Assembly (NCBI RefSeq): GCF_016862915.1
Contig: NZ_BONW01000013.1
Coordinates: forward strand, 620,001 to 684,000
Source: Plantactinospora endophytica
Lineage (GTDB): Bacteria > Actinomycetota > Actinomycetes > Mycobacteriales > Micromonosporaceae
Direction of reading: 5' to 3'
DNA: 64,000 nucleotides
A program made the translations under genes and the position numbers. Positions 1 through 64,000 of this stretch are shown piece after piece (positions within the stretch are counted from its first letter, which is position 1; every line of letters starts with the position of its first letter). A model generated the notes under the pieces. It did not search any database. It was not told where the DNA came from and saw nothing but the letters and a program-made list of their open reading frames with translations.

Positions 1-35
1 CACCGCCGCAGCGAACCCGACCCGTCGCCGGCCGC

Positions 36-839
36 CTATCGCTTCCGGGCGACCCCGGCGGCGACCTTCAACATGGTCGGCGGTGCGGTCTCGTCCGGCC
101 ACCACTCCTGCACGTCGACGACGCCGGGTGACAGCAGTTCGAAGCCCTCGAAGAATCGCTCGATCTCCTCCCGGCGGCGGAACGTCATCGGCGCGGGGGA
201 GTTCACCGAGATCTCCTCCAGCTTGGCCTTGGCCGCCGGGTCGCTGCCGTCCACGCAGAACTGGGAGATGCAGACGTAGCTGCCCGGCGCCAACCGCTCG
301 CGGAACCGCGCGATCAGCGCCGCCGGGTCCTCAGCATCGGTGACCAGGTGGAACAGGCCGATGAAGAGCAGCAGTACCGGCTCGTCGAAGTTGATGAGCT
401 GTTGCACCTGCGGGTCGTCGAGGAGTTCGTCCGGGCGGCGGACGTCCGCCTGGATCGAGACCACGTTCTCGTCGGTGGCCAGCAGTGCCCGGTTGTGGAC
501 GAAGACGATCGGGTCACTGTCCACATAGACCACCCGGGCGTCGGGGGTGATGGCCCGGGCGGTCTCGTGCACGTTGGGTGCGGTCGGAATGCCGGCGCCC
601 ACGTCGAGGAACTGCTTGATGCCGAGGTCGGCGCACATCTGGGTGACCCGGAGCAGGAACCGCCGCTGGGCCCTGCCGAGCGCGGGCAGGTCCGGGGCGA
701 GCGCGATGACCTGCTTGGCCGCCTCCCGGTCCACCGCGAAGTTGTCCTTGCCGCCGAGCACGTAGTCGTACGCGCGGGCGTGGCTCATCTGCGTCGTGTC
801 GACACCGGACGGCGCGGAGTCCTGGATGGGCAAGGCCAC
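36..839 (-). CDS. SAM-dependent methyltransferase (PF04672 type)
   Basis: Predicted S-adenosylmethionine-dependent methyltransferase of the large actinobacterial PF04672 (DUF574) family; substrate unknown for most members. The family signature is clear: RAYDYVLGGKDNFAVDRE near the N-terminus, then FLDVGAGIPT (SAM-binding glycine motif) and VVYVDSDPIV (acidic residue at the end of strand 2). Length fits the usual 260-280 aa. The start is uncertain. The GTG at 839 and a TTG at 833 with GGGAG five bases upstream are both better than the far upstream ATG at 908, which lies in Arg-rich unconserved sequence; an ATG at 788 would start just before the conserved motif. It is transcribed away from the NUDIX gene, so it is probably a single-gene unit. 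Confidence 0.85.
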   Translation of the reverse strand: MALPIQDSAPSGVDTTQMSHARAYDYVLGGKDNFAVDREAAKQVIALAPDLPALGRAQRRFLLRVTQMCADLGIKQFLDVGAGIPTAPNVHETARAITPDARVVYVDSDPIVFVHNRALLATDENVVSIQADVRRPDELLDDPQVQQLINFDEPVLLLFIGLFHLVTDAEDPAALIARFRERLAPGSYVCISQFCVDGSDPAAKAKLEEISVNSPAPMTFRRREEIERFFEGFELLSPGVVDVQEWWPDETAPPTMLKVAAGVARKR

Positions 840-1053
840 TCCCGGGAGAGGTTCGAGGGCTGCTGAAGGCGAGCCGATCCTAGCCCGTCGATCACCGGTG
901 GCCCGCACGGAGGGCGGCGGGAAAAGGCTTCCCTAACCCGTCTGTCGCCGGACGGTCGGTTGTGGTCGCCGGACGGCGGAGCGCGGTTGGCGGAAATCCG
1001 TGTGTCGGTGGGGGTTGAGTCGGCGAGGCGGGCGCGGTAACTTCTTCTCTAGG

Positions 1054-1066
1054 TGAGTAAGACTCA
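1054..1066. promoter_or_regulatory. Inverted repeat upstream of NUDIX cluster
   Basis: TGAGT-AAG-ACTCA is a perfect inverted repeat with 5-bp arms, 27 bp before the start of the NUDIX gene. A second half-site, TTGAGTC at 1015-1021, is the reverse complement of GACTCAA at 1061-1067. The position suits an operator for the cluster. NUDIX proteins with an NrtR-like C-terminus often regulate their own operons, so self-regulation is a reasonable inference. Confidence 0.4.
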
Positions 1067-1092
1067 ATCTGAGAATAACGAGAGGGTGGCCG

Positions 1093-1845
1093 ATGCGCGC
1101 CGAGTCCACGTTCCTGGCGGCGTACGACCCGGCCGGATATCCGCCGGTCGCGGTCACCGTCGACATCGTGGTGCTGACCATCCGGGACGGTGCGCTGCAC
1201 GTGCTGCTGGTCGAGCGGGCCGAACATCCGTACCGGGGGCGGTCGGCCCTGCCCGGCGGGTTCGTCCGGGACGAGACGCTGGCCGAGGCGGCCCGCCGGG
1301 AACTGGCCGAGGAGACCGGGCTGTGCCCGGGCGAGGCCGCCCTGGCCCGGGTCCACCTCGAACAGTTGCGCACCTACGGCGATCCCGGACGTGACCCGAG
1401 GATGCGGGTGATGTCCGTGGCCTATCTCGGATTCGCGCCGAGCCTGCCGGACCCCCGGGCCGGCGGCGACGCGGCCACCGCCGGATGGGTGCCCGTCGAC
1501 GAGGCCCGGGAACTCGCCTTCGACCACGACACCGTGCTCGCCGATGGACTCGAACGCGCCCGCGCCAAGCTGGAGTACACCCCGCTGGGCACGGCGTTCC
1601 TCGGGGCGGAGTTCACCATCGGCGAGCTGCGCGCCGTGTACGCCGCCGTCTGGGGCGAGCAACTCCACGCCGGCAACTTCCACCGCAAGGTGCTGTCGGT
1701 GCCCGGCTTCGTGGAGAGCACCGGCGGGACGACCAGCCGGGGCGGCGAACGGGGTGGGCCACGGGCCCGCCTCTACCGTGCGGGCGACGCCGCCCTGCTG
1801 CATCCGGCTCTGCTCCGGCCGACCCGGGAGGAGCAGGTGCGGTGA
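1093..1845 (+). CDS. NUDIX hydrolase with NrtR-like C-terminus
   Basis: The N-terminal half is a NUDIX domain with an intact box at residues 55-77 (G-x5-E-x7-REL-x-EE-x-G), preceded by the VTVDIVVLTI strand usual in ADP-ribose pyrophosphatase/NrtR proteins. Residues about 150-215 (LEYTPLGTAFLGAEFTIGEL, HAGNFHRKVL) match the winged-helix part of NrtR-like regulators, where ADP-ribose-type ligands control DNA binding. The intact box suggests it may still hydrolyse a nucleoside-diphosphate substrate. Start ATG at 1093 has GAGAGG upstream. It is the first gene of the unusual cluster running to 5464, and its TGA overlaps a possible GTG start of the next gene. Whether it is an enzyme, a regulator or both cannot be decided from sequence. 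Confidence 0.85.
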   Translation: MRAESTFLAAYDPAGYPPVAVTVDIVVLTIRDGALHVLLVERAEHPYRGRSALPGGFVRDETLAEAARRELAEETGLCPGEAALARVHLEQLRTYGDPGRDPRMRVMSVAYLGFAPSLPDPRAGGDAATAGWVPVDEARELAFDHDTVLADGLERARAKLEYTPLGTAFLGAEFTIGELRAVYAAVWGEQLHAGNFHRKVLSVPGFVESTGGTTSRGGERGGPRARLYRAGDAALLHPALLRPTREEQVR

Positions 1846-1991
1846 ACCGGGGCGGTGCCGGGGACGGCGGTGCGGACGCGACGGGCGACGACGGCGGTAC
1901 GGGGCCGAGGTGCCGCAACGGCGGCCGGCGGAGGACGAGGCCGGGTGGCCGACGCGGCGCCGGGAGCCGGCCGCGAGAGGGGACCGACACG

Positions 1992-2969
1992 ATGACCTTC
2001 GACGAGGCGGTTGCCCTGGTGCAGCGGGCGCGTACCCCGGCCGAGATCTTCGCCGACGGCGCGACCGCGTACCGCCGGTTGGTCAAGATCCTGCACCCGG
2101 ATGTCGCACCGGCCGGTCGCACCGCGACCGCGACGGCGGCGCTGGCCCGGCTCACCGCGCTCTGGGCCACGACCACGGCGGTGATCCGGACCCGGCGGCA
2201 CCGCTGGTCCGTCGGTGCCGAGATCGCCGTCGGCGACCTGGCCACGCTCCGCGAGGTCACCGACGGACCCCTGTCCGGCCTGCTGAAACTGCCGCGCGAC
2301 CCGGCCGACGCCGATCTGGTACGGGCCGAGATCGACGCGCTCGACCGGCTGGCGAGCCACGGCGAACACCGGTTCCGCGACTACGCCCCACGACTGCTGG
2401 ACACCGTCGTGCACGACGATCCGGCGACCGGGACGCGTCGCACCGGACCGGTGCTGGAACGCCTCGACGGGTTCGTCAGCCTCGCCGAGGTGGCCCGGCG
2501 GTACCCCGACGGAGTCGACCCGCGCGACGCCGCCTGGATGTGGCGCCGTCTGCTCGTCGGGCTCGGCTGGGCGCACCGGGCCGGCCTCGTGCACGGCGCG
2601 GTACTCCCCGAGCACGTGCTGATCCACCCCGCCCAACACGGCCTCGCCCTGGTCGACTGGTGCTACGCGGTCCGGCCCGGCCAGCGGATAGCCGCGCTCG
2701 TCGCCCGCTACCGCGACACCTACCCGCCGGAGGTGCCCGGCCGCCGACCCGCCACCCCGGCCACCGACCTGTACGCCGCCGCCGAGCTGATGGCCCGACT
2801 GATCGGCCCCCGGCTGCCGCCGGCCCTGCGCCGGTTCGCGGACGGCTGCCGCCTGGACCGGCCCTCGATGCGCCCCGACGACGCCTGGCGACTGCTCGCC
2901 GAACTCGACGACCTGCTGCACGACCTCTACGGCCCCCGCCGGTTCCGACCGTTCGTCCTGCCCACCTGA
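1992..2969 (+). CDS. J-domain-like/pseudokinase fusion protein
   Basis: Residues 1-60 look like a J domain: YRRLVKILHPDVAP carries the HPD tripeptide (35-37) that in DnaJ-type proteins stimulates Hsp70. Residues about 85-315 have a protein-kinase-like layout: candidate ATP-binding Lys99 in LLKLPRD, a catalytic-loop equivalent at 200-211 (VHGAVLPEHVLI) and a DFG equivalent DWC at 222-224. HRD has become HGA, so the catalytic Asp is missing, and the loop Asn is His; it is probably a pseudokinase or an atypical enzyme. ATG 1992 has GAGAGGGGA upstream. An in-frame GTG at 1842 overlapping the NUDIX stop would add 50 low-complexity Gly/Arg-rich residues. It lies between the NUDIX and vWA genes, probably in one operon. 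Confidence 0.7.
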   Translation: MTFDEAVALVQRARTPAEIFADGATAYRRLVKILHPDVAPAGRTATATAALARLTALWATTTAVIRTRRHRWSVGAEIAVGDLATLREVTDGPLSGLLKLPRDPADADLVRAEIDALDRLASHGEHRFRDYAPRLLDTVVHDDPATGTRRTGPVLERLDGFVSLAEVARRYPDGVDPRDAAWMWRRLLVGLGWAHRAGLVHGAVLPEHVLIHPAQHGLALVDWCYAVRPGQRIAALVARYRDTYPPEVPGRRPATPATDLYAAAELMARLIGPRLPPALRRFADGCRLDRPSMRPDDAWRLLAELDDLLHDLYGPRRFRPFVLPT

Positions 2970-3061
2970 CCCCGGCCCCCGCCGGTTCCGGCCGCTCGTC
3001 CCTGCCGGCCTGACCACCCGACCCCCACTCGATCTCGACCGTTCGTCATCCCGGCCTGACC
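2939..3061 (+). repeat. Degenerate tandem repeat copying the gene 3' end
   Basis: Three degenerate copies (2939-2971, 2982-3015, 3029-3061) of the last codons of the J-kinase gene, each ending CCTGACC and therefore carrying its TGA stop. The first copy is the real gene end; the other two lie in the 120-bp gap before the vWA gene. Confidence 0.7.
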
Positions 3062-3089
3062 GCTCAGGCCCGACCGAAGGGAAAGCATC

Positions 3090-4052
3090 ATGGGCAGTGG
3101 ACGTTGGTCGACCGACGTGTACTCGGCCGCCGCGAGCTACCGGGCGGCCCGCGGGGCGAGCCCGTTCGCGTACAACGACAGCGGCGCCCGTACCGCGCAC
3201 CCCGACCTCAGCCCGTACAAGGTGACCGCCCGGGAGAGCCGGGACAGCGCCGAACACCCGCACACGACCCCGATCGCCGTACTCTTCGACGTCACCGGCT
3301 CGATGTACGACGTGCCCCGGGTACTCCAGACGAAGCTGCCGCAACTGCTCGGCCTGCTGCTGCGCCAAGGCTACGCCACGGATCCGCAGATCCTGTTCGG
3401 TGCGGTCGGCGACGCCACCTGCGACCGGGTGCCGTTGCAGATCGGCCAGTTCGAGTCGGACAACCGGATGGACGACCAACTGGCCAACATCGTCCTCGAA
3501 GGGGGCGGCGGCGGCCAGCAGACCGAGTCGTACGAACTGGCGATGTACTTCATGGCCCGGCACACCGTGCTGGACAGCGTCCGCAAGCGCGGCCGTACCG
3601 GCTATCTCTTCCTGATCGGCGACGAGCTGCCGTACGACCGGGTCAAGCCGGCGGAGGTGCGGCGGGTGATCGGGGACCAGCTCACCGAGCCGATCGCCGT
3701 CGACGAGATCGTCCGGGAGCTGCGGCGCAGTTTCGAGGTCTACTACATCCTGCCCGGCGGTTCGAGTTACGCCGGCAACTCGCGCACCCTGACCGCCTGG
3801 CGGAAGCTGCTCGGCCAGAACGTGCTGGAACTCGACGACCTGGACGCGGTCTGCGAGACCATCGCCCTCACCGTCGGGCTGGGCGAGCGCGCCGTCGACC
3901 TCGACGCCGGCCTGCGGGACCTCGACGACCTCGGCTCGACGGCCGGCGACAGCGTCGGCCGGGCGCTGGCGGCGATCCGGCCCGACCCGGTCGGCAGCTC
4001 GGTGGCGCTGACCGGCCTCGACCGGGGCACCGGCGGGAACCTCCGGCTGTGA
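3090..4052 (+). CDS. vWA-domain protein
   Basis: A cytosolic 320-aa protein, with no signal peptide or membrane segment, carrying a von Willebrand factor A-like fold. Strand 1 and the MIDAS motif are VLFDVTGSM (Asp67-x-Thr69-x-Ser71, the DxTGS form), followed by strands LFGAVGDAT and YLFLIGDELP, and a Gly-rich stretch LEGGGGGQQTES. The fold normally binds a divalent metal and a partner protein. Start ATG has GAAGGGAAAG upstream. Its TGA overlaps the GTG of the adenylosuccinate-synthetase-like gene (GTGA), so the two are almost certainly translationally coupled. With the upstream kinase fold the arrangement resembles vWA/kinase pairs of stress or conflict modules such as TerY-type systems; the function here is unknown. 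Confidence 0.75.
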   Translation: MGSGRWSTDVYSAAASYRAARGASPFAYNDSGARTAHPDLSPYKVTARESRDSAEHPHTTPIAVLFDVTGSMYDVPRVLQTKLPQLLGLLLRQGYATDPQILFGAVGDATCDRVPLQIGQFESDNRMDDQLANIVLEGGGGGQQTESYELAMYFMARHTVLDSVRKRGRTGYLFLIGDELPYDRVKPAEVRRVIGDQLTEPIAVDEIVRELRRSFEVYYILPGGSSYAGNSRTLTAWRKLLGQNVLELDDLDAVCETIALTVGLGERAVDLDAGLRDLDDLGSTAGDSVGRALAAIRPDPVGSSVALTGLDRGTGGNLRL

Positions 4053-5464
4053 AACACACGGTCGTCGTGGACCTCGGCTACGGGGACGCGGGCAAGGGGA
4101 CCACAGTGGAGTGGCTCTGCACCCGGGCGCCGGTCACCGCCGTGATCCGGTTCAACGGGGGCGCGCAGGCGGCACACAACGTGCTGACGCCGGACGGGCG
4201 GCACCACACCTTCGCCCAGTTCGGCTCGGGCACGCTGCGCGGCGTACCCACCCACCTGTCGCGGTTCGTCGCCGTCGACCCGCTCGCCCTGGCCGCCGAG
4301 GCGACGCAGTTGGCCCGCCTGGGGGTGCCGGACCCGTTCGGGCTGCTGACGGTCGACGGCGACGCGCTGCTCACGACACCGTGGCACCGGGCCGCGAACC
4401 AGCTCCGCGAACTGCGGCGCGGTGCCGACCGGCACGGTTCGTGCGGGGTCGGCGTCGGCGAGACCATGCGGTACGCCGAGCGCCACCCCGACGCCCCGCG
4501 CGTCGCCGACGTGCGTGATCCGGTACGCCTGCGTCACCGGCTCACCAGCCTGCGTGACCGCCTCACCGACGAACTCGGTCCGCTCGACGCCCAGCCCCCC
4601 GATGCCGCACCGGGCAACGTCCCGTCCCTCGACGCTGCGCCGGCCACCGTCCCGCGCCCCGCCCCGGCACCGCTCGACGCGCCGGGCTTCGAGGTGCCGT
4701 CGGTGGACGACGTGGTGGCGGCGTTCCGGGCGTTCGGCGAGGCGGTCGCGGTGGTGGACGGCGCCGCCGCCCGGCGCCGCCTGCTGCGGGCCGGACCGTG
4801 CGTGTTCGAGGGGGCGCAGGGCGTGCTGCTGGACGAGTGGCGTGGCTGGCACCCGTACACGACGTGGTCGACGACGACCTTCGACAACGCGGCGACCCTG
4901 CTGGCCGAGGCGGACGAGTCGGCGCTGCGGCTCGGTGTGGTGCGGACGTACACCACCCGGCACGGCGCCGGGCCGTTCGTCACCGAGGATCCAGCGCTGC
5001 GCCTGCCGGAGCCGCACAACGGGACAGGTCGCTGGCAGGGCCCGTTCCGGGTCGGCCACTTCGACGCGGTCGCGCACCGGTACGCCGTCGGCGTCTGCGG
5101 CGGCGTCGACGCGCTGGCCGTCACGCACGTCGACGCGCCGGAGCGGGAACCGGCGCTGCGGGTCTGCACCGGTTACGAGGTGGACCGTGCCCCGGTGTTC
5201 CGGCTGGTCCCCGGCCCGGCGCGGGACCTCGCCCGGCAGGCGGAGCTGACCGCGCTGCTGTACCGGGCCCGGCCGGCGGTGCTGTTCCGGCCGGACGACT
5301 GGCCCACCACGATCGGCGGCCTGCTCGACGTACCGGTGCTGATGACCTCGCACGGCCCACGGGTCACCGACAAGCGTCCCGGTCCGGCGGCGGCCGGGTG
5401 CCGTACCGGGTCGGGCGCCGGTCGTCCCGGCCGGGCGGCCCGGTGCGATCTCAGAGTTCCGTGA
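4049..5464 (+). CDS. Divergent adenylosuccinate synthetase paralogue
   Basis: A PurA-family protein (GTP-dependent ligation of aspartate to IMP in the classical enzyme). Recognisable blocks: LGYGDAGKG (Asp13 at the catalytic base, but the usual GDEGKG has become GDAGKG), RFNGGAQAAH with His43 at the catalytic His, SCGVGVGE for the IMP loop, FEGAQGVLLD, TRHGAGPF, and GTGRWQGPFRVGHFDAVA for the Arg-rich nucleotide/aspartate loop. The C-terminus keeps only a weak GTP-site remnant (SHGPRVTDKR). A Pro/Ala-rich insert lies at about 180-212. GTG at 4049 gives 471 aa and overlaps the vWA stop. It is too divergent, and in the wrong setting, to be the housekeeping purA. It may act on another purine nucleotide, as phage PurZ does, or make a signal molecule. 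Its 3' end overlaps the convergent yaaA by 14 bp. Confidence 0.8.
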   Translation: MKHTVVVDLGYGDAGKGTTVEWLCTRAPVTAVIRFNGGAQAAHNVLTPDGRHHTFAQFGSGTLRGVPTHLSRFVAVDPLALAAEATQLARLGVPDPFGLLTVDGDALLTTPWHRAANQLRELRRGADRHGSCGVGVGETMRYAERHPDAPRVADVRDPVRLRHRLTSLRDRLTDELGPLDAQPPDAAPGNVPSLDAAPATVPRPAPAPLDAPGFEVPSVDDVVAAFRAFGEAVAVVDGAAARRRLLRAGPCVFEGAQGVLLDEWRGWHPYTTWSTTTFDNAATLLAEADESALRLGVVRTYTTRHGAGPFVTEDPALRLPEPHNGTGRWQGPFRVGHFDAVAHRYAVGVCGGVDALAVTHVDAPEREPALRVCTGYEVDRAPVFRLVPGPARDLARQAELTALLYRARPAVLFRPDDWPTTIGGLLDVPVLMTSHGPRVTDKRPGPAAAGCRTGSGAGRPGRAARCDLRVP

Positions 5465-6248
5465 CCACCAGGTCGAGCTGACGGGGGCGGCCGGCCACCG
5501 CCGGCTGCTCCTCGACGGTGTACTTCAGGTCGCGCAGCGCCTCGACCAGTTTGCCGGCCGACCGGGGCGCCGCGCCGGCCAGCAACAGGTCCCGGACCAG
5601 CCGGCCCTTGCTGGCCTTGTTGAAGTGGCTGACCACGGAGCGCCGGACCACCCCGGCGACCACCTGTTCGTGCAGCACCCGGACGGTGACGGTGCGCTCG
5701 GCCAGCCGGCCGCTGGGCCGCCACATCGCGGCGTACCCGATGGAGCGCAGGTCGAGGACCGGCCCGCCACCGGCCGCCTCGGTGAGCACCGGGTCGAGCA
5801 GTCCGCGCCAGTACGCCGCCAGCCCGCCCACCCCGGGCAGGTTCACCCCGATCGCGCAGCGGTACGCCGGAATCCGGTCGTCCGTCCGCAGCACGCCCCA
5901 TAGGCCGGAGAAGACCAGGACGGACCGCCGGGCCCGGGTGCGTGCCGGCGCGGGCAGGGTGCCGAGGTCGAGGGCGTCGTAGAGCACCCCGGTGTAGATC
6001 TTGGCCGCCGGCTGGGCCGGGGCGGTGCGGAGCCGGGCGTTGCGGTCCAGTTCCTCGTCCTGCCCCGGGCTGAGCCCGAGCACCTCGCGGGCGCGTTCCC
6101 GGTCCGGCCCGGCGCAGAGGTCGACGAGTGCCGCCAGGACACGCTCCCGGCCCGGGGCGAGCGCCGGCAGGGTCAGCGCGTCCGGGCGCACCGGCCGGCC
6201 GGTGCGGGGCGCGGTCTTCCCCTCCGACGGAGGCAGCAGGATCAGCAC
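5451..6248 (-). CDS. yaaA: YaaA-family peroxide-stress protein
   Basis: Member of the YaaA/UPF0246 (DUF328) family; E. coli YaaA lowers free iron and oxidative DNA damage during peroxide stress. Visible signatures: LILLPPSEGKT at the N-terminus, VFSGLWGVLRTDDRIPAYR, and HFNKASKGRLVRDLL near the C-terminus. GTG at 6248 puts the conserved LLPPSEGK at the very N-terminus as in other members; an upstream ATG at 6272 would add eight hydrophobic residues. It converges with the PurA-like gene and shares 14 bp with it. It is separated from the azoreductase upstream by about 90 bp and may be co-transcribed with it. Confidence 0.85.
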   Translation of the reverse strand: MLILLPPSEGKTAPRTGRPVRPDALTLPALAPGRERVLAALVDLCAGPDRERAREVLGLSPGQDEELDRNARLRTAPAQPAAKIYTGVLYDALDLGTLPAPARTRARRSVLVFSGLWGVLRTDDRIPAYRCAIGVNLPGVGGLAAYWRGLLDPVLTEAAGGGPVLDLRSIGYAAMWRPSGRLAERTVTVRVLHEQVVAGVVRRSVVSHFNKASKGRLVRDLLLAGAAPRSAGKLVEALRDLKYTVEEQPAVAGRPRQLDLVVTEL

Positions 6249-6335
6249 GACCAGCAAGCCTACGCAGCCCACCCGTGCGGGCGTACGGGGCGGGTCGGCC
6301 GCCCGCCCCGTACCCGTACCGGTCGGCCGGAACGG

Positions 6336-6995
6336 TCAGGCCGCCAGACCGAGGGTGTGCTGGGCCAGCAGTTCGCCGTGCTTGCCGGCGGAGGTGTGAC
6401 CGGCGTCGAGGTACTGCCGGGCCAGGTCCCGCAGCGGCTCCATCGCCGGGGTGACCTCGGCCAAGGTCAGCTCGACCTCGCTCACGTGCAGGTCCAGGCC
6501 GAACAGGTCGCCGAAGATCCGCCGGTAGTACGGCGTCGCGTGGTCCCAGCCCTCCCGGGGCGTACCCGGCCCGTAGCCGCCGCCCCGGGTGATGATCAGC
6601 GCCGCCGGCCGGCCGCGCAGCGGCGACTCCTGGTTGGGCGCCAGCCGGGGCTCGGTGAGCAGCATGTCGATCCAGGACTTGACGTGCTGGGAGATGCCGT
6701 AGTTGTAGAGCGGCACGGCGAACAGGTAGGCGTCGGCCGCCACCAGTTCGTCGGCGTACGTGCTGGCGAGGGCGGCGGCCCGCACCTGCTGCTCGGTGCG
6801 CTGGTCGGCGGGTACGAACCCGGCGCTGACCGCCGCCGGCCAGGCGTCGTGCGGTACCGGCGACACGGCCAGGTCGCGCCGGGTGATCAGACCGGACGGA
6901 TGGGTACGCGTCCACGCCGCCTCGGCGGTGTCCGCGACCGCGCGGCTGACGGACTGCTCGCCGCGAATGCTGGCGTCGAGTCGGAACAGGCTCAC
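6336..6995 (-). CDS. azoR: FMN-dependent NADH-azoreductase family protein
   Basis: Flavodoxin-like quinone/azo-compound reductase of the AzoR type. Residues 1-8 give the first strand and phosphate loop (VSLFRLDASIRG), followed by VAADAYLFAVPLYNYGISQHVKSWIDMLL, the conserved FMN-contacting block, and ALIITRGGGYGPGTP. The GTG at 6995 is chosen because GGAGG lies five bases upstream; the ATG at 7022 would precede the ribosome-binding site. It is divergent from a MarR-family gene, a common arrangement in which the regulator represses the reductase until an electrophile or quinone appears. Confidence 0.88.
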   Translation of the reverse strand: MSLFRLDASIRGEQSVSRAVADTAEAAWTRTHPSGLITRRDLAVSPVPHDAWPAAVSAGFVPADQRTEQQVRAAALASTYADELVAADAYLFAVPLYNYGISQHVKSWIDMLLTEPRLAPNQESPLRGRPAALIITRGGGYGPGTPREGWDHATPYYRRIFGDLFGLDLHVSEVELTLAEVTPAMEPLRDLARQYLDAGHTSAGKHGELLAQHTLGLAA

Positions 6996-7094
6996 TGCTA
7001 CCTCCGAAGAAAAGTTCTGCAAGCGCGACCAAATTAACCGCAGATCGACTGCTGTGCAGCAGGACTGTGATTTATATTATCTTCGACTTGATAC

Positions 7095-7109
7095 TTCTGT
7101 GTTACAGAA
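7095..7109. promoter_or_regulatory. MarR-type operator candidate between azoR and marR
   Basis: TTCTGT-GTT-ACAGAA is a perfect inverted repeat with 6-bp arms. A looser one, TATC-N8-GATA (7078-7093), lies beside it. Both sit in an AT-rich patch, unusual for this chromosome, between the divergent azoreductase and MarR starts. Confidence 0.5.
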
Positions 7110-7152
7110 CATCCATGAACGGGATGATCTCCCGGGCAGGTATGCTGGTGAG

Positions 7153-7716
7153 GTGTCCGACACCGCAGCTCCCGCGCCATCCGACGCCCGTCCCCGCGAC
7201 GGTGCCGGGCGGATCGCGGCGGAGTTGCTCAAGGACGACTTCGGCTGGGCACTCGGTGTGATCATGCGGCGCTACCTGCGCGCGGCGGAGGAGATCGTCA
7301 ACGACGTCCCCGGCGGCCCGCGTGGTTACCAGGTCGTCGCCTCGGCCAGCCAGAACCTCGCGACGAACCAGGGCGCGATGGCCGCCCAGTTGGGCATCGA
7401 CCGGACGGTCCTCACCTACCTGATCGACGACCTGGAGGCCGCCGGACTGGTCTCGCGGCAGCCGGATCCGGCCGACCGGCGCAGCCGCCGGGTGGTCGCC
7501 ACCGAGGCCGGCAAGGCGCTCTGGCAGGACCGGCAGGCCGCACTGGCCAGCGCTGAGGCCGAGATCCTCTCCGTGCTCGGCCGGGACGAGCCGGCCTTCA
7601 AGGAGCTGCTGCAACGCGTGGCGATCCACGCGGACCGGCTCGACCCGATGCACAACGCCTGCCAGGCGGTCGAGGAGATGCAGGAGCAGGAGACCCGGCG
7701 CCGCCGCCGACACTGA
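7153..7716 (+). CDS. MarR-family transcriptional regulator
   Basis: Winged-helix regulator of about 187 aa. The core is MAAQLGIDRTVLTYLIDDLEAAGLVSRQPDPADRRSRRVVATEAG, which has the MarR recognition helix and the D-x-R-[RS] wing. GTG at 7153 gives a protein of typical length. Upstream sequence in this frame crosses the AT-rich promoter and encodes no family-like residues. It is divergent from the azoreductase and probably controls it and itself through the repeats at 7078-7109. The inducer is unknown. Confidence 0.85.
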   Translation: MSDTAAPAPSDARPRDGAGRIAAELLKDDFGWALGVIMRRYLRAAEEIVNDVPGGPRGYQVVASASQNLATNQGAMAAQLGIDRTVLTYLIDDLEAAGLVSRQPDPADRRSRRVVATEAGKALWQDRQAALASAEAEILSVLGRDEPAFKELLQRVAIHADRLDPMHNACQAVEEMQEQETRRRRRH

Positions 7717-7740
7717 CCACACCCCGACCGGACCCCCGGC

Positions 7741-7830
7741 CCCGATCGACCCCGGCCCGACCGAACCAGGCCCCGTCGACCCCGGCCCGACCGAACCAGG
7801 CCCCGTCGACCCCGGCCCGACCGAAGCCGG
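7741..7830 (+). repeat. 30-bp tandem repeat, three copies
   Basis: Three consecutive 30-bp units (7741, 7771, 7801) with core GTCGACCCCGGCCCGACCGA, the second and third nearly identical. They fill most of the 222-bp gap between the MarR and GTPase genes. No inverted structure or spacer variation suggests a CRISPR; it is a minisatellite. Confidence 0.75.
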
Positions 7831-7938
7831 TCCGATCGGATTTCGGCCCGGACGAATCTACGGCGGGGGCGGTGGCCTCTGTTCTGGTGAGCCGTGGCCG
7901 ACCCGACCCGGCTGTACCCCGTCCGGAATCGGTGACCC

Positions 7939-9279
7939 ATGCAGCCCATCGGGATATTGCTGCTGCTTGCCGTCGTGACGACCGGTGTCGTGCTGGTCGT
8001 CCGCCTGCTGCGCCACCGCAGGGCGCGGCCCGCCCCGGCCGGCGCCGGCCGTCCGTCCACCATCGACGTGACCGCAGAACTGCCGACCTTCAACATCATC
8101 GCCCTCGGCGCACAGGAGACCGGTAAGACCGTCCTGCTGGCCAGCATGTTCCACCGGCTCAGCACCGAACTGCGCGAGGGCGGCTTCCGCCTCGTCACCG
8201 GGCTCGAACAGGCCGCCGACCTGACCGACCTGTACGCCACCCTGCGCGACCCGGGGGACGCCTGGCCACCCGGCACGATGATCGGACAGACAAGGTCGTT
8301 CAGCTTCGACTGCGTCGGCACGGCCGGCGGCCGGGACCATGCCGTACTCCGGTTCAACTACCTCGACTACGCGGGGGAGTTGGTCGGCGGCGGACGGGCG
8401 GCGAGCGTACCGGTGCACGGGCGGCAGGTCAGCCAGCAGGACCTGGAGCAGCGGCTGGATGCCGCACACGCGATCTTCGGCATCATCGACGGCCGACGCA
8501 TGGTGGACGCGCTGCGCGGCGGGCGGGACGGCCAGCTCTACCTGGAGAACACCATCGTCCCGATGATCGTCCTGATGCGTCGGGCCGAGTGTCCGGTGCA
8601 CTTCGTCCTGACCAAGTGGGACCTGTTCGACACCGTCGGCGCCGACGAGGACGAGGAGAACGACCGGCTCGAACTCGCCCGCAAGGAACTGCTGTCGTAC
8701 CCGCCGATCCGCAACCTGGTCGAACAGCGACGGCGGACCCACAAGATCGTCCGGCTCATCCCGGTCAGCGCGATCGGGCGGCAGTTCGCGACGATGACCG
8801 AGGACGGGCACATGGTCAAGCTGCCGCACGGCCGGCTCCGGCCGGTCAACGTCGAACTGCCGCTCTGCGCCGTGCTGCCCGACCTGTTCGCCCAGGTGAG
8901 CGCGAAGCTCGACGCGGCCGTCGAGCGGAAGATCGCCGAGGAGTCCCGGGCACTCTCCCGGCTCTCCCTCACCGAGACCATGTCGGCGGTCGGCCGGTTC
9001 CTCGCCCGCCCGACCGGCCAGGCGGTACGCCTCGCCGCCGACCTGGCCGTCGGACGGAACGTCTTCAGCGAACAGATCGTCGGCACCTTCCTCGACTGGA
9101 TCGGCGAGCCGTTCGAGGCGAAGGCCCGGGAGGTGGCACAGGCGATCGACGACGCGCACCGCTCGGCGGACCAGATCCGGCTCGCCCGGCAGGCCGTGCT
9201 GGAGGAGTTCCGGGAGAACATGGTGGTGCTCCGTCGGCAGCTACCGGCCTCCGACCTCACCACCTGGGGTGTCCGGTGA
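7939..9279 (+). CDS. Membrane-anchored P-loop GTPase (DO-GTPase-like)
   Basis: Residues 4-24 form a single transmembrane helix (ILLLLAVVTTGVVLVV) followed by a basic stop. The rest is a cytosolic GTPase: G1 GAQETGKT (57-64), G3 DYAGE (143-147), G4 TKWD (225-228), G5 VSA in RLIPVSAIG. The layout resembles the double-GTPase (DO-GTPase) families predicted to belong to NTPase-centred conflict or stress modules; that assignment is from memory of the families and is moderately sure. Its stop overlaps the GTG of the PASTA gene (GTGA), so the two are coupled. The C-terminal third (310-446) is helical and unassigned. Confidence 0.65.
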   Translation: MQPIGILLLLAVVTTGVVLVVRLLRHRRARPAPAGAGRPSTIDVTAELPTFNIIALGAQETGKTVLLASMFHRLSTELREGGFRLVTGLEQAADLTDLYATLRDPGDAWPPGTMIGQTRSFSFDCVGTAGGRDHAVLRFNYLDYAGELVGGGRAASVPVHGRQVSQQDLEQRLDAAHAIFGIIDGRRMVDALRGGRDGQLYLENTIVPMIVLMRRAECPVHFVLTKWDLFDTVGADEDEENDRLELARKELLSYPPIRNLVEQRRRTHKIVRLIPVSAIGRQFATMTEDGHMVKLPHGRLRPVNVELPLCAVLPDLFAQVSAKLDAAVERKIAEESRALSRLSLTETMSAVGRFLARPTGQAVRLAADLAVGRNVFSEQIVGTFLDWIGEPFEAKAREVAQAIDDAHRSADQIRLARQAVLEEFRENMVVLRRQLPASDLTTWGVR

Positions 9280-10385
9280 GCGCCGCGCCGACCCGGTCCG
9301 GCTGGCCGTTCCTGGTCGGCCGGGGTCGCGACGCCGGCTACCGGATGCTGCTCACCCCGCGTCCGGTGGCCGACGCGGACGACTCTGCCGCGCTGCTCGC
9401 CGTGGTGACCGGCGAGGTGCCCGAGGACGCGCCACCGGTGGTCACGGTCCTCGACCCACGCCCGGGCGGCGAACTCTGCGTCGTCTACCGGACGCTCCGA
9501 CCCAGCGCCGCCGATGCCGGTACCACCGGAGCCGGCCGACCCGTGCCGCTGCTCGACCGGGCCGGCCGACCGCTGGTCCTGGCGTACGGCTTCGTGTGCC
9601 GGGGCGGTCGGGTGACCCGGGTCGACGAGGACGATCTGCGGTACGCCCGCCAAATGGCGCTGGACGCGTTCCGCCGGTTCCACGCCGACGAGGCGGCGTA
9701 CCGGCCGGGGGTGTCGGAGCCGTATCCGCTGCGGTCGGAGATCGTCGGGCGACCGGCCGGTCCCGCTGGGCACGGGCAGGTTCGCGCCGCCCTACCCGGG
9801 CAGCCCCGCGCCACGCCACCGGGTCAGCCGGTCGTACCACCCGGGCAGGTACCGGCCTGGCGGGCCGACGCCCTGCCGTCGCCCGGCCGGTACCGGAACG
9901 ACCGCTGGCGCCCGCCGGCCCTGCTGCTCGGACTCTGTGCCCTGTTGCTCGGGCTCGCCGGGACGGGCCTCTGGCTGACCACCCGGCCGACCGAGGTACG
10001 GGTCCCGCAGCTCGTGGAGTTGCCGGAGGGCGACGCCGTACGCGAACTGCACGACGCCGGGCTGCACGCCGAGCCCCGGCCGGAGCGGTGGACCGCAGAC
10101 TGCCGACCGGGTCGGGTGGTCGCGCAGACCCCGGTGGCGGGAACCCGGATCCACCAGGGCGCCACGGTCGAGTACGTCGTCTGCCTGGCGCGGCGACCGC
10201 CCGTGCCACCGGCCCCCTCGCGGTCCACGCCGGCACCGGAGTCACCACCGTCCACGTCGCCCGGTCGAGCCGGGGCCGGCCGCCAGGTCGACGGAACCGA
10301 GGCTGGCCGCCGGGTCAACGGAGCCTGGGCTGGCCGCCGGGTCGGTGGAATCGAGGCTGGACGGCGATATCGATCATCAGCGTAG
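9276..10385 (+). CDS. Membrane protein with extracellular PASTA domain
   Basis: Order of parts: a cytosolic N-terminal domain (1-150, unassigned, ending in a helical ARQMALDAFRRFHADEA block), a Pro/Gly-rich linker, one transmembrane helix (about 214-237, LLLGLCALLLGLAGTGLWL), one PASTA domain (about 240-308, VRVPQLVELPEGDAVRELHDAGL to GATVEYVVC), and a low-complexity tail with four 9-residue repeats of the AGRRV-x-G form. PASTA domains usually bind muropeptides or cell-wall precursors. Start GTG overlaps the GTPase stop. The pair suggests a GTPase switch controlled from the cell wall, which is inference. Confidence 0.7.
   Translation: MSAAPTRSGWPFLVGRGRDAGYRMLLTPRPVADADDSAALLAVVTGEVPEDAPPVVTVLDPRPGGELCVVYRTLRPSAADAGTTGAGRPVPLLDRAGRPLVLAYGFVCRGGRVTRVDEDDLRYARQMALDAFRRFHADEAAYRPGVSEPYPLRSEIVGRPAGPAGHGQVRAALPGQPRATPPGQPVVPPGQVPAWRADALPSPGRYRNDRWRPPALLLGLCALLLGLAGTGLWLTTRPTEVRVPQLVELPEGDAVRELHDAGLHAEPRPERWTADCRPGRVVAQTPVAGTRIHQGATVEYVVCLARRPPVPPAPSRSTPAPESPPSTSPGRAGAGRQVDGTEAGRRVNGAWAGRRVGGIEAGRRYRSSA
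10275..10367 (+). repeat. 27-bp in-frame repeat at the 3' end of the PASTA gene
   Basis: Three full 27-bp units (10275, 10302, 10329) plus a partial fourth at 10356, based on GCTGGCCGCCGGGTC. They are in frame and encode AGRRV-type nonapeptides at the extracellular C-terminus. They look like recent expansion and are probably not needed for the PASTA fold. Confidence 0.75.
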
Positions 10386-10447
10386 GATGGGCGCCGAGCG
10401 GCGGGATCGGTCATCGAAGCGTGGTGAGAGGCGGGTCGCGGGTCGGT

Positions 10448-11407
10448 ATGACGGTTCGCGGCGTGCCGGAAACTTCCCCCCGACCGGGCACTTCCCCCGG
10501 AACGGCGTCGGGTCCGCGACGCCGCCCGACCTCCGGCCGTCCCCTTCACCCCGCGCGGCGGGACGGACGTCGCCGGACGACCCGGATCGTCGGCCGGTTC
10601 GTGGTGCCGGCCCTGGTCGCGGCACTCTTCGCCGCTCCACTGTGGTTCATGGTGGTGGGCTCGCTCCGCCCCGCCGGCCTTCCGCCGCCGCGTACCCTGG
10701 AGGTCCTGCCGCCCGAGCCGACGCTGGCCGCGTACGCCCGGCTGCCCGAGCTGATCCCGCTGTTCCGCTATCTGGCGAACTCGGCGCTGGTGGTGGCGCT
10801 CGCCGTACCGGTGACGGTGCTGGCCGCCTCGCTGACCGGGTTCGGGATCCGGCTGCTCGGCCCGGTCGCCCGACGCCGGGTGGTACTCGGTCTGCTGGTG
10901 GTGCTGCTCGTCCCGGTCACCGCCGTCTGGGCGACCCGGTTCGAGCTGTTCCGGCTGCTCGGGGTGGTCGACACCTACCTGCCGCTGCTGGCGCCGGCCC
11001 TGCTCGCGGTGAGCCCGTTCCTGGTGCTGCTCTACGCGTGGAGCTTCGGTGGCGTACCGGAGAGCCAGTTGGAAGCAGCCCGGCTGGAGGGCGCCCGGTG
11101 GCTGTCGGTGTGGCGTCGGGTGGCGCTGCCCCAGGTACGCCCGACCACGCTGGCGGTGGCGGTACTCGCCTTCACCTACCACTGGGCCAACTTCATCGAC
11201 CCGCTGCTCTACCTGCACAGCGGTGACCGCTACACGTACGCGCTCGGGTTGCAGTTCCTGCGCCTGCTGAACCCGACCGACTGGCCGCTGCTGATGGCCG
11301 GCTGTGTCGTCGCGACCCTGCCGTGCGTGCTGGTCTTCCTGCTGGCCCAGCGGATCCTGCTGAACGATGATCCGTTGGCGGCACTGAGATCTGGAGGACG
11401 CAGATGA
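10448..11407 (+). CDS. Carbohydrate ABC permease (MalG type)
   Basis: Inner-membrane subunit of a CUT1-type sugar importer. After about 45 basic residues there are six predicted transmembrane segments and the EAA loop EAARLEGARWLSVWRRVALPQ that contacts the ATPase. The start is uncertain. ATG at 10448 gives 319 aa; the first 40 residues are Arg/Pro-rich and may not all be translated. The gene begins 62 bp after the PASTA gene and its stop overlaps the binding-protein start (ATGA). Operon order: permease, binding protein, ATPase, permease. Confidence 0.85.
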   Translation: MTVRGVPETSPRPGTSPGTASGPRRRPTSGRPLHPARRDGRRRTTRIVGRFVVPALVAALFAAPLWFMVVGSLRPAGLPPPRTLEVLPPEPTLAAYARLPELIPLFRYLANSALVVALAVPVTVLAASLTGFGIRLLGPVARRRVVLGLLVVLLVPVTAVWATRFELFRLLGVVDTYLPLLAPALLAVSPFLVLLYAWSFGGVPESQLEAARLEGARWLSVWRRVALPQVRPTTLAVAVLAFTYHWANFIDPLLYLHSGDRYTYALGLQFLRLLNPTDWPLLMAGCVVATLPCVLVFLLAQRILLNDDPLAALRSGGRR

Positions 11408-12702
11408 CCCGATCCTGGCAGCGCTCGACCCGATCCTGGCGGCGTTGGACCGCCGGCCTGCTCGTCGCCGGCCTGCTCGCCGGCTGCGGCGCGGACGACC
11501 CCGAGGAGAGCGTGGGGATCACTGTTGTGCTCTTCGGCGACGCCGAGGAGATCGCCGGCTACCGGACGATGGTCGAGGCGTTCGAGAAGGCCAGCCCGGA
11601 CGTGGACGTCACGCTCTCCCCGGTGGCCACCCAGGACGAGCTGATGGCCCGGCTGACCACGGCGTTCGCCGGCGGCGCCCCACCCGACGTCTTCCTGCTG
11701 AACTACCGCCGGTACGGCCAGTTCGCCGCGCAGGGTGCGATCGAGCCCGCTCAGTCCTATCTGGACGAAAGCGGGGCGCTGGACGAGGGCGACTTCAGCA
11801 GGCGGGCGCTGGACGCCTTCCGGTTCGACGGCAGCACCCTGACCTGCCTGCCGCAGAACCTGTCGTCGCTGGTCGTCTACTACAACGCCGACCTGTTCCG
11901 CGCGTCCGGTCTGACACCGCCGACGGCCGGCTGGACCTGGGACGACTTCCTGGCCAGCGCGAAGGCGCTCACCCGGGACGGCCGGTACGGCGTGGGCGTC
12001 GAGCCGAGCGTGCCCCGGCTGGCGCCGTTCGTCTGGTCCAACGGCGGTGACCTGGTCGACGACCCCAACCGGCCCAGCACGCTCACCCTGACCGGCTCGC
12101 CGGCCACCCGGAAGGCCGTCGACTGGTTCCTCGACCTGCAACTGGTGCACCACGTGGTGCCGCCGGACGCCGAGGAGCAGAGCGAGTCGAGCGAGGCCCG
12201 GTTCCTGCGCGGCACCCTCGGCATGTACCTGAACAGCCGGGTCGCGGTGCCGACCCTGCGGACGATCAAGGACTTCGAGTGGGACGTGGCGGCGCTGCCG
12301 GTCGCACCGGGCGGGGTACCGGCGTCGATCCTGCACAGCGACGCGTACTGCATGAGCGCCGGGCGGCCCGACCACCGCAGTGCCTGGCGGTTCATCGAGT
12401 TCGCGATGGGTGCCGAGGGGCAGCGGATCCTGGCCGCGTCGGGGCGTACGGTGCCGTCCCGGCTCGACGTCGCCCGCTCCGACGAGTTCCTGAAGCCGAG
12501 TCTGCCGCCGCGCTCGTCGCAGGTCTATCTCGACGCCGAGCCGCACCTGCGGGCCACCCCGCGCACCGCGAGCTGGTCGCGGGTGGAACGCGAGACCGAC
12601 GCCCTGCTGGAAGAGGCGTTCTACGGCCGGGTCGGTCGCGAGGAAGGGCTGCGCCAACTGGAGGAGAAGATCCGGCCGCTGTTCCGGGACCCGCCCCGGT
12701 GA
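11404..12702 (+). CDS. Sugar ABC solute-binding lipoprotein
   Basis: Family-1 extracellular binding protein. The signal peptide ends in a lipobox (AGLLAGC), so it is lipid-anchored. The mature part opens with GITVVLFGDAEEIAGYRTMVEAFEKASPDVDV and contains LTTAFAGGAPPDVFLLNYRR and YYNADLFRASGL, all characteristic of CUT1 binding proteins. The ligand is not predictable. Its ATG overlaps the preceding permease stop and its TGA overlaps the GTG of the ATPase gene. Confidence 0.9.
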   Translation: MTRSWQRSTRSWRRWTAGLLVAGLLAGCGADDPEESVGITVVLFGDAEEIAGYRTMVEAFEKASPDVDVTLSPVATQDELMARLTTAFAGGAPPDVFLLNYRRYGQFAAQGAIEPAQSYLDESGALDEGDFSRRALDAFRFDGSTLTCLPQNLSSLVVYYNADLFRASGLTPPTAGWTWDDFLASAKALTRDGRYGVGVEPSVPRLAPFVWSNGGDLVDDPNRPSTLTLTGSPATRKAVDWFLDLQLVHHVVPPDAEEQSESSEARFLRGTLGMYLNSRVAVPTLRTIKDFEWDVAALPVAPGGVPASILHSDAYCMSAGRPDHRSAWRFIEFAMGAEGQRILAASGRTVPSRLDVARSDEFLKPSLPPRSSQVYLDAEPHLRATPRTASWSRVERETDALLEEAFYGRVGREEGLRQLEEKIRPLFRDPPR

Positions 12703-13772
12703 GTGCCGACCGGGGCGCGATCCGGCTGGAGGGGCTGACCAAGGCGTACGGGTCGGTCACCGCGCTGCACGACGTCGACCTGGAGGTACGGGCCGGCGAG
12801 CTGCTGACCCTGGTCGGGCCCTCCGGCTCGGGCAAGTCGACGATCCTGCGACTGGTCGCCGGACTGGACCGGCCGGACTCCGGTCGGATCCTCGTCGACG
12901 GCACCGACGTCGCCCAGGTGCCCCCGCACCGGCGGGCGGTGGCGATGGTCTTCCAGGACTACGCGCTCTATCCGCACCTGACCGTACGCGGGAATCTGCT
13001 CTTTGGGTTGCGGGTCCGCCGGGTGCCGAGGGCCGAGGCGGACCGGCGGGCCCGGGCCGCCGCCGAGCGGCTCGGCATCGCCGACCTGCTGGACCGGTAT
13101 CCCGACCAGATGTCCGGCGGGCAGCGCCAGCGGGTGGCGCTGGCCCGCGCCCTGGTCCGGGAGCCGACCGTCTATCTGCTGGACGAGCCGCTGGCCAGCC
13201 TGGACGCCCAGCTCCGGTTCGCCACCCGGGCCGACCTGCTCGCCGTGCACCGCGATCTCGGCACCACGATGGTGCACGTCACGCACGACCAGGCCGAGGC
13301 GATGACCCTCGGTGACCGGCTGGCGGTGCTGCACGCCGGCCGGCTCCACCAGGTCGGCCCGCCGCAGCAGGTCTACGACGAGCCGGCCGACCTGGTGGTG
13401 GCCGGGTTCCTCGGCAGCCCGCCGATGAACCTGGTGGCCGGCGGCGGGATCTTCGGCGAGGCCCCCGGGCTGACCGTCGGGGTACGCCCGGAGGACCTCG
13501 CCCTCGACCCCGACGGACCGATCGAGGCGACGGTCGAGGCGGTGGAGGCGCTGGGCAGCGAGGCGATCCTGCTCACCCGCTGCCCGGACGGCACCCGGCT
13601 GGCGGTCCGCACCGGCCCCCGGCACGGGCTGCGGGCCGGTGCCGGGCTGCGGCTGCGCCCCGACCCGCAGCGGATGCACCGCTTCGACACCGAGACCGGC
13701 CAGCGCCGAGCGAGCGTCGCCGAGACCGGCCAGCGCCGAGGAAGTGTCGCCGAGACCGGCCGACGTCGATGA
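12699..13772 (+). CDS. Sugar ABC ATPase (MalK/UgpC type)
   Basis: Complete ABC ATPase: Walker A GPSGSGKST, Q-loop VFQDYALYPH, signature MSGGQRQRVALARAL, Walker B VYLLDEPLASLD, H-loop THD. A C-terminal TOBE-like region (GVRPEDLAL and on) marks it as a CUT1 ATPase. Most actinomycete sugar importers rely on a shared MsiK ATPase, so a dedicated one in the operon is notable. GTG start overlaps the binding-protein stop. The last 27 residues are a 10-residue repeat (ETGQRR-x-SVA) from a 30-bp tandem duplication, beyond the conserved fold. Confidence 0.92.
   Translation: MSADRGAIRLEGLTKAYGSVTALHDVDLEVRAGELLTLVGPSGSGKSTILRLVAGLDRPDSGRILVDGTDVAQVPPHRRAVAMVFQDYALYPHLTVRGNLLFGLRVRRVPRAEADRRARAAAERLGIADLLDRYPDQMSGGQRQRVALARALVREPTVYLLDEPLASLDAQLRFATRADLLAVHRDLGTTMVHVTHDQAEAMTLGDRLAVLHAGRLHQVGPPQQVYDEPADLVVAGFLGSPPMNLVAGGGIFGEAPGLTVGVRPEDLALDPDGPIEATVEAVEALGSEAILLTRCPDGTRLAVRTGPRHGLRAGAGLRLRPDPQRMHRFDTETGQRRASVAETGQRRGSVAETGRRR
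13692..13772 (+). repeat. 30-bp in-frame repeat ending at a stop codon
   Basis: Two 30-bp units (13692, 13722) and a truncated third (13752-13772) starting GAGACCGGCCAGCGCCGAG. They form the last 27 codons of the ABC ATPase gene, and the stop lies in the third unit. Confidence 0.8.
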
Positions 13773-14647
13773 GCGGTCGGTTCCGACGTCCGCTCACCCC
13801 GTGGATGTTCCTCGCCCCGTACGGCGTCGCCGTGCTGCTGCTGATCGCGCTGCCGGCGCTGCTCAACGTCGGGTACGCCGTCACCGACCACACCGGACTG
13901 ACCCGCGACCCCCGGTTCACCGGGCTGGCCAACCTGCGCCGGCTGCTCGCCGACGACTTCTTCCTGGACAGCCTGGAGGCGTCGCTGTTCCACGTCGCGG
14001 TCTCGGTGCCGCTGCGACTGCTCGCGGCGGTCGGGCTCGGCCTGCTGCTCGCCGCGCCCCGGCCCGGCGGCCGGTGGTTCCGGGTCGCCGTCTACCTGCC
14101 GACGGTGATCCCCGACGTGGCGTTGGCGGTGCTCTTCCTCTGGGTGCTCAACCCGCTCTACGGGCCGCTCAACCAGCTCCTCGGGCTGGTCGGGCACCCC
14201 GGCTACACCTGGCTGGCCGAGCCGACCACCGCCCGGGTTGGGGTGGTGCTGATGCTGCTCTTCCCGATCGGAGAGGGCTTCCTCGTCGTCCTCGCCGCCC
14301 GGCGCCTGCTCGACGGGCGGCTCTACGAGGCGGCGGCGCTGGAGGGCTGCGGCCCGTTCGGGCAACTGCGCCGGCTCACGCTGCCGCTGCTCGCCCCGGT
14401 GCTGGTGCTGCTGGCGGTCCGGGACACGATCCTCACCCTCCAGGTCAACTTCGTGCCGGCGTACGTCCTCACCGACGGGCGGCCGGCGAACGCCACCCAG
14501 TACCTGCCGGTCTACATCTTCGACCACGCCTTCGAGTTCTCCGGATTCGCCTACGGCGCACTGTTGACGATCGTCCTGATGGTGATCAGCGCGGCCGTCA
14601 TCACCGTGCAGTTGCTCGCGGTACGACGCTGGCGGGTGCTGCGCTGA
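13769..14647 (+). CDS. Carbohydrate ABC permease (MalF type)
   Basis: Second membrane subunit of the importer, about 292 aa with six transmembrane segments. It opens with FRRPLTPWMFLAPYGVAVLLLIALPALLNV, typical of the MalF-like partner, and has the EAA loop YEAAALEGCGPFGQLRRLTLPLLAPV. ATG overlaps the ATPase stop. It ends the ABC operon; the small lipoprotein gene follows 18 bp later and may be co-transcribed. Confidence 0.9.
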   Translation: MSGRFRRPLTPWMFLAPYGVAVLLLIALPALLNVGYAVTDHTGLTRDPRFTGLANLRRLLADDFFLDSLEASLFHVAVSVPLRLLAAVGLGLLLAAPRPGGRWFRVAVYLPTVIPDVALAVLFLWVLNPLYGPLNQLLGLVGHPGYTWLAEPTTARVGVVLMLLFPIGEGFLVVLAARRLLDGRLYEAAALEGCGPFGQLRRLTLPLLAPVLVLLAVRDTILTLQVNFVPAYVLTDGRPANATQYLPVYIFDHAFEFSGFAYGALLTIVLMVISAAVITVQLLAVRRWRVLR

Positions 14648-14665
14648 CCGTGGCATCCTGCACCG

Positions 14666-15166
14666 ATGAGATCCCGGGTGCTCGCGCTCACCGTCGCCGT
14701 ACTCGGGCTCGTCGGGACGGGGCTCGTCGGCTGCGGTGGCGGTGGCGGTGCGGGCGAGCCGGCGACGCCGGACCGGAACCAGGCGCTGCTGGCGAACCTG
14801 CCGAGCTGTGACCGGGTGCCGATGGGCGAGGGCACGGAGGTGACCGCCGAGGTCACTGGTCTGGTGCTGCCGCCGGGCGCCCGGGTGACGGGTACGGCCA
14901 CCCAGGGCGCACTGACCACCGTGGAGGCGACGATCCGGCGGACCCCGCTGGACGTACGGGCGCACTACCAGGAGCGGACCGACATCGAACTGCTCAGTGT
15001 CGAGGACGAGGTCTTCGAGTCCGAGGTGTTGCTCCGGGCCCAGGACCGGCGGATGTACCTGCGGGCCACCGCGCTCTGCGCCGACGGTACCGCGCTGACC
15101 GCCGTGATCGGTCCGGACTCCGACGACGCGGGCCTGCCGGGATTCCGCAGCGGTGGCGGCGGATAG
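14666..15166 (+). CDS. Small lipoprotein of unknown function
   Basis: A 166-aa protein with a lipoprotein signal (LGLVGTGLVGC, then a Gly run). I do not recognise the mature domain. It is predicted to be alpha/beta: after SCDRVPMGEGTEVTAEVTGLVLPPGARVTG comes LDVRAHYQERTDIELLSVEDEVFESEVLLRAQDRRMYLRATALC. Two Cys, in LPSCDR and TALCADG, could pair. It follows the ABC operon closely and is followed by a short hairpin. Confidence 0.7.
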   Translation: MRSRVLALTVAVLGLVGTGLVGCGGGGGAGEPATPDRNQALLANLPSCDRVPMGEGTEVTAEVTGLVLPPGARVTGTATQGALTTVEATIRRTPLDVRAHYQERTDIELLSVEDEVFESEVLLRAQDRRMYLRATALCADGTALTAVIGPDSDDAGLPGFRSGGGG

Positions 15167-15168
15167 CG

Positions 15169-15183
15169 CCCCCGGCACGGGGG
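15169..15183 (+). terminator. Short GC hairpin
   Basis: CCCCCG-GCA-CGGGGG directly after the lipoprotein stop: a 6-bp GC stem with a 3-nt loop and no T-tract. It may terminate the ABC/lipoprotein transcript. Confidence 0.4.
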
Positions 15184-15302
15184 TTGACCCGGAGGTCGAA
15201 ATGGGACAGCGCTGCATTGACCTTGATCGGTGATCAATCTAGCCTGGCCGCACGTCGACCGGATTTCGGATCGCACTCCAGCGTGGACAGGAGAGAGACC
15301 GT

Positions 15303-17705
15303 ATGAAGGCCACCCCCCGCCCGCCCCGCCGCAGCATCGCAGTGACAGCGACCCTGGTACTGCTCGCCGCCGGTGCCCTCGCCTCCTCGTCGTCGACCTC
15401 CCTGGCTCGGCAGCCCGCCGACCAGCGCTCCCTGGCCACCACCATGCCGACCGGCCCGATGGAGCTGCCCGCCGAGTGGATGACCTCGCAGCGGCTCAGC
15501 GACGGCAGCCGGGAACTCTCCGCCGCCAAGTACGTCAAGGCCCGGGGCGAGGCGGACGGGGTCGCCGCACGCAGCCGGGGCGCGTACCAGGACCTGGCCC
15601 GGCAGAAGTGGCACTTCTTCGGCCCGACCAACATCGGCGGGCGGATCGTCGACATCGCGATCGACCCGAAGGTCGACGACCAGATCTTCGTCGCCGCCGC
15701 CTCCGGCGGGATCTGGAAGTCCAGCGACGCCGGGATGACCTACGAGTCCGTCTGGCCGGGAAACTGGGTGCAGAGCATGGGCGCGGTCGCGATGACCCGC
15801 AGCGGGGTGCTCTTCGCCGGCACCGGCGAGGCGCAGCCCGGCGGTGGCTCGATCACCTTCGGCGGGGACGGGATCTACCGGTCGACCAACCGGGGCAGGA
15901 CGTGGCAGCGGGTGGGGCTGACGGACAGCCACGCCATCGCCCGGTTCGCCATCGACCCGCGCAACGAGCGGCGGATCTTCGCCGCCGCCGCCGGCAACCT
16001 GTTCAAGCCGGGCGGTGAGCGCGGCGTCTACCTTTCCGAGAACGGCGGCGACAGTTGGCGCCGGGTGCTCACCCCGCCGAACAGCACCACCGGGGCGACC
16101 GAGGTGCTCGTCGACCCGACCAACCCGAACCGGGTCTACGCCGCCCTCTGGGACCACCTGCGCGAGCCGCACCAGCGGACGTACGGCGGGGCGGGCTCCA
16201 GCCTGTGGCGCTCCGACAACGGCGGCCGGACCTGGCAGCGGATGACGAACGGGCTGCCGACCGACGCCGACCAGGGCCGCTGGGGCCTGGCACTCGCGCC
16301 GAGCGATCCGGAGCGGCTCTACGCGTACGTCGGCACCGCGCTCGGCCCGTTCCGGGCGTTCTACCGCTCCGACGACGGCGGCGACACCTGGACCCAGACC
16401 CCGGTCACCGCCAACCAGGCATCGCAGTCCACCTTCAGTTGGTGGTTCGGCAAGCTCTGGGTGGACCCCGAGGACGCCGAGCACGTCTTCCTGGCCGGGG
16501 TGAACCTGGTCCGCTCGACCGACGGTGCGCAGACCTTCGCCTCGGTCAGCGGTGTGCACGCCGACCAGCACGTGATGCGCTGGGACCCGAAGGTCCCGGA
16601 CCGGGCCTACCTCGGCAACGACGGCGGGATGTACCGCTCCGACGTCAATGGCGTGGGCGGCTGGACCAAGGCGACGTACGAGCCGTACACGCAGTTCTAC
16701 ACGGTCGACGTCGCCGAGACCGATCCGGCGCTGAAGGTCGCCGGAGCGCAGGACAACGGCTGCAACCGGGGCTACAACGGGGTCGGCGGCCCGTGGGACG
16801 CGATCGGCTGCGGCGACGGGCTCCAGGTGGTCATCCATCCCGAGGCGTCGAACATCGTCTTCGGATGCAGCCAGTACGGCTCCTGCTACCGCTCGGAGAA
16901 CAGCGGCGGCACCCCACGGCAGACCATCGGCACCAACCAGACCGTCTCGCAGCGGCGCAACTGGCAGACGCCGCTCCAGTTCGACCCGAGCGATCCGAAC
17001 GTCATGTACTACGCCGGCAACATCGTCAACCGGTCCACCGACAACGGCCGTACCTGGACGGCGATCAGCCCGGACCTGACCGGCGGCGGCCCGAACGACC
17101 CGAACGGGTACCCGTGGGGCACGATCACCACGATCGCGGCGGCGCCGACCGACGGCAGCAAGCTCTACGTCGGCACCGACGACGGCCGGCTGTGGTGGAC
17201 CGACGACGTCGGGCAGAACTGGCACCAGGTCGACCCGGCGGAACTCCCCGGCACCTGGGTCACCCGGGTCGCGGTGCACCCGACGGACAAGAACATCGCG
17301 TACGCCACCTTCTCCGGCTTCCGGTCCGGCAGTGACCGCCCGCACGTCATGGTGACCCAGGACGGCGGCCGTACCTGGACGGACATCGGCCGGGGCCTGC
17401 CGGACGCGCCGGTCAACTCGGTCATCCCGACCGCCGACGGCCTGCTCGTGGTCGGCACCGACGTCGGGGTCTACCTCTCGGCCTGGAACGGCGGGGAGTG
17501 GGCCGCACTCGGCACGAACCTGCCGCAGGCGGCCGTGATGTACCTGCGCTACCACGAGCCGACCCGGCAACTGACCGCCGCGACCTTCGGCCGGGGCGTC
17601 TACGACCTCACGGTACCCCGGTGCCCGGCGGCGTCGACCAGGCTGCCGCTGCGCAAGCCGGGCGTCGGCGTGGTCGGGGCGCTCGCCTCCTGCCGAGCTC
17701 GGTGA
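15303..17705 (+). CDS. Secreted BNR/Asp-box (sortilin-like) propeller protein
   Basis: An 800-aa protein with a Sec signal (ATLVLLAAGALASSSSTSLA). From about residue 95 it has many BNR/Asp-box style repeats of the form S-x-D-x-G-x-T-W (WKSSDAGMTY, YRSTNRGRTW, WRSDNGGRTW, YRSDDGGDTW, NRSTDNGRTW, VTQDGGRTW), which fold into the beta-propellers of sialidase-like and VPS10/sortilin-like proteins. The similar proteins I know are annotated as glycosyl hydrolases, but I see no catalytic residues that would prove this. Start ATG is preceded by AGGAGAGAG. It is a single gene closed by a strong hairpin at 17735. Confidence 0.8.
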   Translation: MKATPRPPRRSIAVTATLVLLAAGALASSSSTSLARQPADQRSLATTMPTGPMELPAEWMTSQRLSDGSRELSAAKYVKARGEADGVAARSRGAYQDLARQKWHFFGPTNIGGRIVDIAIDPKVDDQIFVAAASGGIWKSSDAGMTYESVWPGNWVQSMGAVAMTRSGVLFAGTGEAQPGGGSITFGGDGIYRSTNRGRTWQRVGLTDSHAIARFAIDPRNERRIFAAAAGNLFKPGGERGVYLSENGGDSWRRVLTPPNSTTGATEVLVDPTNPNRVYAALWDHLREPHQRTYGGAGSSLWRSDNGGRTWQRMTNGLPTDADQGRWGLALAPSDPERLYAYVGTALGPFRAFYRSDDGGDTWTQTPVTANQASQSTFSWWFGKLWVDPEDAEHVFLAGVNLVRSTDGAQTFASVSGVHADQHVMRWDPKVPDRAYLGNDGGMYRSDVNGVGGWTKATYEPYTQFYTVDVAETDPALKVAGAQDNGCNRGYNGVGGPWDAIGCGDGLQVVIHPEASNIVFGCSQYGSCYRSENSGGTPRQTIGTNQTVSQRRNWQTPLQFDPSDPNVMYYAGNIVNRSTDNGRTWTAISPDLTGGGPNDPNGYPWGTITTIAAAPTDGSKLYVGTDDGRLWWTDDVGQNWHQVDPAELPGTWVTRVAVHPTDKNIAYATFSGFRSGSDRPHVMVTQDGGRTWTDIGRGLPDAPVNSVIPTADGLLVVGTDVGVYLSAWNGGEWAALGTNLPQAAVMYLRYHEPTRQLTAATFGRGVYDLTVPRCPAASTRLPLRKPGVGVVGALASCRAR

Positions 17706-17734
17706 CGGCAAGCCTGACCTAGCGGTACTGCCCG

Positions 17735-17765
17735 GCGGGGGTGTGGACGGTGTCCACACCCCCGC
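17735..17765 (+). terminator. Strong 14-bp hairpin terminator
   Basis: Perfect 14-bp stem (GCGGGGGTGTGGAC and its complement) with a 3-nt loop GGT, 30 bp after the BNR gene. No T-tract, as is common for actinobacterial terminators. The remaining 190 bp to the next gene should hold its promoter; I see nothing else there. Confidence 0.75.
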
Positions 17766-17954
17766 ATCCGCCCAGGCATCCAGATGGCGTCGATCCGACC
17801 AGGGATGTGTCCGGCTACCGGATCGGCAGATCGCCTCCGACCGACCCGAGGCTGTCTGGCAGGGCCTGATCTACGTCGTCCCGCAACGCGGGATGTTCGT
17901 CCGGCGGAGGACGGTGATGGCGTTACCTGTCATCCGGCCGCTCGGTAGGACAGT

Positions 17955-19196
17955 ATGCTGCGATTTTCAAAGACAAATCGGATCATGCTGGCCGGCCTGC
18001 TACTGACCACCGCAGTCGTCGTCGCCCCGACCGCCGTGGCAGAGCGGGTGTACCGGGTCGAGGCGGCGCCCGAGATCGACCGGTCGGCGTTGCGGATGGC
18101 GCTCGACGCGTTACCGGCGGCCGGGGTACCCGGAGCGGTGGCCGCCGCCCGGATCGACCGCCAACCCTGGGCCGGGGCCGCCGGCATCGCGGACCTGGCG
18201 GACGCCGCGCCGATCCGGCCGTGGTCACGACAACGGGTCGGCAGCATCACCAAGACGTTCGTCGCCACCACCCTGCTGCGGCTAGTCGACGAGGGCGCGC
18301 TCGGCCTCGACGACCAGGTCGGACGGTGGCTGCCGGAGCTGTTGCCCGGCGAACTCGGGCAACGGGCGACGGTACGAATGCTGCTCAACCACACCAGCGG
18401 GATCGGGAACTACACCGACGTGCTGCTCGACTCGCTCGCCGCCGTCGATCGGGTGGGGGACACGACGTACCCGCCGACCGAGCTGGCCTCGATCGGGCTC
18501 GGACTGCCCCGCGCCGGGGAACCGGGCGAGGGCTTCGCCTACTCGAACACCAACTACATCCTGGTCGGACTGATCATCGAGCGGGTGACCGGCAACGACG
18601 CGACCGACGAGGTGACCCGGCGGGTGATCCGGCCGCTGCGGCTGACCGGTACCTACTTCCCGGCCGGGGACCCGACGATCCGGGGGCCGCACGCCGGTGC
18701 CTACTTCGCCCCGCTCGGCGTGCGCAACTTCGGCGAGTACGGGATGACCTGGGCCTGGACCGCCGGTGAGCTGATCGCCACGATGGACGACCTGAACCGG
18801 TTCTTCCGGGCGCTGCTCGGCGGCCGGCTGCTCTCGGCGGCGACGCTCGCCGAGATGCTCCGCACCGTACCGTTCGACACCGAGGCGCCGGAACTCGGCG
18901 GCTACGGTCTGGGCATCTTCCAACTCGGCACGCCCTGCGGCGAGGTCTGGGGGCACGACGGCGGCGTGATCGGGCAGCTCACGATCTCCCTGCACACCCG
19001 GGACGGCAGCCGGCAGGCGTCGCTGAGCAGCAACCTGAGCCACTACCAGGTGTTCGCCGCCGAGCCGCACCCGATCGACGTCGCGACGCAGGAGTTCTTC
19101 CGGATCGCGCACTGCCCGAACAGCCCGGCGGGCCTCGTCCGGGCCTCGCCGCCGCCCGGCCTCCCGCCCATCGCCGGCCCGGCGCCGACCTGGTAA
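17955..19196 (+). CDS. Secreted serine hydrolase (class C beta-lactamase family)
   Basis: Beta-lactamase/D-alanyl-D-alanine carboxypeptidase fold. After a signal peptide (IMLAGLLLTTAVVVAPTAVA) the three active-site motifs are present: SITK at 97-100 (nucleophile Ser97, general base Lys100), YSN at 196-198, and HDG at 334-336 in the KTG position. The last form is typical of esterases and DD-peptidases of the family rather than true beta-lactamases, so a DD-carboxypeptidase or esterase role is more likely than antibiotic resistance. Single gene. Confidence 0.87.
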   Translation: MLRFSKTNRIMLAGLLLTTAVVVAPTAVAERVYRVEAAPEIDRSALRMALDALPAAGVPGAVAAARIDRQPWAGAAGIADLADAAPIRPWSRQRVGSITKTFVATTLLRLVDEGALGLDDQVGRWLPELLPGELGQRATVRMLLNHTSGIGNYTDVLLDSLAAVDRVGDTTYPPTELASIGLGLPRAGEPGEGFAYSNTNYILVGLIIERVTGNDATDEVTRRVIRPLRLTGTYFPAGDPTIRGPHAGAYFAPLGVRNFGEYGMTWAWTAGELIATMDDLNRFFRALLGGRLLSAATLAEMLRTVPFDTEAPELGGYGLGIFQLGTPCGEVWGHDGGVIGQLTISLHTRDGSRQASLSSNLSHYQVFAAEPHPIDVATQEFFRIAHCPNSPAGLVRASPPPGLPPIAGPAPTW

Positions 19197-19285
19197 CCCC
19201 GGCACCGGCGCCCGTCTCGGCGTCCTGACGACCTCGACCCGCGCAAGACCAACGGCATCCATGCCGCCGGCACCGTCGGCCGTCG

Positions 19286-19315
19286 CGGTGGACCGGCCCG
19301 GACGGCGGTCCACCG
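19286..19315 (+). terminator. 10-bp hairpin downstream of serine hydrolase
   Basis: CGGTGGACCG and CGGTCCACCG form a perfect 10-bp stem with a 10-nt loop, in the 284-bp gap after the hydrolase gene. Probable terminator. The rest of the gap is expected to hold the DUF4331 promoter; no clear motif seen. Confidence 0.5.
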
Positions 19316-19480
19316 GACGGCGGCCCGGATGACCGTCGGACATCGGATATCGACATTCGGAGCCGCCGCCCGGTGCGGATGGGTGGCTGACGGCAATCTC
19401 ACAACGGGCCATCACCGACCGCTTCCCTTCCGAATGCCCGGCAGACGACACCACCGTCCGCACCGGAATCGGGAGGGAAG

Positions 19481-21211
19481 ATGACCACGACACCTGGCCC
19501 GGCCACACGGCCGAGGCCCGCGCGACGGGTGACCACGGCGCTGGCCGCCGCCACCTGCGTCGCGCTCGCCGGGGGAGTGGCCGGCCTCGGGCCGAGCACC
19601 GCAGGGGCGTCCAGCCACCGCGAGGCGCCCCTGGTCGCCATGGACCCGGCGATCGACAACACCGACCTGTACGCCTTCGTCAGCCCCGAGCGCCCGGGCT
19701 ATCTCACGTTCGTCGCCAACTGGGTACCGTTCGAGGAGCCGAACGGGGGACCGAACTTCTACCCGTTCGCGACCGACGCGGCGTACAACATCAAGGTCGA
19801 CAACGACGGTGACGCCAAGCCGGACGCGACGTTCCGGTGGACGTTCCAGAACGTCGACCGGCGGGGCGGCTCGACGTTCCTCTACAACAACGGCCCGGTC
19901 ACCTCGCTGGACGACGAGAACCTGCTGTTCCGGCAGACCTACAAGCTGGAGTCGTCGTTCGACGGCGAACCGTTCAAGACCCGGGTGACCGGCGGGATGG
20001 TCGCACCGTCCCGGGTCGGCAACGCCTCGATGCCGGACTACGCCAAGCTCCGCCGGGACGCCACCACCACCCTGCCCGGCGGCTGGAAGGTCTTCGCCGG
20101 CCAGGCCGACGACCCGTTCTTCCTGGACCTGCGGGTCTTCGACCTGCTCTATGGCGGGGACCTGAGCGAGACCGGTCAGGACACGTTGGCCGGCTACAAC
20201 GTCAACAGCATCGCCCTCCAGGTGCCGTTCTCCGACGTGGCGTTGCGCGGCGACGCGAAGCGCAATCCGGTGATCGGGGTCTGGGCGACCACCGACCGGC
20301 CCCGGGTACGGATCTCCGGCAAGGTCGGCGACGTGCCGCGCAGCGGTGACCGGGTGCAGGTCTCCCGGCTGGGCAACCCGCTGGTCAACGAGGTGGTGGT
20401 GCCGGCGAAGCTGAAGGACGCGTTCAACTCGCTGTCGCCGGACAAGGACGCCAGCATTCCCGAGGTGGTGGCCCGGGTGACCAACCCCGAACTGCCACAG
20501 TTGATCGAGAAGATCTATAACGTACCGGCGCCGCCGGCGCCCCGGCAGGACCTCGTGGAGATCTTCCTGACCGGGATCACCACGAAGACACCGGACGGCC
20601 CGATCAAGGTCGACCTCAACTCGCAGCTCAACAACCAGGACGTGTCGCCGGGCCGGTTCCAGCCGTCCGAGATGCTCCGGCTGAACCTGTCGACGCCGGT
20701 GGCCGAGTCGCCGAACCGGCTGGGCGTACTTGGTGGTGACCTACAGGGCTTCCCGAACGGGCGGCGGCTCACCGACGACGCGGTGGACATCGCGATCCAG
20801 GCCGTCGAGGGTGCGGCGCAGAGCGGCAAGCTGGTCGAGGCGCTCGCCGCCGGAGACAAGGTGGACGCGAACGACAACGGGTTCGGCGACTCCTTCCCGT
20901 ACCTGGCCCTGCCGAACGTCGGCGCGGTCAACAAGGGTGGCGGCACCGGGGCCGGTACCGGAGCGGCGTCGGACGACGGTGACCGGGCCACCGCGTCGCC
21001 GCAGTCCGCCGATCCGTCGGGCACCCCGGGCAGCCAGGCCGGGCTGGCCAGCCGGAACAGCGGCGACACCGCCGCGACGACGGTCGCGACCACCGTCGCC
21101 TGGGGGCTGGCCGGAGTGGCCGCCGCACTCGGCACGCTGCTGCTGGTCGGCTGGCTGCGCTGGCGCCGCCGCCCCGCGCCGGTCGGCTCCGAACCCACCC
21201 AACCGCTGTAG
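19481..21211 (+). CDS. DUF4331 secreted, C-terminally anchored protein
   Basis: A 576-aa exported protein. After an N-terminal signal (LAAATCVALAGGVAGLGPSTAGA) comes the hallmark SSHREAPLVAMDPAIDNTDLYAFVSPE of DUF4331, then VANWVPFEEPNGGPNFYPFATDAAYNIKVDNDGD, which has Ca-binding-like Asp/Asn spacing. A Ser/Thr/Gly-rich stretch (485-540) leads to a transmembrane helix (WGLAGVAAALGTLLLVGWL) and a short basic tail, so the protein is probably held at the outer face of the membrane. Function unknown. RBS GGGAGGG is upstream. It belongs to the block with the TPR and NicO genes, although a hairpin separates them. Confidence 0.85.
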   Translation: MTTTPGPATRPRPARRVTTALAAATCVALAGGVAGLGPSTAGASSHREAPLVAMDPAIDNTDLYAFVSPERPGYLTFVANWVPFEEPNGGPNFYPFATDAAYNIKVDNDGDAKPDATFRWTFQNVDRRGGSTFLYNNGPVTSLDDENLLFRQTYKLESSFDGEPFKTRVTGGMVAPSRVGNASMPDYAKLRRDATTTLPGGWKVFAGQADDPFFLDLRVFDLLYGGDLSETGQDTLAGYNVNSIALQVPFSDVALRGDAKRNPVIGVWATTDRPRVRISGKVGDVPRSGDRVQVSRLGNPLVNEVVVPAKLKDAFNSLSPDKDASIPEVVARVTNPELPQLIEKIYNVPAPPAPRQDLVEIFLTGITTKTPDGPIKVDLNSQLNNQDVSPGRFQPSEMLRLNLSTPVAESPNRLGVLGGDLQGFPNGRRLTDDAVDIAIQAVEGAAQSGKLVEALAAGDKVDANDNGFGDSFPYLALPNVGAVNKGGGTGAGTGAASDDGDRATASPQSADPSGTPGSQAGLASRNSGDTAATTVATTVAWGLAGVAAALGTLLLVGWLRWRRRPAPVGSEPTQPL

Positions 21212-21222
21212 TTCGCCCCGCC

Positions 21223-21260
21223 CCGGGGGCACGGCGCTCGCCCGCCGGCCGTGCCCCCGG
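21223..21260 (+). terminator. 13-bp hairpin between DUF4331 and TPR genes
   Basis: CCGGGGGCACGGC and its exact complement form a 13-bp stem around a 12-nt loop, 12 bp after the DUF4331 stop. It may end or attenuate transcription into the TPR-NicO pair. Confidence 0.6.
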
Positions 21261-21320
21261 CCCCCGGCCCTGGAAGGCCGGAAGAGGAACCGGAAGGCCG
21301 GAAGAGGCAGAGGAGGAGAG

Positions 21321-22643
21321 ATGAGGCGGCCACTACCACGAATCCGGGTACGTTCCCTGGTCGTGCTCGGGCTGGCGACCGTACTGCTGCTCGGCGTCGG
21401 TGGGGTACTGGGACTCCGCGCACCGGCACCGACACCGGCGTCGGCCACCGGCGAGGTCGTACCCCGGGTCAACCGGCTCGCCGCGACGATCGACCGGGCA
21501 CAGGAACAGCTCCGGCGAGTACCCGGCGACCACCGGAGCTGGGCGACGCTCGGGCTGGCGTACCTGGAGAAGTCCCGGATCACGGCGGACCCGAGCTGGT
21601 TCGGCAAGGCCGAGGGGGCACTGCGCCGCTCCCTCGCGGTGCGCCCGGACGGCAACGACCCGGCGCTGGCCGGACTCGGTGCCCTGGCCAACGCCCGGCA
21701 CGACTTCACCGGGGCGGCCGGTTACGCCCGCCAGGCGTTGCGGATCAACCCCTACAGCGCGGAGGCGTACGCGGTGCTCGGCGACGCCGAGACCCAGCTC
21801 GGCCGGGCCGATGCGGCGACCGACGCGGTGCAACGCCTGCTCGACCTGCGCCCCGGGCTGACCGCGCTGACCCGGGCCGCCTACGACCGGGAGCAGCGCG
21901 GCCGGATCACCGAGGCGACCGCCCTGCTGCGACAGGCCCTCGACACCGCCCTCGATCCCGCCGACGTCGCGTTCTGCCGCTACCAGCTCGGCGAGCTGGC
22001 CTGGAACTCCGGCGACCTGGCCGGCGCGGAGCGGGAGTACGCGGCCGGCAGCGCCGCCGACCCCGGCTACCTGCCGCTACTCCAGGGCCGGGCGAAGGTC
22101 GCCGCCGCCCAGGGTCGGCTCGACCGGGCACTCGCCGACTACGCCGATCTCACCGCCCGGTCACCGACGCCCGGTTACCTCCTCGAATATGCCGAGCTGC
22201 TGGAATCCGCCGGCCGGAGCACGGAGGCGACTGCCCAACGGACCCTGGCGCAGGCCGCACACCAGCTCTTCACCGGCAACGGCGGTGCCGACGACCTGAC
22301 CGGGGTCGCCATCGCGCTGGCCCGGTCGCGTCCGGCCGAGGCGCTGACGCTGGCCCGCCGGGAGTGGCAGCGGCGGCAGTTCGCCGAGGTGGCCGACGCG
22401 CTCGCCCGAGCGCTGCACGCCAACGGGCGGAACGCCGAGGCGCTCGGCTACGCCCGCCGCGCCGAGGCGCTGGGCGCCCGCGACGCCCGGTACGCGTACC
22501 ACCTCGGAGTGATCGAACTCGCGCTCGGCGACCGGGACGCCGCCCGGCGCGACCTCGGCCGCGCGCTCGACATCAACCCGCACTTCTCACCACTGGACGC
22601 GCCGGCCGCCGTGCGCGCCCTCGCCGAACTGGGGTCACCATGA
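21321..22643 (+). CDS. Tetratricopeptide-repeat membrane-anchored protein
   Basis: A 440-aa protein with an N-terminal transmembrane or signal helix (VVLGLATVLLLGVGGVLGL) and extracellular tetratricopeptide repeats from about residue 65 to the end. Several helical pairs are visible, for example WATLGLAYLEKSRITADPSWF, YAVLGDAETQLGRADAATDAV and YAYHLGVIELALGDRDAARRD. The ATG has AGGAGGAG immediately upstream. Its stop overlaps the NicO gene (ATGA), so the pair is coupled. A role as a scaffold for the NicO or DUF4331 proteins is inference. Confidence 0.85.
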   Translation: MRRPLPRIRVRSLVVLGLATVLLLGVGGVLGLRAPAPTPASATGEVVPRVNRLAATIDRAQEQLRRVPGDHRSWATLGLAYLEKSRITADPSWFGKAEGALRRSLAVRPDGNDPALAGLGALANARHDFTGAAGYARQALRINPYSAEAYAVLGDAETQLGRADAATDAVQRLLDLRPGLTALTRAAYDREQRGRITEATALLRQALDTALDPADVAFCRYQLGELAWNSGDLAGAEREYAAGSAADPGYLPLLQGRAKVAAAQGRLDRALADYADLTARSPTPGYLLEYAELLESAGRSTEATAQRTLAQAAHQLFTGNGGADDLTGVAIALARSRPAEALTLARREWQRRQFAEVADALARALHANGRNAEALGYARRAEALGARDARYAYHLGVIELALGDRDAARRDLGRALDINPHFSPLDAPAAVRALAELGSP

Positions 22644-24292
22644 GCAGGATCGCGCGGGTGGTCGTCACCGGGCTCGGATTCGGGCTCGGACTCGGGCTGG
22701 CCGGCGCGCTGGCCGTACCGCCCGGTCCGGCCACCGCCCACCCGCTGGGCAACTTCTCGGTCAACCAACTCGCGGCGGTGGAACTCCGTTCCGACCGGGT
22801 CGAGGTGGCCGCCGAGGTCGACCTCGCCGAACTGCCGACGGCACAGGAGTCCGGCACGGTCGACCGGGACGGCGACGGCACGGCGAGCGGGCCGGAGCGC
22901 GCCGCGCACGCCACTGCCGGCTGCGCCGGGCTGGCCCGGGACTTCTCGGCCACCGTCGCCGGCCGCCGGCTCGGCTGGACGGTCGCCGACAGTGCCTTCG
23001 AGTACGCCTCCGGCACCGCCGGACTGCCGACCAGCCGGTTGCGCTGCCGGTTGACCGCCGACGCCGCCCTCGGCTCGGCGACGACCGTCGAGATCGTCAA
23101 CCGGTACCGGATCGACCGGGTCGGTTGGCGCGAGCTGACCGCCGTCGGGTACGGCGTCGAGATCGTCGACTCCCCGCTGCCGGTGCGGAGTGTCAGTGCC
23201 GGGCTGCGGGCGTACCCGGCGGATCTGCTCAGCTCGCCGTTGGACGTACGGTCGGCGCGGCTGCGGGTGGCGCCGGTCGGGGGCGGTGGGGCGATATCCC
23301 CCGGCGGCAATTCGACGACCGTGGTCGGGGATCCGGCCTCGGGCACCGTCACCGGGAATCCCGCCTCGGTTGCCGCCGGTTGGACGGCCGGCGCCGAGCG
23401 GCGGTTACGCGACCTCGTCGGCAGCCGCCAGTTGACGCCACTGGTCGGGGTACTCGCCGTGCTGCTCGCCCTGGTGCTGGGCGCGGCACACGCGGCGCTG
23501 CCCGGCCACGGCAAGACGGTGATGGCCGCCTACCTGGCCGGTCGGGCCGGCCGGCCCCGGGACGCCGTCGCCGTCGGCGCCACGGTGACGCTCACGCACA
23601 CCGGCGGAGTACTGGTGCTCGGCCTGCTGCTGACCACGATGGCCGGACTGGTAGGCGAGACCGTCCTCGGCTGGCTCGGCGTGGTCAGCGGCGGCCTGAT
23701 CGCCGTGGTCGGTGCGAGCATGTTGCTCGACCTCCGACGCCGCCGCGCCGGAACCGGCCCGAGGTCCGCCCACCGGCACGTCCACGCCGACGGGTCCACC
23801 CACGAGCAACAATCCATCCCGGATCACGGGTCCACACAGGCCCCCGGCCGCGAGCACGCGCACCAGCACGACAACGCCGACAGCCACGAGCACGGCCACA
23901 GCCACGATCACTCGCACCGGCACGGGGCGGGGCATCGCCACCACCACGGTCCGAGTCGGCTCGGCATCCTGGGGCTCGGTGTCTCCGGTGGGCTGGTACC
24001 CAGCCCGTCCGCGCTGGTGATCCTGCTCGGCGCGATCGGGCTCGGCCGTACCGGATTCGGGGTGTTGCTCGTGGTCGGCTACGGCGTCGGGATGGCGGCC
24101 ACGCTGACCGCCGCGGGCCTGCTGGTGGTCCGGTTGCGACAGCGCTGGGACCAGCGGCGGCGGCCCGACCGGACAGCCCGGTGGCGGCGGCTGGCCGTGC
24201 TCGCCGCCGCCGCGCCGATCGGCACGGCCGCGCTGGTGCTCGTCGTCGGCCTGGTCCTCGCCGGCCGAGCCCTGGGCGCGGTCGCCGCCTAG
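22640..24292 (+). CDS. NicO/RcnA-type nickel-cobalt transporter with His-rich loop
   Basis: A 550-aa membrane protein. An N-terminal exported domain (about 30-250) contains SVNQLAAVEL and a Ca-binding-like TVDRDGDG. The transporter part follows, with the NicO/RcnA motifs HAALPGHGKTVMAAYLAGR and TLTHTGGVLVLGLLL and a second repeat GLVPSPSALVILLGAIGLG. Between them a loop at about 375-435 holds around 19 His, mostly as H-x-H, a likely metal-binding site. RcnA exports Ni/Co while other NicO proteins import; direction cannot be told from sequence. ATG overlaps the TPR stop. Confidence 0.85.
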   Translation: MSRIARVVVTGLGFGLGLGLAGALAVPPGPATAHPLGNFSVNQLAAVELRSDRVEVAAEVDLAELPTAQESGTVDRDGDGTASGPERAAHATAGCAGLARDFSATVAGRRLGWTVADSAFEYASGTAGLPTSRLRCRLTADAALGSATTVEIVNRYRIDRVGWRELTAVGYGVEIVDSPLPVRSVSAGLRAYPADLLSSPLDVRSARLRVAPVGGGGAISPGGNSTTVVGDPASGTVTGNPASVAAGWTAGAERRLRDLVGSRQLTPLVGVLAVLLALVLGAAHAALPGHGKTVMAAYLAGRAGRPRDAVAVGATVTLTHTGGVLVLGLLLTTMAGLVGETVLGWLGVVSGGLIAVVGASMLLDLRRRRAGTGPRSAHRHVHADGSTHEQQSIPDHGSTQAPGREHAHQHDNADSHEHGHSHDHSHRHGAGHRHHHGPSRLGILGLGVSGGLVPSPSALVILLGAIGLGRTGFGVLLVVGYGVGMAATLTAAGLLVVRLRQRWDQRRRPDRTARWRRLAVLAAAAPIGTAALVLVVGLVLAGRALGAVAA

Positions 24293-24301
24293 AAACCGGC
24301 T

Positions 24302-24449
24302 GCCGTCGCCCCGAACCGGCGGAGCTGCCGTCGGCCGGAACCGATGGAGCTGCCGTCGCCCGGAACCGATGGAGCAGCCGTCGCCGGGAAACCAGCGGAG
24401 CTGCCGTTCGGACAACCGGCGGAGCTGCCGTTCGGCGAGCGCCGGAGCT
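24302..24449 (+). repeat. 25-bp minisatellite, six copies
   Basis: Six units of 23-26 bp (24302, 24327, 24352, 24377, 24403, 24427) with core GCCGTCGCCCGGAACCGATG and GGAGCT ends. They follow the NicO stop, whose last bases (GTCGCCGCCTAGAAACCGG) look like a degenerate unit. They fill over half of the 257-bp gap before sigK; the remaining 100 bp should hold the sigK promoter. Confidence 0.85.
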
Positions 24450-24549
24450 GTGGCCCGGAAACCGGTGGCGCGGTGGGATACCGATCTGCCGGGTTGTCGT
24501 GTCGAATACCAATCGTGGTCCGGTGGACTGCTGACGGAAGGCTGGTGCC

Positions 24550-25191
24550 ATGACGGATCCCAGCGGCGCGCGACGCCGGCCCGACCACCTCACCCCGGTA
24601 CCGTCGCCAAGGCCGGCGCCGGACGCGGGGCGGGCCGAGGCGGACGGGCTGTTGCGGGCGGTTGCCCTCGGCGACGAGGCGGCCTTCGGCCGGCTCTACG
24701 ACCTGGTCGCACCCAGGGTGTACGGCCTGGTCCGCCGGGTGCTGCGGGATCCGGCGCAGACCGAGGAGGTCGCCCAGGAGGTACTGGTCGAGGTGTGGCG
24801 CACGGCTACCCGGTTCGACCCGGCCCGTGGCTCCGCGACGAGCTGGATCTGCACGATCGCGCACCGCCGGGCGGTGGACCGGGTCCGGGCCGAGCAGGCC
24901 AGCGCCGAACGTCAGGCCCGGGTCGCCGCCAGCCCGGCCGAGACCCCGCACGACGAGGTACCGGACCAGGCCACCCGTCGGCTGGAACAGCAGCAGGTCC
25001 GGCGCTGTCTCGGCGACCTGACCGACCTGCAACGCGAGGCGATCACGCTCGCCTACTACGCCGGGCACACCTACCGGGAGGTCGCGGACCTGCTCGGCGC
25101 CGGACTGCCGACCGTGAAGACCCGGATGCGGGACGGGCTCATCCGGTTGCGGGACTGTCTCGGCGTACTCGGGATGGAGGTGACCCGGTGA
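24550..25191 (+). CDS. sigK: ECF sigma factor, SigK-like
   Basis: A 213-aa sigma-70 ECF factor. Region 2 is FGRLYDLVAPRVYGLVRRVL and QTEEVAQEVLVEVWRTATRFDP (the core RNA polymerase and -10 contacts); region 4 is LTDLQREAITLAYYAGHTYREVADLLGAGLPTVKTRMRDGLIRLRD. The sequence is close to mycobacterial SigK, and the downstream overlapping gene is an RskA-type anti-sigma factor, which supports the name. SigK regulons usually include secreted proteins, which fits the surrounding exported genes (inference). GTGA overlap with rskA. Confidence 0.88.
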   Translation: MTDPSGARRRPDHLTPVPSPRPAPDAGRAEADGLLRAVALGDEAAFGRLYDLVAPRVYGLVRRVLRDPAQTEEVAQEVLVEVWRTATRFDPARGSATSWICTIAHRRAVDRVRAEQASAERQARVAASPAETPHDEVPDQATRRLEQQQVRRCLGDLTDLQREAITLAYYAGHTYREVADLLGAGLPTVKTRMRDGLIRLRDCLGVLGMEVTR

Positions 25192-25928
25192 GCGACATCC
25201 ACACCCTCGTCGGGGCGTACGTGCTGGACGCCGTCGACGATCTCGAACGGGCCGCCTTCGACCGGCACCTGGCCGACTGCGACTCCTGTGCGGCCGAGGT
25301 CGGCGAGTTGCTGGAGACCGCCGCCCGGCTGGCCGACGGTGCCTGGTCGGTACCGCCGCCACGGTTGAAAGCCGAGGTGCTGGCCCAGGTGTCCCGTACC
25401 CCGCAGGTGCGGCCGGGGCGCCGGCCGGGCCGGGACGCCCGCACCGCCGTGTCCCGGTGGCGTACGCTCACCGCCGCCTCGGTCGCCGCCGCCGTGCTTG
25501 CGGTGGCCGCCGGGGTAGCCGGTTACCTGGTGCAGCAGCAGCGGGTACGCGACGAGCAGGCCGCCGCCGTCGCCGCGCGCTCGGAACTGGACCGGATGCA
25601 GGAGATTCTCGACGAGCCGGAGCTGGCCGTCCGGCGCAACGGGCTGGCCGGCGGAGGCGTGCTGACCGTGCTCGGTTCGCCGGGCCAGGATGCCGGGGTG
25701 GTGTTGCTGGCCGGTGCCCCGCCGCTCCCCGCCGACCGGGCGTACCAGTTGTGGCTGATGGAGGGGACGACGCCACGTCCGGCCGGGATGCTGACGGCCG
25801 GAGCCGGCGACGACACCTCCGTCGTGACCGGGATGTCGGGCCGGGACGCCGTCGCGGTGACCGTGGAACCGGCGACCGGTTCGGCCCAGCCGACCACCAC
25901 GGTACTCACCAGCGTTCCGCTGCGCTGA
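25188..25928 (+). CDS. rskA: Anti-sigma-K factor RskA
   Basis: A 246-aa membrane anti-sigma factor. The cytosolic N-terminus has the zinc-binding anti-sigma motif H-x3-C-x2-C (HLADCDSC) after VLDAVDDLERAAFDRHL. A transmembrane helix (LTAASVAAAVLAVAAGVAGYL) follows at about 97-117. The extracellular C-terminal RskA domain contains GGVLTVLGSPGQDAGVVLLAGAPPLPADRAYQLWLMEG. Release of SigK is expected through regulated proteolysis of RskA. GTG overlaps the sigK stop. The last codons are the first unit of a six-copy tandem repeat. Confidence 0.92.
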   Translation: MSDIHTLVGAYVLDAVDDLERAAFDRHLADCDSCAAEVGELLETAARLADGAWSVPPPRLKAEVLAQVSRTPQVRPGRRPGRDARTAVSRWRTLTAASVAAAVLAVAAGVAGYLVQQQRVRDEQAAAVAARSELDRMQEILDEPELAVRRNGLAGGGVLTVLGSPGQDAGVVLLAGAPPLPADRAYQLWLMEGTTPRPAGMLTAGAGDDTSVVTGMSGRDAVAVTVEPATGSAQPTTTVLTSVPLR

Positions 25929-26027
25929 CCAGCGTGCCGCTGCACTGACCAGCGTGCCGCTGCACTGACCAGCGTGCCGCTGCACTGACCATCGTTCCGT
26001 TGCGTTGACCGTCGTTCGGTTGCGCTG
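25908..26027 (+). repeat. Six-copy 20-bp repeat seeded by the rskA stop region
   Basis: Six exact-length 20-bp units at 25908, 25928, 25948, 25968, 25988 and 26008, core ACCAGCGTGCCGCTGCACTG. Unit 1 is the last codons of rskA up to the first two bases of its TGA; each unit ends with TG followed by A, so the stop is repeated at every junction. The central three are identical and the outer ones have diverged. Confidence 0.9.
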
Positions 26028-26131
26028 CTGTCCGTTCGCGGTGCCGACCGGATAGCGAACATCACATCGACTTCCGTCAGATCGCTGTTGATCGATATGG
26101 TGACGGCACGTGTCCGTACGGGGGAGGGACC

Positions 26132-27856
26132 ATGCGTCATCGCATCGGCACAACCATGTCCAGATCGTTCGCCGCCGCCGTGCTGGTCGCGGCGACGACC
26201 GCCGGAAGCGTACTGGTCGGCACGGTGCCGGCCGTCGCCGCGCCACCCGGCCTGGTGGTGGCGGACGGCGCCACCCAGCCCGTCTTCGCCCGCGACGCGG
26301 CGATCCAGGAGACCGTCTACGTCAGCTCCGGAATGGACAGTGACGGCGACGGTACGACCGACCGGATAGCCGTCCAGGTGATCCGGCCCGAGGAGACCGA
26401 CAGCGGCCTCCAGGTCGCCACCGTGATGCACGCCAGCCCGTACTTCGGGGACAGCACCGCGCCGCGTGGCAACCTGATCGTCCCGGCGCACTTCACCGCC
26501 TGGTACGACGACTACTTCGTGCCGCGCGGCTACGCCGTCGTCGAGGTCGACATGCAGGGCACCGCCGGCTCGGACGGCTGCGCCACCATCGGCGGGCCGG
26601 AGGACGTCCGCAGTGCGAGCGCCGCGATCGACTGGCTCAACGGGCGCACCACGGCGACCTACGCCGACGGTACGCCGGCGGTGGCCGACTGGAGCACCGG
26701 TTCGGTCGGCATGATCGGTGTCTCTTACGCCGGCACGCTGCCGATCGCGGTCGCCGAGACCGGCATCGACGGGCTGGAGACCATCGTCCCGATCGCCGCC
26801 ATCTCCGCCTGGTACGACTACGCCCGTGCCCAGGGCATCGCGTACGGCGGCTTCGGCAGTCGGTACCCGGAATCCCTGGCCCGGTACGTCTCCTCGCCCG
26901 CGCACGACGCCGAGTGCGACTCCCGCTACGTCCAACTCGGCAACTCGGCCGACGACGCGACCGCCGACATGAACGCCTTCTGGCAGCAGCGCGACTACCG
27001 GGACGGCGCGGCGTCGGTGGACGCCTCGGTCTTCCTGGTGCACGGTCAGCAGGACAACAACACCAAGACCACGCACTTCGGCCGCTACTGGGACGCGATC
27101 GCCGCGCAGGGCGTACCGCGCAAGCTGTGGCTGCACGACGCGGGGCACACCGACCCGTTCGGCAGCGACCTGACCGGCCGGGACACCGTCGGCCGCTGGA
27201 TGGACCACTGGCTCTACGACATCGCCAACGGGATCATGAACGAGCCGCAGGCCACCATCAAGCGGCCGGGTGGCACCACCGCCACCTATCCGGTCTGGCC
27301 GGGCACGGTCACCTCGACCAACTACTACCTGGGCGGGCCGGTCAGCGGTGCCGCCGGTACCCTGCTCACCGCACCCGGCCCGACGGCCAGCCAGTCGTTC
27401 ACGGACAGCCGGGGGCAGTTCGAGTCCACGATGACCGGCCAGCCGGAGACGGCCAAGGCGAACCGGCTGGTCTACCTCGCCCCGGCGTTGACCACGGCCC
27501 GGCGGCTGGCCGGGGCCGGCACCGCCGAGGTCCGGTTCACCGCCACCTCGACCAGTACTCCGCTGACCGCGCTGCTGGTGCACTACACGAACGGCGTGGC
27601 GACCCGGGTGGTGAGCCGGGGTGCGATCGACACCAAGAACCGCAGTTCGCTGACGACCGGTACGCCGCTGACGCCCGGTACCGCCTACACGGTCACCATC
27701 CGGCTGGAGCCGAAGGACTACGTCTTCCCGGTCGGCAGCCGGATCGGCCTGGTGCTGGTCGCCAACCACGGCGAGTACCTGACCACCGACCTGTCCGCCG
27801 CCGGGGTCACCGTGCAGCTCTCGCCCAGCCGACTCACCCTGCCGCTGACGAACTGA
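26132..27856 (+). CDS. Secreted S15/CocE-type Xaa-Pro dipeptidyl-peptidase
   Basis: A 574-aa alpha/beta-hydrolase of peptidase family S15 with a Sec signal (FAAAVLVAATTAGSVLVGTVPAVAA). The catalytic triad is recognisable: Ser198 in GVSYAG, Asp308 in VHGQQDNN, His339 in HDAGHTDPF. The C-terminal beta-rich jelly-roll (from about 390, ending VGSRIGLVLVANHGEYL) is typical of X-Pro dipeptidyl-peptidases. It would release X-Pro dipeptides from peptides outside the cell. ATG 26132 is preceded by GGGGGAGGGACC. It stands alone, with convergent FAD-monooxygenase gene downstream. Confidence 0.88.
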   Translation: MRHRIGTTMSRSFAAAVLVAATTAGSVLVGTVPAVAAPPGLVVADGATQPVFARDAAIQETVYVSSGMDSDGDGTTDRIAVQVIRPEETDSGLQVATVMHASPYFGDSTAPRGNLIVPAHFTAWYDDYFVPRGYAVVEVDMQGTAGSDGCATIGGPEDVRSASAAIDWLNGRTTATYADGTPAVADWSTGSVGMIGVSYAGTLPIAVAETGIDGLETIVPIAAISAWYDYARAQGIAYGGFGSRYPESLARYVSSPAHDAECDSRYVQLGNSADDATADMNAFWQQRDYRDGAASVDASVFLVHGQQDNNTKTTHFGRYWDAIAAQGVPRKLWLHDAGHTDPFGSDLTGRDTVGRWMDHWLYDIANGIMNEPQATIKRPGGTTATYPVWPGTVTSTNYYLGGPVSGAAGTLLTAPGPTASQSFTDSRGQFESTMTGQPETAKANRLVYLAPALTTARRLAGAGTAEVRFTATSTSTPLTALLVHYTNGVATRVVSRGAIDTKNRSSLTTGTPLTPGTAYTVTIRLEPKDYVFPVGSRIGLVLVANHGEYLTTDLSAAGVTVQLSPSRLTLPLTN

Positions 27857-27863
27857 CCGGGCC

Positions 27864-27886
27864 GTGCGCCCGCAGCGCAGGCGCAC
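27864..27886. terminator. Hairpin between convergent genes
   Basis: GTGCGCC and GGCGCAC form a 7-bp stem with a 9-nt loop, seven bases after the peptidase stop and 41 bp from the end of the convergent monooxygenase gene. Possibly a two-way terminator. Confidence 0.4.
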
Positions 27887-27927
27887 CGGCAGAAGCCGGC
27901 CGGGGACGCGGTTCGGCGGGTGCCCGG

Positions 27928-29136
27928 CTATCGGGCCCGGGCGACCGGGTCGGGATAGCCGGGCAGGTCGAGTGCGGTGGTGGCGCGGCGGGCGGACCGG
28001 CCGACCAGCCCGGTCCGGGCGATCAGGGGTGCGACCCGGAGGAGTTGGTTGCGCAGCCAGAGCGCCCGGGCCGTGGTCGGGGCGAGAGTACTGCCGCCCG
28101 TGTCGGCGAGAGCCTGGTTGACCTGGACGTACGGTCGGGCGATCCGTTCGTACGCGGCGAAGGCGGCGGTGTGTTCGGCGCGGGTGGCGAGTTCGCCGGC
28201 CAGCACGTACGCCCCGACCAGGGCGATGCTGGTGCCCTGGCCGGAGAAGAACGACGGCGCGTGTGCCGCGTCGCCGACCAGGGCAACGCGCCCGCGTGAC
28301 CACTCCGGCATGTGGATCTGGCTGACCACGTCGAAGAACACGTCGTCGGCGGCGCGCATCGCGTCGAGCAGGTACGGCACCCGCCACCGGTCGTCGGCGA
28401 AGACCCGGGCCATCAACTCGCGCTGCGCCTCGGCGTCGCCGAGTTCGGCGAGCGGTGGCTGTGACCGGGCGACGGTCAGGAGGCCGTGCAGGGTGTCGGT
28501 GCAGCCGGGTGCGTAGATGGTGGCCATCCGGCCGGGCGCGGTGCAGATGGTGCCCTCGTGGGCCAGTCCGAGGTCGTTGGGGAGGGTGAAGCCGGCGAAG
28601 CAGTAGCCGAGGTAGCGGACGTACCGCTCCTCGGGACCGAACGCGAGCCGCCGGGTGTTCGAGTGCAGCCCGTCCGCGCCGAGGACCAGGTCGAACTCCT
28701 GCTGTCGGCCGCTGACGAAGGTCACCCGTACGCCGTCGTCGTTGTCCTGCAGGGCCGCGATCGAGTCGCCGAAGAGGAACTCGACGTCCTCGCGGATCGT
28801 GGCGTAGAGGACCGAGGTCAGATACCCGCGGGGAACCTCCAGGTCGCGGCCGGGTACGCCGCCGCTGAACGCTTCGGGACGTAGCGATCCGACGGTACGG
28901 CCGTTCCCGTCGACGAAGGTGAGCCGGCGCGTGTCGACGTGCCCGGCCCGGACTCGGGGCAGCACCTCCATCCGCTCCAGCACGTCGATCGCGGTACCCC
29001 GGACGTCGATCGGATAGCCGCCGTCGCGTACGCCGGTGGCCTTCTCCACCACCGTCACCTCGAAGCCGTATCGGTGCAGCCAGTACGCCAGGGTCGGCCC
29101 GGCGATGCTGGCGCCGGAGATCAGGACCTTTCTCAT
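27928..29136 (-). CDS. FAD-dependent aromatic-type monooxygenase
   Basis: A 402-aa group A flavoprotein monooxygenase. N-terminal dinucleotide site (KVLISGASIAGPTLAYWLHRYG, GxSxxG form), acidic strand end EVTVVEKA, DG motif LVLGADGLHSNTRR, and GDAAHAPSFFSGQGTS, the second FAD motif. Substrate unknown; similar enzymes hydroxylate phenolic or tetracycline-like compounds. ATG 29136 is preceded by GAGGTGAGG. Divergent from a TetR gene with an inverted repeat between them, so it is probably controlled by that regulator. Confidence 0.88.
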   Translation of the reverse strand: MRKVLISGASIAGPTLAYWLHRYGFEVTVVEKATGVRDGGYPIDVRGTAIDVLERMEVLPRVRAGHVDTRRLTFVDGNGRTVGSLRPEAFSGGVPGRDLEVPRGYLTSVLYATIREDVEFLFGDSIAALQDNDDGVRVTFVSGRQQEFDLVLGADGLHSNTRRLAFGPEERYVRYLGYCFAGFTLPNDLGLAHEGTICTAPGRMATIYAPGCTDTLHGLLTVARSQPPLAELGDAEAQRELMARVFADDRWRVPYLLDAMRAADDVFFDVVSQIHMPEWSRGRVALVGDAAHAPSFFSGQGTSIALVGAYVLAGELATRAEHTAAFAAYERIARPYVQVNQALADTGGSTLAPTTARALWLRNQLLRVAPLIARTGLVGRSARRATTALDLPGYPDPVARAR

Positions 29137-29173
29137 GGCCGCCTCACCTCTCGTCGTCTTCCCGTTCACTACA

Positions 29174-29191
29174 CTACACCGTGCAGTGTAG
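29174..29191. promoter_or_regulatory. TetR operator candidate
   Basis: CTACAC-CGTGCA-GTGTAG: 6-bp perfect arms with a 6-bp spacer, between the monooxygenase start and the TetR start. It ends 18 bp before the TetR gene, so binding would block that promoter too. Confidence 0.6.
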
Positions 29192-29209
29192 CTCCGGTAC
29201 GATCGGCTC

Positions 29210-29842
29210 ATGCCGACCGCGAAGACGCTGCGTGAGGGGTCGACGCAGAAGCGGGCCGCCATCGTCACGGCGGCCCGGGAACTGTTCCTCGTCGACGGCT
29301 TCGACCGGACCAGCGTCGACGCGATCGCCGCCCGGGCGGGGGTATCCAAGCGCACCGTCTACGACTACTTCGGCGACAAGCTGACGTTGCTCAACGCGGT
29401 GGTGGACGCCGTCGGCCAGTCGCTGGTCGCCGCGATCCGGCGGGCACTCGACGAAACACTCCACGATGCCCGGGCCGACCGGCTGGAACCAGCGCTGGTC
29501 GAGTTCTCGGTCAGGGTCTCGACCGACATGCTCGGCTCACCCGAGTACGCCACCCTGCAACGGCTGGTGCAGACCGAATCCGGGCATCTGGCGAAGCTGG
29601 ACCGCTACGACCTGGAGAACGCCCCGGAGGAGGCGCTGGCCGAGCGGTTCGGCGAGTTGGCCCGGGCCGGGCTGATCGACGCCGCCGATCCGCGCCTCGC
29701 CGCCGACCATTTCGTCGCGCTGACCTTCGGTGTCGCGCTGAACCGGCTCCGTTCGGCGAACGCGGCGGAGGATCCCCGGGTCCGTCCGCTCCTCGTCGAG
29801 GGAGTACGCGCGTTCCTTCGGGCGTACCGGCCGGGGGCCTAG
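29210..29842 (+). CDS. TetR-family transcriptional regulator
   Basis: A 210-aa TetR repressor. The N-terminal HTH is RAAIVTAARELFLVDGFDRTSVDAIAARAGVSKRTVYDYFGDKLTLL, with the typical recognition helix. The C-terminal ligand domain resembles the AefR-like group (FSVRVSTDMLGSPEYATLQRLVQTE). Divergent from the FAD monooxygenase, which is its likely target through the 29174 repeat. Ligand unknown, perhaps the monooxygenase substrate. Confidence 0.88.
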   Translation: MPTAKTLREGSTQKRAAIVTAARELFLVDGFDRTSVDAIAARAGVSKRTVYDYFGDKLTLLNAVVDAVGQSLVAAIRRALDETLHDARADRLEPALVEFSVRVSTDMLGSPEYATLQRLVQTESGHLAKLDRYDLENAPEEALAERFGELARAGLIDAADPRLAADHFVALTFGVALNRLRSANAAEDPRVRPLLVEGVRAFLRAYRPGA

Positions 29843-29900
29843 TCGCCCGCTGGTCCGTTGCGGGTCGCTCCTCTGGACAAGATGAATGCTGACTCACTAT

Positions 29901-29926
29901 GTTCGAAGAACCTGAGTCGCGACTCA
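29901..29926 (+). promoter_or_regulatory. Paired palindromes upstream of the SnoaL gene
   Basis: GTTC-GAA-GAAC (29901-29911) is followed at once by a perfect 14-bp palindrome TGAGTCGCGACTCA (29913-29926). A further GACTCA half-site lies at 29891-29896. The cluster ends 20 bp before the start codon and looks like a regulator binding region, but the regulator is not adjacent. Confidence 0.5.
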
Positions 29927-29945
29927 TCTTATGGAGGTTCGGCAG

Positions 29946-30347
29946 ATGCCCAGCGCCCCTCGTGACCTGTTCGAGCAGATGCGGCAGCAGTGGTTCGGCC
30001 AGGTCGCGCCGCTGACCGGTGACCTGCTGGCCGACGACGTGATCGTCGAGATCCCGTTCGCCGCCCCGGGTCCGTACCGGATCCAGGGCAAGCAGCAGTT
30101 CCTCGACTTCGTCAACCCGCAACGCGCCGCGTTCCCGGTCCGCTTCGACGCGTGCCGCACCATCGCCATTCACGACACCACCGATCCCGACACGATCGTG
30201 GTGGAGTACGAGTTGACCGGGACCTCCACCAGAACCGACCGGCGGGCGACCGCCGCCTTCGTCGGCGTGCTGACCGCCCGGGACGGAAGGATCGCGCTCT
30301 GGCGCGAGTACCAGAACACCGTGGCCATCCAGCAGGCCCTCGCCTAG
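29946..30347 (+). CDS. SnoaL-like/NTF2-fold protein
   Basis: A 133-aa NTF2-like cone-fold protein of the SnoaL_2 kind. Visible family pattern: LLADDVIVEIPFAAPGPYRIQGKQQFLDF near the N-terminus and TIVVEYELTGTSTRT followed by VGVLTARDGRIALWREYQN. Members include polyketide cyclases, ketosteroid-isomerase-like enzymes and many of unknown role. ATG 29946 is chosen because GGAGG lies eight bases upstream. Single gene downstream of the TetR gene and under its own palindromic promoter region. Confidence 0.8.
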   Translation: MPSAPRDLFEQMRQQWFGQVAPLTGDLLADDVIVEIPFAAPGPYRIQGKQQFLDFVNPQRAAFPVRFDACRTIAIHDTTDPDTIVVEYELTGTSTRTDRRATAAFVGVLTARDGRIALWREYQNTVAIQQALA

Positions 30348-30417
30348 AGCCGCACGGCGTCGAGCGTGTCGACAGTGCTCACGCTCCTCCGGTCCTCTTC
30401 GGGGTCGCCGCCGGCAC

Positions 30418-30448
30418 TTGACTTCAACAAACGTTGAGGTTCTACGGT
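30418..30448 (+). promoter_or_regulatory. MerR-type promoter with 19-bp spacer
   Basis: -35 TTGACT (30418-30423) and -10 TACGGT (30443-30448) are separated by 19 bp. Inside the spacer is the inverted repeat TCAAC-AAAC-GTTGA (30424-30437). The long spacer with a dyad between the boxes is the hallmark of promoters activated by MerR/SoxR-family regulators, which untwist the DNA. The cupin gene starts 40 bp further on. No MerR gene lies in the window. Confidence 0.65.
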
Positions 30449-30487
30449 CCAACTCGACGCCTGACCATTACGCAGGAAGGGTTCGAC

Positions 30488-30829
30488 ATGGCTGGCACGC
30501 CCTCGGGGGTCCGCAGGTTCAGTTCGGCGATCGGCGACGACGCCGTCCGCTTCGGCGACCGGATCCTCCTCGTACCCGCCCTCGACAAAGAGGCCGGCGG
30601 GTCGATGAGCGCTTATACATCGTTTCTCCACGCGGGGGCGCGTGCCGACCTGCCAGCCTCCTACGCGGAGGTCTGGGTGGTGCTCGGCGGAGCGCTACGA
30701 GTGGGCACCGAAGGCGACGCCGTGACGGTGTACAAAGGAGACTTCGTGTACGTTCCGGAGCAGACGCCCGGGGTGGTCGAGGCCCTTGAGGACGCCACGA
30801 TGGTCTGCGTGTCGGTGCCCGCGCACTGA
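30488..30829 (+). CDS. Small cupin-domain protein
   Basis: A 113-aa single-domain cupin. The second half AEVWVVLGGALRVGTEGDAVTVYKGDFVYVPEQTPGVVEAL has the cupin motif pattern (G-x-VYKGDFVYVPE). The usual metal-binding His residues are not evident, so metal binding and enzymatic activity are unsure. ATG 30488 follows AGGAAGGG. Probably expressed alone from the MerR-type promoter at 30418; a detoxification or sensing role is suggested only by that promoter. Confidence 0.75.
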   Translation: MAGTPSGVRRFSSAIGDDAVRFGDRILLVPALDKEAGGSMSAYTSFLHAGARADLPASYAEVWVVLGGALRVGTEGDAVTVYKGDFVYVPEQTPGVVEALEDATMVCVSVPAH

Positions 30830-30955
30830 CGATCGCCGCCGCAGCGGCGCGGCGCTCGGCAGAATCCGCCTGCACCGGGGTTAACCTCACGATATCTGGA
30901 CGATTAGGCCGATCAAGGGTGGGCTGGTGCCGGGCCTCGTGGCAGCACCGGCGCG

Positions 30956-32140
30956 GTGACCGCCGCAGCAGGCCGGACCACCGGCAAGGGGGTGACCTGG
31001 GAGGAACTCTTCTTCGACCTCGCCTTCGTCTTCGCCCTCACCCAGTTCTCCCGGCTGCTGCACCAGAATCCCGAATGGTCCGGGATCGGCCGTGCGCTGA
31101 TCCTCTTCGTCCCGGTCTACTGGGCCTGGGGCGGCGTGACCCTCTACGCCGACCAGCGCAACCTCAGCCCCGTCCTGGACCGCCTCGGCATCCTGGCCCT
31201 CGGCCTCGGCAGCCTCCTGATGGCCCTGACCATCCCCCGTGCGTACGACGACCTCGGCCTGCTCTTCGTCACCATCTACGTCACCAGCCGAGCCCTGCTG
31301 GCCACCCTCGCCCTGCGCCGCCTGCCGGGCTGGCGAGCCCTCTTCGTCGGCCCGTACGGCGTCTTCCTGCTCACCGGACCGCTGCTGGTGGCGGGTGCGC
31401 TGACCGAGGGCGCGGCCCGGATCGGCCTGTGGGCGGCTGCCGCCGTCAGCGACCTGGTCAGCCCCTGGGTGTCGCGCTACCTGGTCACCCCGACCAGGGC
31501 CGAGCCGCTGCACTACTCGCACCGGTACGGACTGCTGATCATCCTCGTCTTCGGCGAGTCCGTGATCCAGGTCGGGGCGGTCGCCGCCGACCGGCCGCTG
31601 ACCCTCGTCCGGCTCACCGCCATCGCCGCCAGCTACGCCCTGGTCGGTGGCCTCTGGTGGGCGTACTTCAGCTACGGGCTGCCCAGCTTCCGCCGCGCTC
31701 TCGAACACGCCCCGAACCAGGCGGACCTCCGCCGCGCGGTCCTCGTCTACGGTCACCTGCTCTTCAGCTTCGGGATCATCACCGTCTCCGTCGGCCTGGC
31801 CGACATGGTGCCCACTCCACTCGACGCGCTCGGTGTCGAGATGGCAACGCTCCTCTTCGGCGGCACCGCGCTCTTCATGGCCACCTTCGCGTACACACAC
31901 TGGCGGATCCGGGGCAGGATCGCCTGGCACCGGGTCGGGGCAGCGGTGCTCAGCCTGGTACTGCTGCCGCTGGCCACGCTGATCCCGGCCCTCGTCATGG
32001 TCGCGGCCCTGTTCCTGGTGGTCGTCGGGATGGCTGTGGGGGAGGAACTGGCCACCCGGCGCCGACGCGATGACAGGCACGATGTCAGGTCGTACGGCGA
32101 CCAGGACCCGGCGGACCGGGGACCGGCAAGCCAGGAATGA
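30956..32140 (+). CDS. LtrA-family membrane protein
   Basis: A 394-aa protein with about ten membrane segments, of the low-temperature-requirement A family. The N-terminus VTWEELFFDLAFVFALTQFSRLL carries the conserved WxELFFDLVFVFA motif, and FGESVIQVG lies in the second half as in other members. Biochemical function is not known for the family. GTG start at 30956. Its end lies 53 bp from the convergent small gene at 32194. Confidence 0.88.
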   Translation: MTAAAGRTTGKGVTWEELFFDLAFVFALTQFSRLLHQNPEWSGIGRALILFVPVYWAWGGVTLYADQRNLSPVLDRLGILALGLGSLLMALTIPRAYDDLGLLFVTIYVTSRALLATLALRRLPGWRALFVGPYGVFLLTGPLLVAGALTEGAARIGLWAAAAVSDLVSPWVSRYLVTPTRAEPLHYSHRYGLLIILVFGESVIQVGAVAADRPLTLVRLTAIAASYALVGGLWWAYFSYGLPSFRRALEHAPNQADLRRAVLVYGHLLFSFGIITVSVGLADMVPTPLDALGVEMATLLFGGTALFMATFAYTHWRIRGRIAWHRVGAAVLSLVLLPLATLIPALVMVAALFLVVVGMAVGEELATRRRRDDRHDVRSYGDQDPADRGPASQE

Positions 32141-32193
32141 AACCGCCGGATTCTTTCAACGGTGGCGGGCCGGGAAAGCGGCGGCAGGGCAGT

Positions 32194-32448
32194 TCAGGTG
32201 ATGCGGCGTCTTGATCGGGGCGCCGGGCGCAACAACACAAGCCCGGCCACCTGTACGTAGATCTCGCGCTTGTCCTCGGCCGCGCCGTGTCGGTCGACGA
32301 CGTAGCCGGTGATCCAGGCGAACCCGTAATAAGTCGGACGGGAATCGACGGCAATGACGCGAAACCGCAGCGAGCGCCTACCGCCGAACTGGATGCTGGC
32401 CGCCGGGCCGACTCCGATCACGTCTCCGGCCACGGGTGCGCGGGTCAC
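32194..32448 (-). CDS. Conserved small protein, actinobacterial accessory family
   Basis: An 84-aa protein: VAGDVIGVGPAASIQFGG, then LRFRVIAVDSRPTYYGFAWITGYVVD. I recognise the general pattern from small genes beside GntR regulators in actinobacterial integrative elements and plasmids, but no function is known. GTG start overlaps the stop of the upstream gene (GTGA), so the two form a small operon divergent from the GntR gene. Confidence 0.55.
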   Translation of the reverse strand: MTRAPVAGDVIGVGPAASIQFGGRRSLRFRVIAVDSRPTYYGFAWITGYVVDRHGAAEDKREIYVQVAGLVLLRPAPRSRRRIT

Positions 32449-32618
32449 CGGTGTCGCGCCCAGCGATCGTTACGCCGTTTGAGCTGTCGTTGCAAGGTTT
32501 GGCAAGGCCAGGCTTCGCCGCAGCGGCAAACCGTCCTGTGATGGAGCGTCGACCAGGCGGAGCCGTGCCTGGTAAGTAGTCGGCGCAATTCTCCACGTAC
32601 GTACCTGATCAGGAACAC
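32445..32618 (-). CDS. Small Cys-containing protein upstream of 32194 gene
   Basis: About 57 aa. The core LRRLLTRHGSAWSTLHHRTVCRCGEAWPCQTL contains a C-x-C-x5-C pattern with two His, like the small putative zinc-binding proteins (CxCGxxxPC) common in actinobacteria. GTG 32618 is preferred because GGGAGAGG lies just upstream; a TTG at 32681 would add 21 residues encoded in the AT-rich promoter. Operon with the 32194 gene. Function unknown. Confidence 0.5.
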   Translation of the reverse strand: MFLIRYVRGELRRLLTRHGSAWSTLHHRTVCRCGEAWPCQTLQRQLKRRNDRWARHR

Positions 32619-32654
32619 CGGCCCTCTCCCGTCGCTGCTATCACATTGGCCTAC

Positions 32655-32717
32655 AGTAGCAACGTAGGAACGTAGATACAATAAGACGTAGGCTGGTAGT
32701 CGCCTAGCGTAGTTTTC
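32655..32717. promoter_or_regulatory. AT-rich divergent promoter with ACGTAG repeats
   Basis: ACGTAG occurs at 32662, 32670 and 32686, on an 8-bp register with one position missing. The stretch is clearly lower in GC than the surroundings. It lies between the GntR gene and the small divergent operon and probably contains both promoters and the GntR binding sites. Confidence 0.45.
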
Positions 32718-33137
32718 GTGGTTGATCCGAACGCGGACCGCGCGGTGTTCCGGCAGCTTGCCGACCTGCTGCGGGATCGGATCCTCTCCGGAGAACTGGC
32801 GCCGGGGGAGAAGGTGCCAAGCGAGCTTCGGCTAACGCAGGAGTACGGAATCAGCCGCACTACGGTTCGTCAGGCGATGGCCGTCCTCCGCGCCGAAGGA
32901 CTGGTGGTCGTGGATCGACCGCGTGGCACCAGGGTGCGGGCGGCCGAGGCACCCGAGACTGTCACGCTCCGCAAGGGCGACACCGTGATCGCCCGGATGC
33001 CCAGTCCGGCGGAACGGCGCGAGCTGGACATCGCCGAAGGTGTTCCCGTGATGGTTGTTACCCGGGCCGATGGATCAACGGAGCTTTACTCCGGTGACCG
33101 GACGGAGTTGTTCTATCCTCCCGTGTCGCGGCGTTGA
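32718..33137 (+). CDS. Short GntR-family regulator
   Basis: A 139-aa protein. Residues 9-75 form a GntR winged helix (FRQLADLLRDRILSGELAPGEKVPSELRLTQEYGISRTTVRQAM) with a wing VVVDRPRGTRV. The effector domain is much shorter than the usual 160-residue UTRA domain: after MPSPAERRELDIAEGVPVMVVTR the protein ends, keeping only the first UTRA strands. Such short forms are common in mobile actinobacterial elements. GTG start. It is divergent from the two small genes and may repress them. Confidence 0.82.
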   Translation: MVDPNADRAVFRQLADLLRDRILSGELAPGEKVPSELRLTQEYGISRTTVRQAMAVLRAEGLVVVDRPRGTRVRAAEAPETVTLRKGDTVIARMPSPAERRELDIAEGVPVMVVTRADGSTELYSGDRTELFYPPVSRR

Positions 33138-33264
33138 GGAAGCTGTCGCGAACCAGTCGACGGGCCAGGTAGCAATCGCCGCCGGGCGGCCCGAACCGGC
33201 GTACGGGATGCAGACGGTCGGCACCCGTCCTACGGTGAGGTGATCGCCTACCGGAAGGTGCCGC

Positions 33265-34848
33265 GTGCCTGTTCAGGACTGGTTTCTCAGCGAGGCGGAG
33301 CGGGACAACGCCGACTCCGCCGTCCCCGCCTGGACCGAGGGCAACCTGGCCGAACCACTGATCCACGGCGCCAGCTACTTCGACCGGCTCACCACCGAGA
33401 TCGAGGCTCTGCGCGAGGGCGACCACGTCTTCTTCACCGACTGGCGGGGCGACCCGGACGAGCGGATGCGCGACGACGGCCCGACCATCGCCGAACTGCT
33501 CTCCGCCGCCGCCCGGCGTGGCGTGGTCGTCAAGGGCCTGATCTGGCGCTCCCATCTCGACCGGTTCACCTACAGCGAGGAGGAGAACCGCCACCTGGGC
33601 GAGGAGGTCGAGGCGGCCGGCGGGGAGGTGCTGCTCGACCAGCGGGTACGGCGTGGCGGCTCGCACCACCAGAAGCTGGTCGTACTCCGGCATCCGGGCC
33701 GGCCCGAACGCGACGTCGCGTTCGCCGGCGGCATCGACCTGTGCCACAGCCGGCGCGACGACGCCGAGCATCACGGCGATCCGCAGGCGGTGCGGATGGC
33801 GAAGGCGTACGGCGAGCATCCGCCCTGGCACGACGTGCAGCTCGCGGTGCGCGGCCCGGTGGTCGGCGCGCTCGACACCACCTTCCGGGAGCGCTGGACC
33901 GACCCGGCGCCGCTGGACCAGCACGGGCCGGTCAGCACCGTACGCGACATGCTGCGCGGCGCCGACCTGCACGCCGACCGGCTTCCGCCGCAGCCGCCCG
34001 ACCCGCCGCCCTGCGGCCCGCACCGGATCCAGGTGCTCCGGACCTATCCGGCGATGCGCCCGGCCTATGGCTTCGCGAAACTGGGTGAGCAGACCATCGC
34101 CCGTGGCTACACCAAGGCGATCAACCGGGCCAGGCGACTGATCTACCTGGAGGACCAGTATCTCTGGTCCCGGGAGGTGGCGAAGCTCTTCGCCGACGCG
34201 CTGCGCGACAACCCCGAACTGCACCTGGTCGCCGTGGTGCCCCGGCATCCCGACGTCGACGGCCGGCTCGCCCTGCCGCCCAACCAGGTCGGCCGGGAGC
34301 AGGCCATCGCGCTCTGCAAGGAGGCCGCCGCCGACCGGGTGCACGTGTACGACGTCGAGAACCACGCCGGCACCCCCGTCTACGTGCACGCGAAGGTGTG
34401 CGTGGTGGACGACGTCTGGTGCAGTGTCGGCAGCGACAACTTCAACCGGCGCTCCTGGACCCACGACAGCGAGCTGTCCTGCGCCGTACTCGACGACACC
34501 CCGGACGAACGGGAGCCGCGCGACCCGGCCGGGCTCGGTGACGGCGCCCGGCGCTTCCCCCGTGACCTGCGCCTCGCCCTGCTCCGCGAGCACCTGGACC
34601 GCGCCGCCGACGACGCCGCGGACCTGCTCGACCCGGAATCGGCGGTCGGCGCCATCGACGCCACCGCCACCGCCCTGCGCGACTGGCACGCGGGCGGACG
34701 CGTCGGACCCCGGCCGCCGGGCCGGCTGGTCCCGCACGAGACCCGCCGGCTGCCGTGGTACCAGCGGCTCTGGGCGGTCCCGGCGTACCGGCTCGTCTAC
34801 GACCCGGACGGGCGTGCCCTGCGGGACCGCCGCGCCGGCACCTGGTAG
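33265..34848 (+). CDS. Phospholipase D-like protein
   Basis: A 527-aa PLD-superfamily protein, no signal peptide seen. The second active-site motif is canonical, H375-x-K377-x4-D382 (VHAKVCVVDD), followed by GSDNFNRRS. The first is H135-x-K137 (HHQKLVVLRH), where the Asp position holds Arg; the later FAGGIDLCHSRRDD completes that half. Superfamily members include phospholipases, cardiolipin synthases and nucleases; bacterial proteins of this size most often act on phospholipids. GTG start with GGAAGG upstream. The ECF sigma gene follows 35 bp later. Confidence 0.82.
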   Translation: MPVQDWFLSEAERDNADSAVPAWTEGNLAEPLIHGASYFDRLTTEIEALREGDHVFFTDWRGDPDERMRDDGPTIAELLSAAARRGVVVKGLIWRSHLDRFTYSEEENRHLGEEVEAAGGEVLLDQRVRRGGSHHQKLVVLRHPGRPERDVAFAGGIDLCHSRRDDAEHHGDPQAVRMAKAYGEHPPWHDVQLAVRGPVVGALDTTFRERWTDPAPLDQHGPVSTVRDMLRGADLHADRLPPQPPDPPPCGPHRIQVLRTYPAMRPAYGFAKLGEQTIARGYTKAINRARRLIYLEDQYLWSREVAKLFADALRDNPELHLVAVVPRHPDVDGRLALPPNQVGREQAIALCKEAAADRVHVYDVENHAGTPVYVHAKVCVVDDVWCSVGSDNFNRRSWTHDSELSCAVLDDTPDEREPRDPAGLGDGARRFPRDLRLALLREHLDRAADDAADLLDPESAVGAIDATATALRDWHAGGRVGPRPPGRLVPHETRRLPWYQRLWAVPAYRLVYDPDGRALRDRRAGTW

Positions 34849-34883
34849 ACCTGATCCGGTACGGGGGAAACGGAGGCCGACCG

Positions 34884-35945
34884 ATGAGCGGTGGCGACGA
34901 CGGGCTGGTGGACGCCGCCCGACGCGGCGACGAGTCCGCGTTCACGGTGCTGGTCGAGCGGCACCGGGGCGAGCTGCGGGTGCACTGCTACCGGATGCTC
35001 GGCTCGTACCACGACGCGGAGGACCTGGTCCAGGAGACGTTCCTGCGCGCATGGAAGGGCATCGCGGGCTTCCAGGGCCGGTCCACGCTCCGGGCCTGGC
35101 TCTACCGGATCGCCACCAACGCCTGCCTCGACGCGCTCGACGGTCGCGCCCGCCGGCTACTCCCGCACCACCTGTCCGGCCCGGCGGATCCGGCCGACGA
35201 CGTGGCGCCGCGTACCGACATTCCGTGGCTTGAGCCGTTTCCGGACCGGCTGTGGGAGCCGGCGGCGCCGGCCGAGGCCGAGCCGGACGCGGTACTGGTC
35301 GCCCGGGAGACGATCGAGCTGGCCTTCCTGGCCGCGATCCAGCACCTGCCGCCGAGGCAGCGGGCGGTGCTGATCCTGCGGGACGTGCTCGGCTGGCCGG
35401 CCAACCAGACCGCGACCCTGCTCGACGCGAGCGTGGCGTCGGTGAACAGTGCCCTGCAACGGGCCCGGGGGACGATCCGCGCGCACCTGCCCGAGCGTCG
35501 GCTCGACTGGGCACCGGCGACGGAGCCCACCGAGGAGGAGCGGGCGGTGCTGCGCCGCTACGTGGCGGCGTTGGAACGCGCCGACCTGGCCACCGTGGCC
35601 GGGCTGCTGGCCGAGGACGTACGGACGACGATGCCGCCGTTCCCGGAGTGGTTCCGGGGGCGGGAGTCGGTGCTCCGGGCGCTGGAGTCGAGCTGGGACC
35701 CGGATCTGCCGGACTACGTCGGCAGGTTCCGCACCCTGCCTACCCGGGCGAACGGGCGGCCGGCGGTGGCGTCGTACGTCCGGCGGCCGGGCGAGCACGA
35801 CTACCGGCCGTTCGCGATCGGGCTGCTCTGGATCGAGGCCGGGAAGATCACCGAGATGGTGGCCTTCCACGATCCCGAACTGTTCACGGCGTTCGCCCTG
35901 CCGGCGTACCTGCCCGGGTCGCTGCCGGCGGCCGAGCCCGCCTGA
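34884..35945 (+). CDS. ECF sigma factor with C-terminal SnoaL domain
   Basis: A 353-aa sigma-70 ECF factor. Region 2: FTVLVERHRGELRVHCYRMLGSYHDAEDLVQETFLRAWKG; region 4: LPPRQRAVLILRDVLGWPANQTATLLDASVASVNSALQRAR. From about residue 215 a SnoaL-like (NTF2-fold) domain follows (LRRYVAALERADLATVAGLLAEDVRTTMPPFPEWFRGRESV). In this class (SigX5/TIGR02960-like, related to ECF41) the tail controls activity, and no classical anti-sigma factor is needed. ATG has GGAGG upstream. The DHFR-like gene downstream is a typical partner of such sigma factors and may be its target. Confidence 0.88.
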   Translation: MSGGDDGLVDAARRGDESAFTVLVERHRGELRVHCYRMLGSYHDAEDLVQETFLRAWKGIAGFQGRSTLRAWLYRIATNACLDALDGRARRLLPHHLSGPADPADDVAPRTDIPWLEPFPDRLWEPAAPAEAEPDAVLVARETIELAFLAAIQHLPPRQRAVLILRDVLGWPANQTATLLDASVASVNSALQRARGTIRAHLPERRLDWAPATEPTEEERAVLRRYVAALERADLATVAGLLAEDVRTTMPPFPEWFRGRESVLRALESSWDPDLPDYVGRFRTLPTRANGRPAVASYVRRPGEHDYRPFAIGLLWIEAGKITEMVAFHDPELFTAFALPAYLPGSLPAAEPA

Positions 35946-36052
35946 GCCTGCACAGATGCCCGGCTGAGCCTGCACAGATGCCCGGCTGAGCCTGCACAGA
36001 TGCCCGGCCCGGCCGGCACCGATGACCGGCCCGGCCGGCACCGATGAGTTTC
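35943..36052 (+). repeat. 22-bp repeat starting at the ECF sigma stop codon
   Basis: Five units of 22 bp at 35943, 35965, 35987, 36009 and 36031. The first begins exactly with the TGA of the sigma gene, and units 1-3 (TGAGCCTGCACAGATGCC core) are identical; units 4-5 have drifted. Confidence 0.9.
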
Positions 36053-36109
36053 CGGCCGGGCCGCCGTCTCAACCGGGGAAGTGTGTTCCCCACCAGCCGG
36101 AGGTAGCCC

Positions 36110-36652
36110 GTGGCCACGTTTCTCTACTCGGCGAGCATGTCCCTGGACGGCTTCATCGCCGGACCGGGCGGTGACATGTCCTGGTTGGCCGCCCATCTCG
36201 GGGCGAACCCGACCGTCGACGACCTGGTCGGCAACGTCGGCGCCATCCTCGCCGGAGCGCGCACGTTCGGCGGCGACGACCCGTACCGGGACACGCCGCA
36301 GGAGGGCGAGGCGTTCGGCGGCGGGTGGAGCGGGCCGCAGTTCGTGTTGACCCACCGCCCGCCGGAGCGGCCGGTGCCCGGGGTCACCTTCGTGGGTGAC
36401 CTGCCGAGCGCGGTCGCCACCGCCGGTGCCGCCGCAGGGGAGCGTTACGTCAACGTCCTCGGCGCCGACATCGCCCGGCAGTGCCTCGCCGCCGGGGTAC
36501 TGGACGAGATCCTGGTCTGCGTCGTCCCGGTGCTGCTCGGCGACGGCACCCGGCTCTTCGTCCAGCCGGGCGGTGCCGACGTCAGGCTCGAACGTACCCG
36601 GGTGGCCGAGGCCCCGATGGGCACCAACCTCTGGTTCCGGGTGGTCCGCTGA
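36110..36652 (+). CDS. DHFR/RibD C-terminal-type reductase
   Basis: A 180-aa protein with the dihydrofolate-reductase-like fold of RibD C-terminal domains. Signatures: FLYSASMSLDGFIAGPGGDMSWL at the N-terminus, GARTFGGDDPY, and VNVLGADIARQCLAAGVLDEILVCVVPVLLGDGTRLF in the second half. It probably binds NADPH; substrate unknown, and in most actinomycetes these are stand-alone reductases beside ECF sigma factors. GTG start with GGAGG six bases upstream. Confidence 0.85.
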   Translation: MATFLYSASMSLDGFIAGPGGDMSWLAAHLGANPTVDDLVGNVGAILAGARTFGGDDPYRDTPQEGEAFGGGWSGPQFVLTHRPPERPVPGVTFVGDLPSAVATAGAAAGERYVNVLGADIARQCLAAGVLDEILVCVVPVLLGDGTRLFVQPGGADVRLERTRVAEAPMGTNLWFRVVR

Positions 36653-36682
36653 CGCCCCTGCCCCGGTACGCCCCGGTCGGCG

Positions 36683-38824
36683 TCATCCGGCGGGCTCGTC
36701 GTCCCGCCGGTGCCGGCCGCCCGGGGCGGGCGCGGTGTCCTCGTGCCCCGGCCACCAGGCGGCGTGCCCGAGCAGGGCGGTGAGGGCCGGGGTCAGGAAG
36801 AGCGACATCACGAACGCGACGATGACGATGCCGCAGGAGATGGCGAAGCCCATCTGGGTGAGGGTGCTGTTGCCGGCCAGCATCAGCGAGGCGAAGGTAC
36901 CGGCCAGGATCAGCCCGGCGGCGGCGACCGTCGGTCCGGCGTGCCGGATCGCCATGCTGGCGGCGTCGCGTGGACTGCGCCCCTCCCGGGCCTCCTCCCG
37001 AAGTCGGGCGATCATCAGGATGTTGTAGTCGGTGCCGAGCGCGACGACGAAGAGATACATGATCACTGGCAGGATGAAGATCAGACCGGGCTCACCCAGC
37101 CCGACCTGGAAGATCAGTACGGTGGCGCCGAGCGTGGCGGCGAAGCCGAGACCGACCGAGAGCATCAGGTACCAGGGCGCCACGGCGCTGCGCAGCAGCA
37201 GCCCCAGGATGACCATGATGAGTACGGCGGCGACCGGGAACACGACCGCGTAGTCCCGGTCCACGGCGGCCTGGATGTCGACGAAGACCGCGGTGATGCC
37301 GCCGACCAGCGCGGTCGTACCGTCCGGTGCCGCCGCGTGCGCGGTGTCCCGCAGCGGCCCGTCCACGGTACGCAGCGCGGCGGCGGACTGCGGGGTGTCC
37401 GCCAGGGTGACCACGAAGTTCGCCACCGTCCGGTCCGGCGACAGGGCTGGCTGCCCGACCTGCCCGACTCCGGGCACCCGGGCCAGTTCCTCCCGGTAGC
37501 CGCCGAGCCGGTCGACCGGCAGCGGGGCGCCGGTGTCGGAGCGGAGGAAGACGTTGGACGGCTCGGTCGCGCCGGCCGGCAGCCCCTTGAGGAGTTCCCT
37601 GCTCCAGACGTTCGACTCCGACTCGGTCGCGGTCGAGCCGCTGCTCAGGTCGAAGTTCGGATGGAAGCCGAGGGCGAAGACGGCGAGTACGACAAGCGCG
37701 CCGCCGGAGACCGCCGCGTACAGTGCGGGGCGGCGGCCCAGCGAGCGGCCGATCGCGGTGAACCGGGCGCCGGTCGGCTCGTGCCGCCACGCCTTCGACG
37801 GCCAGAAGACCCTGGTGCCGAGCAGTGACACCACGGCCGGGATCAGGGTCAGCCCGGCGACCAGGGTGGTGGCGACCGCGATGGCCAGGGCCGGGCCGAG
37901 CGACCGGAACAGGCCGAGCGTGGAGAGGATCAGCGCCAGGAACGCGATGATCACCGCACCGGCGGCGGAGGCGATCGCCTCGCCGGCCCGGGCCACCGCG
38001 CTGATCATCGCGGTCTTCGCGTCCTCGCCCAGCCGCAGCCGCTCGCGGTAGCGGAACATCAGGAACAGGATGTAGTCGGTGCCGACCCCGAACAGCACGA
38101 CGATCAGCATCGCGCTGACCGAGCTGTCGGTCTTCAGGTCGAACGCGTCGTTGGCCCAGGCGATCAGACCGGTGGCGACCTGTGACACCGCACCGATCAC
38201 CACCACCGGCAGCAGCGCGATGATCGGGCTGCGGAAGATGACCAGCAGCAGGACCAGGATCAGCCCGATCGTCGCGACTCCGATGATGGCGTTGGCCCGG
38301 TCGCCGGACTTCTGGGCGTCCAGCGCCTGCGCGGCCGTACCGGTGGTGCCGGCCTTGAGGCCGGAGCCGGCGAGCTGGGCCGGCAGCGCGTCGCGTACCG
38401 CCTGCACCGCGTCGGCCTGGGACCGGTCACCCGCGCTGCGCTGCGGATTGAGCTGTACCGCGACGATCTGGATCAGCCGGTTGGGTGACGGCGGCGTCGG
38501 TGTCACCGCGACCACGTTGCGGATTCGCTGCCCGGCCAGCGCCTGCCCGATCGCCGCCACCTTGGCCGCGTCGGCGTCGGTCAGCGGCGCGCCGTCCTGG
38601 CGTTCGAAGACGATGATCGCGGCTGGCGTGGTGGCCTGCGGAAACGCCTTCCGCTGGACCTCGGCGGCCCGGATCGACTCGTAGTGCGCGGGCAGGAAGG
38701 ACGCCTCGTCGGTGGTGGCGGTCAGGGTCGGCGCGAAGCCGATCACCGCCGCGGCGGCGACCACCCAGGCCACGATCACCCAGATCGGGTGCCGGACGAC
38801 GAACCGTCCCACAGCGGCGAACAC
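36683..38824 (-). CDS. MMPL-family transporter
   Basis: A 713-aa RND-superfamily protein with the MMPL layout: an N-terminal helix (HPIWVIVAWVVAAAAVIGF), a large outer domain, a five-helix block (about 170-330) with FGVGTDYILFLMFRYRE, and a second half repeating it with ALGTDYNILMIARLREE. These GTDY motifs carry the proton-relay Asp-Tyr pair. Exports lipids or other hydrophobic compounds in relatives. GTG 38824 (GAGAGGTG upstream) is preferred to a TTG at 38866 that would overlap the operator. No regulator adjacent. Confidence 0.88.
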   Translation of the reverse strand: MFAAVGRFVVRHPIWVIVAWVVAAAAVIGFAPTLTATTDEASFLPAHYESIRAAEVQRKAFPQATTPAAIIVFERQDGAPLTDADAAKVAAIGQALAGQRIRNVVAVTPTPPSPNRLIQIVAVQLNPQRSAGDRSQADAVQAVRDALPAQLAGSGLKAGTTGTAAQALDAQKSGDRANAIIGVATIGLILVLLLVIFRSPIIALLPVVVIGAVSQVATGLIAWANDAFDLKTDSSVSAMLIVVLFGVGTDYILFLMFRYRERLRLGEDAKTAMISAVARAGEAIASAAGAVIIAFLALILSTLGLFRSLGPALAIAVATTLVAGLTLIPAVVSLLGTRVFWPSKAWRHEPTGARFTAIGRSLGRRPALYAAVSGGALVVLAVFALGFHPNFDLSSGSTATESESNVWSRELLKGLPAGATEPSNVFLRSDTGAPLPVDRLGGYREELARVPGVGQVGQPALSPDRTVANFVVTLADTPQSAAALRTVDGPLRDTAHAAAPDGTTALVGGITAVFVDIQAAVDRDYAVVFPVAAVLIMVILGLLLRSAVAPWYLMLSVGLGFAATLGATVLIFQVGLGEPGLIFILPVIMYLFVVALGTDYNILMIARLREEAREGRSPRDAASMAIRHAGPTVAAAGLILAGTFASLMLAGNSTLTQMGFAISCGIVIVAFVMSLFLTPALTALLGHAAWWPGHEDTAPAPGGRHRRDDEPAG

Positions 38825-38865
38825 AGTGGCACCTCTCGCGGTCGGTGACCATCCTTTCGTGATCA

Positions 38866-38882
38866 AACCTAAACGCTAGGTT
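38866..38882. promoter_or_regulatory. Operator-like repeat upstream of the MMPL gene
   Basis: AACCTA-AACGC-TAGGTT: perfect 6-bp arms, 5-bp spacer, 41 bp before the GTG start. The form is that of a TetR-family site. The regulator must be encoded elsewhere. Confidence 0.5.
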
Positions 38883-38997
38883 GTCCACAGATGTGGTGAA
38901 TTCATGGCTTAGCTCCTGATCGTTTCGGTGGTCCGGGGCCCGACCTGTGCGGCCGGGCCCTGGACCGGGTACCGACGCGGCGTCGCCGCCGGCCGCC

Positions 38998-40758
38998 TCA
39001 GGCCGGTACGACCTCCGCCGGCACCTCCGGCTCGGCCGGCGTCGCCGGCACCGGGTCGCCGACCGGGTTGAGCAGTTCCGCGTTGCCCTCGAAGGCGTAG
39101 AGCAGCAGGTCGACCATCCGGAACGTCTCGTCGTCCGGGCCGAGGGTCGGCCGCCAGGTCGGGTCACGCAGGATCGAGATCCGGCTGCCCTCGATCGCCC
39201 GGTGGAAGACCTCGGCGACGATCCGCGCACCGACACCGTCGAGCCGGCCGCCGTTGAACTCCGCCTCCCGCAGGATGTAGAACCACAGCGGCGTGTTCGT
39301 GGTCAACTCGGCCTTCTGCGCGTCGGAGAGCCCGTCCAGCACGGCACCGTCCAGCCCGGCCAGGATCTCGTCGGCCTTCAACGGCACCAGGTCGAAGAGC
39401 TGGGCCATCTGCTGGCCGCTGGCCAGCCGTACCATCACCGCGCGGGTGAGGTTGCGGAAGGCCAGGTTCAGCTCGATCGCCGGCGGCACGTCCTGGCCGC
39501 CGAACGAGCCGAGCGGCAGGTCGCGCAGCGGGTCCACCAGGTTGGTGTCGATCCGCTTGGTCAGGTTGAGCTGCCGTACCCCCGGCTCGGTGTCGTTCTC
39601 GTCCACGTCGACGACCGCGACCAGGTCGTCCCGGCCGGCCTCGGTGAAGTCGAACAGGCGCCGCCAGTCGGCGATCCAGTTGGTGGGCAGCCGCTCGAAC
39701 GAACCCGACTCCGGGTCGGCGATGGTGCCGTCCGGCGAGAGGATGCCGCTGGTACCGGAGAACTGGAACAGCAGTTGCAGGGTGCCGGGCGCCAGCACGT
39801 CCCGGTGCGTCGAGGTGTTGAAGATGCGGTTCCAGTCGTACACCTCGCGGATCATGCTGTGCCCGAGCCGGTAGGCCGCGACGGAGAACTCGATGGGCAT
39901 CGTCGGCCGGTCGCCCGGTTGCACGGCCCTGCGCCGCTGGCGTTGGCCGTAGCCGGGAGAGACCTCGAAGAACTTCCGGCCCCGGGTGAACACCTCCTCC
40001 ACGACCTCCGGCGAGACGATCCTCGGCAGGAAGTCGTGCACCAGCAGCCACTGGTAGTGCCGCACCACCACCGAGCGGGCCGCCTGGAACAGCGCCCGCC
40101 CGGAGAGGCCGCCCTCGGCCAACTGGTCGACCACCCGGTTGTGGAACCGGATGAACGCCAGGTGGGTCTGGGCGACCACCAGGTTCTCGTCGTTGCGGGC
40201 GTCCGGGATCAGCGCCGCCCGCCGCTCCCGCTTGCTCGACCCCAGCCCGGACCGGGGCAGGTCGAAACCGTCCCGGTCCGGCGCCACCGCCGGGTCCGCG
40301 CCGCCGAGCCCGGCGGTGGCACCGGTCTTCAGGTGTACGCCGTCAGCGGCGTAGAAGACCCGGTCGGTCTTGTCCTCCGGCCCCCGCCCGTAGAGCGAGT
40401 CGAGGTCCAGCGCCGGTGAGCGGCCCTGGAGCAACTCGTCGACGGAGACGTCTTCGCCCAGCGCCGCAGCCGTGTTGTCCATGGTCAGGTCGTGGTCCAC
40501 GAACTGCCCGAGGTACGTGTAGCCGGCCGGCACCGCCGGATCCGCCGAGTCGACGGACGCGGTGTTGACCATCGCCTCGGCGAGTGCCGTCCGCGTCCGC
40601 TTGTCGAGTGCCCGCCCCTCGGGGCCGAGCCGGGAGAACCGGAACTTGCGCAGTTCGGCCGTTGTCGACGGACGCCGGGTCGTGGGTTCGTGGTTCTCGT
40701 CGAAGCACAGCAGGCCCTCGCCCTCGACGAGGTAGTCCTCCCGCATGTGGCGTTTCAT
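38998..40758 (-). CDS. Animal-type haem peroxidase (cyclooxygenase/myeloperoxidase superfamily)
   Basis: A 586-aa bacterial member of the animal haem peroxidase superfamily. Distal His89 lies in YLGQFVDHDLTMD, matching the GQxxDHD signature, and proximal His300 in AYRLGHSMIREVYDWN, matching RxGHs. RDPTWRPTLGPDDETFRMVDLL is in the C-terminal part. It has no signal peptide, so it acts in the cytosol or leaves by another route. ATG 40758 has GGGAGGAA upstream; earlier in-frame sequence is not conserved-looking. Reaction in bacteria is generally unknown (halide or substrate oxidation). Single gene. Confidence 0.87.
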   Translation of the reverse strand: MKRHMREDYLVEGEGLLCFDENHEPTTRRPSTTAELRKFRFSRLGPEGRALDKRTRTALAEAMVNTASVDSADPAVPAGYTYLGQFVDHDLTMDNTAAALGEDVSVDELLQGRSPALDLDSLYGRGPEDKTDRVFYAADGVHLKTGATAGLGGADPAVAPDRDGFDLPRSGLGSSKRERRAALIPDARNDENLVVAQTHLAFIRFHNRVVDQLAEGGLSGRALFQAARSVVVRHYQWLLVHDFLPRIVSPEVVEEVFTRGRKFFEVSPGYGQRQRRRAVQPGDRPTMPIEFSVAAYRLGHSMIREVYDWNRIFNTSTHRDVLAPGTLQLLFQFSGTSGILSPDGTIADPESGSFERLPTNWIADWRRLFDFTEAGRDDLVAVVDVDENDTEPGVRQLNLTKRIDTNLVDPLRDLPLGSFGGQDVPPAIELNLAFRNLTRAVMVRLASGQQMAQLFDLVPLKADEILAGLDGAVLDGLSDAQKAELTTNTPLWFYILREAEFNGGRLDGVGARIVAEVFHRAIEGSRISILRDPTWRPTLGPDDETFRMVDLLLYAFEGNAELLNPVGDPVPATPAEPEVPAEVVPA

Positions 40759-41090
40759 TCGTCGTTCCTCCCTCGTGGTGACCGGCACCCGGACCCGGCT
40801 CGGCTGACGGGGGAGGGAAGTACACGACAGGTTCGTACGCACGACGACGGAACGTGCGTCCGTTCGGTCTGACCCCCGTGAACGTCCGCGATCGGCGCGG
40901 ACCAGCCGATCCGGCCGGTGCACCATGCCGGTCTCGGTCGACTAGGGCCAAGAGTCCGCAGCACCCCGGAGGTCGTCCACCTAGTGTCAAGCATGCGACG
41001 CAAGGCGGGCCGAGCTGTCACCCTGTGACTACTGATCCGCCACGGTGAGCATTTCCGCTGCTGTATTCGGCTGCGGATATCCGCATTGTC
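40759..41090. other. Intergenic region between peroxidase and ramB
   Basis: 332 bp with no convincing gene. It should hold the peroxidase promoter (minus strand); a TTGACA-like box reads on the minus strand at 40985-40990. An inverted repeat GTCAC-CCT-GTGAC lies at 41017-41029, just past the end of ramB. No terminator stem of note. Confidence 0.4.
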
Positions 41091-42497
41091 CTAACCGGAC
41101 GCCGCATCCTGGTCCCGCAATGGGTATGGGATGAAGGTGCTCCGGTTCTCGTCGAGGTCGAGGCGCCGGCCGATCGGCTGGGCGGCTCGCTGCGGGCAGG
41201 TCATCCGCTCGCAGGTCTTGCAGCCCGGCCCGATCGGGGTGGCCGCCTCGGTGGCGTGCAGGTCCATTCCGGCGGAGTAGACGAGCCGTCCGGCGTGCCG
41301 GGTCTCGCAGCCCAGCCCGATCGCAAAGGTCTTGCCGGGTTGGCCGTACCCGCCGTGGTGCCGGATGACCGTGCGGGCGATCCAGAGGTAGCGCTGGCCG
41401 TCCGGCATCGCCGCGACCTGGGTCATCACCCGGCCAGGTGCGCCGAACGCCTCGTAGACGTTCCAGAGTGGACACGTCCCGCCGGAGCGGGAGAACGGGA
41501 AGCCGGTCGCCGACTGCCGCTTGGACATGTTGCCGGCCCGGTCCACCCGGACGAACGAGAACGGCACCCCGCGCGCCCTCGGCCGTTGCAGCGTGCTCAG
41601 CCGGTGGCAGACGCTCTCCCAACCCATCGCGAAGTGGTCGGTGAGCAGTTCGATGTCGTAGCGCATCGTCTCGGCCGCGGTGAGGAATTCCCGGTACGGC
41701 AGAATCAGCGCGGCGGCGAAATAGTTCGCCAGTCCGACCCGCATGAGAATCTGGGTCTGGAGGTCGGTGACGTTCTCCTCCTCGATGATTTCGTCGATGA
41801 CGTCGGCGAATTCGAGCAGTGCGATCTGGGCGCCCATCCGGATCGCCCGCTGCCCCGAGCGCAGCGACGTGGACAGGTGCAGGGTGCGGGTCTCCGGCCG
41901 GTACCGGTGCAGGTCGCCGGCGAGCGAGTCCGGGTCCTGCCGGACGATCCGGATGCCGTGCCGGCCGGCCAGCCGGTCGTTCAGGGCCGTCCGGGTCTCG
42001 CCCCGGCGGATGCCGATCTGCGCGGCGAGCGCCTCGGCCGCCTCGTCCAGCTCGGGAACGTAGTTCTGCCGGCGGTAGAAGAAGTCGCTGACCTGGTCGT
42101 GCGGGCTGCGACCGGGAACCAGCTCGCGGTCGCCCACCACCTCGGCGAGCTGGTCGTTGACCTGCCGGTAGCGCCGGTAGAGGTCGATCACCGCCTCCGC
42201 CACCTCGGGCAGCTTGCCGGCCAGCTCGGTCAGGTCGGGCAGGCTCGCCCGGGTCGGCAGCGCCTCGCGCAACTCGGCCACCAGCCGGGGTGTGTCGTGC
42301 GGTGCGAAGTAGGCCGTGTCGACGCCGAAGACCTCGGTGATCCGGATCAGCACCGGCACGGTCAGCGGGCGCGAGTCGTGCTCGATCTGGTTGAGGTAGC
42401 TGGGGGAGATGGCGAGCTGCCGGGCCAGCTCGATCTGGTTGATGCCGTGCTCCTCGCGCAGCCGGCGCAGCCGCGCGCCCGCGAACGTCTTGGTCAC
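41091..42497 (-). CDS. ramB: RamB-type regulator of acetate/glyoxylate metabolism
   Basis: A 468-aa XRE-type regulator with the short-chain fatty acyl regulator C-terminal domain, as in RamB and PrpR. HTH: LRRLREEHGINQIELARQLAISPSYLNQIEHDSRPLT. C-terminal conserved parts: GFPFSRSGGTCPLWNVYEAF, CETRHAGRLVYS and IGPGCKTCERMTCPQRAAQP; the Cys cluster is typical of the family, where an Fe-S or acyl ligand has been proposed. Directly divergent from aceA, which RamB represses in corynebacteria and mycobacteria, so the same role is very likely here. Confidence 0.9.
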   Translation of the reverse strand: MTKTFAGARLRRLREEHGINQIELARQLAISPSYLNQIEHDSRPLTVPVLIRITEVFGVDTAYFAPHDTPRLVAELREALPTRASLPDLTELAGKLPEVAEAVIDLYRRYRQVNDQLAEVVGDRELVPGRSPHDQVSDFFYRRQNYVPELDEAAEALAAQIGIRRGETRTALNDRLAGRHGIRIVRQDPDSLAGDLHRYRPETRTLHLSTSLRSGQRAIRMGAQIALLEFADVIDEIIEEENVTDLQTQILMRVGLANYFAAALILPYREFLTAAETMRYDIELLTDHFAMGWESVCHRLSTLQRPRARGVPFSFVRVDRAGNMSKRQSATGFPFSRSGGTCPLWNVYEAFGAPGRVMTQVAAMPDGQRYLWIARTVIRHHGGYGQPGKTFAIGLGCETRHAGRLVYSAGMDLHATEAATPIGPGCKTCERMTCPQRAAQPIGRRLDLDENRSTFIPYPLRDQDAASG

Positions 42498-42550
42498 GGC
42501 GCCTCCCTCCGCCCGTATCCCGTCACATTAACACGTCTGTAAAGTGGCGG

Positions 42551-42569
42551 ATTCGCAAGTTCGCAGAAT
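42551..42569. promoter_or_regulatory. Possible RamB site
   Basis: ATTCGCAAGTTCGCAGAAT contains the direct repeat TTCGCA twice and ATTC/GAAT ends. On the minus strand it reads AACTTGCGAAT, close to the AACTTTGCAAA-like sites known for RamB in relatives (comparison from memory). It lies 54 bp from the ramB start and 130 bp from aceA. Confidence 0.45.
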
Positions 42570-42699
42570 GGCGCCCGGACTTTTCAATAGTTGGCTGTTT
42601 CCGTGCCTCGACCCGTCGACGGCGACCGTGCCACAGTTTCGACATGGCCTGATGCACGACAGTTATCGACTATCCCATCGAACTCCGGAGGAGATTTCC

Positions 42700-43983
42700 A
42701 TGAGCACGCCGGCCGAGCAGTTGCGTACCGAGTGGGCCACCGACCCGCGATGGCGGGGCGTGGAGCGGGTCTACGGCGCGGACGAGGTCGTCCGGCTCCG
42801 CGGAGTGGTCTCCGAACAGCACACCCTCGCCGACCGGGGCGCCCGGCGGCTGTGGCGGCTGCTGCACGAGGAGGACTTCGTCCCGGCGCTCGGCGCGCTC
42901 ACCGGCAACCAGGCGGTGCAGATGGTCCGGGCCGGACTGAAATCGATCTACCTCTCCGGCTGGCAGGTCGCCGCCGACGCCAACCTCGCCGGCCACACCT
43001 ACCCGGACCAGAGCCTCTACCCGGCCAACTCGGTGCCGGCAGTGGTGCGCCGGATCAACAACGCGCTGCTGCGCGCCGGCCAGATCGAGACGGCGGAGGG
43101 CCGCCGCAGCGGAGGCGACGACGGCGGCATCGACTGGCTCGCCCCGATCGTCGCCGACGCCGAGGCCGGCTTCGGCGGGCCGCTGAACGCGTACGAGCTG
43201 ATGACCGCGATGATCGTGGCCGGTGCGGCCGGGGTGCACTGGGAGGACCAGCTCGCCTCGGAGAAGAAGTGCGGCCACCTCGGCGGCAAGGTGCTGGTGC
43301 CGACCGGGCAGCACGTGCGGACCCTCAACGCCGCCAGGCTCGCCGCCGACGTGGCCGGCGTCCCCTCGGTGATCGTCGCGCGTACCGACGCGCAGGCGGC
43401 GACGCTGCTCACCACCGACGTCGACGAGCGGGACCAGCCGTTCGTCACCGGCGAACGGACCGCCGAGGGCTTCTACCGGGTACGCAACGGATTCGACGCC
43501 TGCGTCGCCCGAGGGCTCGCCTACGCCCCCTGCGCCGACCTGCTCTGGATGGAGACCAGCACCCCGGACCTGGACCTGGCCCGCCGGTTCGCCGAGGAGA
43601 TCAGGGCGGTGTACCCGGACAAGCTGCTGGCGTACAACTGCTCGCCGTCGTTCAACTGGCGTAAGCACCTCGACGACGCCACCATCGCCAAGTTCCAGCG
43701 CGAACTCGGACACATGGGCTACCGCTTCCAGTTCATCACGTTGGCCGGCTTCCACGCGCTGAACTACTCGATGTTCGACCTGGCCCGGGGTTACGCCACC
43801 GACGGGATGCCGGCGTACGTGTCGTTGCAGGAGCGGGAGTTCGCCGCCGAGGCGTACGGCTACACGGCGGTCAAGCACCAGCGCGAGGTCGGTACCGGCT
43901 ACTTCGACCTGGTCAGCACCGTACTCAACCCCGCCGCCGAGACCACCGCCCTGCGCGGGTCGACCGAGGAGGAGCAGTTCTGA
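42700..43983 (+). CDS. aceA: Isocitrate lyase
   Basis: Glyoxylate-shunt enzyme cleaving isocitrate to succinate and glyoxylate. The catalytic signature KKCGHLGGK is intact, along with WEDQLASE, the metal-binding [19 protein letters not shown] and VIVARTDA. At 427 aa it is of the short bacterial type. ATG 42700 follows GGAGGAG; in-frame sequence further upstream is non-conserved and overlaps the promoter. It overlaps aceB by one base (TGATG), and both lie under the divergent ramB, so acetate-dependent regulation is expected. Confidence 0.95.
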
Positions 43984-45614
43984 TGAGAATTGCAGTCACC
44001 GGCCCGCTCCGCGAGCGGTACGACGAGATCCTCAGCCCCAAGGCGCTGGACTTCCTGGTCGCGCTCGACAGCGAGTTCGCGGCCCGCCGGGTGGCCCTGC
44101 TGGACACCCGGCGGGCCCGCCGGGCCCGCTACGCCGCCGGCCAGCTACCCGGCTTCCTGCCCGAGACCGAGGCGATCCGGGCCGACCCGAACTGGCGGGT
44201 GGCCCCGCCGGCACCGGGCCTGCACGACCGGCGCGTCGAGATCACCGGCCCGACCGACCGGAAGATGACAGTCAACGCGCTCAACTCCGGGGCGAAGGTG
44301 TGGCTGGCCGACTTCGAGGACGCCCTCGCGCCGACCTGGGACAACGTGATCGGCGGGCAGCTCAACCTGGTCGACGCGATCGACCGGCGGATCGACTTCA
44401 CCGCGCCGGGCGGCAAGCGCTACGCCCTCGGCGACGACCTCGCCACCATCGTGGTCCGGCCGCGCGGCTGGCACCTGGTGGAGAAGCACATCGTGGTCGA
44501 CGGGCGGGCCATCTCGGCCACCCTGGTCGACTTCGGGCTCTACTTCTTCCACTGTGCACAGCGGCAGCTCGACGCGGGCAGCGGGCCGTACTTCTACCTG
44601 CCGAAGCTGGAGAGCCACCGCGAGGCGCGGCTGTGGAACGAAGTCTTCCGGTTCGCCCAGAACTGGCTCGGCGTCCCGTACGGGACCATCCGGGCCACCG
44701 TACTGGTCGAAACCATCACCGCCGCGTTCGAGATGGACGAGATCCTGTACGAACTCCGCGAGCACTGCGCCGGACTGAACGCCGGCCGGTGGGACTACAT
44801 CTTCAGCATCGTCAAGAACTTCGGCTGGCGGGACGACTTCGTCCTGCCGGACCGGGGGGACGTGACGATGACGGTGCCGTTCCTGCGGGCGTACACGGAA
44901 CTGCTGGTCCGGACCTGTCACCGGCGCGGGGCGCACGCGATCGGCGGGATGGCCGCCTTCATCCCGAGCCGGGACCCGGAGGTCAACGCCGGGGCGCTGA
45001 CGAAGGTCCGGGCGGACAAGGAACGGGAGGCCGCCGACGGGTTCGACGGATCCTGGGTGGCCCACCCCGGTCTGGTCCCGGTCTGCCGGGACGCCTTCGA
45101 CGCCGTGCTCGGCGACCGGCCGCACCAGCTCGACCGGCTCCGCCCCGAGGTGACGGTCGGCGCGGACGACCTGCTCGCCGTCGACCGTACGCCGGGCCGG
45201 GTGACCGGTGCGGGGCTGCGCGGCAACGTGGCGGTGGCGCTGCGCTACTTCGACGCCTGGCTCGGCGGTACCGGTGCGGCGGCCATCTTCGACCTGATGG
45301 AGGACGCGGCGACCGCCGAGATCGCGCGCTGCCAGGTCTGGCAGTGGCTCTACCACGCGACGCCGGTGGCCGAGGGCGGCCGGGTGACCGAGGAACTGGT
45401 CCGGTCCATCCTGGTCGAGGAGGTGGCGACCCTCGGCGCGACCCGCACGGTCGAGGAACGGGACCGGTTGACCCGGGCGGCGGAGATTTTCGTCCGGACC
45501 GCGCTCGGTGAGGAACTGCCGGCCTTCTTCACCACCGACGCGTACGCCCGGCACCTGGTGACGGCACAGCCGTCGACCGGCCGGCACGAGTCCCGGCACT
45601 CCCTGGCGGCCTAG
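43983..45614 (+). CDS. aceB: Malate synthase A
   Basis: Condenses glyoxylate with acetyl-CoA to give malate. Length of 543 aa matches the A isoform (G isoforms are about 720 aa). Signatures: LSPKALDFLVALDSEFAARR, MTVNALNSGAKVWLADFEDALAPTWDN, catalytic-site GTIRATVLVETITAAFEMDEILYELREH, GRWDYIFSIVKNF, and WVAHPGLVPVCRDAF. Coupled to aceA through TGATG. Its end overlaps the convergent AfsR-like gene by 4 bp. Confidence 0.95.
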   Translation: MRIAVTGPLRERYDEILSPKALDFLVALDSEFAARRVALLDTRRARRARYAAGQLPGFLPETEAIRADPNWRVAPPAPGLHDRRVEITGPTDRKMTVNALNSGAKVWLADFEDALAPTWDNVIGGQLNLVDAIDRRIDFTAPGGKRYALGDDLATIVVRPRGWHLVEKHIVVDGRAISATLVDFGLYFFHCAQRQLDAGSGPYFYLPKLESHREARLWNEVFRFAQNWLGVPYGTIRATVLVETITAAFEMDEILYELREHCAGLNAGRWDYIFSIVKNFGWRDDFVLPDRGDVTMTVPFLRAYTELLVRTCHRRGAHAIGGMAAFIPSRDPEVNAGALTKVRADKEREAADGFDGSWVAHPGLVPVCRDAFDAVLGDRPHQLDRLRPEVTVGADDLLAVDRTPGRVTGAGLRGNVAVALRYFDAWLGGTGAAAIFDLMEDAATAEIARCQVWQWLYHATPVAEGGRVTEELVRSILVEEVATLGATRTVEERDRLTRAAEIFVRTALGEELPAFFTTDAYARHLVTAQPSTGRHESRHSLAA

Positions 45615-48600
45615 GGACGGTCCTGCGAACCCCAGGCGTCCCCGGCGTGCCGTCGCACGTCCGGGGAGGCCTGCCGGGGATGGGCGCACGGCGGCTCGAT
45701 CGACGCCAGCAGCGCGGTGGCGGCGGCCTCCAGACCGTGGAACTCGCTGCGCCGGCACAGGGTGACAGCCGCCCCGGCCTGAGCCCGGGCTTCCTCCGTC
45801 CGGCCGAGCCGCGCCGACACTCCGGCGAGCTGGATCAGCACCTCGGCCCACTCGAACGCCAGCCCGGCCGCCTCCGCCCGCTGCACCGCCCCGGCCAGCG
45901 TGCCCGCCGCCTCCGCCGGCTCACCGTCGGCAACGGCCACCGTCGCCTCCGCCTTGTCCAGTTGCACCCGCATACTGGGGTCGAGCGAGTCGCCGAGGCG
46001 CCCGGCGAGGTCCCTGGCCCGCCGCAGATGCCCCCGGGCCGCCACGACATCCCCGGTCGCGCACTCCAACCTGGTCAGTTGGCTGCGGGTGTCCAACTCG
46101 TCCGCGGGTCGATCCAGCACGCCGTGCAGCGCCAGCGTCTGCTCCAGCAAGCTCCGGGCCCGCTCCGGGTCACCCCGGTCGAGGTGCACCGTGCCGGCGT
46201 TGAGACAGGCGATCATTTCCACGGCGACCGACGACGTCTGCCGGGCCAGCGTCGCGGCCTCCTCGAAGGCGCGCAGTGCGTCGTCGTACCGGCCGAGGTG
46301 GTAGGCGCACTTGCCGAGGTTGCCCAGCGCGACCGCCTGGGCCGCCGGCCAGCCGATCCGCCGGCAGATTTCCAGGTCCCGGCGGTAGTAGCCGGCGGCC
46401 ACGCTGAGCTGGCCGCGTCGCAGGTGCACGATGCCGAGATGACCGAGGATCGCCGCCTGCCCCTCCGGCCAGTCGTCCGCCTCGGCCAGCCGCAGCGCGG
46501 CGACGTACTCGGTGATCGCGGGCTCGTGCCGGGCGAGCCGGCGCAGCGCGTCCGCCACGCTGAGCCGGGAGATGGCCTCACCGCGCGTGTCGCCGCAGGC
46601 GGTCGCGGCGGTCACCCCGATCGACGCGGTCGCCAGCAGGTCGTGCCAGGCGCCGATCGAGAGCTGGTGCCCGCGCAGCGACGCCGCCAGCCGCCAGGCC
46701 GTCGCCGGGGAACCCTGCTCGGGCGCGAAGGTGACCGAGGCGAGGAGATTCGGGTACTCGGCGCCGAGCCACGCCCGCGCGTCGGCCGGCCCGGCAACAC
46801 CGTCCGGCTCCGCCGTCGCCGTCGCCCGCGTCGCCCCCCGCACCAGCCGCATCGCCTCCGGGTAGAGGACCGTCGACGCCTCGTCGAGCCGATCGCGGTA
46901 CCAGGCCGACACCCGTGCCGTCGCGTCCGCCCTGGCCGGCCCGCTGTCCACCGTCTCCGCCTGCTCGGCGGCGAAGGCGCGCGGCAGGTCGTGGAAGCCG
47001 TACCGGTCGGCCGCGCGTCGCTCGACCAGGTGGATGCCGACCAGCCGGTCGAGGTCGGCCCGCACCGCCGCCGGATCCCGGCCGTCCACGGCCGTGGCGG
47101 CCCCGACCCCGATCTCGGGGTACGGCAGCACGGACAGCAGCCGGAACAGCCGTTGACAGGTACCGGGCAGGGTCGCGTACGTGGTACGCAGCACCGACCG
47201 TACGCCCGCCTCGGGATCGCCCCGGTTGTCCAGTGCCGACAGCCGGTGCTCCCGCAGCAGCGCCTCCTGACGACGCAGCGGGCGGTCCGGTGCGTCGCAC
47301 AACTCGGCAGCCACGATCCGGATGGCCAGCGGCAGGCCGCCGCAGAGGTCCACCAACGAGGCGGCGGCGGCGAACTCGGCCGACGTCCGGCCCGCCCCGA
47401 TCACCTGCTCCAGCAGCCGCACGCCGGCCGACCGGCCGAGGACGGGCAGGTCGATCCGGGTGACGCTGTGACTGGCCAGCAGTCCCGGCAGGCTGTCCCG
47501 GCTGGTGACGACGACCAAGCAGGAGCGACCGCCGGGCAGCAGCGGCCGGACCTGTTCGGCGGAGCGGGCGTTGTCGAGCACCACCAGGTAGTGCCCGTTC
47601 GCGGTCAGGGACCGGAACAGCGTCGACGCGTCGTCCAGGTCCGGCGGCAACTGTGCCGCCGTCACCCCGAGCCCGGTGAGCACCCGGTGCAGCGCCTCCA
47701 ACGCGGTCAACGGGCGCCGCCGGTCGTAACCGCGCAGGTCGACGAAGAGCACGCCGTCGGCGAACCCGTCGCCGTCGCGGTGCCCCCACCGTACGGCGAG
47801 GGCCGTCTTGCCGACCCCGGCCGTACCGGTGACGAGCACGATGCGGTCGCCCCCGGGCCGACGGGCGAGCGCGGACAACTCGGCGAGCTGTCCGTCCCGC
47901 CCGGCGAGCAGGCGGACGTCCATCGGCAACTGGTAGGGGCGGCGTATCCGGGGCGACCTGGCCCCGTCGCCGCCCGCCCCGGCGTTGCCGGCCTTGCCGT
48001 CGGTGCCGCCGAACGCCGCCTCGGGGTCGTCCTGGAGGATCCGGCGTTCCATCTCGACCACCGTCCGGGACGGGTCGAGCCCGTACTGTTCGCGGAGGTG
48101 TGCGCGCAGCTCACGGGCGACCGCCAGCGCGTCCGCCCGCCGCCCCGCACGGTGCAGGGCGAGCATCAGCAGTGCGGCGGGACGCTCCCGCTGCGGGTGT
48201 TCGGCGAGCAGTTCACGCAGCACCGGCACCTGCTCGTCGTACGCACCCAGGGTGATCCGTGCCTCGGCCAGCCGCTCCACCGCGTCCAGCCGCTGTTCGT
48301 CGAGCCGTGCCCGGGTCGGCTCGACGTACGCGGCGACGACGTCGGCCAGAGCCGGGCCGCGCCACAGGGCCAGTCCCGCCCGGAGCTGGTCCGCCGCTGC
48401 CGCCCAGTCCGCGCGCCCGGCCGCCGCCGTCGCCGCGCTCGTCCGGCTCCGGAACAGCTCGTAGTCCATGCCGTCCGGCTCGACCACCAGTTCGTACCCG
48501 CCGGTCCGGGTCACGATCGACGCCGGGTTGGCGTACCCGGCCAGGGCCTTGCGGATCGCGGCGACGTCGTTCTGGGTCTGGCTGCGCGCCGTGGCCGGCG

Positions 48601-48760
48601 GGAGCGCACCCCAGACCGCTTCGGCGAGTTCGCCTGCCGTGACCGTCCGGTTCGCGGCCAGCAGCAGATATCCGAGCACCGCACGTCGCCGGGGACGGTC
48701 CAGCCGTACCCAACCGGCGGCCGTGCCCACCTCCACCGTGCCCAGCAGCCGGAACCGCAT
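45611..48760 (-). CDS. AfsR-like regulator: BTAD, NB-ARC, TPR
   Basis: A 1049-aa regulator. Residues 1-90 are an OmpR/SARP-type winged helix (MRFRLLGTVEVGT, RAVLGYLLLAANRTVTAGELAEAVWG); 95-245 the bacterial transcriptional activation domain; about 280-560 an NB-ARC STAND NTPase with P-loop GTAGVGKTAL near 311-319, Walker B LVVLDNARS and CGGLPLAIRIVA; and from about 650 to the end TPR-like repeats. This is the architecture of AfsR, which integrates signals to control secondary metabolism. It is divergent from a small secreted-peptide gene, its most likely local target. Confidence 0.92.
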   Translation of the reverse strand: MRFRLLGTVEVGTAAGWVRLDRPRRRAVLGYLLLAANRTVTAGELAEAVWGALPPATARSQTQNDVAAIRKALAGYANPASIVTRTGGYELVVEPDGMDYELFRSRTSAATAAAGRADWAAAADQLRAGLALWRGPALADVVAAYVEPTRARLDEQRLDAVERLAEARITLGAYDEQVPVLRELLAEHPQRERPAALLMLALHRAGRRADALAVARELRAHLREQYGLDPSRTVVEMERRILQDDPEAAFGGTDGKAGNAGAGGDGARSPRIRRPYQLPMDVRLLAGRDGQLAELSALARRPGGDRIVLVTGTAGVGKTALAVRWGHRDGDGFADGVLFVDLRGYDRRRPLTALEALHRVLTGLGVTAAQLPPDLDDASTLFRSLTANGHYLVVLDNARSAEQVRPLLPGGRSCLVVVTSRDSLPGLLASHSVTRIDLPVLGRSAGVRLLEQVIGAGRTSAEFAAAASLVDLCGGLPLAIRIVAAELCDAPDRPLRRQEALLREHRLSALDNRGDPEAGVRSVLRTTYATLPGTCQRLFRLLSVLPYPEIGVGAATAVDGRDPAAVRADLDRLVGIHLVERRAADRYGFHDLPRAFAAEQAETVDSGPARADATARVSAWYRDRLDEASTVLYPEAMRLVRGATRATATAEPDGVAGPADARAWLGAEYPNLLASVTFAPEQGSPATAWRLAASLRGHQLSIGAWHDLLATASIGVTAATACGDTRGEAISRLSVADALRRLARHEPAITEYVAALRLAEADDWPEGQAAILGHLGIVHLRRGQLSVAAGYYRRDLEICRRIGWPAAQAVALGNLGKCAYHLGRYDDALRAFEEAATLARQTSSVAVEMIACLNAGTVHLDRGDPERARSLLEQTLALHGVLDRPADELDTRSQLTRLECATGDVVAARGHLRRARDLAGRLGDSLDPSMRVQLDKAEATVAVADGEPAEAAGTLAGAVQRAEAAGLAFEWAEVLIQLAGVSARLGRTEEARAQAGAAVTLCRRSEFHGLEAAATALLASIEPPCAHPRQASPDVRRHAGDAWGSQDRP

Positions 48761-48880
48761 GTTTCCCCCATGTCATTGATCACCTACGGATGGCGCGTGT
48801 GTGAGCCGTGGATGGCAGGGAGCCGCAGGCTCCAAGGCGGGGCCGTCCGGTCCACCTGAGAGTCCATCGAGGAGTACGGC

Positions 48881-49096
48881 ATGAAGCAAGCATTCCGAAG
48901 GGTCGGGCACGGAATCGCGCTCGGCGTCGCGACAGTCGGGCTGGCGGCCGGCGTGGCGGCGGCACCTGCCGCCGCCAGTGCCGAGCAGATCCGACAGACC
49001 ATCTCGGACGGTACCGACGTGTGGCTGGACATCTCCGCGCCGGCCCAGATGTGGCAGGACATGCGCATCCAGGCGAACGTCTGGCTGGACATCTGA
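48881..49096 (+). CDS. 71-aa secreted peptide with W-x-D decapeptide repeats
   Basis: Residues 1-33 form a clear Sec signal (basic RRVGHG, hydrophobic IALGVATVGLAAGVAAAPAAA, cleavage after ASA). The mature part, of about 37 aa, ends in a 10-residue repeat: VWLDISAPAQ, MWQDMRIQAN, VWLDI. Each unit is [VM]-W-[LQ]-D-[IM] followed by five variable residues. Three Trp and several Asp in so short a peptide are striking. ATG has GAGGAG upstream, and both signal peptide and repeat support a real gene. I know no family with this pattern. It sits 120 bp from the divergent AfsR-like regulator and 186 bp before the giant secreted protein. Confidence 0.75.
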   Translation: MKQAFRRVGHGIALGVATVGLAAGVAAAPAAASAEQIRQTISDGTDVWLDISAPAQMWQDMRIQANVWLDI

Positions 49097-49282
49097 CCCT
49101 GTCCGGCTCCGCCGGCACAGCATCCGCGCCCCGGCCCGTCCGGCGCTAGGCCGGCACCGCCCAGGACGCCTCGGCCGCCTCCATCTCTGGCACCCCCGTG
49201 CGGAGGCGGCCGAGGTCCGGGCCGGGCCGCTCCAGCCACCGATCGCCTTCGGTCCGTCCCTTCCCGTCCGAGTAGAGGTCCC

Positions 49283-52200
49283 ATGGCAGGTTCGACGTTC
49301 CCGGCGCTCCGCCGTGCGGTCGCGGTCGCCGCGCTGCTCGGTCAGCTCGCCGTCTCCGCACAGGTGCTCGGACCCGGCAACCCGGCCGCCGCCGCGCCGC
49401 CGGACGCGGTCGGCAGCGGACGGTTGGTCACCGTCACACCACGGCTGATCGCCCAAGCGGCGACCATCCCGGCGAACGGCACGGTGACCCTCGACGTCGA
49501 CCAACTCGGTGCCGGGGCGGCCGGGGCGGCCGTGACGGTGAGCGCCCGGTCCGACGCGGCGGGCACGCTGGCGGCGTACCCGGCCGACGTGACGGCGCCG
49601 GTCGGGGTCGCGCTCGACCTCAACGCGGGACGGTGGTCGCGCGGGGCCGGGATCGTCGGCGTCGACGGCCAGGGACGGTTCAGTCTGACCAACCGGACCG
49701 GCGCGGTCGCGACCGTCTCGGTCGAGGTCGGCGGCTATCTCACCGCGACACCGGACCCGCAGGCGGGGGCGCTCACCCCGATCGGTCCGGTCCGGGTCGC
49801 GGCCAACCTGACGGTACCGGCGAACGGCGCCGCCACCGTCACCCCGGCCGGCTCCGGCCTGCCGACGACCGGCGTGACCGCGTTGGCGCTCGCCGTCTCC
49901 GCGACCGCGACCGCCGCCGGTCAGCTCACCGTGCACCCCGCCGGATCGGCGGCGACGATGCCACAGCTCGAACTGGTGGCCGGCCAGCCGGCGACCGCGC
50001 ACGCGCTGGTACGTCCCGGCGCCGCAGGCGCGCTGACCGTCACCAACACCAGCACCGCCCCGGTGACCGTCGACCTGTACGCGAACGGCTACTACGCCCC
50101 CGCCCTGGCCACGGCGCCCGGCCTGGCGGTGGTGCCGATCCCGCCGGCCCGGGTCCGGGACGCCCTCTCGGTGAGCGCCTTCGGCACCGTCGACGTTCCG
50201 GTGGCCGGTGTGGCCGGTGTGGCCGGCGTACCCGGCGATGCCGGCGGGGTCTGCCTGGTGCTGCACACCGAGCCGACCTCGACCCGGTCGGTGCCGTTGA
50301 CGGTGTACCCGACGGGCGCCAGCCGGCCCAACGGGGTCAGCGCCACCACGCTGCCGGCACTGCGCGCGGGCGTGGCCGGATACGTCCGGCTCGGCACCAA
50401 CGGCAGCGTCCGGGTCTACAACGGCAGCTCAGTCGCCGCCCGGGTGGCCCTCGACGTGACCTGCCACCTGCGCAACCCGCGCCCGATCCCGGCCCCGACC
50501 AACGTCACCGCCACCGGTGGGGACGGCTACGTCGCCGTCGCCTGGACACCGTCGGCCAGTGACGCCCCGCTGTCGCAGTACACCGTCACCGCCAGCCCCG
50601 GCGGCCGGACGGTGACCGCCGCCGGGAACACCGCCGGTGCGATCGTGGCCGGGCTGACGAACGGCACGGCGTACACCTTCACGGTCGTCGCACACAGTGG
50701 CACCCGGCAGTCGCCGCCGTCGGTGCCGACGAGCCCGACGACGCCGGGGCCGCCGCCGACGCTGAGCGCCCCGTTCGTCACCTACGTGTACCCCAGGGAC
50801 TCGGCGGTACGGGTGAGCTGGGCCGCGCCACCCGACGGCGCGGACAGCGTGACCGGTTACCGGGTCCGGGCCGTGCCCGGGGGCCAGGAGGTGACCGTCG
50901 CGGGTACGGTCACCGAGACGGTGGTCACCGGGCTCACCAACGGCACGGCGTACCGGTTCACGGTCACCGCCGCCAACGCCAACGGCACCGGGGCGACGTC
51001 GTTCCCCTCCGAGTACGTCACGCCGTACGCCGCCGACGTCCCGCTGCGCCCGGCCGGCCTGCTCACCGTCGCCCTGGACCGCCGCGTCGACGTGCAGTGG
51101 GTCGCGCCCGTCGACGGCGGCGCCCCGATCACCGGGTACACCGTCACCGCCGAGCCCGGTGGACACCGGGTCGCCGTACCCGCCGACACCACGGTCACCC
51201 GGGTCGACGGGTTGACCAACGGCACCGCGTACACCGTCCGGGTCACCGCCACCAACAAGGCCGGCACCGGGGAGGCCGCCGAGGCGACCGTAGTCCGGCC
51301 GAGCGCGTCCCGGGCCCCCGACGCCCCGGTCGACCTGCGGGCCAGCGTGCTGGCGACCGGCACCGTCGAGGTGGCCTGGGCACCCCCGGTCGACGTCGGG
51401 ACCAGCGCGATCACGTCGTACCGGGTGATCGCCGACCCGGGCGGCGCCACCGTCACCGCGACCGGCCCGACGGCCCGGATCGGCGGGCTCGACCCGGCGA
51501 CCGGCTACACCTTCACCGTCACCGCGACCAACGCGGCCGGCACCGGCCCGGCGGCGACGACCAGCCGGCCGGTCCGCCCCGCGCTCCAGATCAGGACCGC
51601 ACCCCGGACGCTCACCCCGGCCGAACTCGGCACCCTCGCCGCGGTCGAGGGCGACTCGACGCTGGTCTTCGCCGACCCGCCCGCGTCGCTGACGGCACTG
51701 CGCAACGGAACCATCCTGGCCGTGCCGCCGCAGCGGCAGGCACCCCGGGGCCTGCTCCGGACGGTCACCGCGCTGGCGCAGGACGGCAACCTGCTCCGGG
51801 TCTCCACCCGGCAGACGCCGCTGACCGACGTCTTCGCCGAGGGTGAGCTGAACGCGACGACGAACCTCGGCGACTCCGACGTCGAGGACCTGCTCGGCGG
51901 CTCGCCGGGGCTGCGCCGCAAGCAACCCACCATCGGGGGCCGGACGCTCGACCAGGGCGCGCGGCGGGCCGGCGCAGGGGTGGACATCGGAATCCGGGAC
52001 GGCCACTTCATCGTGGAACTCAACTGGGCGTCCAGTTACCAGGGGCAGGACCCGCTGGGCAACGCGGGCAAGGCCCCGCCGGTCGGCGGCAAGTTCGAAC
52101 TCCAGCTCGACCTGGATCCCGAGATCGACAACTCGATATCCGTCTCGTTGACCGACGGGGTACGGTCGCACCACCGCAACCTGGTCATCATGAAGGCCGA

Positions 52201-54406
52201 GTTCCGCGGCAAGGTCGGCGTGTTGCTCGACCGGCAGTTCGAGTGGGGCAACCTCGGGCTCAAGGTGCCCTGCGTGACCGTTCCGGTCGGCCCGGTGCCG
52301 GTGGTGGTCTGCCCCGAACTCGGCCTCGCCCCGGCCCTTGACCTCCAGGGCTCGTTCGGGCTCAGCGGCGCCGTCGGCATCGCCCGGACCCTCGGCGCCG
52401 AGATGGTGACACACAACGGTGTCGTGACGGCGACGAACGGCATCAACGACAGTTACGCCCCGGCCCGGTACAACCTCGACCCGTACGGCGACGGCAGCAT
52501 CACGTTCGCGTTCCGGACGACCCTGGTGGTGTACCTCTACAACACGGCCGGGCCGGGACTGTCGCTGCGTCCCTACATCCAGGGCAGGTTCGACACCACC
52601 CAGAATCCGTGGTGGGAACTGCGGCTCGGGATCACCATCGGGGTGTTCCTGGAGAGCCGGGAGTTCTTCGGCAAGAAGATCGAGTTCCGCAGGGACGACC
52701 TGGTCAACTTCTTCCTCACCATCGCCCAGGCCGACGGGCCGTTCCGTGGGCTGACACTCGATCCGGAGAAGGCGACCGTGCAGCCCGGCCAGCCGCAGCA
52801 GTTCCGGGCGGCGGCCACCGGCTGGCCAGGTGGCGCGCCGGTGACCTGGCGGGTGGTTTCCGGGCCGGGCGGCGTCACCGCCGACGGGGTGTTCGTGTCA
52901 CCGCTCGCCGGTCTCGCGGTCGTCGAGGCGCGCAGCGACGCCGGGGTACTGGGCGAGATGACCGGCCGGGCACAGGTCCTCGTGGACGGCGTCAGCGTGC
53001 CCAGCCCACCTCTCGAACCGAGAGCGGCATCCGCGCCGTCGGCCGCCGACGTGTCGTGGCAGCCGCCGGAGACGGACGGCCGGTCGCCGATCACCGACTA
53101 CGCGGTGGTGACCCTGCCGGACGGTCCGACCACGTACGTCCCGGGCGACCGGACCAGTGTCCGGATCGGAGGGCTGACCCCGTTCCGTCCGTACCAGTTC
53201 ACGGTCTATGCCGTCAACGCGTCCGGCCGCAGCGCCGCGTCGCTGCCGACCGCACCGGTGGTGCCGACCGCCGCACTGCGACCCGACGGCGACGTGTTCA
53301 ACGTCGCGGTCGATCCCGCCGGAATCCCGGACAGCACCCGGGTCGCCGGCAGCCAGGGCGTCGCGGTCTCCGGCGACGGCCGGTACGTCGTCTTCGGCAC
53401 CAGCGTGTGCAGCAACCTCGCGCCGCCGGAGGTCCGTACCGGCTGCGCGGCCGGCGGCAACGTGCTGCTCCGCAAGGACCTCGTCACCGGCGAGCTCAGG
53501 CTGGCCAGCCGGCAGCGGGACGGCCGGACCCCGGCGACGTTCGTCGGCGCGGCCAGCTTCGACGTGAACCGCGACGGGAACCGGGTGCTGTTCGTCCGCA
53601 CTCCCGAGGTACCCACGGGGCAGGCCGAACTGCTCGTGCACGACCTGGACACCGGCACCACCGCCTTCCTCGGGTTGACCGCCGGGCGGTATCCGCAGGG
53701 CATGGCGTCGCCGGTCAGGATGATCCGGGACGGTCTCGGCGCGGTCTATTCGGTGGGTGCGCTCCAGGGGGAGGCGTTGTACCTGGCGACCGGCCCCGGC
53801 GAGCCGACGCTGCTGCCCTGCCCCCGGAACGCGGACAACCTGTTCCCGTGCAACCGGTTCGACGTCGACGAGGCGGGCGCGACCGTGGTACTCGCCAGCG
53901 CGGGGCAGGCGTACCGGATCGACGTGGCGAGCGGGACACGGACGCTGCTGAATCCGGAGACCGAGGAGATCGAGCGGATCCACACCTCGCTGAACCACAT
54001 CCGGATCTCCCGGGACGGCACCGCGATCACCTGCTCCTGGATGTACACCGATCCGGGCGACGCGCGGGACCTCGACGGGCTGGCCCGCGCCCCGGCCGCT
54101 GCCGCCGCCGTCTATCCGACGGACGTGGTACTGCCCAACGGCTTCGGGCGCCGGCACGAGCCGATCGGGATCAGCGCGGACGGCCGGACCATCCTCTACC
54201 AGCAGCTCACCGTCTACGACCTGGAAGAGGGCGACCATCTGCGGGTCCTCGACGCCGACCGGGGCGACTGGTACGACGTCGCCGCCGGACTCACCCCGGA
54301 CAGGGTGGACCTGGCGGACGCGGAGTTGGCCGACAACGGCAGCCTCGTCGTGCTGCCGTACGACGACGAGGAGGACGGTGCCGTGCTCGCCCAACGGCTG
54401 AGGTGA
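49283..54406 (+). CDS. 1707-aa secreted FN3/beta-propeller protein
   Basis: Signal peptide at 1-37 (RRAVAVAALLGQLAVSAQVL to AAAA). Residues 40-390 hold beta-rich repeats with ANGTVTLDV and ANGAATVTP motifs. Four fibronectin type III domains lie at about 401-490, 491-587, 588-677 and 678-766, with the usual TNGTAYTFTV and SYRV patterns. Residues 780-1150 are an unassigned domain (GVDIGIRDGHFIVELNW and on). An Ig-like BIG2-type domain (1156-1232, LDPEKATVQPGQPQQF), a fifth FN3 (1239-1329) and a propeller-like region with PD40-style repeats (1330-1707, VSGDGRYVVFGT, ISRDGTAITCSW, ISADGRTILYQQ) follow. No catalytic motif seen. Probably an extracellular binding or adhesion protein. RBS AGAGG. Confidence 0.8.
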   Translation: MAGSTFPALRRAVAVAALLGQLAVSAQVLGPGNPAAAAPPDAVGSGRLVTVTPRLIAQAATIPANGTVTLDVDQLGAGAAGAAVTVSARSDAAGTLAAYPADVTAPVGVALDLNAGRWSRGAGIVGVDGQGRFSLTNRTGAVATVSVEVGGYLTATPDPQAGALTPIGPVRVAANLTVPANGAATVTPAGSGLPTTGVTALALAVSATATAAGQLTVHPAGSAATMPQLELVAGQPATAHALVRPGAAGALTVTNTSTAPVTVDLYANGYYAPALATAPGLAVVPIPPARVRDALSVSAFGTVDVPVAGVAGVAGVPGDAGGVCLVLHTEPTSTRSVPLTVYPTGASRPNGVSATTLPALRAGVAGYVRLGTNGSVRVYNGSSVAARVALDVTCHLRNPRPIPAPTNVTATGGDGYVAVAWTPSASDAPLSQYTVTASPGGRTVTAAGNTAGAIVAGLTNGTAYTFTVVAHSGTRQSPPSVPTSPTTPGPPPTLSAPFVTYVYPRDSAVRVSWAAPPDGADSVTGYRVRAVPGGQEVTVAGTVTETVVTGLTNGTAYRFTVTAANANGTGATSFPSEYVTPYAADVPLRPAGLLTVALDRRVDVQWVAPVDGGAPITGYTVTAEPGGHRVAVPADTTVTRVDGLTNGTAYTVRVTATNKAGTGEAAEATVVRPSASRAPDAPVDLRASVLATGTVEVAWAPPVDVGTSAITSYRVIADPGGATVTATGPTARIGGLDPATGYTFTVTATNAAGTGPAATTSRPVRPALQIRTAPRTLTPAELGTLAAVEGDSTLVFADPPASLTALRNGTILAVPPQRQAPRGLLRTVTALAQDGNLLRVSTRQTPLTDVFAEGELNATTNLGDSDVEDLLGGSPGLRRKQPTIGGRTLDQGARRAGAGVDIGIRDGHFIVELNWASSYQGQDPLGNAGKAPPVGGKFELQLDLDPEIDNSISVSLTDGVRSHHRNLVIMKAEFRGKVGVLLDRQFEWGNLGLKVPCVTVPVGPVPVVVCPELGLAPALDLQGSFGLSGAVGIARTLGAEMVTHNGVVTATNGINDSYAPARYNLDPYGDGSITFAFRTTLVVYLYNTAGPGLSLRPYIQGRFDTTQNPWWELRLGITIGVFLESREFFGKKIEFRRDDLVNFFLTIAQADGPFRGLTLDPEKATVQPGQPQQFRAAATGWPGGAPVTWRVVSGPGGVTADGVFVSPLAGLAVVEARSDAGVLGEMTGRAQVLVDGVSVPSPPLEPRAASAPSAADVSWQPPETDGRSPITDYAVVTLPDGPTTYVPGDRTSVRIGGLTPFRPYQFTVYAVNASGRSAASLPTAPVVPTAALRPDGDVFNVAVDPAGIPDSTRVAGSQGVAVSGDGRYVVFGTSVCSNLAPPEVRTGCAAGGNVLLRKDLVTGELRLASRQRDGRTPATFVGAASFDVNRDGNRVLFVRTPEVPTGQAELLVHDLDTGTTAFLGLTAGRYPQGMASPVRMIRDGLGAVYSVGALQGEALYLATGPGEPTLLPCPRNADNLFPCNRFDVDEAGATVVLASAGQAYRIDVASGTRTLLNPETEEIERIHTSLNHIRISRDGTAITCSWMYTDPGDARDLDGLARAPAAAAAVYPTDVVLPNGFGRRHEPIGISADGRTILYQQLTVYDLEEGDHLRVLDADRGDWYDVAAGLTPDRVDLADAELADNGSLVVLPYDDEEDGAVLAQRLR

Positions 54407-54484
54407 GTGAAGCCCGCGACGGCTGACATGCGCGAAGCCCGCAGCGGCCGAGGTCAGTTGAGGCCCGCAGCGGCTGAGGTGAGT
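54395..54484 (+). repeat. 25-bp repeat seeded by the giant gene's stop region
   Basis: Units at 54395, 54420 and 54445 plus a partial one at 54471, starting CGGCTGAGGTGAGTGAAGCC. The first contains the last codons and TGA stop of the FN3 gene. The 130 bp beyond it, up to 54618, show nothing else. Confidence 0.8.
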
Positions 54485-54618
54485 GGCGGTCGTCGTTCTG
54501 GTGGCCACCGGAGCAGCGGGGGTGCGGTCGGGCCGGTCGGCGGTCGGTTCCGGGGCGCCGGTGGTCGGCGAGGGGGCGGGTGACCGGGTGGGCGCCCTGG
54601 TCACCCGCCCCGTGCCGG

Positions 54619-54840
54619 CTACTTGTCGTCGGCGAGCGCGACCAGTGCGCTGGCGGTGCGGAAGTACTGGCTGCGGCCGAGGTCGCCGATGGTCTTGATG
54701 CCCAGGGCCTCCTTGAGGTGGGTCGCGGCCCGCTCGCTGACGCCGGCCAGCGCGGCGACCGGGGCGTCGACGAGTTCGGCCACGCTCTTGTCCTGGTAGT
54801 CCTTGTCGACCAGCTTGGCGAGGTTGGCGGTAACCGGCAC
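54619..54840 (-). CDS. Small helix-hairpin-helix-like protein
   Basis: About 73 aa. The sequence NLAKLVDKDYQDKSVAELVDAPVAALAGVSERAATHLKEALGIKTIGDLGRSQYFRTASALVAL has the shape of one helix-hairpin-helix unit (ALAGVSERAATHLKEALGIKTIGDL), as in DNA polymerase/topoisomerase helical hairpins. Small proteins of this kind occur widely in actinobacteria; function unknown, perhaps nucleic-acid or protein binding. GTG 54840 has GGGAG five bases upstream; ATG at 54852 is an alternative. Monocistronic. Confidence 0.65.
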   Translation of the reverse strand: MPVTANLAKLVDKDYQDKSVAELVDAPVAALAGVSERAATHLKEALGIKTIGDLGRSQYFRTASALVALADDK

Positions 54841-54926
54841 GGATGCTCCCATTCGATGATCGGTCCGGCACGGCGCCGGATCCGGCCAGCATTGTTCCAG
54901 AGAGGACAGACCGGGCATCGGCCGGA

Positions 54927-56690
54927 TCATGAACTCGGCGGAGCCGTCGGATGGCCGATGTCGGTACCCGCCGTCGATCCGCTGCCCGGAACGCCGCGCG
55001 GATTCGGGGGCCGCAGCACGTTGGCGGTGAGCCGGGCCAGTTCGGCGTCCCGGTCGGCCCGTTGGCGCGGCCAGCCCGCCGCGTCCGGCCGGCGCTGCCA
55101 GGGCAGCGGCCCGGCCGGCGGCCGGTACTCGACGCCGAGCGCGTCCAACCGGCCCAGGTGCGTACGCAGCCGGTCGTCGAACCCGTCCGTGCTGCCCGCC
55201 GGTGACCAGACCGCCTCGGCGAACCCGGAGAGCCGAGGAAAGGCCAGGTAGTCGAGGGTGCGCGGACTGTCGGCGTGCTCGGTCCACAGGTTGCACTGCG
55301 CCCCGACGATCCGGTGCCGCAGCTCGGCCGGGAGTTCGGGCGGTACCGGCTCGAAGGCGCGTACGTCCGCCACGGTGAGCACGGTGCCGACCGGGATCGG
55401 CTCGTCCGGCCGGTCCGACTGCCGGTAGTCCAGGTAGGCCGAGGTGTCCCAGCAGGCCACCACGTCGTGCCCGGCCCGGGCCGCCGCGACCGCCACCGCC
55501 GGCCCCCGCCAGGCGGCCACGGTGGCCCGCTCGGGCAGGCCACCCTCCAACACCTCGTCCCAGCCGAACAGCGTCCGCCCGCCGGCCGCCAGATGTTGCT
55601 GGAGTTGCCGGACGAACCAGCTCTGCAACTCGTCCTCGTCGCGCAGTCCCAGCTCGCGGCGGCGCTGTCGGGCGGCCGGGCTGGCCCGCCACTCGGACTT
55701 GTCGCACTCGTCGCCGCCGATCCCGACGTGCCGGCTCGGAAACAGCTCCGTCACCTCGTCCAGTACGTGCCGGACGAAGTCGAGGGTCGCGTCGGAGACG
55801 TTCAGCACCCGGCGGGAGATCCCCCACCGGGTCGAGACCGCCACCGGCTCGTCGGGGTCGTTGCCGAGTTCCGGGTACGCCGCCAGCGCGGCCTGGGTGT
55901 GCCCCGGCAGGTCGATCTCGGGTACGACGGTGACGAACCGCTCCGCCGCGTACCCGACGATCTCCCGGATGTCGTCCTGGGTGTAGTACCCGCCGTGCGG
56001 CCGGCCGTCGAAGCGCTCGTGCTGGCGCGAGCCGACCATCGACTCGGGCCGCCAGGCGCCGACCTCGGTCAGTCGGGGGTAACGCCGGATCTGCACCCGC
56101 CAACCCTGGTCGTCGGTGAGGTGCAGGTGCAGCACGTTCAGCTTGTGCGCGGCGAGCAGGTCGACGAAACGCAGCACCCCGGCGACCGGCAGGAAGTGCC
56201 GGGCCACGTCGAGCATGCAGCCGCGCCAGCCGAACCGGGGCGCGTCGGTGATCTCGACCGCCGGCACCGTCCACGGACCGGCCCCGACCCGGGAACGCCG
56301 GTGCACGGCCGGCGGCAGCAACTGGAGCAGTGTCTGCGTACCGTAGAAGACCCCGGCCGGGGCGCCACCGGTGACGGTGATCCCGTCGGGGCGTACCCGC
56401 AGGTGGTAGCCCTCGGCGGGCAGTGCCGGGTCGACGGCGAGCGAGATGGTGCCTCCTCCGGCGACGGCGCCACCCCCGTTGCGAGCGCCGTCGCCGGAGG
56501 AGGGGTCGGGCCGGCCCTCGCCGGAGGGAAGATCCGGCAGGGGCAGGCCGGTGGAGCGGGTCAGCGTCTCCCGGAGCAGCCGGGCGACCCCGCCGGACGC
56601 CGGATCGGCGCGCAGCGCCGTGGCCGGGCCGAGGATGAAGACGCCCTCTCCACCGTGGACGGTGACCGGGCGGGGCAGCAGGGAGTTCAC
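54927..56690 (-). CDS. GH20 beta-N-acetylhexosaminidase
   Basis: A 587-aa family-20 glycoside hydrolase that removes terminal beta-GlcNAc or GalNAc by substrate-assisted catalysis. The catalytic pair is Asp327-Glu328 in GIGGDECDKSEW. Other family marks: RGCMLDVARHFLPVAGVLRFVDLLAAHKLNVLHLHLTDDQGWR, VVPEIDLPGHTQAALAAYPELG, and the Trp-containing NLWTEHADSPRTLDYLAFPRL. An N-terminal GH20b-like domain covers 1-125. No signal peptide is evident, so it probably acts on imported sugars. GTG overlaps the permease stop; last gene of the operon that starts at 62363. Confidence 0.92.
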   Translation of the reverse strand: MNSLLPRPVTVHGGEGVFILGPATALRADPASGGVARLLRETLTRSTGLPLPDLPSGEGRPDPSSGDGARNGGGAVAGGGTISLAVDPALPAEGYHLRVRPDGITVTGGAPAGVFYGTQTLLQLLPPAVHRRSRVGAGPWTVPAVEITDAPRFGWRGCMLDVARHFLPVAGVLRFVDLLAAHKLNVLHLHLTDDQGWRVQIRRYPRLTEVGAWRPESMVGSRQHERFDGRPHGGYYTQDDIREIVGYAAERFVTVVPEIDLPGHTQAALAAYPELGNDPDEPVAVSTRWGISRRVLNVSDATLDFVRHVLDEVTELFPSRHVGIGGDECDKSEWRASPAARQRRRELGLRDEDELQSWFVRQLQQHLAAGGRTLFGWDEVLEGGLPERATVAAWRGPAVAVAAARAGHDVVACWDTSAYLDYRQSDRPDEPIPVGTVLTVADVRAFEPVPPELPAELRHRIVGAQCNLWTEHADSPRTLDYLAFPRLSGFAEAVWSPAGSTDGFDDRLRTHLGRLDALGVEYRPPAGPLPWQRRPDAAGWPRQRADRDAELARLTANVLRPPNPRGVPGSGSTAGTDIGHPTAPPSS

Positions 56691-57520
56691 TCCTTCACCG
56701 CCCCGCCGAGACCCGAGACCAGCCGGCGGCGGACGAAGACGAAGAAGACCAGCACCGGTACGGTCATCAGGGTGGAGGCGGCCATGATGCCGCCCCAGTC
56801 GTTCTCGTCCGGCTTGAAGAAGACCAGCAGCGCGGCCGGCAGGGTCTGGTTCTCGGTGGCGCTGATGATGAAGGTCTTGGCGAACAGGAAGTCGTTCCAG
56901 GCGGTGATGAAGGAGAAGACGCTGGTCGCGGCGAGACCGGGCGCGATCAGCGGGAACAGGATCCGCCACAGGATGGTGAACCGGGACGCGCCATCCATGA
57001 TCGCCGCCTCCTCCACCTCCGGCGGCACCGCCGCGACGAAGCCGCGCAGCATCCAGATCGCGAACGGCAGGCTGAAGGCCAACTGCACCAGCACCAGCGA
57101 GCCGAGGGTGTTCAGCCCGACCCCCGGCACCGTCCGGCCGAGGTCGCGGATCTGGAAGAAGAGCGGGATGCTCAGCGCCTCGACCGGCACCATCTGGGCG
57201 ATCAGGAACATCACCAGCATGGTGCTGCGGCTGCGGAACCGGTAGCGGGTCAGCGCCACCGCGGCCAGGAAGGCGACCAGCGCGCTCAACGCGACCACGG
57301 CCAGCGCCACGACCAGGCTGTTCAGGAAGTACCGGCCGAAGCCGCTCACCCCGAGCGCCGAGCGGAAGTGGTCCAGCGTCGGATGCAGGGTCCACGGGCG
57401 CGGATCGGCCGACAGGATCTCGCCGTTCGGTTTCAGCGCCGACAGCACCATCCAGTAGATCGGAAAGACCGTGACCAGCGCGACCAGGATCGCCACCGTG
57501 TCTGCAACGCGACGACGCAT
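56687..57520 (-). CDS. Sugar ABC permease (MalG type)
   Basis: A 277-aa CUT1 permease with six membrane segments. Opens MRRRVADTVAILVALVTVFPIYWMVLSALKPNGEIL, and its EAA loop reads EEAAIMDGASRFTILWRILFPLIAPG. ATG overlaps the previous stop (TAATG) and its stop overlaps the GH20 gene (GTGA). No ATPase gene is in the operon, so a shared MsiK-type ATPase must energise the transporter. Confidence 0.92.
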   Translation of the reverse strand: MRRRVADTVAILVALVTVFPIYWMVLSALKPNGEILSADPRPWTLHPTLDHFRSALGVSGFGRYFLNSLVVALAVVALSALVAFLAAVALTRYRFRSRSTMLVMFLIAQMVPVEALSIPLFFQIRDLGRTVPGVGLNTLGSLVLVQLAFSLPFAIWMLRGFVAAVPPEVEEAAIMDGASRFTILWRILFPLIAPGLAATSVFSFITAWNDFLFAKTFIISATENQTLPAALLVFFKPDENDWGGIMAASTLMTVPVLVFFVFVRRRLVSGLGGAVKE

Positions 57521-58419
57521 TAGAGCACCTCCCCGGTGCGGCGCAGGGCGCGCAGGTAGAAGAGGGTGACCACCAGCAGGATCAGCGTCATCACGATGCC
57601 GATCGCCGACCCCAGGCCGTACTGGGAGGAGGCGAACGCCTTCTGGTACGCGTACACGTTGAGCACCATGTTCTGGCCGGCGATGCCGCCGCCCCGGGTC
57701 ATCACGTAGATCTGGGTGAACACCTTGAAGTCCCAGATGATCGACTGGATCACCACGATCGCGATCAGCGGCCGGAGCATCGGGGCGGTGACCCGGCGGA
57801 ACGCCGTCGCCGCGCTCGCGCCGTCCAGGGCCGCCGCCTCCAGCACCGACGGCGGGATCGCCTGGATGCCGGCGTACAGGGTGATCATCACGAACGGGAA
57901 CGAGTGCCAGACCACCACCGCGCCGACCAGGGCGAAGGCCACCGTGCGGTCGTAGAGCCAGTTGTGGCCGTCCAGCCCCAGCACCTCGTTGACCAGGCCG
58001 AGGTTGCTGTCGAAGAGGAACATCCAGACCACGGAGCCGGTCATCGCCGGTGCCGCCCAGGCGGTCAGCGCGGCGTACGACAGCAGGGTCCGGGCGAGTT
58101 TGCCGATCCGGGTCATCAGCACCGCCAGCGCGGCGCCGAGGGCGAGCGTCACCAGCACACAACCGGCGGCGAAGACCACCGTCTGGCCGAGCACGGTCCA
58201 GAACGCCGGATCGGCGAAGAGGGTACGGAAGTTGCCCGCCCCCACGAACCGCGCCGGCTCGCCGCCACTGACCTGCGGCTGCCCGTAGTCGAACAGTGAC
58301 AGCAGGCCGAGCTGGTAGAGCGGGTACGCGAACATCGGCACCAGCACGGCGAGCGCCGGCAGCAGCAGCCACAGGGGCATCAGCCGCTGCTGCCGGCGGA
58401 TCGTTGCGGACGACGGCAC
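57520..58419 (-). CDS. Sugar ABC permease (MalF type)
   Basis: A 299-aa CUT1 permease partner, with six or more membrane segments. It begins with LMPLWLLLPALAVLVPMFAYPLYQLGLLSLFDYG and has the EAA loop LEAAALDGASAATAFRRVTAPMLRP. GTG start, seven bases after the binding-protein stop. Overlaps the second permease by one base. Confidence 0.92.
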   Translation of the reverse strand: MPSSATIRRQQRLMPLWLLLPALAVLVPMFAYPLYQLGLLSLFDYGQPQVSGGEPARFVGAGNFRTLFADPAFWTVLGQTVVFAAGCVLVTLALGAALAVLMTRIGKLARTLLSYAALTAWAAPAMTGSVVWMFLFDSNLGLVNEVLGLDGHNWLYDRTVAFALVGAVVVWHSFPFVMITLYAGIQAIPPSVLEAAALDGASAATAFRRVTAPMLRPLIAIVVIQSIIWDFKVFTQIYVMTRGGGIAGQNMVLNVYAYQKAFASSQYGLGSAIGIVMTLILLVVTLFYLRALRRTGEVL

Positions 58420-58425
58420 CGGTGA

Positions 58426-59712
58426 CTACTTCCCGAACGCCGCGGTGATCTGGGTGTTCGCCTCGGCCGCCGCCGCGTCGACGGTCGCCTTACCGGTGAT
58501 CACCTTTTGCAGCATGGTCGGCAGGATCTTCTCGGCGTCGATGGTGGTCCACGCCTTGTCGACCGGGACGAACTTGGTGCCCGCCTCCATCGTGTCGACG
58601 AACGGCTTCAGGAACGGCTCCTTGGCGATCACCTCGGCCCGGCCGGACTTCATCGCCGGCACGAAGCCCATCGCGTCGTACAGCTTCAGGGTGTACTTCT
58701 TGCTGGCCAGCAGTTGCATGAACTCGACCGCCAGGCTGCGGTGCGTGGTGGACCGGAACACCCCGAGGCTGCTGCCGCCGGCGAAGGCGGGCGCGATCGA
58801 GCCGGGCTTGGCACCGGGCAGCGGGACCACGGCGTACTTGCCCTTCACCGCACCGGCCTCCACCGCCGAGCGGTTGAAGTTGCCGAGGATTCCCATCCCG
58901 GCCCGGCCGGCCGCGAACGCCTCGACGGTGCCGCCGCCGGTCAGGTCGACGCACTGCTGCGCCGGGCAGATCTCCGGACTGAACAGGTCGGTGTACGCCT
59001 TGATCCCGGCCTTCGACGCGGGCGAGCCGATCGCACCGGTGTACTTCCCGCCGGAGTTCGTGGCGATGTCGCCACCGGCGTCCCAGACGAACGGCAGCGC
59101 ACCGAAGGTGTAGAGCCCGCCGACGGCGATGCCGAGCATGTCCTTGCGTTCGGCCCGGATCTTCTTGGCGGCGGTGACCAGTTCGGCGTACGAGGTCGGC
59201 GGGGTGAGCCCGAGTGCGGTGAAGACGTCGGTGCGGTAGTACAGCGCCCGCACGCCGATCCACCACGGCACCCCGTACGCCTTGTCGCCGACGGTCACCG
59301 TCTGGACCAGGTCGGCCGGCAGGTCGGCGGCCTCGGCCCACTTCCTGTTGTCCTCGGTGACGTCGGCCATCCCGTTCGAGGCGACGAAGTTGGCCAGGTC
59401 GGTGTTGCCGACCTCGGTGACGTCCGGCGCGCTCGCCGGGTCGTTCAGCGCACCCTTGTACTTCTCGGCCCGGGTGTCGGTGGCCAGGTAGCTGACGTCG
59501 ACTTTCACGTCGGAGTTCTTCGCGGTGAACTCGGCGATCGCCTCGTTGACCACCGCCTCCTTGGCGGTCCGGTTGGCCTCGTCGAAGAGCCAGACCCGCA
59601 GGGTGCCGGTCCGGCTGTCGGTGCTGTCCGTGGGCGCGTCGGTGGAGGGCGCGCAGGCGCCGGCGCCGAGCGCCAGCGCGAGCAGCGCGGGAAGTGCCAG
59701 GAGTTTCCGCAT
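58426..59712 (-). CDS. Sugar ABC solute-binding lipoprotein
   Basis: A 428-aa family-1 binding lipoprotein with lipobox LALGAGAC. Mature start GTLRVWLFDEANRTAKEAVVNEAIAEFTAKNSDVKVDVSYLA; later GVPWWIGVRALYYRTDVFTALGLTPPTSYAELV. The DasA-like setting with a hexosaminidase suggests an amino-sugar oligosaccharide or muropeptide ligand, but this is inference. ATG follows GGAGG. It lies three bases after the amidohydrolase stop. Confidence 0.92.
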   Translation of the reverse strand: MRKLLALPALLALALGAGACAPSTDAPTDSTDSRTGTLRVWLFDEANRTAKEAVVNEAIAEFTAKNSDVKVDVSYLATDTRAEKYKGALNDPASAPDVTEVGNTDLANFVASNGMADVTEDNRKWAEAADLPADLVQTVTVGDKAYGVPWWIGVRALYYRTDVFTALGLTPPTSYAELVTAAKKIRAERKDMLGIAVGGLYTFGALPFVWDAGGDIATNSGGKYTGAIGSPASKAGIKAYTDLFSPEICPAQQCVDLTGGGTVEAFAAGRAGMGILGNFNRSAVEAGAVKGKYAVVPLPGAKPGSIAPAFAGGSSLGVFRSTTHRSLAVEFMQLLASKKYTLKLYDAMGFVPAMKSGRAEVIAKEPFLKPFVDTMEAGTKFVPVDKAWTTIDAEKILPTMLQKVITGKATVDAAAAEANTQITAAFGK

Positions 59713-59715
59713 GGG

Positions 59716-61041
59716 TCAACCTCCGTGTCGGGGGAACTGTTCGGCGAGCCCGTCCGGGCCCACCAGGGGTGGGGTGAAAAGTCGGCGTACCGCGCGGTCC
59801 CGGTCGGCCAGCCCGGCACGCTGGGCGTCGGTGAGCGGGATCCACGGCGGCACCGGCTCGGGCAGCCGGGGCGGCAGCAGCCGGCCCGCCCGGTAGGTCA
59901 GCTCGGTGACCAGCCGCAGCGGTGCGTACCGGCGCTGCCCGTGCACGTCGACCAGTTCGTGGCGGCCGGATTCGAGGGTGAAGACCGCGACGTCGGCCGG
60001 GGCGCCGACCGCCAGCGTGCCGATCCCGTCCGGCAGGCCGAGCAGCCGGGCCGGCCCGACGGTCGCCGCCGCCACCACCTGCGGCAGAGCCATCCCGACC
60101 GCCAGCATCTTGGCCATCGTCGTCGGCAGGTCGAAGGCCGGACCGTGCACCGACCGGCTGTGCAGGTCGGTGGAGACCGCGTGCGGCGGCATGTCGGCCG
60201 CCAACTGCGCCTCCAGTACGTCGAAGGCGAAGCCCCCGGAACCGTGCCCGAGGTCGAACCGCACCCCCGCCTGGTACGCCTCCTTCGCCGCCGGATCGAA
60301 GCCGTCGGGTCCGGCGGCGATTCCGCTGGCGCAGTGCGTGATCAGGTCGCCGGGGCGCAGCAACGGCAGCATCTGTGCCACCGTCGGCGGTGCCGCCCCG
60401 ATGTGCACCATCACCGGCAGCCCGCACTCCTGAGCCGCCTCAACCGCCCGGCGCAACGGGGCCAGCCCGTGCGTACCGACGTTGTGCCGGTCCATCCGTA
60501 CCTTGATCCCGACGATCCGGTCCCGGTGTGCGCGTACGGTCGCCACCGCCAGGCCGACGTCGCAGTTGGCGAGTTCCCGGGACTCGCCGACCGGTGCGAC
60601 CAGCCCGACCGCGGAGATGTTGAGCAGCGCGGGCACCCGGACGGCGTACCGGGCGGAGGCGGCGGCGAAGGCCGGGAACCCGTACGCCCCGGCCGAGCCC
60701 GCGTCCACCCAGGTCGTCACGCCGGAGCGCCAGGCCACCGGATCGGGGTCGATACCCCAGTACGTCGCCCCGGGGTGTACGTGCGTGTGCAGGTCGACCA
60801 GGCCGGGCGTGACCAGTTTCCCGGCCAGTTCGACCACCTCGGCGGCCCGTTCCCGGGGCAGTTCGGGCGCCACCGCCGCGATCCGGCCACCCCGGACGGC
60901 GACGTCGTGCCGCCCCGCCCGGCCGGTACCCGGATCGAGCAGGTCTCCGCCGCGCAGCAGCAGGTCCCAGCGGCCCGGACCGGGGTCCTCGGCCGGTGGC
61001 GGGTGCTGTCCGGCGACGGGTTCGGCGCGGTGCCCGCTCAT
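59716..61041 (-). CDS. Amidohydrolase/deacetylase family metallohydrolase
   Basis: A 441-aa amidohydrolase-superfamily enzyme. Metal-binding HxH is in GLVDLHTHVHPG; likely carboxylated Lys in GIKVRMDRHN; further His in PVMVHIGAAPP and LITHCASG; the catalytic Asp is probably in VSTDLHSRSVHGP. It resembles the cog3964 group, formerly called dihydroorotases, some of which hydrolyse N-acetyl amino acids or acetyl esters of D-type substrates. That fits the divergent D-amino-acid enzyme. ATG overlaps the regulator stop (ATGA); second gene of the operon. Confidence 0.83.
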   Translation of the reverse strand: MSGHRAEPVAGQHPPPAEDPGPGRWDLLLRGGDLLDPGTGRAGRHDVAVRGGRIAAVAPELPRERAAEVVELAGKLVTPGLVDLHTHVHPGATYWGIDPDPVAWRSGVTTWVDAGSAGAYGFPAFAAASARYAVRVPALLNISAVGLVAPVGESRELANCDVGLAVATVRAHRDRIVGIKVRMDRHNVGTHGLAPLRRAVEAAQECGLPVMVHIGAAPPTVAQMLPLLRPGDLITHCASGIAAGPDGFDPAAKEAYQAGVRFDLGHGSGGFAFDVLEAQLAADMPPHAVSTDLHSRSVHGPAFDLPTTMAKMLAVGMALPQVVAAATVGPARLLGLPDGIGTLAVGAPADVAVFTLESGRHELVDVHGQRRYAPLRLVTELTYRAGRLLPPRLPEPVPPWIPLTDAQRAGLADRDRAVRRLFTPPLVGPDGLAEQFPRHGG

Positions 61042-62363
61042 CGGGCCGCCTCGGCGGGGACGGCGGCTCCGCCGTCGACGGCGGAGCCGATCCGCAGCCG
61101 GTAGAGCCGGGCCGGCCGGCCCTTGCGGTGCACCTGTGTGCTGCCCTCCACCTCGACCAGTCCCGAGTCGCTCAGCTTGCGGATCAGCCGCCGGCCGCTC
61201 GGGTCGGTGATGCCGAGATGCTGGGCCAGGTCGCTGGGGGAGATGGCCCGGCCCTCCAGGGCCCGTTCGATGGCCGAGAGCCGGGACAGCGTGGCCGCGC
61301 TCAGCCCGACTTCGCCGGCCAGCCGTTCGAGTTCGGCACCGTGTTCCCGGTAGGTGAAGGCCAGCGCGGCCCCGGCCGGGCTCATCGGACCGATGATGAC
61401 CCCGCCGTCCTCCACCAGGTACGCGCTCGGCGACTCCTCCTGCTCGGCCCGCGCGACGGCCCGCTCGGCCAGGTGCAGGCAGCTCCGGGCCGAGGCACCG
61501 ACACCGAAGCCGGCGGCGACCCGGATGCCGAGGGTCTCCTGCGCCTGGTTGAGCGCGGGCAGTGACACCCAACTGTTGGTCGCCTGCTCGAAGAGCGCCT
61601 GGTGGGCGAAGACCACCACGCCGCGCCGGCCCCGGTTGTCGATCCAGGCGTCGCCGAACTCTGGCGTGTTCAGCAGCAGGTTCATCAGCCCGACCCGGGC
61701 CCGGTCCAGGTCGAGCTGCGGACCGGCCCGGCCGACCAGGAAGATGCCGGCGGCGAAGCGCAGCGCACTGGCCTGTTTGGACTGCACCTGGAGGGCCAGC
61801 TCGTGCAGTTGGGCCCGCAGGGTGGCCGGTCCGGGCAGCCCGCCGAGCACCGGAGTGCTCTGCCGTAGCTCGGCCGCGACGGCGGTACGCAGGCTGATCA
61901 CGTAGTCGGCGCCGGTCCGGGCCAGCGCCGCCCGGTGGAACGCGACGATCTCGGCCACGCTCTGCTCCGGGTCGTACGGCAGGCAGGTGATCTGCGCCGG
62001 GTCGAGTTCCAGGGCCCGGGCCACCTCGTCCACGGTCTGGCTGTCGTAGGTGTCGACGCTCACCGGGGTGGGCCGCCAGCCCCGGGCCAGCGCCTTGAAC
62101 AGTGCCAGCGACAGGTCCAGCCCGGCCGAGCGCAGGATGGCCACCGGCAGGTCGGCCGGGAGCAGATCACGGCACTTCGCGTACGGGACCGGGCCGAGCA
62201 GCAGGCCGTCGACGCGTTGCCGGGCGAGCGAGCCGTCGACGAGTTCCCGGACCGCGTCCTCGTGCTCGTAGACGATCCACTCCAGCGTCACCCCGGCCAG
62301 CGTCCGCGCCGCGTCCTCGAAGACGGCGCGATGGCTGGCGTGGATGACGAGACCGATCACCAT
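61038..62363 (-). CDS. Operon regulator with effector and winged-helix domains
   Basis: A 441-aa protein. Residues 1-190 resemble a periplasmic-binding or sugar-sensor-like fold (MVIGLVIHASHRAVFEDAARTL, VDGLLLGPVPYAKC). Residues 200-330 look like a nucleotide-cyclase/GCH III-type domain as seen in PucR-like regulators (RVAAGFGVGASARSCLHLAERAVARAEQ). At 375-430 comes a winged helix (LSRLSAIERALEGRAISPSDLAQHLGITDPSGRRLIRKLSDSGLVEVEG). It is first in the operon and divergent from the PLP-enzyme gene, so it probably controls both. ATG has GGGGAG upstream. Assignment of the first two domains is tentative. Confidence 0.75.
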   Translation of the reverse strand: MVIGLVIHASHRAVFEDAARTLAGVTLEWIVYEHEDAVRELVDGSLARQRVDGLLLGPVPYAKCRDLLPADLPVAILRSAGLDLSLALFKALARGWRPTPVSVDTYDSQTVDEVARALELDPAQITCLPYDPEQSVAEIVAFHRAALARTGADYVISLRTAVAAELRQSTPVLGGLPGPATLRAQLHELALQVQSKQASALRFAAGIFLVGRAGPQLDLDRARVGLMNLLLNTPEFGDAWIDNRGRRGVVVFAHQALFEQATNSWVSLPALNQAQETLGIRVAAGFGVGASARSCLHLAERAVARAEQEESPSAYLVEDGGVIIGPMSPAGAALAFTYREHGAELERLAGEVGLSAATLSRLSAIERALEGRAISPSDLAQHLGITDPSGRRLIRKLSDSGLVEVEGSTQVHRKGRPARLYRLRIGSAVDGGAAVPAEAAR

Positions 62364-62388
62364 CCGGCTCCCCAGGTTCGAAAATGGT

Positions 62389-62450
62389 CCGTTAACGGTG
62401 GCGCGGTTAGCCTGGCTCTTCCTGCCCTTCCTCGTCAAGACGTTGACGAG
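62389..62450. promoter_or_regulatory. Divergent promoter with two perfect palindromes
   Basis: CCGTTAACGG (62389-62398) is a perfect 10-bp palindrome. CTCGTCAA-GACG-TTGACGAG (62431-62450) is a perfect 20-bp inverted repeat with 8-bp arms. Both lie between the regulator start and the PLP-enzyme start and are likely operators for the regulator. Confidence 0.65.
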
Positions 62451-62520
62451 AACGGCTCGTGTCCGGCAGGCTGAGCAGCTAACAGCGAGCCACATCCGAA
62501 CCTGCCACGGGGGACAGCCG

Positions 62521-63765
62521 GTGCGCCACGACCAACTCGACGAGCCTGCGCTCGACTGGCGGGCCAAGGGGTTCTGGCAGCCCGACCCGCCGGTCCCGGA
62601 CGCGGTGTTCGCCGCCGCCGGGCATTCCCTGTTCGGCGGTGCCGTCACCTGGCCGGTGCTGGCCGTCCGGCGCTCCGCCGTCGCGCACAACGTCGCCACC
62701 ATGGCCGACTTCTGCACCCGGCACGGGTTCTCGTTCGCGCCGCACGGCAAGACCACCATGGCGCCGTCGCTCCTCGACGCCCAGTTGGCCGCCGGTGCCT
62801 GGGCGATCACCATGGCCACCGCCAGCCAGTTGCTCGCCTGCCGCGCCCTCGGCGTACCCCGGGTGCTGCTCGCCAACGAACTGCTCGATCCGACCCCGCT
62901 GCGCTGGCTGGCCGGCGAACTCGACCGGGGTTTCGAGGCGTACTTCTTCGTGGACTCGGTTGCCGGGGTGGAGGCGATCGCCACCGCCCTCGCCGACCAG
63001 CCCGGCGAAGCGCCGTTGCGGGTACTCGTCGAACTCGGCTTCCCCGGCGGTCGGGCCGGCTGCCGCACCGTCGAGCAGGTGGTCGAGGTGGCCGAGGCGG
63101 TCGCCGCGACCCCCCGGGTACGCCTCGACGGCGTCGCCGGCTACGAGGGCGGGTTGCCGGACGATGCGGCGGTGACGGCGTACCTGCGGCGGCTCCGCGC
63201 GGCGGCGACCGAGCTGGCCCGTCGTCGGCTGGTCGGCCCCGAGGTGCTGGTCAGCGCCGGTGGTAGTGCCTGGTTCGACCTGGTGGCCGAGGAACTCGGC
63301 GGCGACTGGCTGGCCGGCCACGACCTACGGGTGGTGCTGCGCAGCGGTGCCTACGTCACCCACGACCACGGTTTCTACGCCGAGCACACCCCGTTCCACC
63401 GGATCCCCGGCGAGGGTGGGCTGGACGCCGCCCTGGAACTCTGGGCGCAGGTCACCTCCACTCCGGAGCCGGGGCTGGCGATCGTCGGCATGGGCAAGCG
63501 GGACGCGTCGTACGACGAGGGCCTGCCGGTGCCGCTGCGGGTCCGGCGTCGCTCCGGCGAGGTGCACGCCGTCGAGGGGATGTCCGTCGACCGGCTCAAC
63601 GACCACCACGGATATCTCGCGGTGCCGCCCGGCGTCGAGGTCCACCCCGGTGACCTGGTCTGTTTCGGCATCTCCCATCCGTGCACCGCCTTCGACAAGT
63701 GGCGAGCGATGCCGGTGGTCGACGACGACCACGTCATCGTCGACGTGCTGCGCACCTACTTCTGA
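62521..63765 (+). CDS. D-amino-acid deaminase-like (DSD1 type) PLP enzyme
   Basis: A 414-aa fold-type III PLP enzyme related to D-serine dehydratase DSD1 and amino-acid deaminases. PLP-binding Lys77 lies in FAPHGKTTMAPSL. C-terminal half: EVLVSAGGSAWFDLV, RVVLRSGAYVTHDHGFYAEHTPF, and SHPCTAFDKW, where His and Cys match the zinc ligands of the family. Acts on D-serine or D-threonine in relatives. GTG at 62521 has GGGGA upstream; earlier in-frame residues overlap the palindromes. Divergent from the amidohydrolase operon. Confidence 0.87.
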   Translation: MRHDQLDEPALDWRAKGFWQPDPPVPDAVFAAAGHSLFGGAVTWPVLAVRRSAVAHNVATMADFCTRHGFSFAPHGKTTMAPSLLDAQLAAGAWAITMATASQLLACRALGVPRVLLANELLDPTPLRWLAGELDRGFEAYFFVDSVAGVEAIATALADQPGEAPLRVLVELGFPGGRAGCRTVEQVVEVAEAVAATPRVRLDGVAGYEGGLPDDAAVTAYLRRLRAAATELARRRLVGPEVLVSAGGSAWFDLVAEELGGDWLAGHDLRVVLRSGAYVTHDHGFYAEHTPFHRIPGEGGLDAALELWAQVTSTPEPGLAIVGMGKRDASYDEGLPVPLRVRRRSGEVHAVEGMSVDRLNDHHGYLAVPPGVEVHPGDLVCFGISHPCTAFDKWRAMPVVDDDHVIVDVLRTYF

Positions 63766-63827
63766 GCCGCAGGAGGCCGGCCACCGCCGCCCCGGCCTGG
63801 TCCGTCGTCCCGTTCGACCACAATCGA

Positions 63828-63878
63828 CGGAAACTTTCCGCAGGGCACGACGAACTTTTGTAGGCCAGAACCAAAGTT
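63828..63878 (+). promoter_or_regulatory. Operators for a gene beyond the right edge
   Basis: CGGAAA-C-TTTCCG (63828-63840) is a perfect odd palindrome, and AACTTT/AAAGTT (63853-63858, 63873-63878) form outer arms around a 14-bp spacer. A -10-like TAGCGT lies at 63916. The window ends with AGCAGGAG, probably a ribosome-binding site, so the gene begins just outside. GAAA-C-TTTC sites often control xylanase or other glycoside-hydrolase genes in actinomycetes. The 235 bp here hold no gene. Confidence 0.45.
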
Positions 63879-64000
63879 GCTGCGTCCTGCCCTTTTCTTC
63901 TCGCGGCGCAGCCTCTAGCGTGTGTCTATTCGTAACAGAGACGACCGCTGATCGTCATATCCCGCCCGGGTGGCCGCCCGGAGCAGGAGCCCACGAAGAC

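What the first reader, a model, noticed from the sequence alone, without database searches (positions are those of the whole stretch)
1093..5464. Undescribed four-gene NUDIX / J-pseudokinase / vWA / PurA-like module
Four genes run in one direction with overlaps or short gaps: NUDIX with NrtR-like tail, J-domain plus kinase fold, vWA and an adenylosuccinate-synthetase paralogue coupled to it by GTGA. Each family is known, but I know no described system combining them. One reading: the PurA-like enzyme makes an unusual purine nucleotide or conjugate, the NUDIX protein senses or removes it, and the vWA and kinase-fold proteins form a chaperone-linked scaffold. Ter-type systems with predicted nucleoside-like products are the nearest parallel. 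This is a candidate for a stress or phage-defence system.
Basis: partly seen in the sequence, partly recalled or inferred. Interest (0 to 1): 0.82.

Follow-up and report, generated by a model that had tools for sequence, protein, structure and literature searches.

The report
Unexplained vWA and PurA-like gene module
A four-gene bacterial operon with its own dedicated control site turns out to be shared by many actinomycete bacteria, some plasmids and large viruses of bacteria; its core enzyme descends from a standard purine-making enzyme but has lost the usual substrate-binding parts, so it probably makes something new.

Summary
Sought through the vWA protein, the four genes stand side by side in 67 of 81 loci from six actinomycete families. 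A tandem operator precedes the NUDIX gene in 76 of 79 loci; in 250 family genomes, 86 of 88 exact operator sites lie upstream of this operon. Of 80 viral loci kept from 323, 79 have vWA plus PurA-like and 50 a J/kinase hit. Plasmids of Actinomycetota and Pseudomonadota carry relatives.

The PurA-like protein fails the curated PurA and PurZ cut-offs. It keeps the catalytic Asp, Lys, His and Gln but replaces, always in bacteria and mostly in viruses, residues recalled to hold IMP phosphate and aspartate. The kinase-fold protein is a J-domain pseudokinase.

Best reading: an autoregulated GTP-driven ligase system with new substrates, possibly NAD/ADP-ribose linked. The chemistry is inferred, not shown. 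A defence role is possible but the neighbourhood does not support it. Ten searches of an open-licence library found no description of the combination.

The parts
1039..1079 (.). tandem palindromic operator (two CTCWNNNNGAG units, 16-bp register, TTCTC...GAGAA arms) just upstream of the NUDIX gene
   Evidence: same motif with up to 2 mismatches upstream of the NUDIX gene in 76 of 79 loci, 2 of 1580 shuffled upstream regions, 4 hits in 1.14 Mb elsewhere in the same loci. In the own genome it is the only site at up to 1 mismatch and matches without any; the backward control pattern gave 1 and 2 hits there, so one-mismatch hits are at chance level
1093..1845 (+). NrtR-like regulator: NUDIX domain with a Nudix box plus winged helix; likely autorepressor (inferred)
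   Evidence: Pfam NUDIX E 8.3e-21 and NrtR_WHD E 4.2e-11; best NCBIfam hit is the ADPR-responsive repressor model, 113.8 bits, under its cut-off of 400; Nudix box largely conserved over 79 loci
1992..2969 (+). JK: J domain (HPD at residues 35-37) joined to a protein-kinase fold with the catalytic Asp replaced (HGA); alternative start GTG 1842
   Evidence: AlphaFold model pLDDT 94.7; PknB Z 23.6, rmsd 2.3, 226 aligned; HPD and HGA conservation; J profile hits J domains in the PDB; GTGA start
3090..4052 (+). vWA protein with intact MIDAS (D67-x-T69-x-S71, D178)
   Evidence: AlphaFold model pLDDT 83.1; integrin beta I-like domains Z 15.5, rmsd 2.9, 188 aligned; D67 and S71 in 174 of 174 rows, T69 in 173 of 174, D178 in 173 of 173 with a letter; PHROG 2971 of unknown function E 5.5e-74
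4049..5464 (+). PUR: PurA-like ligase paralogue, start GTG coupled to the vWA stop by GTGA
   Evidence: PF00709 E 4.5e-55; fails the purA and PurZ cut-offs; residue table

Best explanation
An autoregulated enzyme system whose core is a steady pair: a PurA-fold ligase (PUR) and a MIDAS-bearing vWA protein. The NrtR-like NUDIX protein sits on a dedicated tandem operator and keeps the operon off until it binds a nucleotide ligand, probably ADP-ribose or a relative (inferred from the NrtR family). PUR then uses GTP to phosphorylate the 6-oxo (lactam) group of a hypoxanthine-type ring and replaces it with an amine, as PurA does, but on a substrate other than IMP and with an amine other than aspartate; an NAD/ADP-ribose-linked purine is the likeliest substrate. 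The vWA protein holds the complex or its client through Mg2+, and the J domain of the pseudokinase JK brings DnaK to assemble, load or dismantle it. Shown here: the operon, its conservation, the operator, the residue changes, the J-domain pseudokinase, the vWA fold, the phage and plasmid versions. Inferred: repression and ligand, complex formation, the reaction and its substrates, recruitment of DnaK.
For: PUR keeps D13, K16, G17, H41 and Q224 in every row with a letter (75-77 bacterial, 6 plasmid, 82-84 viral) and T239 and D333 in nearly all, while N38 is Gln (100/100/95%), T129 is Cys or Val in most, R143 is not kept, R303 is Gly (100/100/87%) and R305 is hydrophobic. PUR is beside vWA in 79 of 80 viral and 6 of 7 plasmid loci. 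Overlapping stop and start codons, median -4, for NUDIX-JK (71 loci) and vWA-PUR (77 loci). Dedicated operator. HPD kept (His 69 of 69 bacterial, 47 of 48 viral rows) while the catalytic Asp is Ala in 73 of 73 bacterial rows. NUDIX links: NUDIX-regulator profile hit in the same locus in 6 of 7 plasmid loci, a PUR fused to a NUDIX domain in L053, separate NUDIX-type genes next to or near PUR in seven loci of Streptomyces and Actinacidiphila (two Pfam-checked). NAD-related genes near the module in some phages: NAMPT in 5, NADAR in 3, NadM-type in 2 of 93 loci, including the order NrtR-NAMPT-small-vWA-PUR-JK in L182.
Against: No experiment and no ligand-bound structure; the roles of the PurA residues are recalled. 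GTP use is itself inferred: the Lys of the guanine motif (K331) is His or Cys in most rows, and G416 and P417 are less kept in viruses (84% and 65%). The NAD link is thin: no control was run, L182 and L184 share the same gene order, two of four NadM hits are only the NUDIX part of the NrtR-type genes, and NadV is common in large phages (22% of medium and 33% of jumbo phages, PMC9503650 passage). JK is absent in 7 bacterial loci and has no hit in 30 of 80 viral loci; the NUDIX profile hits only 3 of 80 viral loci, one of them the NUDIX part of a NadM-type protein. The Rhodococcus regulator's winged helix is under Pfam's cut-off (16 of 27 bits). The fold match of the vWA to integrins says nothing about function.
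Confidence: 0.37

Rival explanations
1. PUR modifies a macromolecule (a protein side chain, or inosine in RNA or DNA) that the vWA protein presents, with JK and DnaK unfolding or releasing the client. The vWA is then the substrate-recognition subunit.
For: vWA is the most conserved of three families aligned: mean column identity 69% against 51% for PUR and 37% for JK, and many near-invariant residues lie outside the MIDAS. Residues recalled to hold the IMP 5'-phosphate are replaced, as expected for a larger substrate. An R2K ATP-grasp gene lies just downstream of PUR in viral locus L189, and its homologue cluster c15 lies next to or near PUR in L193, L200 and L212; Thg1-like hits in 4 viral loci, two of them alike.
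Against: No conserved client gene in the operon. The neighbour links come from a few loci without a control.
Confidence: 0.27
2. It is an anti-phage or phage-phage conflict system: the ligase makes a toxic or signalling nucleotide when the repressor is relieved.
For: It occurs on phages and plasmids, is patchy (152 of 250 family genomes; 1 of 7 in the genus) and can be lost as a block with the regulator left behind: G472 keeps operator and NUDIX with only a PUR remnant, G510 keeps operator and NUDIX with fragments of JK and PUR. The kinase-fold part hits the PADLOC models MkoA (E 3.6e-9) and PD-T4-6 (E 1.1e-5).
Against: Flanks look like housekeeping genes and are largely shared within Micromonospora, Streptosporangiaceae and Actinomadura; no PADLOC family hit more than 2 of 127 flanking proteins (no control); vWA and PUR have no PADLOC hit at E up to 1 and NUDIX only E 0.04; the vWA tree follows bacterial families (11 label changes, 8 the least possible).
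Confidence: 0.2
3. PUR is a GTP-driven switch, not a ligase: vWA, PUR and JK form a chaperone machine in which PUR plays the part that AAA+ MoxR plays in MoxR-vWA pairs.
For: Steady vWA pairing and a J domain; MoxR-vWA chaperone pairs are described in jumbo phages (PMC7824862, passages read).
Against: Residues recalled as catalytic for the ligase (D13, H41, Q224) are invariant, which a pure switch would not need.
Confidence: 0.1
4. An ordinary purA isozyme with unrelated neighbours.
For: PF00709 membership.
Against: Scores 143.7 against a cut-off of 402 and 98.5 against 395.6 where the genome's own purA scores 634.6 and 549.7; aspartate-loop arginines absent in bacterial rows; operon conserved across families.
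Confidence: 0.02

Closest known systems
Adenylosuccinate synthetase PurA (PF00709, TIGR00184)
   Same: fold family, GDxGKG motif, catalytic Asp, His and Gln, the Asp of the guanine motif
   Different: residues recalled for IMP phosphate (N38, T129, R143) and aspartate (R303, R305) replaced; TRHG for TRVG; a Gln-Gly loop; far below the equivalog cut-offs; paired with vWA
PurZ (aminoadenylosuccinate synthetase of Z-genome phages, NF038379)
   Same: phage-borne PurA paralogue; PHROG 1211, the family PUR hits, bears the label 2-aminooxy adenylosuccinate synthetase
   Different: PurZ controls (CJY, MeganNoll) score 396 and 365 on the PurZ model, keep a TTVT-x-K-x-RR loop, have Ser for D13 and no vWA match within 3 kb; four PUR proteins tested score 27 to 56 bits and PUR keeps D13
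NrtR family of NUDIX-related repressors
   Same: NUDIX plus NrtR winged helix; palindromic operator upstream of its own gene
   Different: operator CTCANNNNGAG in tandem, not GTTTTCGA-N7-TCGAAAAC of mycobacterial NrtR (PMC6800001, passage); the bacterial operon holds no NAD synthesis gene
ARG-centred ADP-ribose counter-defence systems with NUDIX-HTH regulator and vWA chaperone (PMC9503650, section 3.8)
   Same: NUDIX-HTH regulator plus vWA protein
   Different: no ADP-ribosylglycohydrolase or phosphatase as a conserved partner here; a PurA-like protein and a J-pseudokinase are not mentioned in that section
MoxR-vWA chaperone pairs of jumbo phages (PMC7824862)
   Same: vWA plus nucleotide-using partner in large phages
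   Different: the partner is a PurA-fold protein, not an AAA+ ATPase

Membership tests
PurA (adenylosuccinate synthetase) | passes curated equivalog cut-offs | tested here: not met
   143.7 of 402 (NF002223) and 98.5 of 395.6 (TIGR00184); own canonical purA 634.6 and 549.7
PurA (adenylosuccinate synthetase) | aspartate-loop arginines R303 and R305 (roles recalled) | tested here: not met
   R303 is Gly in 100% bacterial, 100% plasmid, 87% viral rows; R305 is Phe, Leu or Ile in most
PurA (adenylosuccinate synthetase) | catalytic Asp13, Lys16, His41, Gln224 (roles recalled) | tested here: met
   100% of rows with a letter in all three groups
PurZ | passes NF038379 at 300 bits | tested here: not met
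   27.4 bits; controls 396.2 and 365.4
NrtR family regulator | NUDIX domain fused to NrtR winged helix | tested here: met
   both over Pfam cut-offs in the window
NrtR family regulator | ADP-ribose-responsive binding to its operator | not testable with these tools
   a conserved operator exists; binding and ligand need EMSA
J-domain protein | HPD between helices II and III | tested here: met
   HPD at 35-37 between helices 24-34 and 44-59; His kept 69 of 69, 6 of 7, 47 of 48; profile hits J domains; the single protein is under Pfam's DnaJ cut-off
active protein kinase | catalytic-loop Asp | tested here: not met
   Ala in 73 of 73 bacterial rows, Ala or Gly in 7 of 7 plasmid rows; Asp in 4 of 45 viral rows
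vWA domain with MIDAS | DxTxS and a distal Asp in a vWA fold | tested here: met
   fold Z 15.5; D67 and S71 in all 174 rows, T69 in 173, D178 in all 173 with a letter
ARG-centred ADPr system | ADP-ribosylglycohydrolase gene as operon partner | tested here: not met
   no fifth gene family occurs in more than 22 of 81 loci; none among the window flanks scanned
Ter system | TerD/TerC/TerB genes in the neighbourhood | not tested
   no Ter profile was run
known anti-phage defence system | match to a PADLOC 2023 system | tested here: not met
   no PADLOC hit at E up to 1 for vWA and PUR, E 0.04 for NUDIX, kinase-type hits only for JK

The most novel reading that the evidence does not exclude
A PurA-fold ligase that changed both of its substrates became the steady partner of a vWA protein and spread as a phage- and plasmid-borne system that makes an undescribed purine-derived product (a signal, a modified nucleotide or a macromolecular adduct), sensed in cells by an NrtR-type NUDIX repressor and often serviced by a J-domain pseudokinase.
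Probability: 0.4. Interest if true: 0.9.

Novelty: categorically new. Interest (0 to 1): 0.8.

Why it matters
A vWA family found in 323 viral contigs and 207 phage records, paired with a PurA-like enzyme in 79 of the 80 viral loci examined, and found in six actinomycete families, has no described function that I could find. Its enzyme is annotated in phages as adenylosuccinate synthetase, which its residues argue against. If the enzyme makes a new purine derivative, it would add a chemistry next to PurZ and the NAD/ADP-ribose conflicts. The mycobacteriophage version (Sebata and its relatives, recorded on the laboratory host M. smegmatis) makes the question directly testable.

Tried and rejected
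Ordinary purA: rejected. PurZ: rejected with two positive controls. Defence island: a PADLOC scan of 127 of 176 flanking proteins, drawn from 22 hand-picked loci and limited to 80-700 residues, gave only scattered hits; no matched control set was run. A single-protein search in the phylum found 2 of 396 genomes and a profile search in the class 41 of 394; the two are not directly comparable. The vWA profile found no relative with a solved structure by sequence (two hits near E 0.6). The VIA-align rows for JK cover only the kinase part, so the J domain was tested by profile instead. A regulon beyond the operon was looked for with the exact operator in 250 family genomes and not found; the pattern came from these same upstream regions, so only the absence elsewhere is informative. 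Literature: ten searches found no description of the combination; the library holds open-licence papers only, so a description elsewhere is not excluded. Papers: PMC9503650 (passages and all of section 3.8), PMC7824862, PMC9476963, PMC12839542 and PMC6800001 (passages); all others as search listings only; PMC2330246 is not held. Loci were gathered through the vWA protein, so co-occurrence counts are conditional on vWA; PUR without vWA was not searched for in bacteria. The vWA tree is a FastTree with long-branch warnings. My first gene caller for viral loci missed genes in GC-rich contigs; the counts used are from the six-frame search. In the first canonical purA extraction I took the wrong strand and repeated it. 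On re-checking I lowered the count of complete side-by-side operons to 67 (L035 has a gene between NUDIX and JK), lowered NadM-type neighbours from 4 to 2, and lowered the best explanation from 0.40 to 0.37 because the NAD link is weaker.
Full report
Observation. The window (G000:C13:620001-684000, a 9.68-Mb genome) carries four + strand genes at 1093-5464 as described: a NUDIX protein with an NrtR winged helix, a J/kinase-like protein, a vWA-like protein and a PurA-like protein. vWA and PurA-like overlap by GTGA, and the J/kinase frame has a GTG at 1842 that overlaps the NUDIX stop in the same way. A separate full-length purA lies on contig C17.

One operon across families. A scan of species genomes (genome contigs) with the vWA protein kept 80 named loci of 147 relatives. 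With the window that makes 81 loci; the 80 fall in Micromonosporaceae (40), Streptomycetaceae (13), Streptosporangiaceae (12), Thermomonosporaceae (12), Frankiaceae (2) and Glycomycetaceae (1). The order NUDIX-JK-vWA-PUR on one strand recurs throughout. All four stand side by side in 67 of 81. The other 14 are: JK absent in 7 where the NUDIX gene directly precedes vWA (L051, L059, L063, L076, L081, L092, L105), a decayed locus (L066), two contig ends after vWA (L088, L101), one PUR found only in pieces by tblastn (L111), one locus with a gene between NUDIX and JK (L035), one with two genes between JK and vWA (L104), one cut before the NUDIX gene (L057). Median gaps are -4, 13 and -4 bases (71, 73 and 77 loci). 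No other gene family occurs in more than 22 loci; flanks change between families and are largely shared within Micromonospora, Streptosporangiaceae and Actinomadura. The vWA tree (FastTree, with long-branch warnings) needs 11 label changes for 9 groups, the least possible being 8, so within bacteria it looks mostly inherited. It is found in 41 of 394 genomes of the class (profile), 152 of 250 of the family, 1 of 7 of the genus and, with the single protein, 2 of 396 of the phylum.

Loss leaves the regulator. In G472, of the window's own genus and with flanking genes that look the same, the NUDIX gene (93% identical) and its operator remain, JK and vWA are gone, and a PUR remnant is left. In G510 operator and NUDIX gene are followed by an N-terminal piece of JK and a C-terminal piece of PUR. 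The effector part is thus dispensable, and in these two cases it was lost as a block.

Dedicated operator. Upstream of the NUDIX gene lies a tandem palindrome, consensus A.GTT.TTCTCAgAtcGAGat.taCTCA...TGAGAA.gAC, in 76 of 79 loci with up to 2 mismatches, against 2 of 1580 shuffled upstream regions and 4 hits in 1.14 Mb elsewhere in the same loci. In 250 family genomes an exact form gave 88 sites in 88 genomes, with no hit of the backward control; 86 are 0.8-4.9 kb upstream of the vWA gene and the other two are the decayed loci above. In the own genome the window site is the only one at up to 1 mismatch, where the backward control gave 1 and 2 hits. The pattern was derived from these upstream regions, so the informative part is the absence elsewhere. 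It differs from the mycobacterial NrtR site (PMC6800001, passage). The reading as an autorepressor is inference from the NrtR family.

Phages and plasmids. tblastn with the vWA protein hits 207 phage records, 188 of them Mycobacterium phages (listed ones at 39-47% identity; the two examined are Bixzunavirus), and 21 plasmids. Phage Sebata has gp260 annotated serine/threonine kinase, vWA gp261, a small gene, and gp263 annotated PurA-like adenylosuccinate synthetase. Rhodococcus and Tsukamurella plasmids have JK-vWA-PUR followed by a NUDIX-regulator relative; Agrobacterium and Acetobacter plasmids have JK-vWA-PUR with such a gene divergent upstream. Of 7 plasmid loci, PUR is found in 6, JK in 7 and the NUDIX profile in 6. 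In IMG/VR, 323 contigs encode a vWA relative and 80 were kept. PUR is on the same strand in 79 of 80, starting between 7 bases before and 2.75 kb after the end of the vWA match, within 300 bases in 59 of them counted from -20; the locus without it has only 3.3 kb left downstream. JK is hit in 50, the NUDIX profile in 3, one of which is the NUDIX part of a NadM-type protein. The tree separates viral from cellular copies with 5 changes.

The PurA-like enzyme. Over 75-77 bacterial, 6 plasmid and 82-84 viral rows the residues aligned to E. coli D13, K16, G17, H41, E221 and Q224 are invariant and T239 and D333 almost so. N38 is Gln, T129 Cys or Val in most, R143 not kept, R303 Gly (87% in viruses), R305 hydrophobic, and the TRVG motif is TRHG throughout. 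Against a simple reading, the guanine-motif Lys K331 is His or Cys in most rows and G416 and P417 are less kept in viruses. The roles of these residues are recalled, not tested. PurZ phage controls keep the aspartate-type loop, lack D13, pass the PurZ model and have no vWA match within 3 kb; PUR fails the purA and PurZ cut-offs, while the genome's own purA passes two purA models. I infer a GTP-using ligase with two new substrates; D13 suggests a hypoxanthine-type ring.

JK. The model is confident (pLDDT 94.7) and its kinase part matches PknB (Z 23.6, rmsd 2.3, 226 residues). The N-terminus has J-domain topology with HPD at residues 35-37, and a profile of 23 relatives hits J domains in the PDB (best E 5.9e-7). 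HPD is nearly invariant while the catalytic Asp is replaced in 73 of 73 bacterial, 7 of 7 plasmid and all but 4 of 45 viral rows. So the J domain is kept and phosphotransfer probably is not: a Hsp70-recruiting pseudokinase, by inference.

vWA. No Pfam family; fold of integrin I-like domains (Z 15.5, rmsd 2.9, 188 residues; model pLDDT 83.1). The MIDAS is intact over 174 rows, with further near-invariant residues such as R48-E49, Q117, Q120-F121-E122 and E146. Mycobacteriophage Cactojaque carries an intein-like insert just before the distal MIDAS strand.

NAD link. NUDIX-regulator relatives in 6 of 7 plasmid loci; a PUR-NUDIX fusion in L053 and separate NUDIX-type genes near PUR in seven Streptomyces and Actinacidiphila loci (Pfam-checked in two). 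In phages: NAMPT in 5, NADAR in 3, NadM-type in 2 of 93 loci (two further NadM hits are only NUDIX parts), including NrtR-NAMPT-small-vWA-PUR-JK in L182. No control was run, and NadV is frequent in large phages (PMC9503650), so this is suggestive only.

Defence. PADLOC has no hit for vWA and PUR, E 0.04 for NUDIX, and kinase-type hits for JK. Of 127 flanking proteins (of 176 listed) no PADLOC family matched more than 2. Mobility and block loss fit a conflict role; housekeeping-like flanks and inheritance within families do not call for one.

Verdict. A real, widespread and, as far as ten searches of an open-licence library show, undescribed system. Its anatomy is well supported; its chemistry is a reasoned guess at about 0.37.

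Noticed in passing
L053:8080-10023: In Streptomyces sp. NRRL B-24484 the PurA-like protein reads straight into a NUDIX hydrolase with a zinc-ribbon-like lead as one 648-residue frame; a homologous NUDIX-type gene stands next to or near PUR in L055, L068, L071, L081, L085, L092 and L097.
   Followed up: partly
L164:6001-7782: In Mycobacterium phage Cactojaque the vWA gene carries an intein-like insert of about 250 residues just before the conserved IFIGDE strand; Hint and intein matches are under Pfam's cut-offs. Other Mycobacterium phages show a vWA match in two pieces, some with HNH labels.
   Followed up: partly
L267:4398-5069 (G000:C17:165373-166056): A second NrtR-like NUDIX protein, 62-65% identical to the window's, is present in all 7 genomes of the genus searched; in G000 and G452 it lies about 1.4-1.5 kb upstream of genes that by eye look like a branched-chain 2-oxoacid dehydrogenase operon. 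Similar-looking genes flank the four-gene module in Streptosporangiaceae.
   Followed up: partly
L160:6122-6772, L161:6098-6748: Vibrio phages Va1 and pv27 carry a NADAR gene upstream of vWA-PUR (Pfam E 9.7e-49 in Va1; homologue in pv27).
   Followed up: partly
L160, L161, L162, L228: A methionine-rich protein of about 225-263 residues precedes vWA-PUR in Vibrio and Rhizobium phages and one IMG/VR contig; the three scanned have no Pfam match.
   Followed up: no
L148:1675-1869 (G603): A second operator and a NUDIX gene fragment lie about 3 kb upstream of the intact operon, as if part of it had been duplicated.
   Followed up: no
L066: Actinoplanes siamensis keeps NUDIX and vWA with only a short JK-like remnant and no PUR found.
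   Followed up: no
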